Positions 1 to 46,099 of a DNA stretch of 46,099 bases are shown piece after piece (the stretch's first letter is position 1; the number at the start of each line of letters is the position of its first letter). A program made the position numbers and the translations under genes. The stretch is from the NCBI GenBank assembly GCA_902628375.1, contig CACOMS010000008.1:1-46099 (forward strand). Reading direction: 5' to 3'. Origin of the DNA: an uncultured SAR86 cluster bacterium. Lineage in GTDB: Bacteria > Pseudomonadota > Gammaproteobacteria > Magnimaribacterales > Magnimaribacteraceae. The notes beneath the pieces were generated by a model. The model ran no database searches and was not told where the DNA came from. It saw only the letters and a list, made by a program, of their open reading frames with translations.

Positions 1-11
1 GTTGGGAGAGA

Positions 12-326
12 ATGACTTGGCAAGATGTTGATGGAGATGAAGCAGACCGAAGATCGGAACTTTATTATGATGAGGTAGTAGATAAGTACAATTCTCTTGA
101 AAATGAAATAATAGAATGTGAAGGAGATTTTTATAATGATTTTTTTGAATCTAAAAATATCCCTACCCCTTGGACAAAAGAAGAGATTAGAAAAGTTTTT
201 ACTCCAGAAATGGATGCTGAATACAAACTTTATTATGAACAAAGATCACTAGAGGAATGTGGTTATATAGAAGAAGAATACCTAAATAAAGCTACAAAGA
301 TTTGTCACTCCCAAGGTATCTATTAA
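12..326 (+). CDS. Hypothetical acidic protein, possibly 5'-partial
   Basis: I do not recognise this 104-aa protein. It is strongly acidic, rich in Glu, Asp and Tyr, with no signal peptide or membrane segment, so it is probably cytoplasmic. The ATG at 12 follows a GGGAGAGA stretch that could serve as a ribosome-binding site. However, the three codons before it are also open back to the window edge, so the gene may start outside the window. It lies 39 bases before a small membrane protein gene on the same strand. The uniform AT-rich codon use is like its neighbours. That the ORF is real is moderately likely; no function can be assigned. Confidence 0.5.
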   Translation: MTWQDVDGDEADRRSELYYDEVVDKYNSLENEIIECEGDFYNDFFESKNIPTPWTKEEIRKVFTPEMDAEYKLYYEQRSLEECGYIEEEYLNKATKICHSQGIY

Positions 327-365
327 TGACTAACAAACAAATACCAATGCTTAATCTAATAAATA

Positions 366-554
366 ATGGAAGATTTTGGAGTTAGATTTATTTTAGGTTT
401 ATTAGGAGTCATAGGTTTTCTTTGGTTGCTTGTCATTTGCCTAACATGGATTTTTAACGCGGCGCAAGATATACGCGAAGGCATAGATGATGGAAGTTTT
501 ATTCTAGTCATTATAGTGTTTGTAGGTGTCGCCGTTTATGTACTTCTTACTTAA
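366..554 (+). CDS. Small two-helix membrane protein, unknown function
   Basis: A 62-aa protein with two hydrophobic stretches, about residues 7-30 and 43-61. They are joined by a short polar loop holding an Asp/Arg/Glu cluster (AQDIREGIDDG). This predicts a hairpin inner-membrane protein. The ribosome-binding site before the ATG is weak. The gene follows the acidic ORF at 12-326 on the same strand and may be co-transcribed with it. Its last 8 bases overlap the 3' end of the convergent gene at 547-1230. I do not recognise a family, and a function is not inferable. Confidence 0.5.
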   Translation: MEDFGVRFILGLLGVIGFLWLLVICLTWIFNAAQDIREGIDDGSFILVIIVFVGVAVYVLLT

Positions 555-1230
555 GAAAACTAGAAAACGCTGATCCAAACTTCCCTCTGTATATTCCCAT
601 AATTAAATAATCTAATAAAATCTCTTTTTCCTTTTCACTTATTTTGGAACAATTTTTAGAGATAATATGTAAAAGCTGTTTAGAAGGTTTTAAATGATCA
701 TAAAACAAAGGTTCGGCAATTATTTCTTTGCATTCTTCTTTTGCCTGCATCCATTTATCATTCTCATCACAATAAACTTTTAAGCATTCCTCAAAAAAAT
801 CTTCATTTTTTTTAATATTTCTATAAACGGTTTGCCATATTAAGGTTGTGCTAAACAGAAATTTATCTAAAAATCCTAATTGATTTGCATAAAATTTCTT
901 TATAAAACTTGGGCAGGCTGTATCTTCAAACCCGCCTTTAACTGCTCCTAAGATAAACCAAGCTCCCTCCCAACGCTGTTCTATAAAAAAAGTCCAATTA
1001 CTGGATAGATTAAAACTATTAAGAGCTCCAGCAAAATGACCATGCCTTTCCGTATGAATAATTGTTTCTATTAAAGAAAAAATTCTTTCTTGATCCTTTT
1101 GGTTTAGGTCATGAAAAAATTCATCTGATCGGAGTTGACTATCTGACTTTACCCAAAAACAATTTTCTAATTTTTGGTCAGGAACTAAGTCTTTCAATAA
1201 TATTGCCTCTAGATCATCCAAATATTTCAT
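547..1230 (-). CDS. Hypothetical 227-aa soluble protein
   Basis: No family recognised. The protein is predicted soluble and mostly helical, with a Trp-rich central part (SNWTFFIEQRWEGAWF, about residues 78-93) and a charged C-terminal half. It has no signal peptide or obvious catalytic motif. ATG start at 1230. The 145 bases upstream, between this gene and the tRNA-Val remnant, are very AT-rich and contain short direct repeats (ACGGCAT twice, 1271-1288) and an 8-bp inverted repeat GCATATAT/ATATATGC. Convergent overlap of 8 bp with the small membrane gene. Together with the two genes before it, it forms a block of unknown genes at the window edge, which fits an accessory patch. Confidence 0.55.
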   Translation of the reverse strand: MKYLDDLEAILLKDLVPDQKLENCFWVKSDSQLRSDEFFHDLNQKDQERIFSLIETIIHTERHGHFAGALNSFNLSSNWTFFIEQRWEGAWFILGAVKGGFEDTACPSFIKKFYANQLGFLDKFLFSTTLIWQTVYRNIKKNEDFFEECLKVYCDENDKWMQAKEECKEIIAEPLFYDHLKPSKQLLHIISKNCSKISEKEKEILLDYLIMGIYRGKFGSAFSSFLK

Positions 1231-1375
1231 ATCATTCTTCTAAGCAACTTAAATTAATTATATATAGTATACGGCATATATACGGCATTTAATTCGTACA
1301 TATATGCTATATGCAGAAAATACAGCATCTTTTAAATGTTGTTAAATCAAGGTTTTATAAGGCTTTCAGGATATT

Positions 1376-1434
1376 TGGTAAGACAGATATGTACCATGTC
1401 AAGGTAGTACTCTAACCAGCTGAGCTACGTGTCT
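1376..1434 (-). pseudogene. tRNA-Val(GAC) remnant lacking the T-arm
   Basis: Read on the minus strand from 1434, this 59-base element has a 7-base acceptor strand AGACACG, TA at positions 8-9, and a D-stem GCTC/GAGT with the loop AGCTGGTTA. Next comes an anticodon arm CTACC-TTGACAT-GGTAC, with anticodon GAC and a C-C mismatch at the base of the stem. The variable loop and T-arm are missing: after GGTAC only ATA precedes TCTGTCT. That segment can pair with six of the seven 5' acceptor bases, counting one G-U pair. TACCA follows. A promoter-like TATAAT lies just upstream. Most likely a tRNA gene that lost its T-arm by deletion. No functional bacterial tRNA of this form is known to me. Confidence 0.6.
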
Positions 1435-1451
1435 AAAGCTCTGAGTGAGGG

Positions 1452-1480
1452 ATTATATAAGGTTATTTCTACTTTGTTAG
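1452..1480 (-). promoter_or_regulatory. Promoter of the tRNA-Val remnant
   Basis: On the minus strand a perfect -10 TATAAT (1457-1452) follows a -35-like CTAACA by 17 bases. The predicted start, about 1445, lies 11 bases before the tRNA 5' end, after a C-rich stretch (CCCTCACTC) like the discriminators of stable-RNA promoters. This suggests that the remnant may still be transcribed. Confidence 0.45.
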
Positions 1481-1483
1481 TCT

Positions 1484-2755
1484 TTAATCTGTTATAGCTT
1501 GATAAGCTAACACTTGAAAATCCTGTCTTATATTTAGATGACTATAAGGTCTTACTTGCGTCATTAATACACCCACAACCTCTTGATCAGGATCTATCCA
1601 AGAAAAAGTGCAATATGCTCCACCCCAATAACCTGAGCCTTCCGACATAGGAGTAGCCGCTTTTCCTCGATCCATCACAACCCCATAACCTAAACCAAAG
1701 CCCATACCTGGACCAGACAGCCATAGTTTTAAATCACCAGTATGGTTTTCTAGCATTAAACTAACTGTGCTAGGTGCAAGTATCCTTGTCCCATCTAATT
1801 CACCACCATTAAGCATCATTTGCTGAAATCTAAGGTAATCATGAACCGTAGATACCAACCCCCCTGAACCGCTAAAAATTTTTCTTGGTGAAGTTATAAA
1901 TCTACTCTTGTCTGTTCCAGGGTCTTGTAGTTTTATTTTTTTATCTTTTCCAGGAGTATATTGAGCGGTTAACCTTCCTCCTTTGGTATCTTCTAAATAG
2001 AAATGTGTATCAGTCATTCTCAAAGGTAAAAAAAGTTCTTCCTTTAAAAATACATCTAGAGACTTTCCAGATATGACTTCTACTAAATGACCAACAACAC
2101 TTGTTGCAGTTGAATACTGCCATTCTTCACCTGGATGGTAATTTAAAGGTATTTGGGAAAGACGATTAATTTGCTCTGCATTGCTCTGTGGTCTAGGTAC
2201 ACTCATTGCTTTTCTATAAGCCTTGGTATTACCTATGTAGCTGTTTGCAAGTCCAGCTGTATGTGTAAGCATGTCTCTAATTAGAATGGGCCTATTGGGT
2301 TTAACCAGCTCTCCTGTTTTTCCACTAGCATCAGAAGTTGTACTAACCATTACATCCTTAAAAGAAGGAATAAACTTATGAACAGGGTCATTTAATTGAA
2401 AATGACCTTCCTCCCATAACATCATTAAAGCTACTGATGCTATTGGTTTGGTCATGGAAGCAATCCTAAATATAGCATCTTCGCTCATAGGTTTTTTAGC
2501 TTCTACATCCATGTATCCTTGAGTCTCTAGATGCACTAACTTTCCTTGACGCATAACAGCAGTAACAACTCCAGGAGTTAGCTCTTCATCTATATATTTT
2601 TGCATCACAGGAGATATTCTCGCTAGTCGTTCACTAGACATGCCAACTGACTCTGGTTCTACTAAGTTGAGAGTTTTAGCTTTTAAGAAAGATGAGCCTA
2701 AAACTAAAGTCACAATTAACAATAAATAAAAAGGCAAATTTGTTAGCTTATTCAT
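1484..2755 (-). CDS. Serine hydrolase of the beta-lactamase/class C fold
   Basis: A 423-aa protein of the beta-lactamase-related serine hydrolase family (class C beta-lactamase, DD-peptidase and family VIII esterase fold). The nucleophile motif is SMTK (Ser100-Lys103) and the second-motif Tyr is Tyr214 in YSTA. HTAGL near residue 165 and a C-terminal WGGAYCTFSWIDP block are typical of esterase-like members. An N-terminal hydrophobic stretch (residues 8-25) looks like a signal peptide, so it acts in the periplasm. The substrate cannot be told from sequence: an esterase or peptidase is as likely as a lactamase. ATG start at 2755. A 32-aa membrane miniprotein ORF lies 14 bases upstream on the same strand. 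Confidence 0.85.
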   Translation of the reverse strand: MNKLTNLPFYLLLIVTLVLGSSFLKAKTLNLVEPESVGMSSERLARISPVMQKYIDEELTPGVVTAVMRQGKLVHLETQGYMDVEAKKPMSEDAIFRIASMTKPIASVALMMLWEEGHFQLNDPVHKFIPSFKDVMVSTTSDASGKTGELVKPNRPILIRDMLTHTAGLANSYIGNTKAYRKAMSVPRPQSNAEQINRLSQIPLNYHPGEEWQYSTATSVVGHLVEVISGKSLDVFLKEELFLPLRMTDTHFYLEDTKGGRLTAQYTPGKDKKIKLQDPGTDKSRFITSPRKIFSGSGGLVSTVHDYLRFQQMMLNGGELDGTRILAPSTVSLMLENHTGDLKLWLSGPGMGFGLGYGVVMDRGKAATPMSEGSGYWGGAYCTFSWIDPDQEVVGVLMTQVRPYSHLNIRQDFQVLAYQAITD

Positions 2756-2769
2756 TTTTACTCCAAAAT

Positions 2770-2868
2770 TTAGAAAGGCTGCTTAAGGTAAACTGCAACA
2801 AAAAATACTCCAAAGAAGATGATCAGGGCTATTAAAAGCCATTTAAGAAATTTCCTGAAGTGCTCCAT
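2770..2868 (-). CDS. Possible 32-aa single-helix membrane miniprotein
   Basis: An ORF of 32 codons from ATG at 2868 to TAA at 2770. It encodes a basic N-terminus (MEHFRKFLKW) followed by one hydrophobic helix of about 18 residues and a short KQPF tail. The composition (positive-inside, then a clean transmembrane segment) is what real small membrane proteins look like. An AGAAGAA stretch 5-6 bases upstream could be a weak ribosome-binding site. It sits immediately upstream of the serine hydrolase and may share its transcript. It could equally be a chance ORF; no family is recognised. Confidence 0.4.
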   Translation of the reverse strand: MEHFRKFLKWLLIALIIFFGVFFVAVYLKQPF

Positions 2869-2913
2869 AAGTTCTTCTCATTTTACTCATCTTCTCTAAA
2901 TTACTAAATCTAT

Positions 2914-2942
2914 TTCAAGTTCAATTAAGGTGTGATTAGATA
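2914..2942 (+). promoter_or_regulatory. Possible putA promoter
   Basis: TTCAAG (2914-2919) and TAGATA (2937-2942) are separated by 17 bases. They would place transcription start about 12 bases before the putA ATG. The match to the sigma-70 consensus is only partial. A GGGGGA run at 2949-2954 is the likely ribosome-binding site. Confidence 0.3.
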
Positions 2943-2960
2943 AGCTTCGGGGGATCGATA

Positions 2961-5900
2961 ATGTCTATAGGTATTAAATATCATGATGAAAAAGAGTTAG
3001 CAGAAGACCTAATCTTAGAGAGTGATTTTTTAAATAAATCTGATATTTCGACTAATGCCGAAAAAATAATCCTTTATTGCAGGGCAAATAAACATAAAGG
3101 CACAAAATTAGATGCTTTCATGGAGGAATATGGCTTATCTAATCATGAAGGTATAGCCCTGATGTGCCTAGCTGAGTCATTAATAAGAATTCCAGATAAT
3201 GAGACAAGGAATAATTTAATCAACGAGAAGATAACTTCTTCAAAATGGTCTAAACACCTTAATCAGGCTGAAAGTTTCTTAGTTAATTCAGCTACTCTTG
3301 GGTTAAAGATATCAAAGAAAGTTTTACTGTCTACGAATAGTTCTTCTCCAAATTGGTTAATCTCATTAAGTAAAAAAATTGGTGAAGATTCAATAAGGGA
3401 AGCTATAGGATTAGCAATGAAAGTTTTAAGTAACGAATTTGTATTTTGTGAAGATATTAAAGGACTAAATGGTTCGTCCTTCTTAAACGCAAATAGATGT
3501 TCATTTGATATGTTAGGAGAAGCAGCTCGTACAGCTTCTCAAGAAGAAAAGTACTTTCAATCCTACCTAGATGCAATAAATAGTACGGCTAAGTTAAATG
3601 AAACTCTAAAATCAAAAAACGGAGTTTCTATAAAACTTTCGGCACTTTATTCTAAGTTTGATGCTTTACATGAGGAAGAAACTAACAAGAATCTTTATCC
3701 CAAAATATATTCTCTATGTGAGGAGGCAAAGCTAAAAGGCGTGCCGATTACTATAGATGCCGAAGAACAAGACAGACTCAATCTTAGTTTATTGCTTGTA
3801 AAGAAAATCTTAGAGGAAAATGAATTTAGAAGATGGACAGATGTGGGCTTGGCTATACAAGCTTATGGGAAAAGAAGTCTAGCCGTTATTGAACATTTAA
3901 ATGAATGTCTAGCCAAGAGAGATTCTATACATGTCCGATTAGTTAAAGGTGCATATTGGGACTATGAAATTAAGGAAGCTCAAAGAAAAGGCATGGATGG
4001 TTATTCTGTTTTTACAAACAAGAGTCTTACTGATCTTAACTTTCTTATTGCATCTAAAGCTCTTTTAGAAAGCCCCAAAATATTTCCTCTTTTTGCTACT
4101 CATAATGCATATTCGATTTCAGCTATAAATGAAATGAATAGGAAAAGAGAAAGAACGATAGAGTTTCAGAGATTATATGGAATGGGCCAATTACTTTATA
4201 AAGGCAGCAAAGAAGTTCTTGGTTTAAAAAGCGACATAAGTGTTTACTGTCCAGTAGGAAAACACAAAGAGCTACTTCCATACTTAGTTAGGAGGTTATT
4301 AGAGAATGGAGCTAACAGCTCTTTTATAAATAATCTTCAGAATAAAAATGTAGATCCAAAGAGTTTATGTCAAAATCCAGCGGAGATCATAAAAAATAAA
4401 ACAGATGCTAACTTTAATTGGTTGCCTTTACCAAATGAGATTTATAAACCTAGGATAAATTCAATGGGCTTTGACTTATCTGAGAAAGACGTAATAGACA
4501 GCTTGCTAAAGAAGGTAAATGAAAATAAAAATAAAGAATACAAAATCTCTTCTTCCGAAAATCTTAAGGTTAAGAAATCTGAACAGGTGCCATTTGGTTT
4601 TGTAGATAAGCTAGGAATAAAGCAAACCATTAATTTTCTTGAACCTGAAGCTTTATCTAGAATAAAAATATCTCCCTCCTCTTCCTGGAAAGGAGATTCA
4701 ATTAAAAATCGAAGTAAAGTCCTCTTAAAAGCAGCAACAGAAATTGAATCTAACCCTTCAGAGCTGATTTCTTTATTGATGAGAGAGGCTGGAAAAACAC
4801 TAGCTGATGCATGCGATGAAATTCGAGAAGCTATAGATTTACTTAGATATTATTCTTTAGAAGCTCAAAAAATCCAGAAACCTAAAAAACTAAGAAGCTA
4901 TACAGGCGAAGTAAATATCTTAGATCATGAAGCTAAAGGATTGTGCCTATGTTTAAGTCCATGGAATTTTCCTTTAGCGATAACTGTTGGTCAGATTGCT
5001 GCTTCATTAGTGGTAGGTAATACAGTTATAGCAAAGCCTTCTGAATATGGATCATTAATGGGTAAATACATTCACGAATTATTTTTAGAGTGTGGAGTAC
5101 CAGAGAATGCTATTTTCCTTATATTAGGTAAAAACGATGTAGGATCTGAAATTATTAAAACCCAAAATATAGACCTTATAGCTTTTACTGGATCTCTTAA
5201 GGCAGCAAAATCTATTTCACAACAAATCTCCATGAAGGAAGGAAAGATTATCCCTCTAATCTCGGAAACAGGTGGATTAAACAGTATGATCATTGATTCT
5301 AGTGCTTTAATTGAAAGAGCCAGTGATGATGTTTTAAGGTCAGCATTTAACTCAGCAGGCCAAAGATGTTCTTCGCTTAGAATTCTTCTAATTCATCAAG
5401 ATATATATTCTGAGGCCATTGATATGATTTGTGGAGCAATTCAAAGATTGAATATAGGAAGCCCTATTCTTCCAAATACTGATATAGGACCTATAGTACA
5501 TAAAAATAAAGTTGAAGAGCTACATGAATATGTAGAGAAATTTAAAGAGAATGAACAAGTCAAATTTCAAGCAAATTTAAAAAAAGAATTGAGAGATGAT
5601 TATTTTCCTCCAACCCTAATCGAATTAGATTCCTTAGATGAAATTAATGAAGAACAGTTTGGTCCTATTATCCATACAATGTCTTTTCAAGAATCGAATC
5701 TTAAGGATCTCATTATAAAAATTGAAGAAAAGGGGTTTGCTCTTACCTTAGGAATACATACAAGAATTGATTCAAAGATATCAGAAATATCTGATCTAAC
5801 ATCTACAGGAAATATATATGTAAATAGAGATATTGTAGGGGCTACCGTAGAATCGCAACCTTTCGGGGGCAATAACTTATCTGGAACAGGTTTTAAAGCT

Positions 5901-6008
5901 GGAGGTCCAAACTATCTATTGCAGTTTGTAAACGAAAAGACAACCTCAATTAATACAGTTGCTATAGGAGGAAACCCCGATCTTCTAAATAAAAAATCAG
6001 TTACCTGA
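2961..6008 (+). CDS. putA: Bifunctional proline dehydrogenase / P5C dehydrogenase
   Basis: Oxidises proline to glutamate in two steps. An FAD-dependent proline dehydrogenase barrel spans about residues 140-450. Its active-site motifs are VPITIDAEEQDR (about 251-262), RLVKGAYWDYE (about 326-336) and YLVRRLLENG (about 431-440). An NAD-dependent P5C (glutamate semialdehyde) dehydrogenase domain spans about 560-1000. It has a CLSPWNFPL motif, SETGG with the catalytic-domain Glu, and nucleophile Cys803 in AGQRCSS. At 1,015 aa it is the short PutA type. It has no N-terminal ribbon-helix-helix, so it should not repress its own gene as E. coli PutA does. The 3' end overlaps the convergent acyl-CoA ligase gene by 12 bp. 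Confidence 0.97.
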   Translation: MSIGIKYHDEKELAEDLILESDFLNKSDISTNAEKIILYCRANKHKGTKLDAFMEEYGLSNHEGIALMCLAESLIRIPDNETRNNLINEKITSSKWSKHLNQAESFLVNSATLGLKISKKVLLSTNSSSPNWLISLSKKIGEDSIREAIGLAMKVLSNEFVFCEDIKGLNGSSFLNANRCSFDMLGEAARTASQEEKYFQSYLDAINSTAKLNETLKSKNGVSIKLSALYSKFDALHEEETNKNLYPKIYSLCEEAKLKGVPITIDAEEQDRLNLSLLLVKKILEENEFRRWTDVGLAIQAYGKRSLAVIEHLNECLAKRDSIHVRLVKGAYWDYEIKEAQRKGMDGYSVFTNKSLTDLNFLIASKALLESPKIFPLFATHNAYSISAINEMNRKRERTIEFQRLYGMGQLLYKGSKEVLGLKSDISVYCPVGKHKELLPYLVRRLLENGANSSFINNLQNKNVDPKSLCQNPAEIIKNKTDANFNWLPLPNEIYKPRINSMGFDLSEKDVIDSLLKKVNENKNKEYKISSSENLKVKKSEQVPFGFVDKLGIKQTINFLEPEALSRIKISPSSSWKGDSIKNRSKVLLKAATEIESNPSELISLLMREAGKTLADACDEIREAIDLLRYYSLEAQKIQKPKKLRSYTGEVNILDHEAKGLCLCLSPWNFPLAITVGQIAASLVVGNTVIAKPSEYGSLMGKYIHELFLECGVPENAIFLILGKNDVGSEIIKTQNIDLIAFTGSLKAAKSISQQISMKEGKIIPLISETGGLNSMIIDSSALIERASDDVLRSAFNSAGQRCSSLRILLIHQDIYSEAIDMICGAIQRLNIGSPILPNTDIGPIVHKNKVEELHEYVEKFKENEQVKFQANLKKELRDDYFPPTLIELDSLDEINEEQFGPIIHTMSFQESNLKDLIIKIEEKGFALTLGIHTRIDSKISEISDLTSTGNIYVNRDIVGATVESQPFGGNNLSGTGFKAGGPNYLLQFVNEKTTSINTVAIGGNPDLLNKKSVT

Positions 6009-7568
6009 AACTTTTCTGTCTCTACCTTCCCAAAAAGGCGCTCTAATTTCTCTTCTTAAAATCTTACCAGAAGGATTTCTAGGCAACTCAGAAACAAAAT
6101 TAATACTTTTCGGACATTTATAACCTGCAACTTGACTCCTAACGTAAGAAATTATGTCTGTTTCAGTTAATTCAGATCCTTCAGCTAATACTACAAATCC
6201 TTTAACTGCTTCACCCCATTTATCATCTGGAATTCCAATCACGGCAGCATCAAGGATTTCTCCATGACTCATTAGACCGTTTTCTACCTCGGCTGGGTAA
6301 ATATTCTCTCCACCCGAAACTATCATGTCTTTAACTCTATCGTGGATATATAAAAATCCCTCATCATCAAAGTAACCAACGTCTCCTGAATAAAACCAGC
6401 CATCCTTTACTGCTTCAGCAGTAGCTTCCGGTCTATTCCAATAACCTTTCATGTTTAGTTCAGATTTAATGATTACTTCACCAACTTCTCCAGTTGGAAC
6501 TTCATTGCCTTCTTCATCTACCACTTTGAGTCCTACTCCTTTTGCGGCCTTTCCACATGACCTTAGCTTACCTCTTGAGATTTCATGATCTTCAGGATAT
6601 AAAAAAGTAATGGCTCCATTAGTTTCCGTAAGACCATAAACCTGCCAGAAGTTGCAATCCATCAACTCCATTGCCTTAATTAAGGTATCGTCTGTGATAG
6701 GAGAAGCACCATAAATGACTGTTTCCAAGGAAGAAAAGTCAGTATTTGCTGATTCTGGATGCTGTATTAAGAATAAAATGACCGCAGGAACAAAAATAGT
6801 ATGTTGTATCTTTTCTTGTTCTATTAACTTAAGAATTAAACCAGGATCAACTTCGGGAATAATGATGCTTTTAGCACCAGTTACCATCCCTGCTATACCC
6901 ATATTGGTTCCAGCTACATGAAAAATAGGCATGCAAACAAGATTCACACCCCCCTCTTCCATATCTCTATACATTGCTTCTTCATTAACAATAAAGCAGG
7001 CACTGAAATTATCATTTGTTAATTGAACCCCTTTGGGGTGACCGGTAGTTCCCGAAGTATAAAGTTGGATTACATCATCATCGCCTTTACTCTCCAGCAT
7101 GGGGTCCTCATCCAATTGAGAATCTCTCCAACCAATATAATCTTCCCATTCTTCATGATGACCACCTACGGTAATAATTTTCTTTATAGAAGGAATATCG
7201 TTCTTTATTTCCTCCACTAAACCAAAGAATTCAGGGCCAACAAACAGAATTTCGCTATTTGAGTCATTTAATATAAAAGCTACTTCTGGGGGAGCTAACC
7301 TCCAATTAACTCCTACTGTGACCGTTCTAGATTTGAAGGTTCCATACATAAACTCAAAAAATATGTCTGAGTTCTTGCCCAAATAAGCAACTCTGGAGTC
7401 TGGTTGACATCCTTCTTTTATGAGACCTTGAGATACTTTATTTGAGAATGAGTCTAACTCATTATAAGTAGTTTCCTTTTCTTCAAATTTATGAGCTATC
7501 TCATCTCCAGATTTATTGACTCTCCATCTAAAGATCTCAACCATTGTTTTTTCATAAGGTATATCCAT
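5997..7568 (-). CDS. Acyl-CoA ligase (AMP-forming)
   Basis: A 523-aa ANL-superfamily enzyme that activates a carboxylic acid with ATP and CoA, most likely a fatty or related acid feeding beta-oxidation. The P-loop-like motif is TSGTTGHPKG (about residues 171-180). YGLTETNG is the A5 motif, and YSGDVGYFDDEGFLYIHDR carries the ATP-ribose Asp and hinge. The near-C-terminal NPSGKILRREIR carries the adenylation Lys. The length is normal for the family. It lies 2 bases downstream of an acyl-CoA dehydrogenase on the same strand, so the two form an operon for sequential activation and oxidation of one substrate. The chain length or chemistry of that substrate cannot be read from sequence. Confidence 0.93.
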   Translation of the reverse strand: MDIPYEKTMVEIFRWRVNKSGDEIAHKFEEKETTYNELDSFSNKVSQGLIKEGCQPDSRVAYLGKNSDIFFEFMYGTFKSRTVTVGVNWRLAPPEVAFILNDSNSEILFVGPEFFGLVEEIKNDIPSIKKIITVGGHHEEWEDYIGWRDSQLDEDPMLESKGDDDVIQLYTSGTTGHPKGVQLTNDNFSACFIVNEEAMYRDMEEGGVNLVCMPIFHVAGTNMGIAGMVTGAKSIIIPEVDPGLILKLIEQEKIQHTIFVPAVILFLIQHPESANTDFSSLETVIYGASPITDDTLIKAMELMDCNFWQVYGLTETNGAITFLYPEDHEISRGKLRSCGKAAKGVGLKVVDEEGNEVPTGEVGEVIIKSELNMKGYWNRPEATAEAVKDGWFYSGDVGYFDDEGFLYIHDRVKDMIVSGGENIYPAEVENGLMSHGEILDAAVIGIPDDKWGEAVKGFVVLAEGSELTETDIISYVRSQVAGYKCPKSINFVSELPRNPSGKILRREIRAPFWEGRDRKVSGN

Positions 7569-7570
7569 AA

Positions 7571-8821
7571 TTAATCTCTCGTTACAACCGTCTCAGGAGC
7601 TTGACCTCCGCCATGTTTCTTTAATTCTTCTCTAGCAACCGTTCTTCTATGGACCTCATCAGGTCCATCTGCAATTCTTAGAGTTCTCATATGTGCGTAC
7701 ATGCTTGCCAATGGGAAATCTTGACTAACACCCCCTCCACCATGCATCTGTATTGCTCTATCAATGACCTTACCAGCAACTATAGGAACATATACTTTTA
7801 TTTGAGCGATCTCACTTCTAGCAACTTTATTTCCTACTGTGTCCATCATATGTGCTGCGTTCAATGTTAATAGTCTGGAAGTATCAATTTCAATCCTACT
7901 ATCAGCTATATGATCAAAGTTTGCTCCTAATTCTGATAATTTTTTTCCAAAAGCAACTCTTTGTTCTGATCTTTCACACATCAGTTCTAATGCCCTCTCC
8001 ATGACTCCAATAGTTCTCATACAATGATGTATTCTTCCAGGTCCTAATCTACCTTGCGCAATTTCGAAGCCTCTTCCTTCTCCTAAAAGAAGATTTTCTT
8101 TTGGTACCCTTACATCCTTAAAGGTAACCCTTCCATGACCATGTGGAGCATCGTCATAACCAAATACATGCATCATCTTTTCTACTTTAATTCCAGGAGT
8201 ATCCATAGGAACAATAATTTGTGATTGTCTTTGGTGCTTCGGGTTATCTGGATTAGTGACACACATGAAAATTAACACCTTACATCTTGGATCACCTATT
8301 CCTGAAGTCCACCACTTCTCTCCATTAATGACATATTCATCTCCATCTAATACTGCTGAGGATGAGATATTAGTGGCATCAGACGAGGCGACAGCAGGCT
8401 CTGTCATAGCAAAAGCTGATCTTATTTCACCTTCAAGAAGAGGTTTAAGCCATTTTTCTTGTTGTTCTTCTGTTGCATACCTTGCCAAAACTTCCATGTT
8501 CCCAGTATCAGGAGCAGAACAATTAAAAATTTCGGCTGCAATGCCAGATCTTCCCATAATTTCGCATAAAGGAGCATAGTCTAAGTTGCTCATACTCTCT
8601 CCCATGGGATTTTCAGGTAAAAATAGATTCCATAGACCTTCTTCTTTAGCTATTTTTTTCTTATCTTCTATTATTTGAGGTACCTGCCATCTGTTACCTT
8701 GTTTAGTAAATTGTTCCATTTGCTCAGCATAAATAGCTTCAGCTGGATAAACATGATCATCCATAAACTTATTTATCCTTACCTGTAATTCTTTTGATCT
8801 ATCTGAAAACTGTAGTTCCAT
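7571..8821 (-). CDS. Acyl-CoA dehydrogenase (ACAD10/11-like)
   Basis: A 416-aa FAD-dependent acyl-CoA dehydrogenase. Motifs include [16 protein letters not shown] (FAD/substrate loop), [24 protein letters not shown] and a C-terminal [17 protein letters not shown]. The last motif is typical of the ACAD10/11-like subfamily, and an Asp occupies the position of the usual Glu-Gly-Thr catalytic segment. The gene starts with ATG after a near-perfect AGGAGG. It is the first gene of a two-gene operon with the acyl-CoA ligase and is divergent from a LysR regulator, which is the obvious candidate to control it. The exact substrate is unknown. Confidence 0.93.
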
Positions 8822-8846
8822 TTCTCCTCCTATCTGTATTTCTAGG

Positions 8847-8871
8847 GTATTATAAGTTTCAGTTATAATAC
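8847..8871. promoter_or_regulatory. Palindromic operator with divergent -10 boxes
   Basis: GTATTATAA and TTATAATAC form a perfect 9-bp inverted repeat with a 7-base spacer. The spacing and TATTATAA core fit the T-N11-A type of LysR-family site. Each arm also contains TATAAT in the direction of one flanking gene (8864-8869 toward lysR, 8854-8849 toward the dehydrogenase). Regulator binding here would cover both promoters. Confidence 0.55.
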
Positions 8872-8919
8872 TTTTTTTTACTTAATCGAGTTTAACTCAG
8901 TAATTAATATAGTTAAAGA

Positions 8920-9810
8920 ATGAATTTGAATGATACAGACTTAAACCTTTTTATTGCTTTTGAGGTTATATATAACGAAAGAAATCTAACAAAAGCAGGT
9001 GAAGTTCTAGGTATAACGCAGCCTGCAGTAAGTAATGCCTTATCTAGACTTAGGGACTTATTCGATGATGAACTTTTTGTAAGAACTTCTAAGGGCATGG
9101 TGCCCACTGCAGTTGCACAAAACATAGCTAAAGATATAAAAGAAGGCTTAAATCTGTTCAGGAATACAATCTCTGATTCTTCTACGTTTACACCAGAAAC
9201 TGCTAGAACAACTTTCAAAATTTCTATGGGAGATACATCTTCTTATAGACTCTTACCAAAACTTTTTAAGGCGCTTGGAAAGAAGGCTCCTGAAATAGAT
9301 TTTGTTAGTTATTTAACTCCCAGAAGAGAAACTCCTAGAGAACTGGCTGCTGGAAATATAGATTTTTCAATTGACCCTCCAATTCACACTGAAGGAACCC
9401 TAAGACATTCAAAGTTATTTGAAGATAAGTACGTCTTGATGGTGAGAAGAGATCACCCTATAGCAAAAAAGAAAAAAATTAGTCTTGAAGATTATCTCGA
9501 CTTATCACATTTACTGATTTCAGAACGAAGTACTGGAATGGGCCATGTTGATATAAGCCTATTTAAATTAGGCCTTACAAGAAGAATTGCTCTTCGTGCA
9601 CAACACTTACTTTTGGCACCCCATGTTTTAAGCAATACTGATTTAGCTTTAACCTCTACAAAAAGCTTTGCGAGAAGTAACAACTTAAAGACCTTTGAAT
9701 TACCTTTTAAAGTTGATCCTCTTGTACTTCATCTGTATTGGCATGAAACAAAGCAAAATGATCCAGCTAATAAGTGGATTAGGGAATTGATACTTAAAAG
9801 TTACGGTTAA
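8920..9810 (+). CDS. LysR-family transcriptional regulator
   Basis: A 296-aa LysR-type regulator. The N-terminal winged helix-turn-helix occupies about residues 6-65 (NLTKAGEVLGITQPAVSNALSR region, then DELFVRTSKGMVPT). A periplasmic-binding-protein-like effector domain follows (about 92-296). ATG start at 8920 with a short AAAG upstream. It is divergent from the acyl-CoA dehydrogenase/ligase operon, with a 25-bp palindrome in the 98-base gap, so it very probably autoregulates and controls that operon. The effector is likely an intermediate of the substrate degraded there; this is inference. Confidence 0.93.
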   Translation: MNLNDTDLNLFIAFEVIYNERNLTKAGEVLGITQPAVSNALSRLRDLFDDELFVRTSKGMVPTAVAQNIAKDIKEGLNLFRNTISDSSTFTPETARTTFKISMGDTSSYRLLPKLFKALGKKAPEIDFVSYLTPRRETPRELAAGNIDFSIDPPIHTEGTLRHSKLFEDKYVLMVRRDHPIAKKKKISLEDYLDLSHLLISERSTGMGHVDISLFKLGLTRRIALRAQHLLLAPHVLSNTDLALTSTKSFARSNNLKTFELPFKVDPLVLHLYWHETKQNDPANKWIRELILKSYG

Positions 9811-9817
9811 ATTCTTT

Positions 9818-9902
9818 TGGTACGCATGGAGGGACTTGAACCCCCACGCCTTTCGGCACTAGAACCTAAATCTAGCGTGTCTACCAATTCCACCACATGC
9901 GC
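9818..9902 (-). tRNA. tRNA-Leu (UAG)
   Basis: An 85-base class II tRNA on the minus strand. The acceptor is GCGCATG/CATGCGT with a G-U first pair and encoded CCA. The anticodon stem CTAGA/TCTAG encloses the loop TTTAGGT, giving anticodon UAG. The long variable arm TGCCGAAAGGCG and a standard T-loop TTCAAGT are present. It lies 33 bases downstream of the coiled-coil membrane gene but has its own promoter. Confidence 0.96.
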
Positions 9903-9915
9903 AAAAAGTTTGATT

Positions 9916-9944
9916 ATTATAAGCAGAACCTAAATCTATTCCAG
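9916..9944 (-). promoter_or_regulatory. tRNA-Leu promoter
   Basis: A perfect minus-strand TATAAT (9921-9916) would start transcription about 7 bases before the tRNA 5' end. A CTGGAA hexamer lies 17 bases upstream as a weak -35. The spacer contains an exact 14-base copy of the tRNA anticodon region (9925-9938). Confidence 0.5.
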
Positions 9945-10589
9945 AGAAGAATTATTTAATTCTTTTCTAAATTCATCGATCTGTCTCTGGAGATTTAGGA
10001 TGTTGCTATTGATTTGCCTTCTAAATGCATCTATTGAGCTTATAGCTTCCTCCTGATCCTTAATTCTCTTTTCTATATCTGAATTATTTTCCGAAGAAAG
10101 GTCCGTGAGGCTGTTACTCAATCTTTCTAAAGATTTTTCTAATTTTGCAATCTCTAAATCACTGGCTCTTTGTTTTGCAGAAATCGGAGAAATTTGTCCT
10201 TTTAAAGAAGTAAAACTTTCTTCTATTTCCTTTAGCTGAGCTTTAATGTTTGTTATGTCTCTTTTATTTCTTTTATTGCTGAGATCCCAAAGCAGCCTAA
10301 CTTGCCTATCCAAAAATTTATCTTTATCTTCAAGAGAAGCAAAACTTTCTGCTGAAGCCTCTTTGCTGGTTAAAACACTTTCCTCTAAAGACCCTATTCT
10401 TTCAGAAAAATTTTCTCCGGTCTCTTGTTGATAATCTGAATTATTAAAGAACCAAAGACCCAAAATAACCAAGCCTCCAAGATTTAATAGGGATAAAAAA
10501 GATACAAATAATATACTGCTCCCCCCTACTCCTTTTTTTCCTTTTGAAGAGACAACAGTTGATCTTTCAGGTTTTATATCAGATGTCAT
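9936..10589 (-). CDS. Membrane-anchored coiled-coil protein, unknown function
   Basis: A 217-aa protein with a short basic cytoplasmic N-terminus and one transmembrane helix (about residues 25-48). A long helical, heptad-like domain (about 60-215) then faces the periplasm if topology follows the positive-inside rule. The coiled-coil part is rich in Glu, Lys, Ser, Leu and Ile with repeated KxLExLxxSL-type spacing. Architecture recalls HemX/uroporphyrinogen-type or cell-envelope spacer proteins, but no specific family is recognisable. ATG start at 10589. It is divergent from the acyl-CoA dehydrogenase pair. The stop codon overlaps a copy of the tRNA-Leu anticodon sequence. Confidence 0.7.
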   Translation of the reverse strand: MTSDIKPERSTVVSSKGKKGVGGSSILFVSFLSLLNLGGLVILGLWFFNNSDYQQETGENFSERIGSLEESVLTSKEASAESFASLEDKDKFLDRQVRLLWDLSNKRNKRDITNIKAQLKEIEESFTSLKGQISPISAKQRASDLEIAKLEKSLERLSNSLTDLSSENNSDIEKRIKDQEEAISSIDAFRRQINSNILNLQRQIDEFRKELNNSSLE

Positions 10590-10692
10590 TTTAATAAATT
10601 TTAGTCTTTCTTTATCTTCGCTTGTGGCTACAATAGAGTAACTAATTTAAATGGTAAATAAAATAAAGAAAATAATATTGTGAGGAAAATAA

Positions 10693-11796
10693 ATGAATTT
10701 TGAATTTTCATCTGACCAAATGCTCCTAAAAGATCAAGCTAGAAAATTTCTTGAGGGAGAAGAGTCATTAAAAAAGGCCAGAGATGTCTTGGAAGGAGAA
10801 GCATCCTTTGACGAAAACCTCTGGAAATCAATTATTGAAATGGGTTTTACAGCTACAACTATTCCAGAAGAGTATGATGGATTAGGGTTGGGATATCTAG
10901 AGCTTTGCGTAATTGCTGAGGAACTAGGAAGAAGTCTAGCTCCTACTCCGTTTTCTTCAAGTGTATATCTAGCTACAGAAGCCATACTAAGGTTTGGGTC
11001 TGATGACCAGAAGAGAGCCTATCTTCCTAAGTTAGCTACTGGGGAGATAATTGGTTGTTTTGCGCACAGCGAATCTAATACATCACCTACCGAAGAAAAT
11101 ATATCTTGTTCCTTTGATGGAAGTAAATTAACCGGGCAAAAAATTGTAGTTAGCGATGGGGATGTTGCAGACTTTGCAATAGTTTCTGCTAAAAATGGTG
11201 GCTCTGTCGGTTTATGCATTGTAGATTTAAAAAGTGAAGGAGTTGAAATAAATACCGAAACAACATTAGATCCTTCTAGATCTCATGCTTCATTTAATCT
11301 AAATTCATCTGCTGAAGCCTTAGAAGGTACAAGCTGGGAAAGTATTCAAGAACTATTGGACAGAGCGGCTGTTTTATTTGCATTTGAACAACTTGGAGGA
11401 GCTGAAGCTTGTATGGATATGGCGAGAGAATATGCAATGGGAAGGTTTGCTTTTGGTCGTCCAATTGCTTCATTTCAAGCAATAAAACATAAAATAGCTG
11501 ATATGTATATTGCAGTCGAACTAGCAAGATCAAATTGCTACTATGGGGCTTGGGCTTTAAGCACTGACGCTCCAGAACTTTCTACTGCAGCTGCAACTTC
11601 ACGTGTCAGTGCAAGTCAAGCTTACAATGAATGTTCAAAAGAGAATATACAGGCCCATGGAGGTATGGGTTTTACTTGGGAATTTGACTGTCATCTTTAT
11701 TACAGAAGGTGCAGACAATTAGCAGCAAACATAGGCAGTCAAGCAGTTTGGAAAGATAAATTAATAAGCTCTTTAGAAAGAGCAAATCAAATATAG
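10693..11796 (+). CDS. Acyl-CoA dehydrogenase, subunit 1 of a tandem pair
   Basis: A 367-aa acyl-CoA dehydrogenase family protein. It has an N-terminal helical domain (MNFEFSSDQMLLKDQARKFL), a divergent middle beta domain, and a C-terminal four-helix domain with GRFAFGRPIASFQAIKHKIADMY and AHGGMGFTWEFDCHLYYRR. The usual FAD-binding middle-domain motif is replaced by GCFAHSESNTSPTEEN, which suggests weakened cofactor or substrate contacts. A GTGAGGA ribosome-binding site precedes the ATG. The next gene, 8 bases on, encodes a second dehydrogenase. Such adjacent unequal pairs are known to form heteromeric enzymes for bulky substrates such as sterol side chains; that role here is inference. Confidence 0.9.
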   Translation: MNFEFSSDQMLLKDQARKFLEGEESLKKARDVLEGEASFDENLWKSIIEMGFTATTIPEEYDGLGLGYLELCVIAEELGRSLAPTPFSSSVYLATEAILRFGSDDQKRAYLPKLATGEIIGCFAHSESNTSPTEENISCSFDGSKLTGQKIVVSDGDVADFAIVSAKNGGSVGLCIVDLKSEGVEINTETTLDPSRSHASFNLNSSAEALEGTSWESIQELLDRAAVLFAFEQLGGAEACMDMAREYAMGRFAFGRPIASFQAIKHKIADMYIAVELARSNCYYGAWALSTDAPELSTAAATSRVSASQAYNECSKENIQAHGGMGFTWEFDCHLYYRRCRQLAANIGSQAVWKDKLISSLERANQI

Positions 11797-11804
11797 GAGG
11801 AATC

Positions 11805-13028
11805 ATGGATTTTAACGATACAACTCAAGAAGCAGAATTTAGAAAAGAAGTCTTTAGTTGGTTAAGTGCTAATGCTGAACTAAAAGATGGTTCTAAGGAC
11901 TCTTTACCGGCAATGAGTGAAGAAGACGCACTGGTTAGAGCTAAAGAGTGGCAAGCAAAACTGTATGAAGGGGGATGGGCTTGTCTTCATTGGCCTCAAG
12001 AATACGGCGGAAGAGGATCTACTCCAATTGAAAGAGTTATTTGGGGGCAAGAAGTCTCCAAATTCAAAATTCCAGGAGGATTCTTTGAAATTGGACAAGG
12101 AATGGCAGGTCCTGTCTTGATGATGTATGCAAACGAAGAGCAAAAGAAAAGGTTTTTACCGCCCATGGCTAAAGGTGAAGAAATATGGTGTCAATTGTTT
12201 AGTGAACCAGGTGCAGGTTCAGATTTAGCAGGACTCAAAACTAAATCTGTATTAGAAGGAGATACTTGGACTATTAACGGTCAAAAAATCTGGACTTCTG
12301 GAGCTCATTACAGTGACTATGGAATACTAGTTACTAGAAGCGATCCAACAGTAGCTAAGCATAAAGGTTTAACTTATTTCTTCCTAGATATGAAAAGCCC
12401 TGGAGTTGAAGTCAGGCCAATTAAACAAATCTCTGGTGGAGCTAACTTTAATGAAGTCTATTTCACTGACGTAAAAATTCCTGATAGTCAAAGATTAGGT
12501 GAAATTGGTGATGGATGGAAAGTTGCTTTAACTACTTTAATGAATGAACGTCTAGCTGTAGGAGATGCTTCTGGTCCTGATTTTGAGGAAGCTTTTAATC
12601 TGGCGTGTGGTCATGACTTAAATGGGTCTTCTGCCATAAAAGATGGTTCTGTAAGAGATAAACTAGCAGATTGGTATTGTCAGCAGAGCGGACTGAAGTA
12701 CACGAAGTATAGAAATATTTCAGCACTATCAAGAGGCGAAACACCAGGCCCACAAGCTTCAATAACAAAAATTGTAAGTGGAAATAAACTTCAAGAGATT
12801 GCTAACTTTGGAATGGACCTGATGGATGCGAATGGCATAGTAAGACAAGATGATCCAGAATACGGAATGTATCAAATGGGTTTCTTTGGAGCAGCTGGAA
12901 TCAGAATTGCAGGCGGAACAGATGAAATACTTAGAAATATTATTTCTGAACAAGTTTTGGGTCTTCCGCAAGACATGAGAGCTGATAAAGGAATTCCTTT
13001 TAACGAGATCCCTACTAGCAATAAGTAA
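11805..13028 (+). CDS. Acyl-CoA dehydrogenase, subunit 2 of a tandem pair
   Basis: A 407-aa acyl-CoA dehydrogenase with canonical motifs. WCQLFSEPGAGSDLAGL is the FAD/substrate loop, and WTINGQKIWTSGAHYSDYGIL the beta domain. The C-terminal AGGTDEILRNIISEQVLGL has Gly where medium-chain enzymes have the catalytic Glu, as in long-chain and FadE-like groups that use a base in another helix. A strong AGGAGG with 5-6 bases spacing precedes the ATG. It is tightly linked to the partner dehydrogenase upstream. This subunit keeps the better FAD-binding motifs, so it is likely the cofactor-binding half of a heteromer. Its 3' end overlaps the open 5' extension of mnmC. Confidence 0.93.
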   Translation: MDFNDTTQEAEFRKEVFSWLSANAELKDGSKDSLPAMSEEDALVRAKEWQAKLYEGGWACLHWPQEYGGRGSTPIERVIWGQEVSKFKIPGGFFEIGQGMAGPVLMMYANEEQKKRFLPPMAKGEEIWCQLFSEPGAGSDLAGLKTKSVLEGDTWTINGQKIWTSGAHYSDYGILVTRSDPTVAKHKGLTYFFLDMKSPGVEVRPIKQISGGANFNEVYFTDVKIPDSQRLGEIGDGWKVALTTLMNERLAVGDASGPDFEEAFNLACGHDLNGSSAIKDGSVRDKLADWYCQQSGLKYTKYRNISALSRGETPGPQASITKIVSGNKLQEIANFGMDLMDANGIVRQDDPEYGMYQMGFFGAAGIRIAGGTDEILRNIISEQVLGLPQDMRADKGIPFNEIPTSNK

Positions 13029-13092
13029 AAGCAATACTATAGATAGAGAAGAAGATCTTTTTTATCTAAAAAAACCTAAATTAGATTGGGAT

Positions 13093-14829
13093 ATGGGTGA
13101 ACCTATATCCCTTTCCTTCAAAGATCGTTATTTCTATAAACAAGATGGCTTAGGAGAATCTTCCTATGTTTTCATAAATGGCAATGACCTAACAAAAAGA
13201 TGGAAAAGATTAAAGAAACATGAATCATTTACTATTGGAGAACTTGGATTCGGCACGGGTCTTAATTTCTTAAATGTCTTAAAAGAATGGAAAACTTTTC
13301 AGAGAGAAGCAAAGCTCAACTTTATCTCCATAGAAAAGTTTCCTCTTGCTTTAGAAGATTTGGAAAAAGCTTTAGCAAATTTCCCTGATTTAAATTATGA
13401 AACAAAGGATCTATTGCAACTTTACCCTCCCCTATCTAGAGGTTTTCATAGGATTAACTTTGAGGAAGACAACGTTTCTTTAACTTTAATTTTTGATGAT
13501 GTAGATAGAGGTTTAGATGATCTCCAAAAAACTACCAAGACATTTGATGCTTGGTTCTTAGATGGATTTTCTCCGAGAGAAAATCCTAAAATGTGGTCCA
13601 GTAAAATTTTAAGTGGCATCTCTAACTTAAGTCATAGCGAAACTACTCTATCTAGCTTTTCTGCTGCTTCTATTATTAAGAAATCACTCGAAGAAAATGA
13701 TTTCAATATAAGTCTTGTTGATGGTTATAAACATAAGAGGCATATGATCAAAGCCTGCAGTAGTAGCTCAAATATAAAATCTAATTCAAATAGAAAGAAG
13801 ATAGCAATTGTAGGTGCAGGAATATCTGGTTCATGTCTAGCCAACTCGTTAGCAAAAAGAGGGCATCACGTAACAGTATTTGAAAAAAATACAAATCAAA
13901 AAAAAGGTATACCCTCTTTTGTGGGTAATCCCAATCTATCACATGCAAATACTCCTTATGGTAGATTCTTGCTCGCCTCTTACTTGTTCTTCAGTCTCTA
14001 TTACTCTAAATATTGCTCAAATTCTTGGAACGAAACAGGAGTTATAGTTCTTAAAGATGAGAAAGGAAATTACAACAAACTAGAGAAAATTTTTAGACAA
14101 ATTAATGATTCAGATTTTATCGCTAAAGCAGACAAGGACTTATTTCTATCCATAGGTTTAGATGACTTAGGTAAGGATGCATTTTATTTCCCTAAGACGG
14201 GTTGGTTAAAAACTCAATCTGCAATAAATGAATTACTAAAGAACGATAATATTAAATTGAAAGAGGAAGAAGTAATTGAAATTAAAAACCCGAACGAGAA
14301 TCAGAAAGAGCTAATCTCAAATAAAGCTAAGTATTTATTTGATGAAATATGCTTATGTAATTCGTTTAATGCAAAGAACTTAATTAAACTTCATGGGGTT
14401 AATAAGAAAAGAGGTCAAATTACTGAGGTAAAAAAACCTAAAGAAGATATCAATCTACCCATTTGTGGACAAGGATATATCTCTCCATATTCAAAAAATA
14501 ATCTACTTATTGGTTCTAGTTATTCAAACGATGAATCCCATCTACCATCTAATCAAGATGATGAAGAAAACCTTCTTAAAATTAATCAAATGTTGGGTCT
14601 AGAATTAGAAAAAATTAAAAGTCATGTCTCCTTTAGATTTACAACAAAAGATCATCTGCCTTTACTGGGGTATAAAGAGGGTTTGATATTAAATTTAGGA
14701 CATGGCTCAAAAGGATCAGTAAATTCACCATTATGTGCAGAAATTATCTGTGATTTTATAGACGGCGATCCTTTGCCCATAGATTCAGCTCTATATGAAG
14801 CCTTGAATCCTAATAGATTTAATTCTTGA
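13093..14829 (+). CDS. mnmC: tRNA mnm5s2U biosynthesis bifunctional protein
   Basis: Completes 5-methylaminomethyl-2-thiouridine at the wobble position of certain tRNAs. The N-terminal SAM-dependent methyltransferase (about residues 1-225) shows GELGFGTGLNFL and DAWFLDGFSPRENPKMW. The C-terminal FAD oxidoreductase (about 233-578) begins with IAIVGAGISGSCLANSLA, a dinucleotide-binding fold, and ends with GHGSKGSVNSPL. The ATG at 13093 is the first in frame. Even so, the family's conserved N-terminal Leu-x-Trp block is encoded just upstream (KPKLDWD, 13072-13092), with no ATG, GTG or TTG before the in-frame stop at 12976. The true start is therefore probably upstream and non-standard. The 3' end overlaps a convergent lipoprotein gene by 11 bp. 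Confidence 0.93.
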   Translation: MGEPISLSFKDRYFYKQDGLGESSYVFINGNDLTKRWKRLKKHESFTIGELGFGTGLNFLNVLKEWKTFQREAKLNFISIEKFPLALEDLEKALANFPDLNYETKDLLQLYPPLSRGFHRINFEEDNVSLTLIFDDVDRGLDDLQKTTKTFDAWFLDGFSPRENPKMWSSKILSGISNLSHSETTLSSFSAASIIKKSLEENDFNISLVDGYKHKRHMIKACSSSSNIKSNSNRKKIAIVGAGISGSCLANSLAKRGHHVTVFEKNTNQKKGIPSFVGNPNLSHANTPYGRFLLASYLFFSLYYSKYCSNSWNETGVIVLKDEKGNYNKLEKIFRQINDSDFIAKADKDLFLSIGLDDLGKDAFYFPKTGWLKTQSAINELLKNDNIKLKEEEVIEIKNPNENQKELISNKAKYLFDEICLCNSFNAKNLIKLHGVNKKRGQITEVKKPKEDINLPICGQGYISPYSKNNLLIGSSYSNDESHLPSNQDDEENLLKINQMLGLELEKIKSHVSFRFTTKDHLPLLGYKEGLILNLGHGSKGSVNSPLCAEIICDFIDGDPLPIDSALYEALNPNRFNS

Positions 14830-15343
14830 AACTATTCAGAGCTTTATTGATAAGTTCATTTACCTCAGCTTGATCTTGTGGTGTATTCGACCTATTAAAT
14901 CTAGAAAAGGCATACCAAACAACTTCTTCGCTTTGTGAGTCATGAAACCTTATGGAAAAAGAATCTTTATCGACTCTGTGATATCTTTGATCTAAGTCGC
15001 TATAAAATCCTCTTCTGTTGTAATTATTGAAACTTTGACTTCTGTCTATCTCTCTATCTGTTGCTAAATAAAACCTAACAATTAAATCTGATTCAGATGA
15101 TTCTTTAAGGCCTTTATTTTGGAGATTAGATCTTATGGCTCTCTCTATCCTTTGGTATAAGATTGGATTGAGGCTTATTTGTGAAGCTCCTTCTTCTTTA
15201 GAGGGATTTTCAATTTGAAAACTTCTGTAACTACTTAAATCGTAAATTATATCTTGATCAGTTTCTATATTGGGACTTGATGCACATGAGCTGAATAAAA
15301 TTAAAACCAATAGGCTAAAAAAATGAGTAAAAGTTAGTTTCAT
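14819..15343 (-). CDS. DUF4136-like lipoprotein
   Basis: A 174-aa predicted lipoprotein. The signal peptide ends in the lipobox LFSSC, with Cys20 as the lipidated residue. The SDLIVRFYLATD strand and the SIRFHDSQSEEVVWYA segment resemble DUF4136 proteins, small outer-membrane-associated lipoproteins of unknown function. I chose the ATG at 15343 over an in-frame ATG at 15352. The first ATG is only one or two bases from the AGGA ribosome-binding site, while the second has normal spacing and starts a clean signal peptide. It follows the transglycosylase lipoprotein by 27 bases and may end the ligA-slt transcript. Confidence 0.7.
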   Translation of the reverse strand: MKLTFTHFFSLLVLILFSSCASSPNIETDQDIIYDLSSYRSFQIENPSKEEGASQISLNPILYQRIERAIRSNLQNKGLKESSESDLIVRFYLATDREIDRSQSFNNYNRRGFYSDLDQRYHRVDKDSFSIRFHDSQSEEVVWYAFSRFNRSNTPQDQAEVNELINKALNSFKN

Positions 15344-15370
15344 GATTGTCATATCCTAATTAAAAAAAAT

Positions 15371-17981
<2,611 letters not shown>

Positions 17982-18653
17982 TTAGGCAGATCTTGCTAAT
18001 TGCTTTCTTTTCGATTCAATTATAGAAGTTCGAAGGTGATCATGCATTTGCTTAGTCAGGAAGTTTCTATTTTCATCTAGCACATTACAACCAAAAAGAT
18101 CAGAAATATTAGTTGCAAAGCTATACATGTAATCAAAAGCCTCTATTGAATTATTAATTTTTTCTGTATTAAGCACCAAAGCTACATCGGAGGAAGAATT
18201 TCCATCTATAAAATAACCTGGTTTTTTTGCATTCAATAAGCTAAAGATTAGTTTATTGTCGTCATCTAGAATACTAAGATGACCCTGCTCTTCATGCCGT
18301 ATATTTAAAGATTCATAATTTTCTACTATGCTTTCTTTAGAAAAGACATCATTCTGAGAACTTAAATTAATAATGACGAGATTATGTTGCTCTACTTCAC
18401 TAATTGTTTCTTTTCTTTCTTCTGAATGTATTTCTTCATCATGAGGCTCATCAAAAATCTCTGTCTCCAATTCATTTTCTTGATGATCAAAATATTCTTC
18501 GCTGTCTTGCAATACTTCTTCAATAGACTCTGGGCTCATTAATTCAACTTTTATCCCTTCATTTCTAGACCTGAGAGCCCTCCTAAAACCATCAAAAATA
18601 ATTAAGGCTAAAAGAAGACCCAATAAAATTGTTAGAATTTCAGGTAGGTTCAT
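17982..18653 (-). CDS. zipA: Cell division protein ZipA
   Basis: An inner-membrane protein that tethers FtsZ at the division ring. An N-terminal transmembrane helix (about residues 5-22) is followed by a basic patch and an acidic, Glu/Asp-rich linker (about 40-85) that is shorter than in E. coli. The C-terminal FtsZ-binding domain (about 88-223) follows, with LVIINLSSQND, GYFIDGNSSSD and RNFLTKQMHDHLR. The domain pattern and its place between smc and ligA make the call firm. Four bases separate it from smc, so the three genes are co-transcribed. Confidence 0.9.
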   Translation of the reverse strand: MNLPEILTILLGLLLALIIFDGFRRALRSRNEGIKVELMSPESIEEVLQDSEEYFDHQENELETEIFDEPHDEEIHSEERKETISEVEQHNLVIINLSSQNDVFSKESIVENYESLNIRHEEQGHLSILDDDNKLIFSLLNAKKPGYFIDGNSSSDVALVLNTEKINNSIEAFDYMYSFATNISDLFGCNVLDENRNFLTKQMHDHLRTSIIESKRKQLARSA

Positions 18654-18657
18654 AGTT

Positions 18658-21141
18658 TTAGGCAGTACCAGAAATTCGGACTGCTTCCTCTACATCAACA
18701 GCTACTAGTTTAGAAACTCCTGGTTCTTGCATAGTAACTCCCATTAAGTGTTTGCTCCTTTCCATTGAAATTTTATTATGTGTTATGTACACAAACTGAA
18801 CCCTTTCTGACATCTCTTCTACAAGACTAATAAATCTCATGGTATTTAAATCATCCAGAGGAGCATCTACTTCATCTAATAAACAAAACGGTGCTGGATT
18901 TAATTCAAAGAAAGCAAAGACTAAAGATATTGCAGTTAAAGCCTTTTCTCCTCCTGAAAGCTGGGCTACGCTTGCGTTCTTTTTACCTGGAGGTCTTGCA
19001 ACTATACCTACACCTGAAGTTAATAAGTCATCACCTAGAAGTATTAGCTCTGCATGACCTCCTCCAAAAAGCTTAGGGAAGGAAACAGCTAAACTTGAAT
19101 TTAACTTATCAAAAGTGTCCTTAAAGGTTGTTCTTGTTTCTTTGTCTATTTTTGCAATAGCGTTCTCAAGGGTTGATAGCGCATTTAATAATTCTTCATT
19201 TTGTGCATCTAAATGCTCTTTTCGTTTTTCTTCTTGCTCATGCTCTTCCATAGCAGCAAGATTGATAGCCCCCAGTCTAGCGATCTTTCTTTCTATTGCC
19301 TCTAGTTCAGACTGATAAGTTTCTAGATCAGATTTACTATCTAAATGCTCTAATAGCTCTTTTAAGTTCTGCCCCTCTTCAGTAATAAGTTTTTCTATAT
19401 TTTTAGCTTCTAATTTCTTTTCCTGGTGTTTAAGCTTCATATCTTGAAGACTTTCTCTAGAAGAGCTAACTAATTGCTCCTTTTCAACTCTTTGTCTCTC
19501 TATAGACCTTATTCTTTCTTGAACCTCATCCATAGAAGCTCTAGCTTCTTTCATTTTATTCTCTATGATTAGTCTGCTCTCTAAAAGCCCTTCAAGTTCT
19601 TTATCCTTTTCTTTTAGGGGCTCTTCTGCAACTTTGATTTTCTCCTCGAAATCAGTAATTTCTTCATTCAAACCAGAGATCTGATCTGAGTTATGTTTGA
19701 TTTGAGAAACGCACGTAGCTAACTTTGCTTGAAGATCTGCAAATTCTTGAGTTCTATCTAAAAGGTCTAATCTCTCTTCTTTGCTTGCCTCTGAACTAGA
19801 AATCATCACCTCTTTAACTTTAGAAACTAAGTTTGGAGGTTCTTTAGCCAAACTATCTAATGTTTGATTAAGTTCTTTTAATTGTATTCTAGTTTCTTCT
19901 ATTTTTGCCTTATCCACTTCACCTTTGCTGATTCGTAGGACAATTTCATGAAGCTTTTTAAGCTCATTGAATGTCATATTTATTCTTGAATGATAGTCCT
20001 GCCAATCAGAAATAATCTGATTCACAGATCCATCAATATCTGTCTCGTTGAACTGCTTATTTCTCAAATCGTCCAGTTTGGGTGATATCTCAGAAATTAA
20101 TTTATTAATATTTTTTTCTTCTTCGTTTAAATCATGAAGCTGCCTTTTTCTTTCTGACAAAGTCTGATTTTTTAAAGAAAGCTTATCTTGAGAGCTAGTT
20201 ATATTTTCCCTTTCAGATTGAATAGCTTGTTCAGCTCTAGAGATATCTGCTCCTGCACTATAGAACTCTTGTTGAATTTTATCTATGGATATTTGTATTT
20301 CTGATTGCTTTTCCCTAAGAATATCTACTTCTGTATCAGAGGTAGTTTTTGAAGTATTTATCTTTTCAACTTCTATTTGCTGGAGTCTAACTTCTTCTTC
20401 TAATTTAGAGGCATTATCAGCTTCTGTCTGCCATTGATAAGCTCTCATCTTTCCTTTTAATAAAGACTCTTCTTCTCTTAACTCTGAATATCTTTCTGCA
20501 GCTCTTGCTTGTTGTTTTAGCTTAAAAAGAAGCCTCCCTATTTCTTCACGTAAATCTTCTAATCTAGATAAATTTTCTTTTGTTCTTCTAATTCTTGATT
20601 CTGTTTCTTTCCTTCTTTCAAGATACCTAGAAATTCCTGCTACTTCTTCTATATATCCTCTCATTTCTTCTGGTTTTGAGCTCACCAACCTCTCTATCAT
20701 TCCTTGTTCTATAATCGCGTAGTTTCTTGGACCAAGACCAGTTCCCAAGAATAGGTCCGTAATGTCCCTTTTTCTGCAGCTAGTGCCGTTCAGATAGTAA
20801 TTTGATTGACCTTCAATATCGTGGACTCTTCTTACAGATATCTCACTATAACTAGCATATTCTCCACCTATCCTCCCTTCTGAATTATCAAAAATAAGTT
20901 CAATTGATGCCCTTGAAACTGGCTTTCTGGAAGAAGAACCATTAAATACAACCTCAGCCATAGACTGGCTTCTAAGATTTTTTGCTGAGCTTTCACCTAA
21001 TACCCATCTAACTGCATCAATAACATTTGATTTTCCACATCCGTTTGGACCAACAATAGCTGTTAAATCTGCAGGAAAGCTGATATTTGTTGGATCAACA
21101 AAAGACTTGAAGCCCGAAAGCTTTACGGTTTTTAATCTCAT
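18658..21141 (-). CDS. smc: SMC chromosome partition protein, short, apparently hingeless
   Basis: A chromosome-condensing ATPase. The N-terminal head has Walker A GPNGCGKS (residues 31-38). The C-terminal head has signature LSGGEKA (728-734) and Walker B CLLDEVDAP with catalytic Glu757, so both halves of the ATPase are intact. Between them lie only about 420 residues, nearly all predicted coiled coil. The usual arms plus hinge take about 800. No globular Gly-rich hinge with the aLG and FLPL-type motifs is visible near the middle (about 345-480). The protein is 827 aa against about 1,150-1,200 for the family, in one uninterrupted frame. A structured leader lies between ccmI and this gene. Confidence 0.93.
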   Translation of the reverse strand: MRLKTVKLSGFKSFVDPTNISFPADLTAIVGPNGCGKSNVIDAVRWVLGESSAKNLRSQSMAEVVFNGSSSRKPVSRASIELIFDNSEGRIGGEYASYSEISVRRVHDIEGQSNYYLNGTSCRKRDITDLFLGTGLGPRNYAIIEQGMIERLVSSKPEEMRGYIEEVAGISRYLERRKETESRIRRTKENLSRLEDLREEIGRLLFKLKQQARAAERYSELREEESLLKGKMRAYQWQTEADNASKLEEEVRLQQIEVEKINTSKTTSDTEVDILREKQSEIQISIDKIQQEFYSAGADISRAEQAIQSERENITSSQDKLSLKNQTLSERKRQLHDLNEEEKNINKLISEISPKLDDLRNKQFNETDIDGSVNQIISDWQDYHSRINMTFNELKKLHEIVLRISKGEVDKAKIEETRIQLKELNQTLDSLAKEPPNLVSKVKEVMISSSEASKEERLDLLDRTQEFADLQAKLATCVSQIKHNSDQISGLNEEITDFEEKIKVAEEPLKEKDKELEGLLESRLIIENKMKEARASMDEVQERIRSIERQRVEKEQLVSSSRESLQDMKLKHQEKKLEAKNIEKLITEEGQNLKELLEHLDSKSDLETYQSELEAIERKIARLGAINLAAMEEHEQEEKRKEHLDAQNEELLNALSTLENAIAKIDKETRTTFKDTFDKLNSSLAVSFPKLFGGGHAELILLGDDLLTSGVGIVARPPGKKNASVAQLSGGEKALTAISLVFAFFELNPAPFCLLDEVDAPLDDLNTMRFISLVEEMSERVQFVYITHNKISMERSKHLMGVTMQEPGVSKLVAVDVEEAVRISGTA

Positions 21142-21159
21142 ATTTTATTAATGTTTGGG

Positions 21160-21229
21160 GGGCAGAAGGCCATCGCCCTCTTAGACGCAAGCGAAAGATA
21201 AATAAACCTTTCCATTGCTTGCTAAGTCT
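21160..21229 (-). ncRNA. Structured leader RNA upstream of smc (candidate)
   Basis: In the 109-base gap between ccmI and smc, the minus-strand RNA can form a strong stem. AGAC (21229-21226) pairs with GTCT (21186-21183), GCAAGC (21222-21217) with GCTTGC (21192-21187), and GAAAG (21212-21208) with CTTTC (21197-21193), closing a 10-base AU loop. A second hairpin GGGC...GCCC (21178-21175 and 21163-21160) follows, 19 bases before the smc ATG. No U-tract follows either stem, so it is not an intrinsic terminator. I recognise no known riboswitch. It could be a regulatory leader or an RNA processing site. Confidence 0.4.
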
Positions 21230-21250
21230 ATTCTATTTAAGGCCTTTAAA

Positions 21251-21895
21251 CTACTGATTTTTTACTAAATCTATAGCATCTATTGCCACCTGAAGAGCTT
21301 CTTTTTCATTTGGATCATCTATATTTTTTATGGCTTTTAACCAAAAATTCTTAGCTTCTTCTATATTGCCTTTTTCTAGAGACCCAATGCCTTTAATAGT
21401 CAGAGTGATCGGGTTATCTGGATCATTAGACATAGCAAATTCAAGATAGGCGTTTACCTCTTCAGTAAATTGCTTATTCTCTGAAAGAAAAAGAATTTGA
21501 GCACGTTCTGAATAGATACTAGTAGGTATTTCCTCATGGAAATTTTCTATCAAGTAGTCTAAAAAGAATAAGCTTTCCTTAAATTTTGATTTAGTTTTGA
21601 AGTCCTGGGCTAAAATAAAAATTTCCGAAGCCTCCAATTTAATTTCTTCTAAGGACTGCCTTACTTGGACATCATTAAATTCTTGGTCTAACTCTAAAGA
21701 ATCATTAATCATATTGGTCAGTTTAGTTTCTTTATGTGATCCCAAATTCAATGGACCAAAATAAAGAAAAGTAACTGAGAGCAAAAATAGAGTAATAAAA
21801 AAACCGCCGGTTTTAACTGAAATAACTTTTTCAATCTTTACAAAATAAACCAAGATAAAAAGACTTATTAGAAATATTAAAATGAAGATGATCAT
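21251..21895 (-). CDS. ccmI: Cytochrome c maturation protein CcmI-like (TPR)
   Basis: A 214-aa protein with two transmembrane helices (about residues 2-20 and 30-50) followed by a TPR-like helical domain (about 75-214, with NPITLTIKGIGSLEKGN as the clearest repeat). This is the CcmI layout: it holds apocytochrome c for delivery to the CcmF/H haem ligation complex. It is much shorter than typical CcmI (about 400 aa), so fewer TPRs are present. Its ATG follows the ccmH stop codon directly (TAAATG). The position at the end of the ccm operon supports the call more than sequence similarity does. Confidence 0.75.
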   Translation of the reverse strand: MIIFILIFLISLFILVYFVKIEKVISVKTGGFFITLFLLSVTFLYFGPLNLGSHKETKLTNMINDSLELDQEFNDVQVRQSLEEIKLEASEIFILAQDFKTKSKFKESLFFLDYLIENFHEEIPTSIYSERAQILFLSENKQFTEEVNAYLEFAMSNDPDNPITLTIKGIGSLEKGNIEEAKNFWLKAIKNIDDPNEKEALQVAIDAIDLVKNQ

Positions 21896-22303
21896 TTATT
21901 TCACTTCTACGTCTTTGCTCTTTCTCATGTTCAAATAGAAAGCAATAAATAGGACTAAAAATAAAAATATGAAAGGTCCTACCCATAACACCAAAGTTGT
22001 CGAATTAAATCTAGGCTCATAAACAATATAATCTCCATATCTTGCAATCAGATAAGACTTGATCTCATCATCAGTCTTTCCTTCAAGGATTAACTTATGC
22101 ACTTGATTCTTTAAGTCTTTGGAAATAGGAGAATTAGAACCGTCTAAGCTTGAACTTTGGCATTTAGGACACCTCAACTCCTTGTTTAAGCTGTTAAACC
22201 TTTCATAATCAATATCATTATTGAAGGAATATAGGTCACTGCCTTCTTCGCAATAAAGTGAATTAGAGATAAAAACTAAAAGAAAGAAAATTAACTTCTT
22301 CAT
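21896..22303 (-). CDS. ccmH: Cytochrome c maturation thioreductase CcmH
   Basis: A periplasm-facing, membrane-anchored protein that reduces apocytochrome c haem-binding cysteines for ligation. The signal sequence (MKKLIFFLLVFISNSLYC) is followed by the signature LRCPKC (Cys45 and Cys48) and a three-helix domain (TDDEIKSYLIARYGDYIVYEP). A C-terminal transmembrane helix comes last. An in-frame TTG at 22315 would overlap ccmG by 8 bp. I prefer the ATG at 22303, which begins a normal signal peptide. Confidence 0.93.
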   Translation of the reverse strand: MKKLIFFLLVFISNSLYCEEGSDLYSFNNDIDYERFNSLNKELRCPKCQSSSLDGSNSPISKDLKNQVHKLILEGKTDDEIKSYLIARYGDYIVYEPRFNSTTLVLWVGPFIFLFLVLFIAFYLNMRKSKDVEVK

Positions 22304-22307
22304 TTGA

Positions 22308-22823
22308 TTAATCAATGTACTTTGTAAACTTTTCTTCCCAAACTTCAGGAGTTAATGCTCCCGTATGTCTGACTTTTATTAAACCATCTTTTCCAATTAA
22401 AAAGGTCTCTGGAGCACCATATACTCCCAAATCTATTGCCAATCTTCCTTCGGGATCAAAAATACTAAATTTAAATGGGTTTCCTGTTCTATCTAATAAA
22501 TTCAAAGCCTCTCTTCTATCATCTTTATAATTTATTCCATAGACAGTGATATCTGGATTATTTTTTAACTGCATAAGGAAAGGATGTTCAACTCTACAAG
22601 TTATGCACCAAGTAGCCCAGACATTGATAATAAATGGTAGATCTTCAAGATCGTTCTTACTAAGAACCTTGCTTTTATCTAAGGAAGATAAATTAAAATC
22701 TGGAAATTGTTTGTCTATTAGAACGGAGTTAAGTTCCTGATTATCATTTTTTAAAAAGATAAATAGTGAAGCCACTAAAATAACAAAAACAACTAGAGGT
22801 AACTTTGTAACAATATTATTCAT
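22308..22823 (-). CDS. ccmG: Thiol:disulfide interchange protein CcmG/DsbE
   Basis: A 171-aa membrane-tethered thioredoxin-like protein that keeps apocytochrome c or CcmH reduced in the periplasm. The N-terminal anchor is about residues 7-25. The thioredoxin fold carries WATWCITC, with redox Cys73 and Cys76. The CcmG-specific acidic insert and cis-Pro loop (GVYGAPETFLI) are present. Its ATG overlaps the end of ccmF by 8 bp, which indicates translational coupling. Confidence 0.95.
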   Translation of the reverse strand: MNNIVTKLPLVVFVILVASLFIFLKNDNQELNSVLIDKQFPDFNLSSLDKSKVLSKNDLEDLPFIINVWATWCITCRVEHPFLMQLKNNPDITVYGINYKDDRREALNLLDRTGNPFKFSIFDPEGRLAIDLGVYGAPETFLIGKDGLIKVRHTGALTPEVWEEKFTKYID

Positions 22824-24723
22824 CTCTATTCCTAAAGTTTCTTCTTGATGAAATAAAAGTTCCTATTGTTACTAGTAAAGCTCCAAACCATATCCACCTA
22901 ACTAAGGTTTTTATTTGAATTCTAAATGACCAGATATCTGTATCAAGTTCCTCTCCTAAGGTTACGTAGTAATCTTTAATTAAGGTAGGTCTAATTCCAG
23001 CCTCAGACATAACTTGATTTGAAGAGGGATAAAATCTTTTTTCAGTATTAAGAGTAAAGCTGTTATTTTCATTTTCTACAATAAAAGTTGCTTTATCAGC
23101 TGAGTAATTTGGCTGTGATTCCTTAATTATTCTTTCAAACTTAAAGTTATTTCCAGCTAATTCATAAACCTGTCCTTTAGATAAGATTATTTCTCTTTCA
23201 AAAGAGTAAGATGAAACAAAACCAACCCCTAAAACAAAAAAAGCTGTTCCTATATGAGCCAAAGTACTTCCTGTTTTTGTGTAAATTTGAGCTAGATATT
23301 TGCTTCTTTCTTTTTGCTTAAAGCTCAATAAATTACCTAGCAAAATAATTGTAAATAATACTAGAGACAGGATACTAGAGAAATAGAGCTCTTCAAAAAC
23401 CAAATAACTTATAGAAACTAATACTATAAAAAATAAAAATGAGTAGATGGCTAGGGCCTTTAAAATAGATAGATTTTCAGTTTTTCCCCAAGAGAAGAAT
23501 AAGGCTACTACCTGCAAAAAAGCTAAACCTATAGCAAAAGGAATAATTAAGGTATCGTAGTATGGCCTTCCTACAGATATCTGTTTGCCATCAAAAATTG
23601 CTTCGTAGATGAGAGGAAAGAGAGTACCAAACATAATTGCAATTCCCAAAATAACTAAAAATATATTATTAAGAAGAAACCCAAACTCTTTCGAAGTAGT
23701 TGTATAGCCTGTTTCTGGAATTTTGTTTGTATTCTTAAAAGAAAAAATTATCAACGAACCAATTACAAAATAAGTAAATATGCCTAATAAAAAAACTCCT
23801 CTTTCAGGATCTAAAGCAAAAGCATGAACAGAAGTTAAAATTCCTGATCTAACTAAAAAGGTTCCTAAAAGGCTCATTGAGAAAGCTAAGATAGATAATA
23901 AAACTGACCAATTTTTAAAATGCCCTCTTTTTTCACTGACTATCAAAGAGTGAATCAATGCAACAGCCATTAACCAGGGGACAAAGGCAGCATTCTCAAC
24001 AGGATCCCAAAACCACCAACCTCCCCAACCTAATTCATAATAAGCCCACCAACTTCCAATAGTTATGCCTAAAGTTAGAAACCCAGTAGCCATTAAAACC
24101 CAAGGTCTAGTTCTTCTAGCCCAATCTTGATTAACCGAGTTCTGTAACAAAGACGAAACAGACATAGCAAAGGGAATTGCTAAACCTGCATAACCTAAAT
24201 ATAGAATAGGAGGATGTATAGTAAAAGCAAAGTCTTGCAATAAGGGATTTAAGTCAACTCCGTTTTGAGGTACGACTGGCAGCAATCTCTCAAATGGATT
24301 TGAAGTAAAGACTGTAAAAGCTATAAAGAAGAAAATAATCTGCAACAATATCGATCCAGTAATGTCCTTTGATAGATCCTTTTCTTTGAGGATATAAAAT
24401 AAACTCCAAGAACACAGAAGAAAAATCCAAAGAAGAAGAGAACCTTCATGAGCTCCCCATGTCGCTGATAACTTATAGTAAATGGGTAAATTAATATTCG
24501 AATTTTGAGCAACATATTTAACCGAGAAGTCATCAATAGAGAATGAATAAATCAGAATAGATAAACTAGAAAGAGTAAATAAAAAAACTAAAACAATAAT
24601 AGGAGAAATTAATGAAGTTAGATTAGTTTCTTTATTGAAACTCCAAACTAGAGGTACTAAGCTCCCCATAAAGCTTATAACCATAGCGCTTATTAGAAAC
24701 AAAAAACCGACTTCAACTATCAT
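22816..24723 (-). CDS. ccmF: Haem lyase subunit CcmF
   Basis: A large polytopic inner-membrane protein (635 aa, close to the usual 640-660). It transfers haem from holo-CcmE to apocytochrome c with CcmH and CcmI. The haem-handling WWD segment is GWGGWWFWDPVENAAFVPW (about residues 232-250). Conserved regions around ATWGAHEGSLLLW and FTIHPPILYLGYAG supply haem-ligand histidines. Many hydrophobic helices span the length, and a C-terminal periplasmic domain (about 500-610) precedes the last helix. It overlaps ccmE by 11 bp and ccmG by 8 bp. Confidence 0.97.
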   Translation of the reverse strand: MIVEVGFLFLISAMVISFMGSLVPLVWSFNKETNLTSLISPIIVLVFLFTLSSLSILIYSFSIDDFSVKYVAQNSNINLPIYYKLSATWGAHEGSLLLWIFLLCSWSLFYILKEKDLSKDITGSILLQIIFFFIAFTVFTSNPFERLLPVVPQNGVDLNPLLQDFAFTIHPPILYLGYAGLAIPFAMSVSSLLQNSVNQDWARRTRPWVLMATGFLTLGITIGSWWAYYELGWGGWWFWDPVENAAFVPWLMAVALIHSLIVSEKRGHFKNWSVLLSILAFSMSLLGTFLVRSGILTSVHAFALDPERGVFLLGIFTYFVIGSLIIFSFKNTNKIPETGYTTTSKEFGFLLNNIFLVILGIAIMFGTLFPLIYEAIFDGKQISVGRPYYDTLIIPFAIGLAFLQVVALFFSWGKTENLSILKALAIYSFLFFIVLVSISYLVFEELYFSSILSLVLFTIILLGNLLSFKQKERSKYLAQIYTKTGSTLAHIGTAFFVLGVGFVSSYSFEREIILSKGQVYELAGNNFKFERIIKESQPNYSADKATFIVENENNSFTLNTEKRFYPSSNQVMSEAGIRPTLIKDYYVTLGEELDTDIWSFRIQIKTLVRWIWFGALLVTIGTFISSRRNFRNRDE

Positions 24724-25141
24724 CTTTTTTTAAAGCATTCGCCACTTCAGGAGGCATGTAATTTTCATCGTGCTTTGCTAGAACTTCTGTGGCCTGAAAG
24801 GATCCATCCTTAGCTAGATTTCCTTGCACAACAACTCCTGCATCTTCTGAGAAAAGATCAGGCAAGACTCCACTATATTTAACTAAAAGATTATTCTCAT
24901 AATCAGTTATTTGAAATTGAACTTCTAAAGAAGTCTTTGATTTTACAACTGAGTCTTTAAGCACCATACCTCCAGCTCTAATATTTATTCCTTTTATTTC
25001 TGATGAATTTTTCAACTCCGTTGGCGTATAAAAAAGATTCAAGTTGCTCGATAGACCTCTAACAACTAGTAAAATTGCTATAGAAATTGCAAAAAAGATT
25101 ACCAGGAAAGTAATTAATCGTTGTTTTCTAAGCGGGTGCAA
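24713..25141 (-). CDS. ccmE: Periplasmic haem chaperone CcmE
   Basis: A 142-aa membrane-anchored haem chaperone. The N-terminal MHPLRKQRL and one transmembrane helix (about residues 9-27) precede an OB-fold domain. The haem-binding motif is LAKHDENYMPPEV, where His124 binds haem covalently and Tyr128 is an axial ligand by family analogy. The start is TTG at 25141. AAGGA lies about 9 bases before it and the usual basic N-terminus begins there. It is 5 bases downstream of ccmD and overlaps ccmF by 11 bp. Confidence 0.96.
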   Translation of the reverse strand: MHPLRKQRLITFLVIFFAISIAILLVVRGLSSNLNLFYTPTELKNSSEIKGINIRAGGMVLKDSVVKSKTSLEVQFQITDYENNLLVKYSGVLPDLFSEDAGVVVQGNLAKDGSFQATEVLAKHDENYMPPEVANALKKDDS

Positions 25142-25146
25142 TAAAT

Positions 25147-25305
25147 TTATCCTTTGTCTCTTTGTTTTTTAAGAATCTTTTTATGCTTTAGATATGGCTG
25201 AAAAAGATTAATGAAGATTAAAATAATAAAAATGACTAAAACATAGACCACATAAAAATAATTATCATCCATATTTATTTCTGAGATTAAATTAATTAAA
25301 TCCAT
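25147..25305 (-). CDS. ccmD: Haem exporter protein CcmD
   Basis: A 52-aa protein from ATG at 25305 to TAA at 25147, too small for most gene callers. It has a short acidic periplasmic N-terminus (NMDDNYFYVVYV), one transmembrane helix (about residues 18-36) and a strongly basic cytoplasmic tail (KHKKILKKQRDKG). This is the CcmD pattern. CcmD joins the CcmABC complex and helps release holo-CcmE. It sits exactly between ccmC (1-base gap) and ccmE (5-base gap), where ccmD is expected. Confidence 0.9.
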   Translation of the reverse strand: MDLINLISEINMDDNYFYVVYVLVIFIILIFINLFQPYLKHKKILKKQRDKG

Positions 25306-25306
25306 T

Positions 25307-26062
25307 CTAGTCTCCTAAAATATTTTGCTTAAACCAATTCTTTCTCTGTTCTCTTAATGCCAATTCAGTTCTTAGCCTAAGAAAGAGAAGAGCGATAAAG
25401 AGAAAGTAAAACCCTAGTACATTAGCTAGTAAAGGCAAGTACATCTCTGGAGACATCGATGGTGCTTGTGTCAAAGTAAAAGTAGATGGTTGATGAAGTG
25501 TTTGCCACCAATCTACTGATTTTTTAATTATAGGAATCATGGATACACCTACTAGTGAAAGAAGAGCAGCTGCACGATCTCCTTTTGTTTTATCTTCAAT
25601 GGAAGAATAAATGCCTACAATAGCCGCGTATATAAAAAACAAAATTAGAGTTGATGTAAGTCTTGCATCCCATACCCACCATGTTCCCCAAGTAGGCTTC
25701 CCCCATATTGCTCCACTTATTAAGGCCATTAAGGTAAAAGAAGCTCCTATAGGAGCTGCCGACCTTAATAGCATTCCAGCCACTTTAGCCCTCCAAATTA
25801 GACAAATTCCTCCTGTTATTGCCATAAGTATAAATATTGATTGGGATAGAATTGCAGACGGAACATGAATGTAAATAATTCTGTATGCATCTCCTTGCTT
25901 ATAATCAGTTGGAGCAAAGAATAACCCCCAAGACAAACTAATAAAAACTAAAAGTAAGGAAAGTGAAATCATAAATGGTAGATATTTCATTATCCATTTA
26001 TACAAAAAAGGTGGTGAGCCCATGGAAATAAACCAATCTTTAACTTTATTAAAACTAGTCAC
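25307..26062 (-). CDS. ccmC: Haem exporter protein CcmC
   Basis: A 251-aa polytopic membrane protein with six hydrophobic helices that loads haem onto CcmE. The WWD signature is WGTWWVWDARLTS (about residues 125-137). Conserved His residues lie in IIYIHVPSA (about 62-70) and LHQPST. The start is a GTG at 26062 that overlaps the ccmB stop region by 8 bp, so translation is likely coupled to ccmB. Confidence 0.97.
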   Translation of the reverse strand: MTSFNKVKDWFISMGSPPFLYKWIMKYLPFMISLSLLLVFISLSWGLFFAPTDYKQGDAYRIIYIHVPSAILSQSIFILMAITGGICLIWRAKVAGMLLRSAAPIGASFTLMALISGAIWGKPTWGTWWVWDARLTSTLILFFIYAAIVGIYSSIEDKTKGDRAAALLSLVGVSMIPIIKKSVDWWQTLHQPSTFTLTQAPSMSPEMYLPLLANVLGFYFLFIALLFLRLRTELALREQRKNWFKQNILGD

Positions 26063-26732
26063 TGTTAATCCTCAAAGCTTCCGCTGTGGCTATTGAAATA
26101 AAAGGCATTACTATAAATAACATAGCTCCCAAAAAAAATAAGTAACTTGAGTATTCTATTTCTTGAATGGCAGCATTTGTAGCAGCAGTACCCAACAAAA
26201 GTACAGGTATGGAAAATGGCAAGACGATGATAGCACTTAATATAGCTCCCTTACCTAGAGAAAGCGCCCCTCCAAAAGCACTCAGAAAACTTAGAATTAA
26301 AGTTCCAAGGATCAAACTAACTAAAAGCGTAAAAATAGATGAAGTAGGTAAATCAAAAAAGATAACTCCAATCATTGAAGCCAGAAGAATTGGAGACCCA
26401 GTTATCATCCAGTGAGAAAATACTTTGACTATTATCAGTAAAAAGATAGGTTGGTTTGATATAAAAAGTTGGTCTAGAGTACCGTCATTAAAATCTTCAT
26501 TAAATAAACTCTCAACAGCCAGAAGAGAGGATAAAAGAGCAGCTATCCATAAAGTGCCTGGTGCTATCCTGTTCAGAAAAGAACTATCTGATCCTATGGC
26601 TAAAGGGAAAAAAGTTAAAACGACTAAAAAGAAAATTAATGGAGTTAGATAACTACTAGTTTTTCTATAAGCAATAAGAAGGTCTTTTTGAAGAAGCCTA
26701 AATAAGATACTTGTTAAATTTAATTTATTCAT
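26055..26732 (-). CDS. ccmB: Haem exporter permease CcmB
   Basis: A 225-aa permease subunit with six hydrophobic segments. It partners the CcmA ATPase in the CcmABCD complex, which uses ATP to release holo-CcmE. Conserved features include the N-terminal RLLQKDLLIAYRK and AVESLFNEDFNDGTLDQLFIS, both typical of CcmB. ATG at 26732, one base after ccmA ends. Confidence 0.95.
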   Translation of the reverse strand: MNKLNLTSILFRLLQKDLLIAYRKTSSYLTPLIFFLVVLTFFPLAIGSDSSFLNRIAPGTLWIAALLSSLLAVESLFNEDFNDGTLDQLFISNQPIFLLIIVKVFSHWMITGSPILLASMIGVIFFDLPTSSIFTLLVSLILGTLILSFLSAFGGALSLGKGAILSAIIVLPFSIPVLLLGTAATNAAIQEIEYSSYLFFLGAMLFIVMPFISIATAEALRINSD

Positions 26733-26733
26733 A

Positions 26734-27333
26734 TTAATCTAGATGAAATGCCCCATATTCTTCATTTGATTTTCTATGGCCTGTTAACAAAAAGGAACAT
26801 CCTCTGTTAATGAGTTCTTTTATTAGATCTTCTACTGCTTTATGTCCTTGATCATCTAAAGCAGAAAAAGGTTCATCAATTAAATACAATCGAGCATCAG
26901 TTAGAAGCCATTTAGCTATAGATACTCTTTTCTTTTGACCTACTGAAAGCTCAGAAACCAATACGTCTTTTTTATTAAGCAAGTTAACCCTTTCTAAAGA
27001 TTCCATTAATTTATCTGTTTCAAAATTTAGTGGATGAGCACTCAAATATATGTTTTCAATTACTGTTAGTCTTCCCTTCAAAGCCAAAGAATGTCCTTGA
27101 TAAAAGGATTCAGATGTTAAAATTTGGTTTTCTCTAGTTACTAAATTTCCGTTCCACTTAATTTCACCTTGGCTTTCTTTAATCAAGCCCAAAAGGGTTC
27201 TAAGGAGGGTTGTTTTTCCTGATCCATTTGTACCTATGATTTCTAATACTTCACCTTTATCTAGACTAAAAGATAAATCCGATAGAATCGATTCATTAGA
27301 TCTAAAGCAATTTAGGTTATTTACTTCTAACAA
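26734..27333 (-). CDS. ccmA: Haem exporter ATP-binding protein CcmA
   Basis: A 199-aa ABC ATPase, first gene of the ccm operon. Walker A is GTNGSGKT (residues 34-41), the signature is LSVGQKKR, Walker B is LYLIDEPFSALD, and the switch His is in LLTGHRKS. The start is TTG at 27333: an in-frame TAA lies nine codons upstream, there is no ATG between, and the encoded MLEVNNL matches the usual N-terminus. No good ribosome-binding site precedes this TTG, only an A-rich stretch, so initiation may be weak or leaderless. It is divergent from hisI. Confidence 0.94.
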   Translation of the reverse strand: MLEVNNLNCFRSNESILSDLSFSLDKGEVLEIIGTNGSGKTTLLRTLLGLIKESQGEIKWNGNLVTRENQILTSESFYQGHSLALKGRLTVIENIYLSAHPLNFETDKLMESLERVNLLNKKDVLVSELSVGQKKRVSIAKWLLTDARLYLIDEPFSALDDQGHKAVEDLIKELINRGCSFLLTGHRKSNEEYGAFHLD

Positions 27334-27409
27334 GGTATTTTTTTTGTTTGAAACTGAATTTTATCAAATATAGGTGAAGACTAAAATGCACTAAAAAACC
27401 TTTCTTAAT

Positions 27410-27438
27410 TTAACCTTCAAAGGTTATTTGATTACAAT
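27410..27438 (+). promoter_or_regulatory. hisI promoter with inner palindrome
   Basis: TTAACC (27410-27415), a 17-base spacer and TACAAT (27433-27438) form a reasonable sigma-70 promoter. Transcription would start at about 27445, only a few bases before the hisI ATG at 27448. A 6-2-6 palindrome AACCTT-CA-AAGGTT (27412-27425) covers the -35 and spacer and could be an operator. Confidence 0.45.
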
Positions 27439-27447
27439 GCTTTTTAA

Positions 27448-27924
27448 ATGAATAGATTAAAAGAGTTTTCTAAAAGAAAAAGCATAGAACAAGTAGAAGA
27501 AGGTTCAGAATTAGCACCTAAATTTGATGATAATGGTCTAATTCCTGTCGTAATTAGTGATTATTCTTCAAATGACATACTAATGCACGGCTATATGAAC
27601 CAGGAGTCACTTAAGCAAACTATAGATACAGGAGAAGCTCATTATTGGAGCAGAAGTAGGCAATTACTTTGGAAAAAAGGTGCAACAAGCGGAATGACTC
27701 ATAGAGTTAAAGAAATATTAATAGATGATGATCAAGATGCAATTTGGTTAAAAGTTGAAGTTGAAGGTTTAGGCGCGAGTTGCCATGTGGGATACAAATC
27801 TTGTTTTTATCGTAAGATAATTAACGAAGAAGATAGTTCAATTAGACTAGAGTTTACAGAAGAGGAGAAAGTATTTGATCCTGATATTGTTTATCCAGGA
27901 TCAGAAAATCCAACAAAGCTATAA
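27448..27924 (+). CDS. hisI: Phosphoribosyl-AMP cyclohydrolase
   Basis: Opens the adenine ring of phosphoribosyl-AMP, the third step of histidine synthesis. At 158 aa it is a stand-alone HisI without the HisE pyrophosphohydrolase domain. Signature motifs are LMHGYMNQESL, YWSRSRQLLWKKGATSG, the metal-binding DDDQDA, and GASCHVGYKSCFYR with catalytic Cys and His. An N-terminal extension of about 30 residues (KRKSIEQVEEGSELAPKFD) resembles that of other extended HisI proteins. No other his gene is in the window. It could be co-transcribed with tRNA-Arg 55 bases downstream. Confidence 0.95.
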   Translation: MNRLKEFSKRKSIEQVEEGSELAPKFDDNGLIPVVISDYSSNDILMHGYMNQESLKQTIDTGEAHYWSRSRQLLWKKGATSGMTHRVKEILIDDDQDAIWLKVEVEGLGASCHVGYKSCFYRKIINEEDSSIRLEFTEEEKVFDPDIVYPGSENPTKL

Positions 27925-27979
27925 ATTATCATTCCACCAGATTCTAAATCTTGAATTAGTTGATAGAATAAATGTGAAG

Positions 27980-28056
27980 GCCCCGTTAGCTCAGTCGGAT
28001 AGAGCGCTGGATTCCTAATCCAGAGGCCATAGGTTCAAATCCTGTACGGGGCACCA
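27980..28056 (+). tRNA. tRNA-Arg (CCU)
   Basis: A 77-base tRNA with a perfect 7-bp acceptor stem GCCCCGT/ACGGGGC, discriminator A and encoded CCA. The anticodon stem CTGGA/TCCAG encloses the loop TTCCTAA, giving anticodon CCU. D- and T-loops are standard (GGTTCAAATCC). The next coding sequence starts only 10 bases after the CCA. Confidence 0.97.
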
Positions 28057-28068
28057 GGAAAAGTTATG
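28057..28068 (+). promoter_or_regulatory. Ribosome-binding site abutting the tRNA 3' end
   Basis: GGAAAAG begins directly after the tRNA CCA, and ATG follows at 28066. After 3' processing of the tRNA the mRNA would keep only a 9-base leader that contains the Shine-Dalgarno sequence. Confidence 0.6.
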
Positions 28069-29604
28069 AATTGGAAGAAAGAAACAGAACAAATATCTTT
28101 AAGACAAAAGTTAGCAAAAGCTCAAGGAGGAAAAGAAGCCATAGAACTCCAACATAAAAAAGGGAGATTAACTCTTAGAGAAAGAATAGAAATATTAGTT
28201 GATAAAGACTCTTTCCAAGAGCAGGGAGAAATAGCTGGTGGTAGTGAATTAAATGAAAAAGGTGAAATAGAAAGTTTCACACCAGCAAACTTTATTCTAG
28301 GTTTTGCAAAAATTAACAATAAGCCTGTTGTTGTAGGTGGAGAAGATTTCACAGTGAAAGGAGGTTCTCCAAATCCTGCTGGACTTAGAAAGAGTGTATA
28401 TACAGAAGAGCTTGCTCTTCAATATAAAATGCCTTTGGTTAGATTGCACGAAGGTGGAGGTGGGTCTGTAGCCGGCCCTGCTAAATCTAAGAATAAAGGT
28501 TATGGCGGAGATCCTGTTTTTTCTAAATCCAGGTTTAAATCTGTTGCTGATACCTTAAAGGAAATACCAGTGGTTTCTGCTGCTGTAGGACCTGTAGCAG
28601 GCCTTCCTGCAGCTAGATTTGTAGCATCTCATTTTAGGATTATGACCAAAAAAACCTCTCAAATACTGGTAGCAGGACCAGCTGTTGTTGAAAGAGCTTT
28701 TGGTAAATTAATGACTAAAGAAGAGTTAGGTGGCTCTAAAATTCATAGCCAGAATGGAGTTGCAGATAATATTGCTGAAGATGAAACCGATGCATTTAAA
28801 CAAATAAGGCAATTTCTTGAATTTTTTCCTCAAAATATTTACGAAATACCAGAAAGAAAATTATCTGAAGATCCAATAAATAGAGAACAAGAAGAACTTT
28901 TATCAATTGTTCCTAAAGACAGAAAAAAATCATATGAAATGAGGGACATAATTAAATATGTTTTTGATGAAGCTTCATTTTTTGAAATGACAAAGTTCTT
29001 TGGTAGAGGGATTATTACTGGCTTCGCAAGAATAAATGGTTATTCAGTTGGAATACTAGCTAATGATTCTAATTTTTATGCTGGTTCTATGTCTGCAGAT
29101 GGAGCTAAAAAGACAGCAAGATTTGTTAGGACTTGTGATACTTTTAATATTCCGATAGTAAGCTTAGTCGATGAACCTGGTTTCTTAATTGGTCCAGAAG
29201 CAGAATCTCAAGCTACTATACTTTATGGTACTGAAGCTGTTCTAGCTGTAACTGAGTCTACCGTGCCATGGTCAACTGTAATGATAAGAAAGTCATTTGG
29301 TGTAGCAGCAGCAGCTCATTATGGTCCAGACGGTTATGTTCTTGCTTGGCCTTCTGCTGAATCTGGCCCTCTTCCTTTAGAAGGCGGAGTAGCTGTAGCA
29401 TTTAAGAAAGAGATTGAATCAGCTAAAGATCCAGAAGCTAAGAGAAAAGAAATAGAACAAAAGATGAGTAAAAATCAGAATCCTTTTCCAAGAGCTGAAA
29501 GCTTTTCTGTACATGAAATTATAGATCCTCGAAAAACTAGGTTTTATCTTTCTAACTGGGCAGAAAGGATTCAGCCTCAAATGAAAGCAAAGTTATTCAA
29601 GTAA
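28066..29604 (+). CDS. Acyl-CoA carboxylase carboxyltransferase (beta) subunit
   Basis: A 512-aa biotin-dependent carboxyltransferase of the propionyl-/methylcrotonyl-/acyl-CoA carboxylase beta family. It moves a carboxyl group from carboxybiotin to an acyl-CoA. It has the two crotonase-like halves. The first carries VRLHEGGGGSVAGPA (about residues 124-138, oxyanion Gly pair). The second carries SLVDEPGFLIGPEAE (about 367-381) and KSFGVAAAAHYGPDGYVLAWPSAE. The precise substrate is undetermined; the length matches PccB and MccB. No biotin carboxylase or carrier subunit is nearby, so the partner must be encoded elsewhere. It begins 10 bases after tRNA-Arg and precedes an aldehyde dehydrogenase. 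Confidence 0.9.
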   Translation: MNWKKETEQISLRQKLAKAQGGKEAIELQHKKGRLTLRERIEILVDKDSFQEQGEIAGGSELNEKGEIESFTPANFILGFAKINNKPVVVGGEDFTVKGGSPNPAGLRKSVYTEELALQYKMPLVRLHEGGGGSVAGPAKSKNKGYGGDPVFSKSRFKSVADTLKEIPVVSAAVGPVAGLPAARFVASHFRIMTKKTSQILVAGPAVVERAFGKLMTKEELGGSKIHSQNGVADNIAEDETDAFKQIRQFLEFFPQNIYEIPERKLSEDPINREQEELLSIVPKDRKKSYEMRDIIKYVFDEASFFEMTKFFGRGIITGFARINGYSVGILANDSNFYAGSMSADGAKKTARFVRTCDTFNIPIVSLVDEPGFLIGPEAESQATILYGTEAVLAVTESTVPWSTVMIRKSFGVAAAAHYGPDGYVLAWPSAESGPLPLEGGVAVAFKKEIESAKDPEAKRKEIEQKMSKNQNPFPRAESFSVHEIIDPRKTRFYLSNWAERIQPQMKAKLFK

Positions 29605-29682
29605 ATAAGAAACTTATTTGAAGACATAATAATCTTAGAAATATATACTATTTCGTTCACAATAATTTAAGGAGTTGATGAT

Positions 29683-31113
29683 ATGAAATCATGTAAACAA
29701 TTTTATATAAATGGAGAATGGGTTGATCCTGCAGAAGGAACTAATTCATTTGAAGTTATTAATCCTGCTAACGAAGAGGTTATAGGGGAAATAGCTTTAG
29801 GTAGTGCAAAAGATGTAGATAATGCCGTAAGCGCTGCTCAAGAAGCTTTCAAAACTTTTAGTACTACTTCTGTAGAAGAGAGGCTTGGCCTTTTAGGAAA
29901 AATAGTTGAGGTATATCAATCTAGATATGATGAAGTTGCTGAAACAATCTCTAAAGAAATGGGTGCCCCACTTTCTTTATCTAAAGCAGCTCAGGCAGCT
30001 ACAGGACTAGGTCACTTTGCTCAAACTATAGAGATCCTTCAGGATTTTGATTGGGAGGAAACTAAAGGAAGAAATATCATTAGAAAAGAACCTATAGGAG
30101 TTGTAGGAATGATTACTCCATGGAACTGGCCAATTAATCAAATTTCTTGCAAAGTTGCTCCTGCCCTAGCAGCTGGATGCACAATGGTTCTTAAACCAAC
30201 AGAAATTGCACCACTAAATGCTATTTTATTTGCTGAGATAATGGATGAAGCAGGTGTTCCAGCAGGTGTTTTCAATCTAGTTAATGGAGATGGACCAACT
30301 GTAGGTGAAGCTATGTCTTCACATCCCGGTATAGACATGATGTCTTTCACTGGATCTACAAGAGCGGGAATCAGTGTTGCTAAAGGTGCAGCAGATACTG
30401 TTAAGAGAGTCTCACAAGAACTTGGTGGGAAATCAGCAAATATAATTCTAGATGACGCAGATTTTGAATCTGCAATTACAGGAGGAGCGAAACACTGCTT
30501 TAACAATAGCGGCCAATCTTGTAATGCCCCTACTAGAATGCTTGTTCCTGAATCAAGACATGATGAAGCTAAAGAAATAGCCAAAAAAGCAGCTGAGTCT
30601 ACTAAAGTGGGTGACCCTTTTGCTGAAGATACAGGTATAGGACCAGTAGTAAGTGAAGTTCAATTTAATAAAATCCAAGGCCTTATAGAAAAAGGTATTG
30701 AAGAAGGAGCAGAACTTGTAGCTGGAGGTCCAGGAAAGCCTGAAGGGCTTAATGCGGGTTACTATGTTAGACCAACTGTTTTTGCTAATGTTAATAATGA
30801 CATGACAATTGCAAGAGAAGAAATTTTTGGTCCAGTTTTATCAATTCTTCCATATAAAGATGAAGATGAAGCTCTAGAAATTGCTAATGATACTGAATAT
30901 GGTCTCTATGGTTATGTTTCTTCTGGAGACATAGAGAGAGCCAAATCAGTTGCCAATAGAATAAGAAGTGGAAGTGTTGCGATAAACGGAGCATCAGCAG
31001 ACTTCACAGCACCTTTTGGAGGATATAAACAATCAGGAAACGGAAGAGAATGGGGTCCTTTTGGATTTGAAGAGTTCTTAGAAGTTAAAGCTGTTATTGG
31101 TTATAGCCAATAA
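29683..31113 (+). CDS. Aldehyde dehydrogenase (NAD(P)-dependent)
   Basis: A 476-aa aldehyde dehydrogenase that oxidises an aldehyde to the acid. The Rossmann and substrate motifs are MITPWNWPINQISCK, MVLKPTEIAPLNA and FTGSTRAG. General base Glu246 is in QELGGKSANI and nucleophile Cys280 in NSGQSCNAP. The C-terminal PFGGYKQSGNGREWG is typical. The substrate is not predictable. A strong AAGGAG precedes the ATG, and a palindromic terminator lies directly downstream. The 78-base gap after the carboxyltransferase gene has no clear terminator, so the two may be co-transcribed. Confidence 0.94.
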   Translation: MKSCKQFYINGEWVDPAEGTNSFEVINPANEEVIGEIALGSAKDVDNAVSAAQEAFKTFSTTSVEERLGLLGKIVEVYQSRYDEVAETISKEMGAPLSLSKAAQAATGLGHFAQTIEILQDFDWEETKGRNIIRKEPIGVVGMITPWNWPINQISCKVAPALAAGCTMVLKPTEIAPLNAILFAEIMDEAGVPAGVFNLVNGDGPTVGEAMSSHPGIDMMSFTGSTRAGISVAKGAADTVKRVSQELGGKSANIILDDADFESAITGGAKHCFNNSGQSCNAPTRMLVPESRHDEAKEIAKKAAESTKVGDPFAEDTGIGPVVSEVQFNKIQGLIEKGIEEGAELVAGGPGKPEGLNAGYYVRPTVFANVNNDMTIAREEIFGPVLSILPYKDEDEALEIANDTEYGLYGYVSSGDIERAKSVANRIRSGSVAINGASADFTAPFGGYKQSGNGREWGPFGFEEFLEVKAVIGYSQ

Positions 31114-31116
31114 GAT

Positions 31117-31143
31117 AAAAAGGCCACTTAAGTGGCCTTTTTT
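31117..31143. terminator. Bidirectional intrinsic terminator
   Basis: A 26-bp perfect palindrome: AAAAAGGCCAC, loop TTAA, then the complement ending in TTTTTT on the plus strand and TTTTT on the minus strand. It ends both the aldehyde dehydrogenase and the convergent 2-hydroxyacid dehydrogenase, whose stop codon it overlaps. Confidence 0.9.
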
Positions 31144-32098
31144 ACACTTCGTTAATTATTTTATCTCCCGAAACTAACCTGGATATATTATCTAAGAATA
31201 AATCAACTGCCCTCTCTGGAGCTTTAGGTCCCCAAGCAGAGTCATGAGGTGTTATGAAACAATTTTCTAGCTCCCATAAAGGAGAGGAATCTGGAAGTGG
31301 CTCTGGATCAGTAGTATCAAGAGCTGCAACTGAAATTTGTTTTGATTCCAAAGCTTTGATTAAGGCTTCTTCATCTACTGTCTCTCCCCTTCCAACATTA
31401 ATAAACATTGAAGATTCTTTCATGCATTTAAATTGATCTTCTCCAAATACCTTTAAAGTTTCAGGAGTTACTGGCAAGCAATTAACTACAAAATCGCTTT
31501 GTTTAAGCATTTCATCTAAGTCACTAGGCTTAAAAAGCTGATCTAAGTTATTTGTATCCACCGGAGTTCTCTTGGTAGCAAGAACTCTCATTCTAAAAGC
31601 TTTTGCTAATCTTCCTACTTCTTGACCAATACCACCAAATCCAGCTATACCTATAGTTAAATCAGTTAATTCACCAGTTAACATCATTGGTGTCCAGTCC
31701 TTGTTTTTTTGTTTTTCTATATGAGAGTCTATATCTTTAACGACTCTTAATATTTGAGAAAAAACATAAGTAGCTATAGTAATTGCATGAATACCTCCTC
31801 CATGAGAAAAGGTTTTTACTTTTGAAATAATTTCTTGAGCAAATTCGCTCTCAGTACCTGCCCAGCTACCTTGCACAAAAGTACAACTTTCTAAAGCGGT
31901 CATTAAGTTTTGTTTATATTCTGAATCAGCTAAAGCTCTGAACATCACTTCATAAGATAGAAAAAAGACATCAGGCTGGACGCTACTATCTTTAAGAATA
32001 CCCTTCTCATCAATTAAAACTATAGTGTGTCCTGTTAGGTCTTTATTCAAACGCTCTTTAAAAGCCGTATAGGTAAATTCGCTGATACAAATATTCAT
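31142..32098 (-). CDS. D-isomer specific 2-hydroxyacid dehydrogenase
   Basis: A 318-aa NAD(P)-dependent dehydrogenase of the D-2-hydroxyacid family. The nucleotide-binding motif is IGIAGFGGIGQEVGRLAKAF (about residues 148-167). The catalytic Arg is in INVGRGETVDEEAL, the Glu in DTTDPEPLPDSSPLW, and the His in FITPHDSAWG. The N-terminal substrate domain is divergent, and the usual Gly-x-Asn segment is not obvious. A role as glyoxylate/hydroxypyruvate reductase-like enzyme is possible, but the substrate is unknown. It is 11 bases downstream of the sulfotransferase gene on the same strand, and ends at a bidirectional terminator. Confidence 0.9.
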   Translation of the reverse strand: MNICISEFTYTAFKERLNKDLTGHTIVLIDEKGILKDSSVQPDVFFLSYEVMFRALADSEYKQNLMTALESCTFVQGSWAGTESEFAQEIISKVKTFSHGGGIHAITIATYVFSQILRVVKDIDSHIEKQKNKDWTPMMLTGELTDLTIGIAGFGGIGQEVGRLAKAFRMRVLATKRTPVDTNNLDQLFKPSDLDEMLKQSDFVVNCLPVTPETLKVFGEDQFKCMKESSMFINVGRGETVDEEALIKALESKQISVAALDTTDPEPLPDSSPLWELENCFITPHDSAWGPKAPERAVDLFLDNISRLVSGDKIINEV

Positions 32099-32109
32099 AC
32101 TGACATTAT

Positions 32110-33201
32110 TTATATACTAAGTCTTTTTTCAACCTCTTCTTCATTTAAGCCAAAATCGTTCAAAGAATATATGTGCTTTTTTGCATTATTTGACTCAATA
32201 TGATCTTTTACTTCTTTAACTAATTTATTTTTTAGATTGGAATCCCACTCAAAATTAAACTCTTTGTAAATAGATTCAATAATTGAAACTGGGTCTTTTA
32301 TCAAATCTTCAAAGTTTACTTCATAAACTCTATTTGGATTTTCTTGTTTGAATTGATGATATTTAATTAGCGCATCTTCCCAATAGCCAAGCATAAAATT
32401 ACCTATCTGATCTTTGCTGACCTCATTAGAGAAAGACTTCCTTACTTTATAGGTTAAGCTACAAATTGAAGCTAAAGATTCCTTAGGGTCTCTTTTTACT
32501 CTCAAAAATTTAGCACTCCTATAGCATTCTGATATTTCTTTCATGTGACGGAGGTGATTTGGATCTTTAAATAACCATCTTCTTTCTTCTTCGTTTCGTG
32601 AAATAAAATTGATAAATCTTTTATGCCATAAGAAAGCAGACTTAAAATCACTTTCTTTCAAATACTCTCCGTAAGTAGGTATATTCGCCATATATATATA
32701 ACTTAAACTTCTTACGCTTAGAGGATGAATTAATAGACATTCTTCAGGTAATTCAGGTCCCATCTCATGCAGAAGATCTATCTCAGGTATTACTTTCTTC
32801 ATAACCTTGAATTCTAGTTTCGTTCTTCTTAATTTATTCTTCCATTTAAAAGTATCTTTATTAACTTCAGGAAAGGGATTTCTTATTTCCCAAAACAAGG
32901 GACTTCTATGATTCTCATCTAAGCCAAGTAAATGAAATAAAAAAGTAGTGCCTGATCTTGGTAATCCAGTTACAAATAAAGTCTCTTTCGGGTCTATAGA
33001 AATGTTCTTTTTACTGTATGCATAAAGACTTGATCTCATTCTTAGCTGATGTGTGATCTGGTACTTGACTCCCAATCTTCCGTATAAATTGAGATTTGCC
33101 TCTTTTTTGAGTGAATCCAAAAGAATAGTTAAGGGCTCAATGTAATCCTCTTCTCCTAAAGAATCTCCAAATTTCAGATTTATATCTTTGATTTCTAGCA
33201 T
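32110..33201 (-). CDS. PAPS-dependent sulfotransferase family protein
   Basis: A 363-aa protein with the sulfotransferase fold. The 5'-phosphosulfate loop is FVTGLPRSGTTFLFHLLGL (Pro81-Thr86 core). The 3'-phosphate site is FLRVKRDPKESLASICSL. It resembles the bacterial three-domain-type sulfotransferase proteins that act on small or lipid acceptors; the acceptor is unknown. A longer frame starts at a TTG at 33243 and would overlap the ABC exporter gene by 31 bp. I chose the ATG at 33201, 11 bases after that gene's stop. It lies downstream of four ABC exporter genes and is probably co-transcribed with the nearest pair. Confidence 0.85.
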   Translation of the reverse strand: MLEIKDINLKFGDSLGEEDYIEPLTILLDSLKKEANLNLYGRLGVKYQITHQLRMRSSLYAYSKKNISIDPKETLFVTGLPRSGTTFLFHLLGLDENHRSPLFWEIRNPFPEVNKDTFKWKNKLRRTKLEFKVMKKVIPEIDLLHEMGPELPEECLLIHPLSVRSLSYIYMANIPTYGEYLKESDFKSAFLWHKRFINFISRNEEERRWLFKDPNHLRHMKEISECYRSAKFLRVKRDPKESLASICSLTYKVRKSFSNEVSKDQIGNFMLGYWEDALIKYHQFKQENPNRVYEVNFEDLIKDPVSIIESIYKEFNFEWDSNLKNKLVKEVKDHIESNNAKKHIYSLNDFGLNEEEVEKRLSI

Positions 33202-33212
33202 ATATTCTTTGA

Positions 33213-35102
33213 TTAACTTCTTTCTTCTTTTTGTTTTTCCCAAGTTTCAAACATTCTGAAATACAGCCCTCGCATCTCCATTAATTCTTCATGTGAGCCT
33301 ATCTCTACTATTTTTTGATCGTCTATAACTGCAGTTATATCTGCTCTCATTGTTGTTGCTAACCTATGGGCTATTATTATGGCTGTTCTTCCTTCAAGTA
33401 AAGCATCCAAAGCTTTCTCAATTTTAGATTCACTCTGTTGATCTATATTTGATGTAGCTTCATCTAATATTAAAACCCTAGGCTTGCTCAAGAAAGCTCT
33501 TGCTAATGCTAATAGCTGCCTTTCTCCAGAAGATAAAGAAGATCCTCTTTCGTGACAATGAGTATCTAAGCCTTCAGGCAGTCTATTAATCATATCCTCT
33601 ATTCCAACGGCTTTAATAGCAGTTAATAGTTCTTCTTCTGTTGCTTCTGGTTTAGAAAATAAGATATTTTCTCTTATGGTTCCATGGAATAAGAATGGTT
33701 CTTGCGGAACTATCCCTAGTTGTGAATGCAAAGAACTAAAACTAATTTCTTTAAGGTCAGTACCATCTAAAGTTATCGAACCTTTTGTGGGATCGTAAAA
33801 TCTTGAAATCAATTTAGCAATCGTAGACTTTCCTGCACCTGTAGGACCAACAAAAGAAACCGTCTTTCCTGCTTCTATATGTAAAGTTAGGTCTTTAAGG
33901 ATTTCTGTTTTTCCATCATATGCAAAACTGACATTATTTATACTTATCTCTCCTTTTAAATTTTTAAGCTCAATAGCATTCTCCTTTTCTACAACAGAAG
34001 GTTTAGTCTCTAGTAAGCCTTTTAATTTTATTACTGCAGCATTCCCTGACTGGAATTCATTATATAAACCTGAAAGCTCATTTATTGGTATAAAGAATCG
34101 TCCTACTAATATATTAAAAGCAACCAGAGTTCCTAAAGTAAAGGCACCTTCCGGGTCTAAAGTAGGGTTTTCATTTCTTAAAATAAAAAACCCAGCAATA
34201 AAGATAACAATAGATGTTAATGTGGTTATAACTTGAGTGCCTTGTCTATAAATCGATTGGATTTTAGCTGTGTAGTCATTAGCATTTCTGTGATCTCCAA
34301 CTATATTCCTATGATTGATCATATTATGTTTCATTCTATTAAATGAAATAACTAGCCTCATTCCAGATAAACTCTCTTGTAAATCAGACAAAACATCGGC
34401 TATCTTATTTCTTACAACCTCATAGCCCTTTTCAGAAGACCTGCTAAACCAGATTGTAAAAGTTAACATGATGGGCGAGGCAAATAATAAGAGGATTAGA
34501 GTCAGTTGAACATTAAAAGAAAAGAGCAAAATTAATATGAATGCCAAGGCTAATAATTGAGCGATTAAATTTACAAGGCCTGTTTGTAATAAATTAGATA
34601 ATGCTTCTATATCACTTGTCATTCTTGTTAGTAATCTACCGGCTTTTTCTTCTGTAAAAAAATCTACGGATAGCCTCTGAAGATGACTAAATACTCTAAC
34701 TCTTAAGTCATACATTAATAATTGACCTAACCGTCCTAAAAATCTTATTCTTATTCCACTTATAACTACTGCAAGACATAAGCTTCCTACCCACACGCCG
34801 GCTACCATTAAAAGAACATTAAATTGTTTGGGTATTATGGCCTGGTCAATTGCAACTTGAACTAGATAAGGTCCAACTAACAATAGCATTTCTGTTAAAG
34901 CAACAAGAATCAAGGCAAATATAAATCTAAACTTATAAGGCGCTAAAAAATTCCATAGAGTAAATGGTTTGGTTTCTTCATATTGATGCGAAAAAGATAC
35001 CTCCAAAGATGAAAAATCAGGTTCTTGATCTATTAATGCATTGGTTCTTTCAGATAACTCCGGAGGAATACCAGCAAAAGGTAGGTTAGCTTCCTTACTC
35101 AC
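33213..35102 (-). CDS. ABC exporter half-transporter, catalytic partner
   Basis: A 629-aa MsbA/TM287-TM288-type half-exporter with six transmembrane helices (about residues 55-355) and one nucleotide-binding domain. Walker A is GPTGAGKS (about 419-426), the Q-loop VPQEPFLF, the signature LSSGE (about 523-527), Walker B LILDEATSNID with an intact catalytic Glu, and the switch His IIAHRLAT. The frame is open to an ATG at 35123. A perfect AAAGGAGG with 5 bases spacing points instead to the GTG at 35102, which overlaps the upstream stop (GTGAGTAA). It pairs with the upstream half-transporter as a heterodimer. The substrate is unknown; lipids or drugs are typical of the family. Confidence 0.93.
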   Translation of the reverse strand: MSKEANLPFAGIPPELSERTNALIDQEPDFSSLEVSFSHQYEETKPFTLWNFLAPYKFRFIFALILVALTEMLLLVGPYLVQVAIDQAIIPKQFNVLLMVAGVWVGSLCLAVVISGIRIRFLGRLGQLLMYDLRVRVFSHLQRLSVDFFTEEKAGRLLTRMTSDIEALSNLLQTGLVNLIAQLLALAFILILLFSFNVQLTLILLLFASPIMLTFTIWFSRSSEKGYEVVRNKIADVLSDLQESLSGMRLVISFNRMKHNMINHRNIVGDHRNANDYTAKIQSIYRQGTQVITTLTSIVIFIAGFFILRNENPTLDPEGAFTLGTLVAFNILVGRFFIPINELSGLYNEFQSGNAAVIKLKGLLETKPSVVEKENAIELKNLKGEISINNVSFAYDGKTEILKDLTLHIEAGKTVSFVGPTGAGKSTIAKLISRFYDPTKGSITLDGTDLKEISFSSLHSQLGIVPQEPFLFHGTIRENILFSKPEATEEELLTAIKAVGIEDMINRLPEGLDTHCHERGSSLSSGERQLLALARAFLSKPRVLILDEATSNIDQQSESKIEKALDALLEGRTAIIIAHRLATTMRADITAVIDDQKIVEIGSHEELMEMRGLYFRMFETWEKQKEERS

Positions 35103-37047
35103 TGAAACCTCCTTTAAATGCATCTGAATCTTGATTTAATAAATCACTTATTCTTTTTCTTTGTTGTTCGTCTGTTTCATTATTATCTTGAGATTCATTA
35201 TCATTTTTTATTGCTTGCTGTGACAGAATTTCTGAATATCTTGAAACAGAGTTTAATAATTCCTCGTGTTTGCCAGAAGCAATTATCTTTCCTTCATCAA
35301 GAACAATAACTCTATCTGCTAAATTTATTGTGGATAACCTATGTGCAATTAAGATAGTGGTTCTTTTATTCAATAGCCTTGTTAATGACTCATGTATTTT
35401 AGATTCAATGTTTACATCAATGGCGCTAGTTGCATCATCCAATACTAATATAGAAGGATTAACCAAAAGAGCTCTGGCTATACCCAATCTTTGCCTCTGA
35501 CCTCCAGATAATGTATATCCTCTCTCTCCAACAACAGTGTAGTAACCATCGGATGTCTCTTGAATAAATTCATGAGCTTCTGCAGCCTTTGCGGCTTGAA
35601 TAACTTCTTCATCTGTAGCATCTGGTTTTCCATAAGCTATGTTGTCTTTAATACTGACTGAGAATAAAAATGGTTCGTCTAGAACTTGAGCTATGTGATG
35701 ATGTAAATTCTTAATAGAAAGATCTTGTATATTTATTCCATCAATCTCTATTCCGCCCTCATCGCAATCATAAAACCTAGAAAGAAGTCTTATTATTGTA
35801 GACTTACCTGAGCCAGTCTGACCTACTATAGCTACTGTCTCATTTGCTTCTATATCAAAGGACAAATCTTTTAAAATTAGTTCGTCAGCATATGAAAATG
35901 AAACATTTTTAAAAGAAATATGCCCTTTCATATGTTTAATATTTACTTGGTCTTTATCTTGAAGAAGTTCAGATTTTTCATCTAATATTTCAAATATTCT
36001 TCCTGCTGAAGCTTTTGCTCTTTGCTCTAACATGAGCATCCATCCCAAGAACCTAAATGGCATTTGAATCATCATGAGATACATATTAAAAGCCACTAAA
36101 GACCCTAATGCGAGCTCACCTTCAATGACAAGCCAACCTCCATATACCCAAACAAAGACTGAGCCTAAAACAGATAGGTTTTCTATTAGAGGATTATAAA
36201 AAGCTGAAACATCTACAGATCTGACTTGAACCCATTGAAGTTTTTTAGCTGCTTTTGCTAATAAATTAACCTGCATTAATTCTTGAGCGAAGGACTTTAT
36301 TATTCTCTGGCCATTTATATTTTCATCTACAATTACAGCCACATCCGCCTGTCTTGCTTGAGTTAGCCAAGATAATGGAAAAGTGAGTTGTCTTAATTTA
36401 ACACTTAAAGCAAAGACCAAAGGAATTGCAATCATGGATGATAAAGCTAAAAACACATGTACAGAAAGCATATAAATAGCTGCAAACACAAAACTTAACA
36501 AACTAGTCATCAACATTGGAGCGATCATTAAAAACATTTGGATAGTTTTTATGTCGCTATTTGCTCTAGAAATTAATTGGCCCGTTTGAGTTTTATCGAA
36601 AAAAGAAAAAGAAAGAGTGAAAAAATGATTATAGATAACAGATCGTAAATCAGCCTCTAATTGATTGGATGCCTTCCCTATTTGGTAAGATCCTATAGTT
36701 CCTCCAATGAGTCTGATGACACTTAAAAATACTATTAAAATTATGAGCTGAAAGAAAACCTTAGGATCTGAATTTATAATTGCAGGCTCTATTGAATCGA
36801 CTAACATTCCCATCAATGCAGGAATAGAAACTCCCAAAATCATCGTAAAAACCATAAGAAATAGACCTCCTAATAAAGGCCATTTATTACTCATAAGAAT
36901 AGGCAATACTCTCCAAAACCAATTCTTGGTTTTGTCTGGATCTATAGTAGATTTAGGATCAGAAAATCGAGGTTCTATATTGACTGGTTCATAAAAAACC
37001 TCATCCTTAAATTCTCCTCCCTCTCCCTCTATGGTTGGGTTATACAT
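35095..37047 (-). CDS. ABC exporter half-transporter with degenerate ATPase site
   Basis: A 650-aa half-exporter: acidic N-terminus (about residues 1-45), six transmembrane helices (about 50-345) and an NBD. Walker A GQTGSGKS (409-416) and signature LSGGQ (513-517) are normal. Walker B is LVLDDATSAID with Asp538 in place of the catalytic Glu. The Q-loop reads QVLDEPFLF with Asp457 where Gln is expected. This is the non-hydrolytic half found in asymmetric heterodimeric exporters such as TM287/288 and BmrCD. The partner is the next gene, with an 8-base overlap. ATG at 37047. Confidence 0.93.
   Translation of the reverse strand: MYNPTIEGEGGEFKDEVFYEPVNIEPRFSDPKSTIDPDKTKNWFWRVLPILMSNKWPLLGGLFLMVFTMILGVSIPALMGMLVDSIEPAIINSDPKVFFQLIILIVFLSVIRLIGGTIGSYQIGKASNQLEADLRSVIYNHFFTLSFSFFDKTQTGQLISRANSDIKTIQMFLMIAPMLMTSLLSFVFAAIYMLSVHVFLALSSMIAIPLVFALSVKLRQLTFPLSWLTQARQADVAVIVDENINGQRIIKSFAQELMQVNLLAKAAKKLQWVQVRSVDVSAFYNPLIENLSVLGSVFVWVYGGWLVIEGELALGSLVAFNMYLMMIQMPFRFLGWMLMLEQRAKASAGRIFEILDEKSELLQDKDQVNIKHMKGHISFKNVSFSYADELILKDLSFDIEANETVAIVGQTGSGKSTIIRLLSRFYDCDEGGIEIDGINIQDLSIKNLHHHIAQVLDEPFLFSVSIKDNIAYGKPDATDEEVIQAAKAAEAHEFIQETSDGYYTVVGERGYTLSGGQRQRLGIARALLVNPSILVLDDATSAIDVNIESKIHESLTRLLNKRTTILIAHRLSTINLADRVIVLDEGKIIASGKHEELLNSVSRYSEILSQQAIKNDNESQDNNETDEQQRKRISDLLNQDSDAFKGGFSE
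35100..35115 (-). promoter_or_regulatory. Strong Shine-Dalgarno deciding the GTG start
   Basis: AAAGGAGG on the minus strand, 5 bases before GTG at 35102-35100, sits inside the end of the upstream ABC gene. It also sits inside the longer reading frame that would start at 35123. This fixes the start of the downstream half-transporter and gives an 8-base overlap that couples the two genes. Confidence 0.75.
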
Positions 37048-37130
37048 GTAGCCTAATAGTAAACTTAATTTTTTTTAATGTCTTTAATATTGAACAATAT
37101 AACAAGACAATAAATATAAATTTTAACTTC

Positions 37131-39161
37131 TCAATTTGAATTAGTTTGTAAATCAACATATTTCCTATAAAGGCTGTCTTTATCTGCTAATAGCTCTTTA
37201 GGAGATCCTGTCTCCTGAATCTCACCGTCCTCAAGAAATATAACCTTGTCAGCATTAGCTATCGTTGAAAGCCGATGAGCAATAATTATAACCAGTCTAT
37301 CTTTGGATGCTTCCTGCAATGCATGAACTAAATATTCTTCTGTTTCAGGATCTAGAGCGGAAGTAGGTTCATCTAAAATAAGCACTTTCGAATCCCTTAA
37401 TAAACCTCTAGCTATAGCTATCCTTTGCTTTTGCCCAACTGAGAGCTTACTTATCGATGTAGAACCCAATTTAGTTTGATAGCCATCTGGAAGAGACATA
37501 ATAAATTCATGAATACCAGAAATTTTAGCTACTTTCTCTACTTCAACTTGAGAAGCTTCAGGTTTCCCAAAAGAAATATTTTCAAAGATACTAGAGGAGA
37601 AAAGTTGAGTTTCTTGAAAGACATAGGTTATTTGATTTCTAAGGCTCCCAATCTTTATGTCACTTACATTTATTTTATCTATTAAAACTTCTCCTTCAGT
37701 TGCTGAATGATATCTGGGTATTAGATAGGCTAAACTTGTTTTTCCTGATCCTGTTGGACCTACAAAAGCTAAAATTTCTCCTATTTTTGCTTCAAAAGAA
37801 ACATCCTTAAGAGCTCTACGTCCATCTGGATATACTAATCCAGCTCCTTTTATCTCAATTGAGTCTTGGATTGTATCTATATGGAGAGTACCTATATCTT
37901 CTTCTACAGGTAAATCCATTAAAGCAAAAACTCTCCTCATACCAGGAACAAACCTTTGAAGATGAATCCATAAGGTTGCAAAAGAAACTGCAGGTCCTTG
38001 CATCCATCCAAAATAGAACATTAAAGATCCATAGTTACCAGGAGAGAGCTCTCCGTCTATGACCTTTGAAACAACCACCCAAAAAGCTATAGTTAAAACT
38101 AAAGTTCCAGCTAACAACTGAGCATTTGCAAGTAAGATTTCTACTAGTGTTACGAACCTAAACCTTTTAAAGGATTCTTTACTATCTTCTCCAAACCTTT
38201 CTCTTTCTTTATCATCACCTCCTAAACTTTGAACAGCCAGAATATTATCCATTCCTTCTTCTATCGTACTTGTTGTCAAAGAACCAGAATGCCTACTTCT
38301 TTCTTGTACTCTTCTCATCGCTGAAGAAAATGGACCGGTAACTAAAATATAGATAGGGAAAACTGCAGCAGCGCACCAAATTACTTCCGGGACATGTGGA
38401 AAAGCGCTCACCATAGTAGCCATAGCTACAATGAACAGTATTGTAGACAAGGTTGGTCTATTTATTATTTCATAAAACATCTGATTTATTGATGGGGTGT
38501 CATACATAACACGATATATGGCGTCTCCTATCCTCTGATCTTCTAAAGTTGTAATTGGTAAAGATTGAATTCTATGAAAAAGCTTAGCTCTGATTAGGTG
38601 ATTAACAGACTGAGTTAGGCGTGAATTCATCTTATATTCATAATAACCACTAATTCCTCCTGAAAAACTAAATCCACCATGAGTCCAATTATCCTGTTGT
38701 GTGGCTGTATCATTACCCTGCTGCATATCTGCTTCAGTAGTATCCCTTTGTTCATTTGAATAAGCGCCAAAAAATATGACAAGCAAAAAGGAAGAGGCTG
38801 TTAACCAAATTAAGATTTCCAAAGCAGACATATCCTGCATTAAATCTAATATTGGATGCATGTAAGCAGGAAAACCTTGATAACCACTTGATCCATCAAT
38901 TGGCATTCCTAAAACAACATGATCTATCATTATTTGTAATGTCCAAGGCAAAACTAAAACTGGAAACAATAAAGATATAAGTGTAAGAGTCCATTTAATC
39001 AAAAAACGCCATTTGAAAAATCTAACAAAAGACCAAGATCTAGCAATTATTCGCAAAGTCTCTATAAAGCCTAAATGCGGAAGATTTTCATATTCAATGG
39101 CAAGATTATCAATCCTATTATCATTAGTTTTCGTTGGTTTCTTATTAAAATTGGTACTCAT
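37131..39161 (-). CDS. ABC exporter half-transporter, second pair (676 aa)
   Basis: An MsbA-type half-exporter larger than the usual 580-600 aa. Helices lie around residues 52-80 and 113-133, with the remaining four between about 225 and 400. A polar insertion rich in Gln, Asn, Thr and Gly (about 137-170) lies after the second helix, ahead of the first coupling segment. In the NBD, Walker A is GPTGSGKT (468-475), the Q-loop VFQETQLF, the signature LSVGQ (573-577), Walker B LILDEPT with Glu598, and the switch His IIAHRLST. All catalytic residues are intact. It follows the 839-aa half-transporter by 2 bases, so the two should form a heterodimer. Substrate unknown. Confidence 0.92.
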   Translation of the reverse strand: MSTNFNKKPTKTNDNRIDNLAIEYENLPHLGFIETLRIIARSWSFVRFFKWRFLIKWTLTLISLLFPVLVLPWTLQIMIDHVVLGMPIDGSSGYQGFPAYMHPILDLMQDMSALEILIWLTASSFLLVIFFGAYSNEQRDTTEADMQQGNDTATQQDNWTHGGFSFSGGISGYYEYKMNSRLTQSVNHLIRAKLFHRIQSLPITTLEDQRIGDAIYRVMYDTPSINQMFYEIINRPTLSTILFIVAMATMVSAFPHVPEVIWCAAAVFPIYILVTGPFSSAMRRVQERSRHSGSLTTSTIEEGMDNILAVQSLGGDDKERERFGEDSKESFKRFRFVTLVEILLANAQLLAGTLVLTIAFWVVVSKVIDGELSPGNYGSLMFYFGWMQGPAVSFATLWIHLQRFVPGMRRVFALMDLPVEEDIGTLHIDTIQDSIEIKGAGLVYPDGRRALKDVSFEAKIGEILAFVGPTGSGKTSLAYLIPRYHSATEGEVLIDKINVSDIKIGSLRNQITYVFQETQLFSSSIFENISFGKPEASQVEVEKVAKISGIHEFIMSLPDGYQTKLGSTSISKLSVGQKQRIAIARGLLRDSKVLILDEPTSALDPETEEYLVHALQEASKDRLVIIIAHRLSTIANADKVIFLEDGEIQETGSPKELLADKDSLYRKYVDLQTNSN

Positions 39162-39163
39162 TT

Positions 39164-41683
39164 TTAAGACTCTTCAGAATTACCACTAAGACTAGACTCT
39201 GTATCAACGAAAGCCTTATACCTTCCTTTTTCAATCTTCATCAACTCTTCATGTGTTCCACTTTCTATAATATTTCCACCATCTAAATACAGAATATTGT
39301 CAGCCCTTCTGATTGTAGAAATGCGATGAGTTATCAAAAAGATTACCTTATCATCTCCCCAAGTTGATAAATTGTTTAAGACCCTTTGTTCAGTTATTGC
39401 ATCTAAAGCAGCTGTTGGTTCATCAAGTATGAGTATAGGAGTATTCCTTACCAAGGCCCTTGCAATAGATAGTCTTTGTCTCTGACCTGTTGATAGCTTT
39501 CCACCTCTATCACTTAAAACAGTATCTAATCCCTCTGGTAAGTTATGAATATAATCATCCATACAAGCTATTTCTATAGCTTTATTGATAACTTGATCAT
39601 CTGCTTCTGGAGCAACATATTTAATGTTGTCTCTAATACTTAAAGAAAAAAGAACGTTTTCTTGTAAAGCTATAGCTATCTTTTCTCTTAAGGAAGAAAT
39701 TTGGAATTTATTTAAGGAGATATTATCAACCTCTATAGAACCTGATTTAGGTTCATAAAGCCTGAGTAAAAGAGACATTAAGGTTGTTTTACCTGAGCCA
39801 GTTGGGCCAATAATGGCTGTTATTGTTCCTGGCTTAGCTTTGAAGCTTACATCTTTGAGAACAGTTATGCCTGATTCATATTCAAAACTTAAATTATTAA
39901 AGCTTATGTCTTTTTCAGGTCTTATAAAAGGTATTGCTTCTGGCTCATCTTCGATATCAGGCTCTATATCTAAAATATCAAAAACTCTGCTTAAACCCAT
40001 TGCCATATCTTGGGCTGTCAACCAAAGACGCATAAAGAGTCTCACATTATTAGAAGTGGTGTGAAATTGAGTTCTTGCCCATTGAAAAGCACCAAGATTC
40101 CAAACTACCCAGCTTACAGCCATCAATGCTATTAGCTCGTTAGCATAAGTTTGGTTACCTTGATTAGCGCTGTAACCCATAAAGAATTCACCGGAAAGAA
40201 GGAATACAGAAGCTATAACAAACATTATTATCATCAAAAGTGCGACGAGTCTGCGTGATTGAAAAGCTGCATTCATGGCAATGACTGAGTCTCTTTCCAT
40301 ATAATCTTGAATACGATCTCCTGCATCATATGCTTTAATTAATTTGAGAGCAGCGAAAGACTCTTGAATCCTAGCAGTTAAATCGGAAGTGGTTGATCTA
40401 TAAACAAGACTTCTTATTCTCATTCTTGGCATAGCCCATCTAGCCCAAAATATTGTAGGTATAATTAATGACAGTGCGATAGCCCCCATAGTGGGGCTTA
40501 AAAATGAAAGTAAGAAAAGAGCATAAACGTAATACCAAAAACTCAGCGAGAGCTCGACTAGCCTGCCGATTACCGCATTAACCTGAGCACTATCTGCATA
40601 AATTCTAAAAATTGAATCTCCTGTTCTATGCTCACTATGATAAGAAAGTGGAAGCTGATGCCATCTTCGAACTAAAGCTATTCGCATATCTTGATTGATT
40701 TGTTGCATGATCCAAACTGTGTAATAAGGAACAATCATTCCTATAGGAAGATTAAAAGCCCATAAAGCGATCGATAAATAAATCCAAGACCACTTAAGGT
40801 CATGCCTTTGATCTTGAGTTAAAGATTCAGTATTTTCATTACCCATTTCTGGAGACCCAAACCATAATGATGAAGCAACTTCTTGCTGAAGAGGTTCAGA
40901 CTGTAATAAAGACATACTCAAAAGATCGGCAATTATTATTCCTAAGGGCAAAGTAACTAAACCTTGTATAGCCGCTAGTAAATAAAGATAAGTTAAGTGA
41001 GATTGAATTCTGAAACGAACTATAAGCTTCCCAGAAGCAAATCTAAACTGCATCACCCACCCTAAAGCGCAAGAAATAGTAAGTAAAATGCCATAGATAA
41101 TGGGACCAGTACCATTAAGGACTAAAATGCAGAGTAAAAGAGTAAAAAAAGTACAAAGAGCTAAGAAAATGGCTATTGCAGATTGCTTTACTCCAGATAG
41201 AGATCCAAGAGCTAACAACCACATACTCAAAACCATAAATGCTACAAAAATGTATAGGATGCTTTCAATAGAACCAAATTCAATTGGAACAAGGCCTGAT
41301 TGGGGTCCGATGATTGCAATTAGCGTTGCCAGAATTGGAGCATAGATCAATCCATATCCATCTCCTGCTAAAGGGTCGGCAACTTGATTACTATTTTCAC
41401 CATTAAAGGTATACCATCTTCCTAAGAAATAAGGCCTTACAAAAGGCCAAGACCTAAAAAGAAGTAAAATAACTTCTTTAAGACCGTGTTTATCTTCATC
41501 TAGAGTTTTATTCTTATCTTCAGGAATTTCTCCATCAGAAATGAAGGGTAAAGCTACTGCGCGATTAAAGTCTTTGGGATCCAATTCTGACTTAGGTATT
41601 CGATCACTTAAGAACCACATACCTATTGGTATTGCTGTTGCTATGAATATCATCCCCAGCGAGACGATGACAAATGCATTCAA
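39164..41683 (-). CDS. ABC exporter half-transporter with extra N-terminal membrane domain (839 aa)
   Basis: The C-terminal 540 residues are a normal half-exporter (helices about 300-560). In its NBD Walker A is GPTGSGKT (626-633), the Q-loop LQENVLFS, the signature LSTGQ (740-744), Walker B LILDEPTAALD with Glu765, and the switch His LITHRIST. Ahead of it are about 290 extra residues: one N-terminal helix, a charged segment (30-70) and about five more hydrophobic helices (about 112-255). The start is TTG at 41683, chosen because GAGGGGGAG lies 5-6 bases before it. The frame offers no ATG nearby. It is the first gene after tRNA-Ser on this strand. The extra domain is not recognised. Confidence 0.9.
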   Translation of the reverse strand: MNAFVIVSLGMIFIATAIPIGMWFLSDRIPKSELDPKDFNRAVALPFISDGEIPEDKNKTLDEDKHGLKEVILLLFRSWPFVRPYFLGRWYTFNGENSNQVADPLAGDGYGLIYAPILATLIAIIGPQSGLVPIEFGSIESILYIFVAFMVLSMWLLALGSLSGVKQSAIAIFLALCTFFTLLLCILVLNGTGPIIYGILLTISCALGWVMQFRFASGKLIVRFRIQSHLTYLYLLAAIQGLVTLPLGIIIADLLSMSLLQSEPLQQEVASSLWFGSPEMGNENTESLTQDQRHDLKWSWIYLSIALWAFNLPIGMIVPYYTVWIMQQINQDMRIALVRRWHQLPLSYHSEHRTGDSIFRIYADSAQVNAVIGRLVELSLSFWYYVYALFLLSFLSPTMGAIALSLIIPTIFWARWAMPRMRIRSLVYRSTTSDLTARIQESFAALKLIKAYDAGDRIQDYMERDSVIAMNAAFQSRRLVALLMIIMFVIASVFLLSGEFFMGYSANQGNQTYANELIALMAVSWVVWNLGAFQWARTQFHTTSNNVRLFMRLWLTAQDMAMGLSRVFDILDIEPDIEDEPEAIPFIRPEKDISFNNLSFEYESGITVLKDVSFKAKPGTITAIIGPTGSGKTTLMSLLLRLYEPKSGSIEVDNISLNKFQISSLREKIAIALQENVLFSLSIRDNIKYVAPEADDQVINKAIEIACMDDYIHNLPEGLDTVLSDRGGKLSTGQRQRLSIARALVRNTPILILDEPTAALDAITEQRVLNNLSTWGDDKVIFLITHRISTIRRADNILYLDGGNIIESGTHEELMKIEKGRYKAFVDTESSLSGNSEES

Positions 41684-41779
41684 AAGAACTCCCCCTCTTT
41701 TTACATTTATTTATATCTATATTTTTCTTCTTGAGTCTGACAGAAAGACAATCTTTAGACAAGATTTTAGGAATATTTA

Positions 41780-41870
41780 TGGCGGAGAGGGAGGGATTCG
41801 AACCCTCGATAGGGGATTACCCTATACTCCCTTAGCAGGGGAGCGCTTTCAACCACTCAGCCACCTCTCC
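41780..41870 (-). tRNA. tRNA-Ser (GCU)
   Basis: A 91-base class II tRNA with acceptor GGAGAGG/CCTCTCC, discriminator G and encoded CCA. The anticodon stem CTCCC/GGGAG encloses CTGCTAA, giving anticodon GCU. The long variable arm is TATAGGGTAATCCCCTA, with a normal T-loop GGTTCGAATCC. In many gammaproteobacteria this tRNA lies next to alaS-(lysC)-csrA. Here it lies downstream of lysC beyond a TonB receptor gene. Confidence 0.96.
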
Positions 41871-41883
41871 AAAAAGGACGGTA

Positions 41884-41912
41884 ATTCTAACTTCCTATTG
41901 ATTATATCCAAA
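41884..41912 (-). promoter_or_regulatory. tRNA-Ser promoter
   Basis: Minus-strand TAGAAT (41889-41884) is followed by a GC-rich ACCGTCC stretch and would start transcription about 7 bases before the tRNA. A weak TTTGGA lies 17 bases upstream as -35. The geometry matches the tRNA-Leu promoter in this window. Confidence 0.4.
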
Positions 41913-41929
41913 GTAAATTATGCGGGCAT

Positions 41930-41964
41930 AAAAGAAGGGGCCATTACACCCTAATGACCCCTTC
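41930..41964 (-). terminator. Intrinsic terminator of the TonB receptor gene
   Basis: On the minus strand, GAAGGGG-T-CATTA pairs with TAATG-G-CCCCTTC around the loop GGGTG, then TTTT follows. The stem is long and strong. Flanking TATGCG and CGCATA can pair to extend the structure. It lies about 90 bases beyond the receptor stop codon. Confidence 0.7.
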
Positions 41965-41998
41965 GCGCATAACCATCTGGGGAGAAGAGTTATGCTTT

Positions 41999-42034
41999 GC
42001 GTTGCCAGTTGGGCTTACTTAAAGACGGCAACGC
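41999..42034. other. 8-bp stem-loop GCGTTGCC/GGCAACGC
   Basis: A perfect 8-bp inverted repeat with a 20-base loop, between the receptor stop and the terminator hairpin. On the minus strand it is the first of two stems in the receptor 3' UTR. It could protect the 3' end of the mRNA or belong to a small RNA; it has no U-tract on that strand. Confidence 0.5.
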
Positions 42035-42050
42035 AAATTCTTTTTCTAAA

Positions 42051-44120
42051 TTAGAAATTTCTCCTTAATGAAATCCTTGCATTTCTAGGCTCACCTACCG
42101 AAGCTTGGTGTGTGCTATGAGAATGTGGGAAGTAGAGTTCATCAGTTAGATTTTCTACATTAACCTGAATGGTTAGATTTTCATTTACATCGTAGTAAGC
42201 GGCAAAATCAACTCTAGTGTAATCAGGAAGCACTAGTCCTGGGTTATTATCTTTTATGTTAGATTCACCCTGCTTCATCACACCCAAAGCCCATCCAAAG
42301 TTATCGCTTGCAGTATAAGAAGCCCAAACTGTGAAAGTAGAATCTGGAATTTCTCTAGGTTCTCCTCCACTACTTGTTGTTCCATCTGCATTGCTGTATC
42401 CAAGAACAAGATCAAGTTTTTCAGTAACACTTCCTTTAAGCTCGAATTCAATACCATCAACTTCAAGTCCACGAATTTCCATATCTTCGCCAGTAACATT
42501 GTCTTTAGCTGCTCTAGTTTGCTCACTATCGAAATAAGCAGCAGTAAAGCTTAGATCAGGATTAATGTCCCATTTAACTCCATACTCAGTGCTTTCAAAG
42601 ACATCAGGATCCAATGCAGCACTGGAAGCTGATAAAGACTTAAATTGCTCACCTGATCTTGGTAAAAAGCTTTCGCTATAACTCATATATAGAGAAACAT
42701 TTTCTTGAGGTTTAAAAATAAGTCCTGCACGAGGTGAGAACTCATCATCGTCTCTAGATTGAGAAGTTCCTCCTTTTACATCGTCTACAGTAATATCGAA
42801 GTTATCAATACGTCCACCCAACATGACTTTTAATCTATCGCTAACATCTATTTGATCTTGAATGTAGAAAGAAGTCACTTCAATATCCGACTCTGTAGAA
42901 CTTTTTAAATAAGATGAAAAATCTACACTAGTTGGAACTCCTGCTGAATTAACAGAAATGTTCATGGGTCTTGAAACAGCGAAAGTTTCTACATCATCAC
43001 CACTTCCACCTAAAACTTTTGTTGACCAATATGAATCAAAACGGTGATTCTTATTTTCAGTATCAATTATCTCTGCACCGATTAACATAGTGTGAGTAGT
43101 ACTTCCTACCTGAAATTCATTCACTAAATTTCCAGAAATAATTAGATTATCTCTTTCTGTAGGGTCGCGGTAACCATCTAAAGTAACTAATGTTCCATCA
43201 TAAGCAGACGCATATAGGTTTTGGTACATCTTTTCAAATTCACTTGAAGTAATAGAGAAATTACCTTTACTAGTATCAGAGAACTCATGGCTTATATTTG
43301 CACGAAATATATCAGCTTCTAAAGTAGTTATGTTTAGGTTCTCATCACCAAAAACTATTTTCTCAAAAGCTTCTACTGGTTCTCCATTTTGAGTAGGTAC
43401 TCCACGATCAATAAATCTCTCGTGGTCCGCATACTCATAAGATAGATCTAAAGTTGTTTGATCACTCATCTCTACTCTTAATGTGGGATTGAATCCAGTT
43501 CTATCTCCATCATAGAAATCTCTATGATTTTCTAGTTGATCTGAATGAATGTTTATACGAAAAGCACGATTATCAGTTGAAGTGTTGTAATCAAGTGCTA
43601 AATCAGAAGCCCCAAAAGTGTCAACTCCAATGTCCAAAGAACCAAAAGTTTCACCTACTACTCCTTTTTTACTAACTCTATTAATAATACCGCCTGTACC
43701 TCCTCGACCAAATAAAAGTGCATTTGGTCCTCTGAGGACTTCTAGCTGTTCTACGTTATACAAGGAACGATAATATTGAACATCATCTCTGACGCCATCT
43801 TGGTAAAAGTCAGCTGTAGATCTCACGCCTCTAAAAACAACTGAATCACGATGCCCTTCTCCTTGAGAAGTGTTAACGCCAGGAGTATATCTGACTATAT
43901 CTCCAATCTCCCTAAAACCTTGTTTACGAATATCTTCATCAGTAATGATAGATAAGCTTTGAGGTACATCTAAAATAGGTACCGGGGTTTTTAGTGCATT
44001 AACCTGATCTGAGTATAAGACCTTACCTTTAACAATAATCTCTTCTACTTCCTCTTCAGCTGTTAAAGCTGTAGTAACAACTAAACCTAAAGCCATTACC
44101 ATATGTAATAATTTTTTCAT
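42051..44120 (-). CDS. TonB-dependent siderophore receptor
   Basis: A 689-aa outer-membrane receptor for ferric siderophores. The signal peptide (about residues 1-20) is followed by a TonB box EEIIVKGK (about 26-33). The plug domain (about 45-165) shows PVPILDVPQSLSIITDEDI, FRGVRSTADFYQDGVRDDVQYY and EVLRGPNALLFGRGGTGGIIN. A 22-strand barrel ends in the canonical terminal Phe (RISLRRNF). The plug motifs place it with the catecholate/hydroxamate siderophore subfamily rather than carbohydrate receptors. A 43-bp Fur-type palindrome covers its promoter, so it is expected to be iron-repressed. It separates lysC from tRNA-Ser. Confidence 0.94.
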   Translation of the reverse strand: MKKLLHMVMALGLVVTTALTAEEEVEEIIVKGKVLYSDQVNALKTPVPILDVPQSLSIITDEDIRKQGFREIGDIVRYTPGVNTSQGEGHRDSVVFRGVRSTADFYQDGVRDDVQYYRSLYNVEQLEVLRGPNALLFGRGGTGGIINRVSKKGVVGETFGSLDIGVDTFGASDLALDYNTSTDNRAFRINIHSDQLENHRDFYDGDRTGFNPTLRVEMSDQTTLDLSYEYADHERFIDRGVPTQNGEPVEAFEKIVFGDENLNITTLEADIFRANISHEFSDTSKGNFSITSSEFEKMYQNLYASAYDGTLVTLDGYRDPTERDNLIISGNLVNEFQVGSTTHTMLIGAEIIDTENKNHRFDSYWSTKVLGGSGDDVETFAVSRPMNISVNSAGVPTSVDFSSYLKSSTESDIEVTSFYIQDQIDVSDRLKVMLGGRIDNFDITVDDVKGGTSQSRDDDEFSPRAGLIFKPQENVSLYMSYSESFLPRSGEQFKSLSASSAALDPDVFESTEYGVKWDINPDLSFTAAYFDSEQTRAAKDNVTGEDMEIRGLEVDGIEFELKGSVTEKLDLVLGYSNADGTTSSGGEPREIPDSTFTVWASYTASDNFGWALGVMKQGESNIKDNNPGLVLPDYTRVDFAAYYDVNENLTIQVNVENLTDELYFPHSHSTHQASVGEPRNARISLRRNF

Positions 44121-44150
44121 GATTATCCTGTATTAGTTAAACTCTAATCT

Positions 44151-44197
44151 AAATGATTATTATTCTCATTATAAATGAGAATGGTTATCATTTACAA
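44151..44197 (-). promoter_or_regulatory. Fur operator and receptor promoter
   Basis: A 43-bp near-perfect palindrome (44151-44193) with arms of the form AAATGATAACCATTCTCATT, matching the Fur consensus GATAATGATAATCATTATC style in overlapping copies. The receptor's -10 TATAAT (44173-44168) sits at its centre. A -35 TTGTAA (44197-44192) lies 18 bases upstream of it, so Fur-Fe would block RNA polymerase. AGGA precedes the ATG by 6 bases. Confidence 0.85.
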
Positions 44198-44235
44198 TAG
44201 AGAAATTAACTTTTCTTTAGGATAAAAAAGGTTAG

Positions 44236-45456
44236 TTAATCTTTATCTAATTCAAAAGCATTATGTAGGGCATTAACTGCTTTTTCTTGAAGGTCTTTTC
44301 TAATAACAACTGATATCTTTATTTCAGAAGTTGTAATCATCAAAATGTTAATTTCATTATCTGCTAAAGATTCAAACATTTTGCTAGCTATACCTGATTG
44401 CCCTCTCATACCCCTTCCAACAATACTTATCTTTGCTATGTCATCATCTAGCTCGATCAAGCCTCCACCTAAACTTTTAGAAGTATTCTCTAAGATTTCT
44501 TTTGCTCTTGAAGCATCTTCTTGTTTTACGGTAAAAGTGAAATCGGTATTGTTTTCTGCACTTATATTTTGAACAATTACATCAACGTCAATATCAGAAT
44601 CGCTAATTGGCCCTAATATCTTTGCTGCAACTCCAGGTATATCGGGTACGCCTCTTATTGTCAGTTTAGCTTCATTATCAATACTGCTTATTCCTGAAAC
44701 AACCGGTTTTTCCATATCATTACCCTCCTCACAAACTAAAGTTCCATTTCCTTCTTTAAAACTAGATAGTACCCTAATTGGCATATTATTTTTACTTGCA
44801 TATTCTACAGACCTTAACTGTAAGACTTTTGCTCCAGTAGAAGAAAGCTCCAACATCTCTTCAAAAGAAATTCTTTCTATCAATTTAGCTTTTGGGCAAA
44901 TTCTTGGATCAGTGGTAAACACTCCTTCCACATCTGTATATATTTCACATTGATTTGCATTAAGGGCTACTGCCAATGCTACTCCTGTAGTATCGGAACC
45001 GCCTCTCCCTAAAGTCGTAATGTCACCGCCCTCTGTCATTCCCTGAAATCCTGTAATTACAGGTACAGATCCTTCAGAAAGATCATCTTTGAGTCTATCT
45101 ACATTTACTTCAAGAATCCTAGCCTGGCTATGTCTATCATTTGTTTTTATTCCTAACTGATAGGCAGTATAAGATTTAGATTTAATGCCTCTTTTCGTTA
45201 AAGCCATAGCCATTAAAGCTACTGATATTTGTTCACCTGTTGATATGAGAGCATCATATTCTCTAGGTTCAGGTTCAGGTTGAATAGATTTTGCCAATTG
45301 AATTAGCTTATCCGTTTCTCCAGCCATAGCAGATAGAACAACCACGACATCGTTGCCCTTCTTATGTGTATTAGCGATATTATCTGCTACAGCTTCTATT
45401 CTTTCGAAACTTCCTACAGAAGTACCGCCATACTTTTGTACAATTAAATTTTCCAT
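44236..45456 (-). CDS. lysC: Aspartokinase
   Basis: Phosphorylates aspartate, the first step toward lysine, threonine, methionine and diaminopimelate. The 406-aa protein has the kinase domain (about residues 1-245), with KYGGTSVGS (8-16), a TLGRGGSDTTGVALA substrate loop and YTDVEGVFTTDPRICPKA. Two ACT regulatory domains follow (about 262-400). This is the monofunctional class sensitive to lysine and/or threonine. An internal start at Met248 with a strong ribosome-binding site would give a separate regulatory beta subunit. It follows alaS by 35 bases, the common gammaproteobacterial order. Confidence 0.96.
   Translation of the reverse strand: MENLIVQKYGGTSVGSFERIEAVADNIANTHKKGNDVVVVLSAMAGETDKLIQLAKSIQPEPEPREYDALISTGEQISVALMAMALTKRGIKSKSYTAYQLGIKTNDRHSQARILEVNVDRLKDDLSEGSVPVITGFQGMTEGGDITTLGRGGSDTTGVALAVALNANQCEIYTDVEGVFTTDPRICPKAKLIERISFEEMLELSSTGAKVLQLRSVEYASKNNMPIRVLSSFKEGNGTLVCEEGNDMEKPVVSGISSIDNEAKLTIRGVPDIPGVAAKILGPISDSDIDVDVIVQNISAENNTDFTFTVKQEDASRAKEILENTSKSLGGGLIELDDDIAKISIVGRGMRGQSGIASKMFESLADNEINILMITTSEIKISVVIRKDLQEKAVNALHNAFELDKD
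44713..44730 (-). promoter_or_regulatory. Internal ribosome-binding site and start for aspartokinase beta subunit
   Basis: GAGGAGG (44730-44724) lies 8 bases before an in-frame ATG at 44715 (Met248 of LysC). Translation from here gives about 159 residues holding both ACT domains. Bacillus and Corynebacterium aspartokinases make their beta subunit from an internal start at the equivalent place. Confidence 0.6.
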
Positions 45457-45491
45457 ACAGAGAACGTTAAAAAGGCGAGTATTCTATATTA

Positions 45492-46099
45492 CTAGTTGCT
45501 TATTGAAAGAATAAAATCAGGTATGGAGGATAAAACTACATCTATATCTTCAATATTTTCTACTCCTCCTTGAGCAAAATCAGGTCTTCCTCCCCCACTA
45601 CCTCCAAGTTGATTGGTTATATATTCCATAATTTGTTTAGCATCTATGTCTAGGTCTTTAGAGCAAGCTACAATAAGGGGAATCTTATCTCCACTTACAG
45701 AAATCAAAACGACAATACCGTTATTGAGGCTTAATCTAAGTCTATCCGCAGCTTCCCTCATGCCAGAGGCCTCCATGCCATCGTACCTTTTAGTAACTAG
45801 CTTATAACTTTGTATATCTATAGCTTCTTCAATTAAATCCTCAACAGAAGACCCTATGTTCTTTGAGGTAAGTTTCTTCTTCTGTTCTTTTAATTTTTTG
45901 TTTTCTTCAACAAGAGACTGAGTTGCTTTCAATAAATCAGAAGCTTTATTGCTTCTTTCTTTAGTCCCAAGTTCTTCATTTAGAGATCTATTTTCATCTA
46001 TTAATTGGTTAATCTTATTCTGAACTTGATCAACGCTTGTGCTTATTTCCTTAGAAATACTTAATAAAATTTCATTTAGAGATCTAAAAAGATCTAAAT
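45492..46099 (-). CDS. alaS: Alanyl-tRNA synthetase, C-terminal part (cut by window edge)
   Basis: The frame is open from the window edge at 46099 to TAG at 45492, about 202 residues. It covers the coiled helical segment and the C-terminal C-Ala/DHHA1 domain of AlaS, with the conserved GGSGGGRPDFAQGG (Gly-rich motif) near the end. C-Ala helps bind the tRNA elbow and links editing to aminoacylation. The catalytic and editing domains lie outside the window. A TTG at 45932 lies in mid-domain and is not a start. A 16-base repeat (45975-45990 and 46071-46086) encodes RSLNE twice in the helical part. Confidence 0.95.
   Translation of the reverse strand, partial: LDLFRSLNEILLSISKEISTSVDQVQNKINQLIDENRSLNEELGTKERSNKASDLLKATQSLVEENKKLKEQKKKLTSKNIGSSVEDLIEEAIDIQSYKLVTKRYDGMEASGMREAADRLRLSLNNGIVVLISVSGDKIPLIVACSKDLDIDAKQIMEYITNQLGGSGGGRPDFAQGGVENIEDIDVVLSSIPDFILSISN

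Follow-up and report, generated by a model that had tools for sequence, protein, structure and literature searches.

We found that the smc gene in a 46,099-nucleotide stretch of DNA from an uncultured SAR86 cluster bacterium (hereafter the window) encodes an SMC protein without a hinge domain, and that this architecture, with intact ATPase heads and with ScpA, ScpB and ParB retained, is conserved throughout SAR86, an order of bacteria abundant in the ocean. The gene occupies 18658-21141 on the minus strand as one uninterrupted frame of 827 codons, for which a Pfam SMC_N match was obtained together with a score of 834.5 bits against the NCBIfam equivalog model TIGR02168 (SMC_prok_B; cut-off 567.35), and orthologues were found across SAR86. 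The product was thus confirmed as an orthologue of the gammaproteobacterial Smc whose ATPase heads are intact and whose hinge is absent.

Both halves of the ATPase head had been described as intact in the first-pass annotation, and the alignment bears this out. The N-terminal half (residues ~1-168; 20638-21141, minus strand) contains invariant columns and the Walker A motif GPNGCGKS (residues 31-38; 21028-21051), and the joint with the C-terminal half (residues ~606-827; 18661-19326), recognised by its conservation and motifs, carries the ABC signature LSGGE (residues 728-732; 18946-18960) followed by the Walker B and beginning of the D-loop, FCLLDEVD (residues 752-759; 18865-18888), in which D756, E757 and D759 are invariant. 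Walker A and LSGGEKA were each present in 70/70 SAR86 SMCs. Within the window's own family, conservation of the heads was 0.91-0.97 and a rough dN/dS was 0.01-0.02 for the heads and 0.06-0.08 for the arms, values that are approximate as synonymous sites are near saturation. These values indicate strong purifying selection on smc.

Directly downstream of smc lie zipA (17982-18653, minus strand; Pfam ZipA_C, 2.6e-15), which marks the gammaproteobacterial smc-zipA-ligA locus, and ligA, encoding the NAD-dependent DNA ligase (15966-17975, minus strand; Pfam DNA_ligase_aden, 3.2e-98). The best-scoring full-length relatives with a stated taxon were Gammaproteobacteria, which together with the gene order speaks for vertical descent of the SAR86 smc. 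The ZipA of the window is divergent, scoring 40.3 bits against an NCBIfam zipA cut-off of 119.65.

In order to examine the absence of the hinge, the protein was searched with several models. Pfam SMC_hinge (PF06470) gave no match in the window SMC protein or elsewhere in the 1.13-Mb draft genome (67% complete), and none in any of the 203 SAR86-order genomes. PF06470 is, however, a weak detector of gammaproteobacterial hinges: four full-length relatives reached just 19-34 bits with it, and among the controls it gave no match in Caulobacter although ScpA and ScpB were matched there; since it is a weak negative when taken alone, a specific gammaproteobacterial hinge model was built. This model scored 85-178 bits on the 37 full-length relatives from which it was built, whereas no SAR86 SMC exceeded 3.3 bits. 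A profile made from 19 gammaproteobacterial hinges was also run against whole genomes; it found matches in 6/6 control genomes and in 0/34 SAR86 genomes, free-standing hinges included. When the window SMC was aligned with a full-length SMC profile, residues 1-465 corresponded to model positions 1-457 and residues 411-823 to positions 750-1165, so that positions 458-749, where the hinge lies, were skipped. A diverged hinge overlooked by Pfam is ruled out by the specific profile. The proposal that no hinge motif is visible near the midpoint of this protein was therefore correct, and the reading of a hinge-less SMC, which would have to dimerise by other means or act differently, is supported: neither of the two observations named as able to overturn it, a match to a hinge HMM and a full-length SMC in relatives, was made.

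The same architecture was found wherever the gene was intact in SAR86. An SMC match was present in 178 of the 203 genomes of the order (4 families, 22 genera), in 38 of the 40 near-complete ones and in 30 of the 35 from the window's own family, where the protein measures ~825 aa if the gene is whole. All intact SAR86 frames were short, at ~825, ~810, ~730 or ~995 aa depending on the family; none of the close relatives compared carried a full-length SMC, and relatives named by organism were SAR86 cluster bacteria. In other Gammaproteobacteria, by contrast, uncut smc frames were ~1160-1250 aa in a class-wide sample of 369 genomes, in which several shorter frames outside SAR86 reach a contig end by their coordinates. 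With full-length SMCs as outgroup, the tree of the heads splits SAR86 into families f1+f2 and f3+f4. The simplest reading is that the hinge was lost once, at the base of the order or close to it; two separate losses within SAR86 may also have occurred.

A few sequences deserve separate mention. The SMC frame of L154 (G118, family f3), from a genome that is 59% complete, contains an internal TGA, which is either an error or a real break. Two MAG contigs titled Klebsiella pneumoniae (L072 and L106) encode a full-length Smc; as Klebsiella is expected to use MukB, this label looks wrong. The SMC of L072 is near identical to that of a marine gammaproteobacterium (L069), and the two were grouped in the head tree.

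The region that occupies the position of the hinge was described with AlphaFold2 models, at moderate confidence owing to shallow alignments (for the window SMC: 37 sequences, mean pLDDT 72, pTM 0.28). The N-terminal arm strand (residues ~169-364; 20050-20637, minus strand) was predicted as a helix over residues 170-364, with pLDDT mostly 74-91 up to residue 360, and the C-terminal strand (residues ~434-605; 19327-19842) as a helix over 434-588. Between them lies the tip (residues ~365-433; 19843-20049), with two short helices at 368-405 and 411-432 and pLDDT ~53-84. In the 732-aa form, a plainer hairpin was predicted (171-336 and 343-494, with a six-residue turn; mean pLDDT 71, again of moderate confidence from a shallow alignment). 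According to these models, a short helical hairpin without CXXC is predicted to stand where the hinge was. The CXXC zinc hook was found in 0/70 SAR86 SMCs, which rules out such a hook at the tip.

The tip hairpin (365-430) is the least conserved part of the protein in the window's family, and its sequence differs between the SAR86 families. A profile comparison of the tips of the four families aligned the adjoining arm only and did not find homology between the tips themselves, and a Foldseek search with the whole model returned SMC or Rad50 family members as all top 50 hits, with low TM-scores, and was uninformative on the tip. Next to it, a patch of the distal C-terminal arm (residues 441-480; 19702-19821, minus strand) showed a conservation of 0.75-0.81 in the window's family, against 0.47-0.61 in the residues that precede it and 0.58 in those that follow, and a rough dN/dS of ~0.07. 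Judging from this conservation, the patch is a candidate contact or dimer surface.

A further arrangement of the arms was observed in the SMCs of 995-996 aa, which belong to family f3 (L133, L134, L135, L138, L139, L141, L144 and L152). Self-comparison of these proteins revealed that residues 218-335 are repeated at 338-455 (48% identity in the best case) and residues 661-802 at 517-658 (51% in the best case), while the tip is present once; the C-side repeat includes a second copy of the motif INLAAPDE near the joint. The 995-aa form thus has a whole joint-arm hairpin nested at the tip of another; its two arm strands have lengthened in step while the tip has stayed single, which fits an antiparallel rod. 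The outer units of the duplication form one clade (support 100/98). On the head tree, however, the 995-aa form needs several changes, and its carriers have close relatives within their genus with the 732-aa form, so that one origin followed by repeated loss or exchange is indicated. Because 1168 exceeds 995 by roughly the length of a hinge, we also considered that the 995-aa form might be ancestral and have lost the hinge alone; this is ruled out by the arm duplication and by the outer-unit clade.

The partners of Smc were then considered. Of the 203 SAR86-order genomes, 172 had a match to ScpA and 173 to ScpB; in the window's genome, where the first-pass annotation had advised looking for them, scpA and scpB were found adjacent to each other (G000:C10) with nearly full-length Pfam matches. 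ParB was present in 20/20 SAR86 genomes tested, and its GERRxRA motif in 6/6 examined. MukB (PF04310) was found in 0/20 SAR86 genomes tested, and the same advised search detected neither MukB nor a second SMC in the window's genome, which has a single SMC match; a second SMC system as a substitute was rejected on these grounds. Sites resembling parS were located in five complete contigs, each 2.9-3.5 kb away from a contig end: L190:2918 (G040), L189:2995 (G029), L188:3540 (G190), L187:3542 (G127) and L186:3527 (G123). One of them is a perfect 16-mer, at 2.9 kb of its contig, and the other four have 1-2 mismatches. About 12 chance matches are expected over all loci at up to three mismatches, and hence only sites with 0-1 mismatch carry weight alone. 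No parS was found next to parB in the loci examined, nor in the two stretches of the window's genome examined.

Taken as a chromosomal system, the SAR86 SMC would be an ordinary one, serving as the ATPase in an Smc-ScpAB condensin that ParB loads; its hinge would have been lost around the base of the order, and the gap was presumably closed by the short helical hairpin. Each subunit would consist of a head and a shortened antiparallel coiled-coil rod, and two such subunits would meet at the tip and the distal coiled coil, where the conserved distal C-strand would take part in a helical bundle. ATP-driven engagement of the heads and bridging by ScpA and ScpB would complete the complex, which would still translocate on DNA or extrude it. 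We infer that the tip dimerises and that motor function is kept. As ScpA, ScpB and ParB are all present, a working Smc-ScpAB motor is the likeliest reading, and we consider it fairly probable that this hinge-less motor dimerises at its tip and distal coiled coil together with the heads and ScpAB. A different dimeriser at the tip is mechanistically plausible, since the hinge of B. subtilis Smc could be replaced by the zinc hook of Rad50 with normal growth on rich medium (PMC5344682).

The main rival to this tip-paired motor, which we regard as rather unlikely, is that the tip does not dimerise and that ATP at the heads and ScpA/ScpB are all that joins the rods, giving an open clamp in place of a ring. 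The lack of both hinge and zinc hook, the plain six-residue turn predicted for the 732-aa form, the tip sequence differing from family to family and the retention of ScpA and ScpB would all agree with such a clamp; on the other hand, B. subtilis Smc becomes non-functional when hinge dimerisation is abolished (PMC5344682), and the conservation of the distal C-strand suggests that it contacts something. The present data cannot separate the tip-paired motor from the open clamp. It is highly improbable that a hinge or another dimeriser is supplied in trans by a separate protein, as the control-proven profile detected no free-standing hinge in the 34 SAR86 genomes, a search that covers hinges and not unrelated dimerisers.

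The departure of the protein from chromosome organisation to another role, for example in repair like RecN or Rad50, seems very unlikely. RecN and Rad50 are likewise without an SMC hinge and the window SMC has a weak profile similarity to both, whereas it scores far over the cut-off of TIGR02168 and far under those of the Rad50 and RecN profiles (44.5 bits against 407.85 for the RecN model TIGR00634), and ScpA, ScpB, ParB and parS are retained with no MukB in replacement. That the short frame is an assembly artefact, a pseudogene or the product of a frameshift is scarcely conceivable. The window's genome is an incomplete draft, and in two other genomes the SMC gene is divided between contigs or interrupted by a stop; however, the same architecture recurs in many independently assembled SAR86 genomes, single-contig ones included, and the gene is under strong purifying selection. 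The order-wide survey thus rules out this explanation, in agreement with the earlier view that a simple frameshift was unlikely.

Hinge-less SMCs as a kind are already known. A cluster of such proteins from ocean metagenomes, assigned to Actinomycetes and without CXXC, was reported from sequence and AlphaFold models by Sussfeld et al. (2025; PMC12153180), in the text of which neither SAR86 nor Gammaproteobacteria are mentioned. The two sets, compared here by description, share SMC-type heads, the lack of hinge and CXXC, and a marine origin; they differ in that the earlier cluster consists of metagenomic genes assigned to Actinomycetes, whereas the SAR86 proteins come from a gammaproteobacterial locus in a genome context with ScpAB and ParB and have several discrete arm lengths. 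The zipA-ligA locus and the gammaproteobacterial full-length relatives speak against a branching of the SAR86 SMC with actinobacterial SMC, and SAR86 looks like an independent, genome-resolved case, probably from a separate loss.

Compared with full-length gammaproteobacterial Smc (TIGR02168), the SAR86 protein has in common the heads, motifs and joint, the zipA-ligA locus, ScpA/ScpB and ParB, but it lacks the hinge, its arms are shortened and it has ~340 residues less than the relatives of ~1165 aa. Rad50/SbcC and the archaeal ASRP/ClsN resemble it in having a head and an antiparallel coiled coil without an SMC hinge; these proteins, however, dimerise via a CXXC zinc hook (PMC9389158), which the SAR86 SMCs do not have, and the ASRP model NF045487 scored 69.4 bits on the window SMC against a cut-off of 300. 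The B. subtilis Smc with the Rad50 zinc hook also works without the hinge fold, but it is engineered and carries a known dimeriser (PMC5344682). As far as the literature was searched, what is new is the extension of the trait over the SAR86 order with ScpAB and ParB kept, along with arms of several discrete lengths and their nested duplication.

SMC dimerisation is regarded as dependent on the hinge, and several models make DNA entry or the bypass of obstacles depend on it as well. As the SAR86 SMC has no hinge while the rest of the known system is kept, the usual ring picture needs testing there. Loss of the hinge with ScpA, ScpB and ParB kept across the order provides a natural experiment, in which the role of the hinge can be set apart from those of the heads, arms and kleisin. 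In B. subtilis Smc only certain arm lengths work (PMC5344682), and the spread of arm lengths in SAR86, along with the nested arm duplication, is natural material for the arm-length rules that were engineered in that species. We tentatively raise the possibility that this abundant order organises its chromosome without a closed SMC ring, the arms being joined by a minimal coiled-coil tip or not joined at all. If that is true, SMC loading and translocation would require no hinge and no dedicated dimerisation domain.
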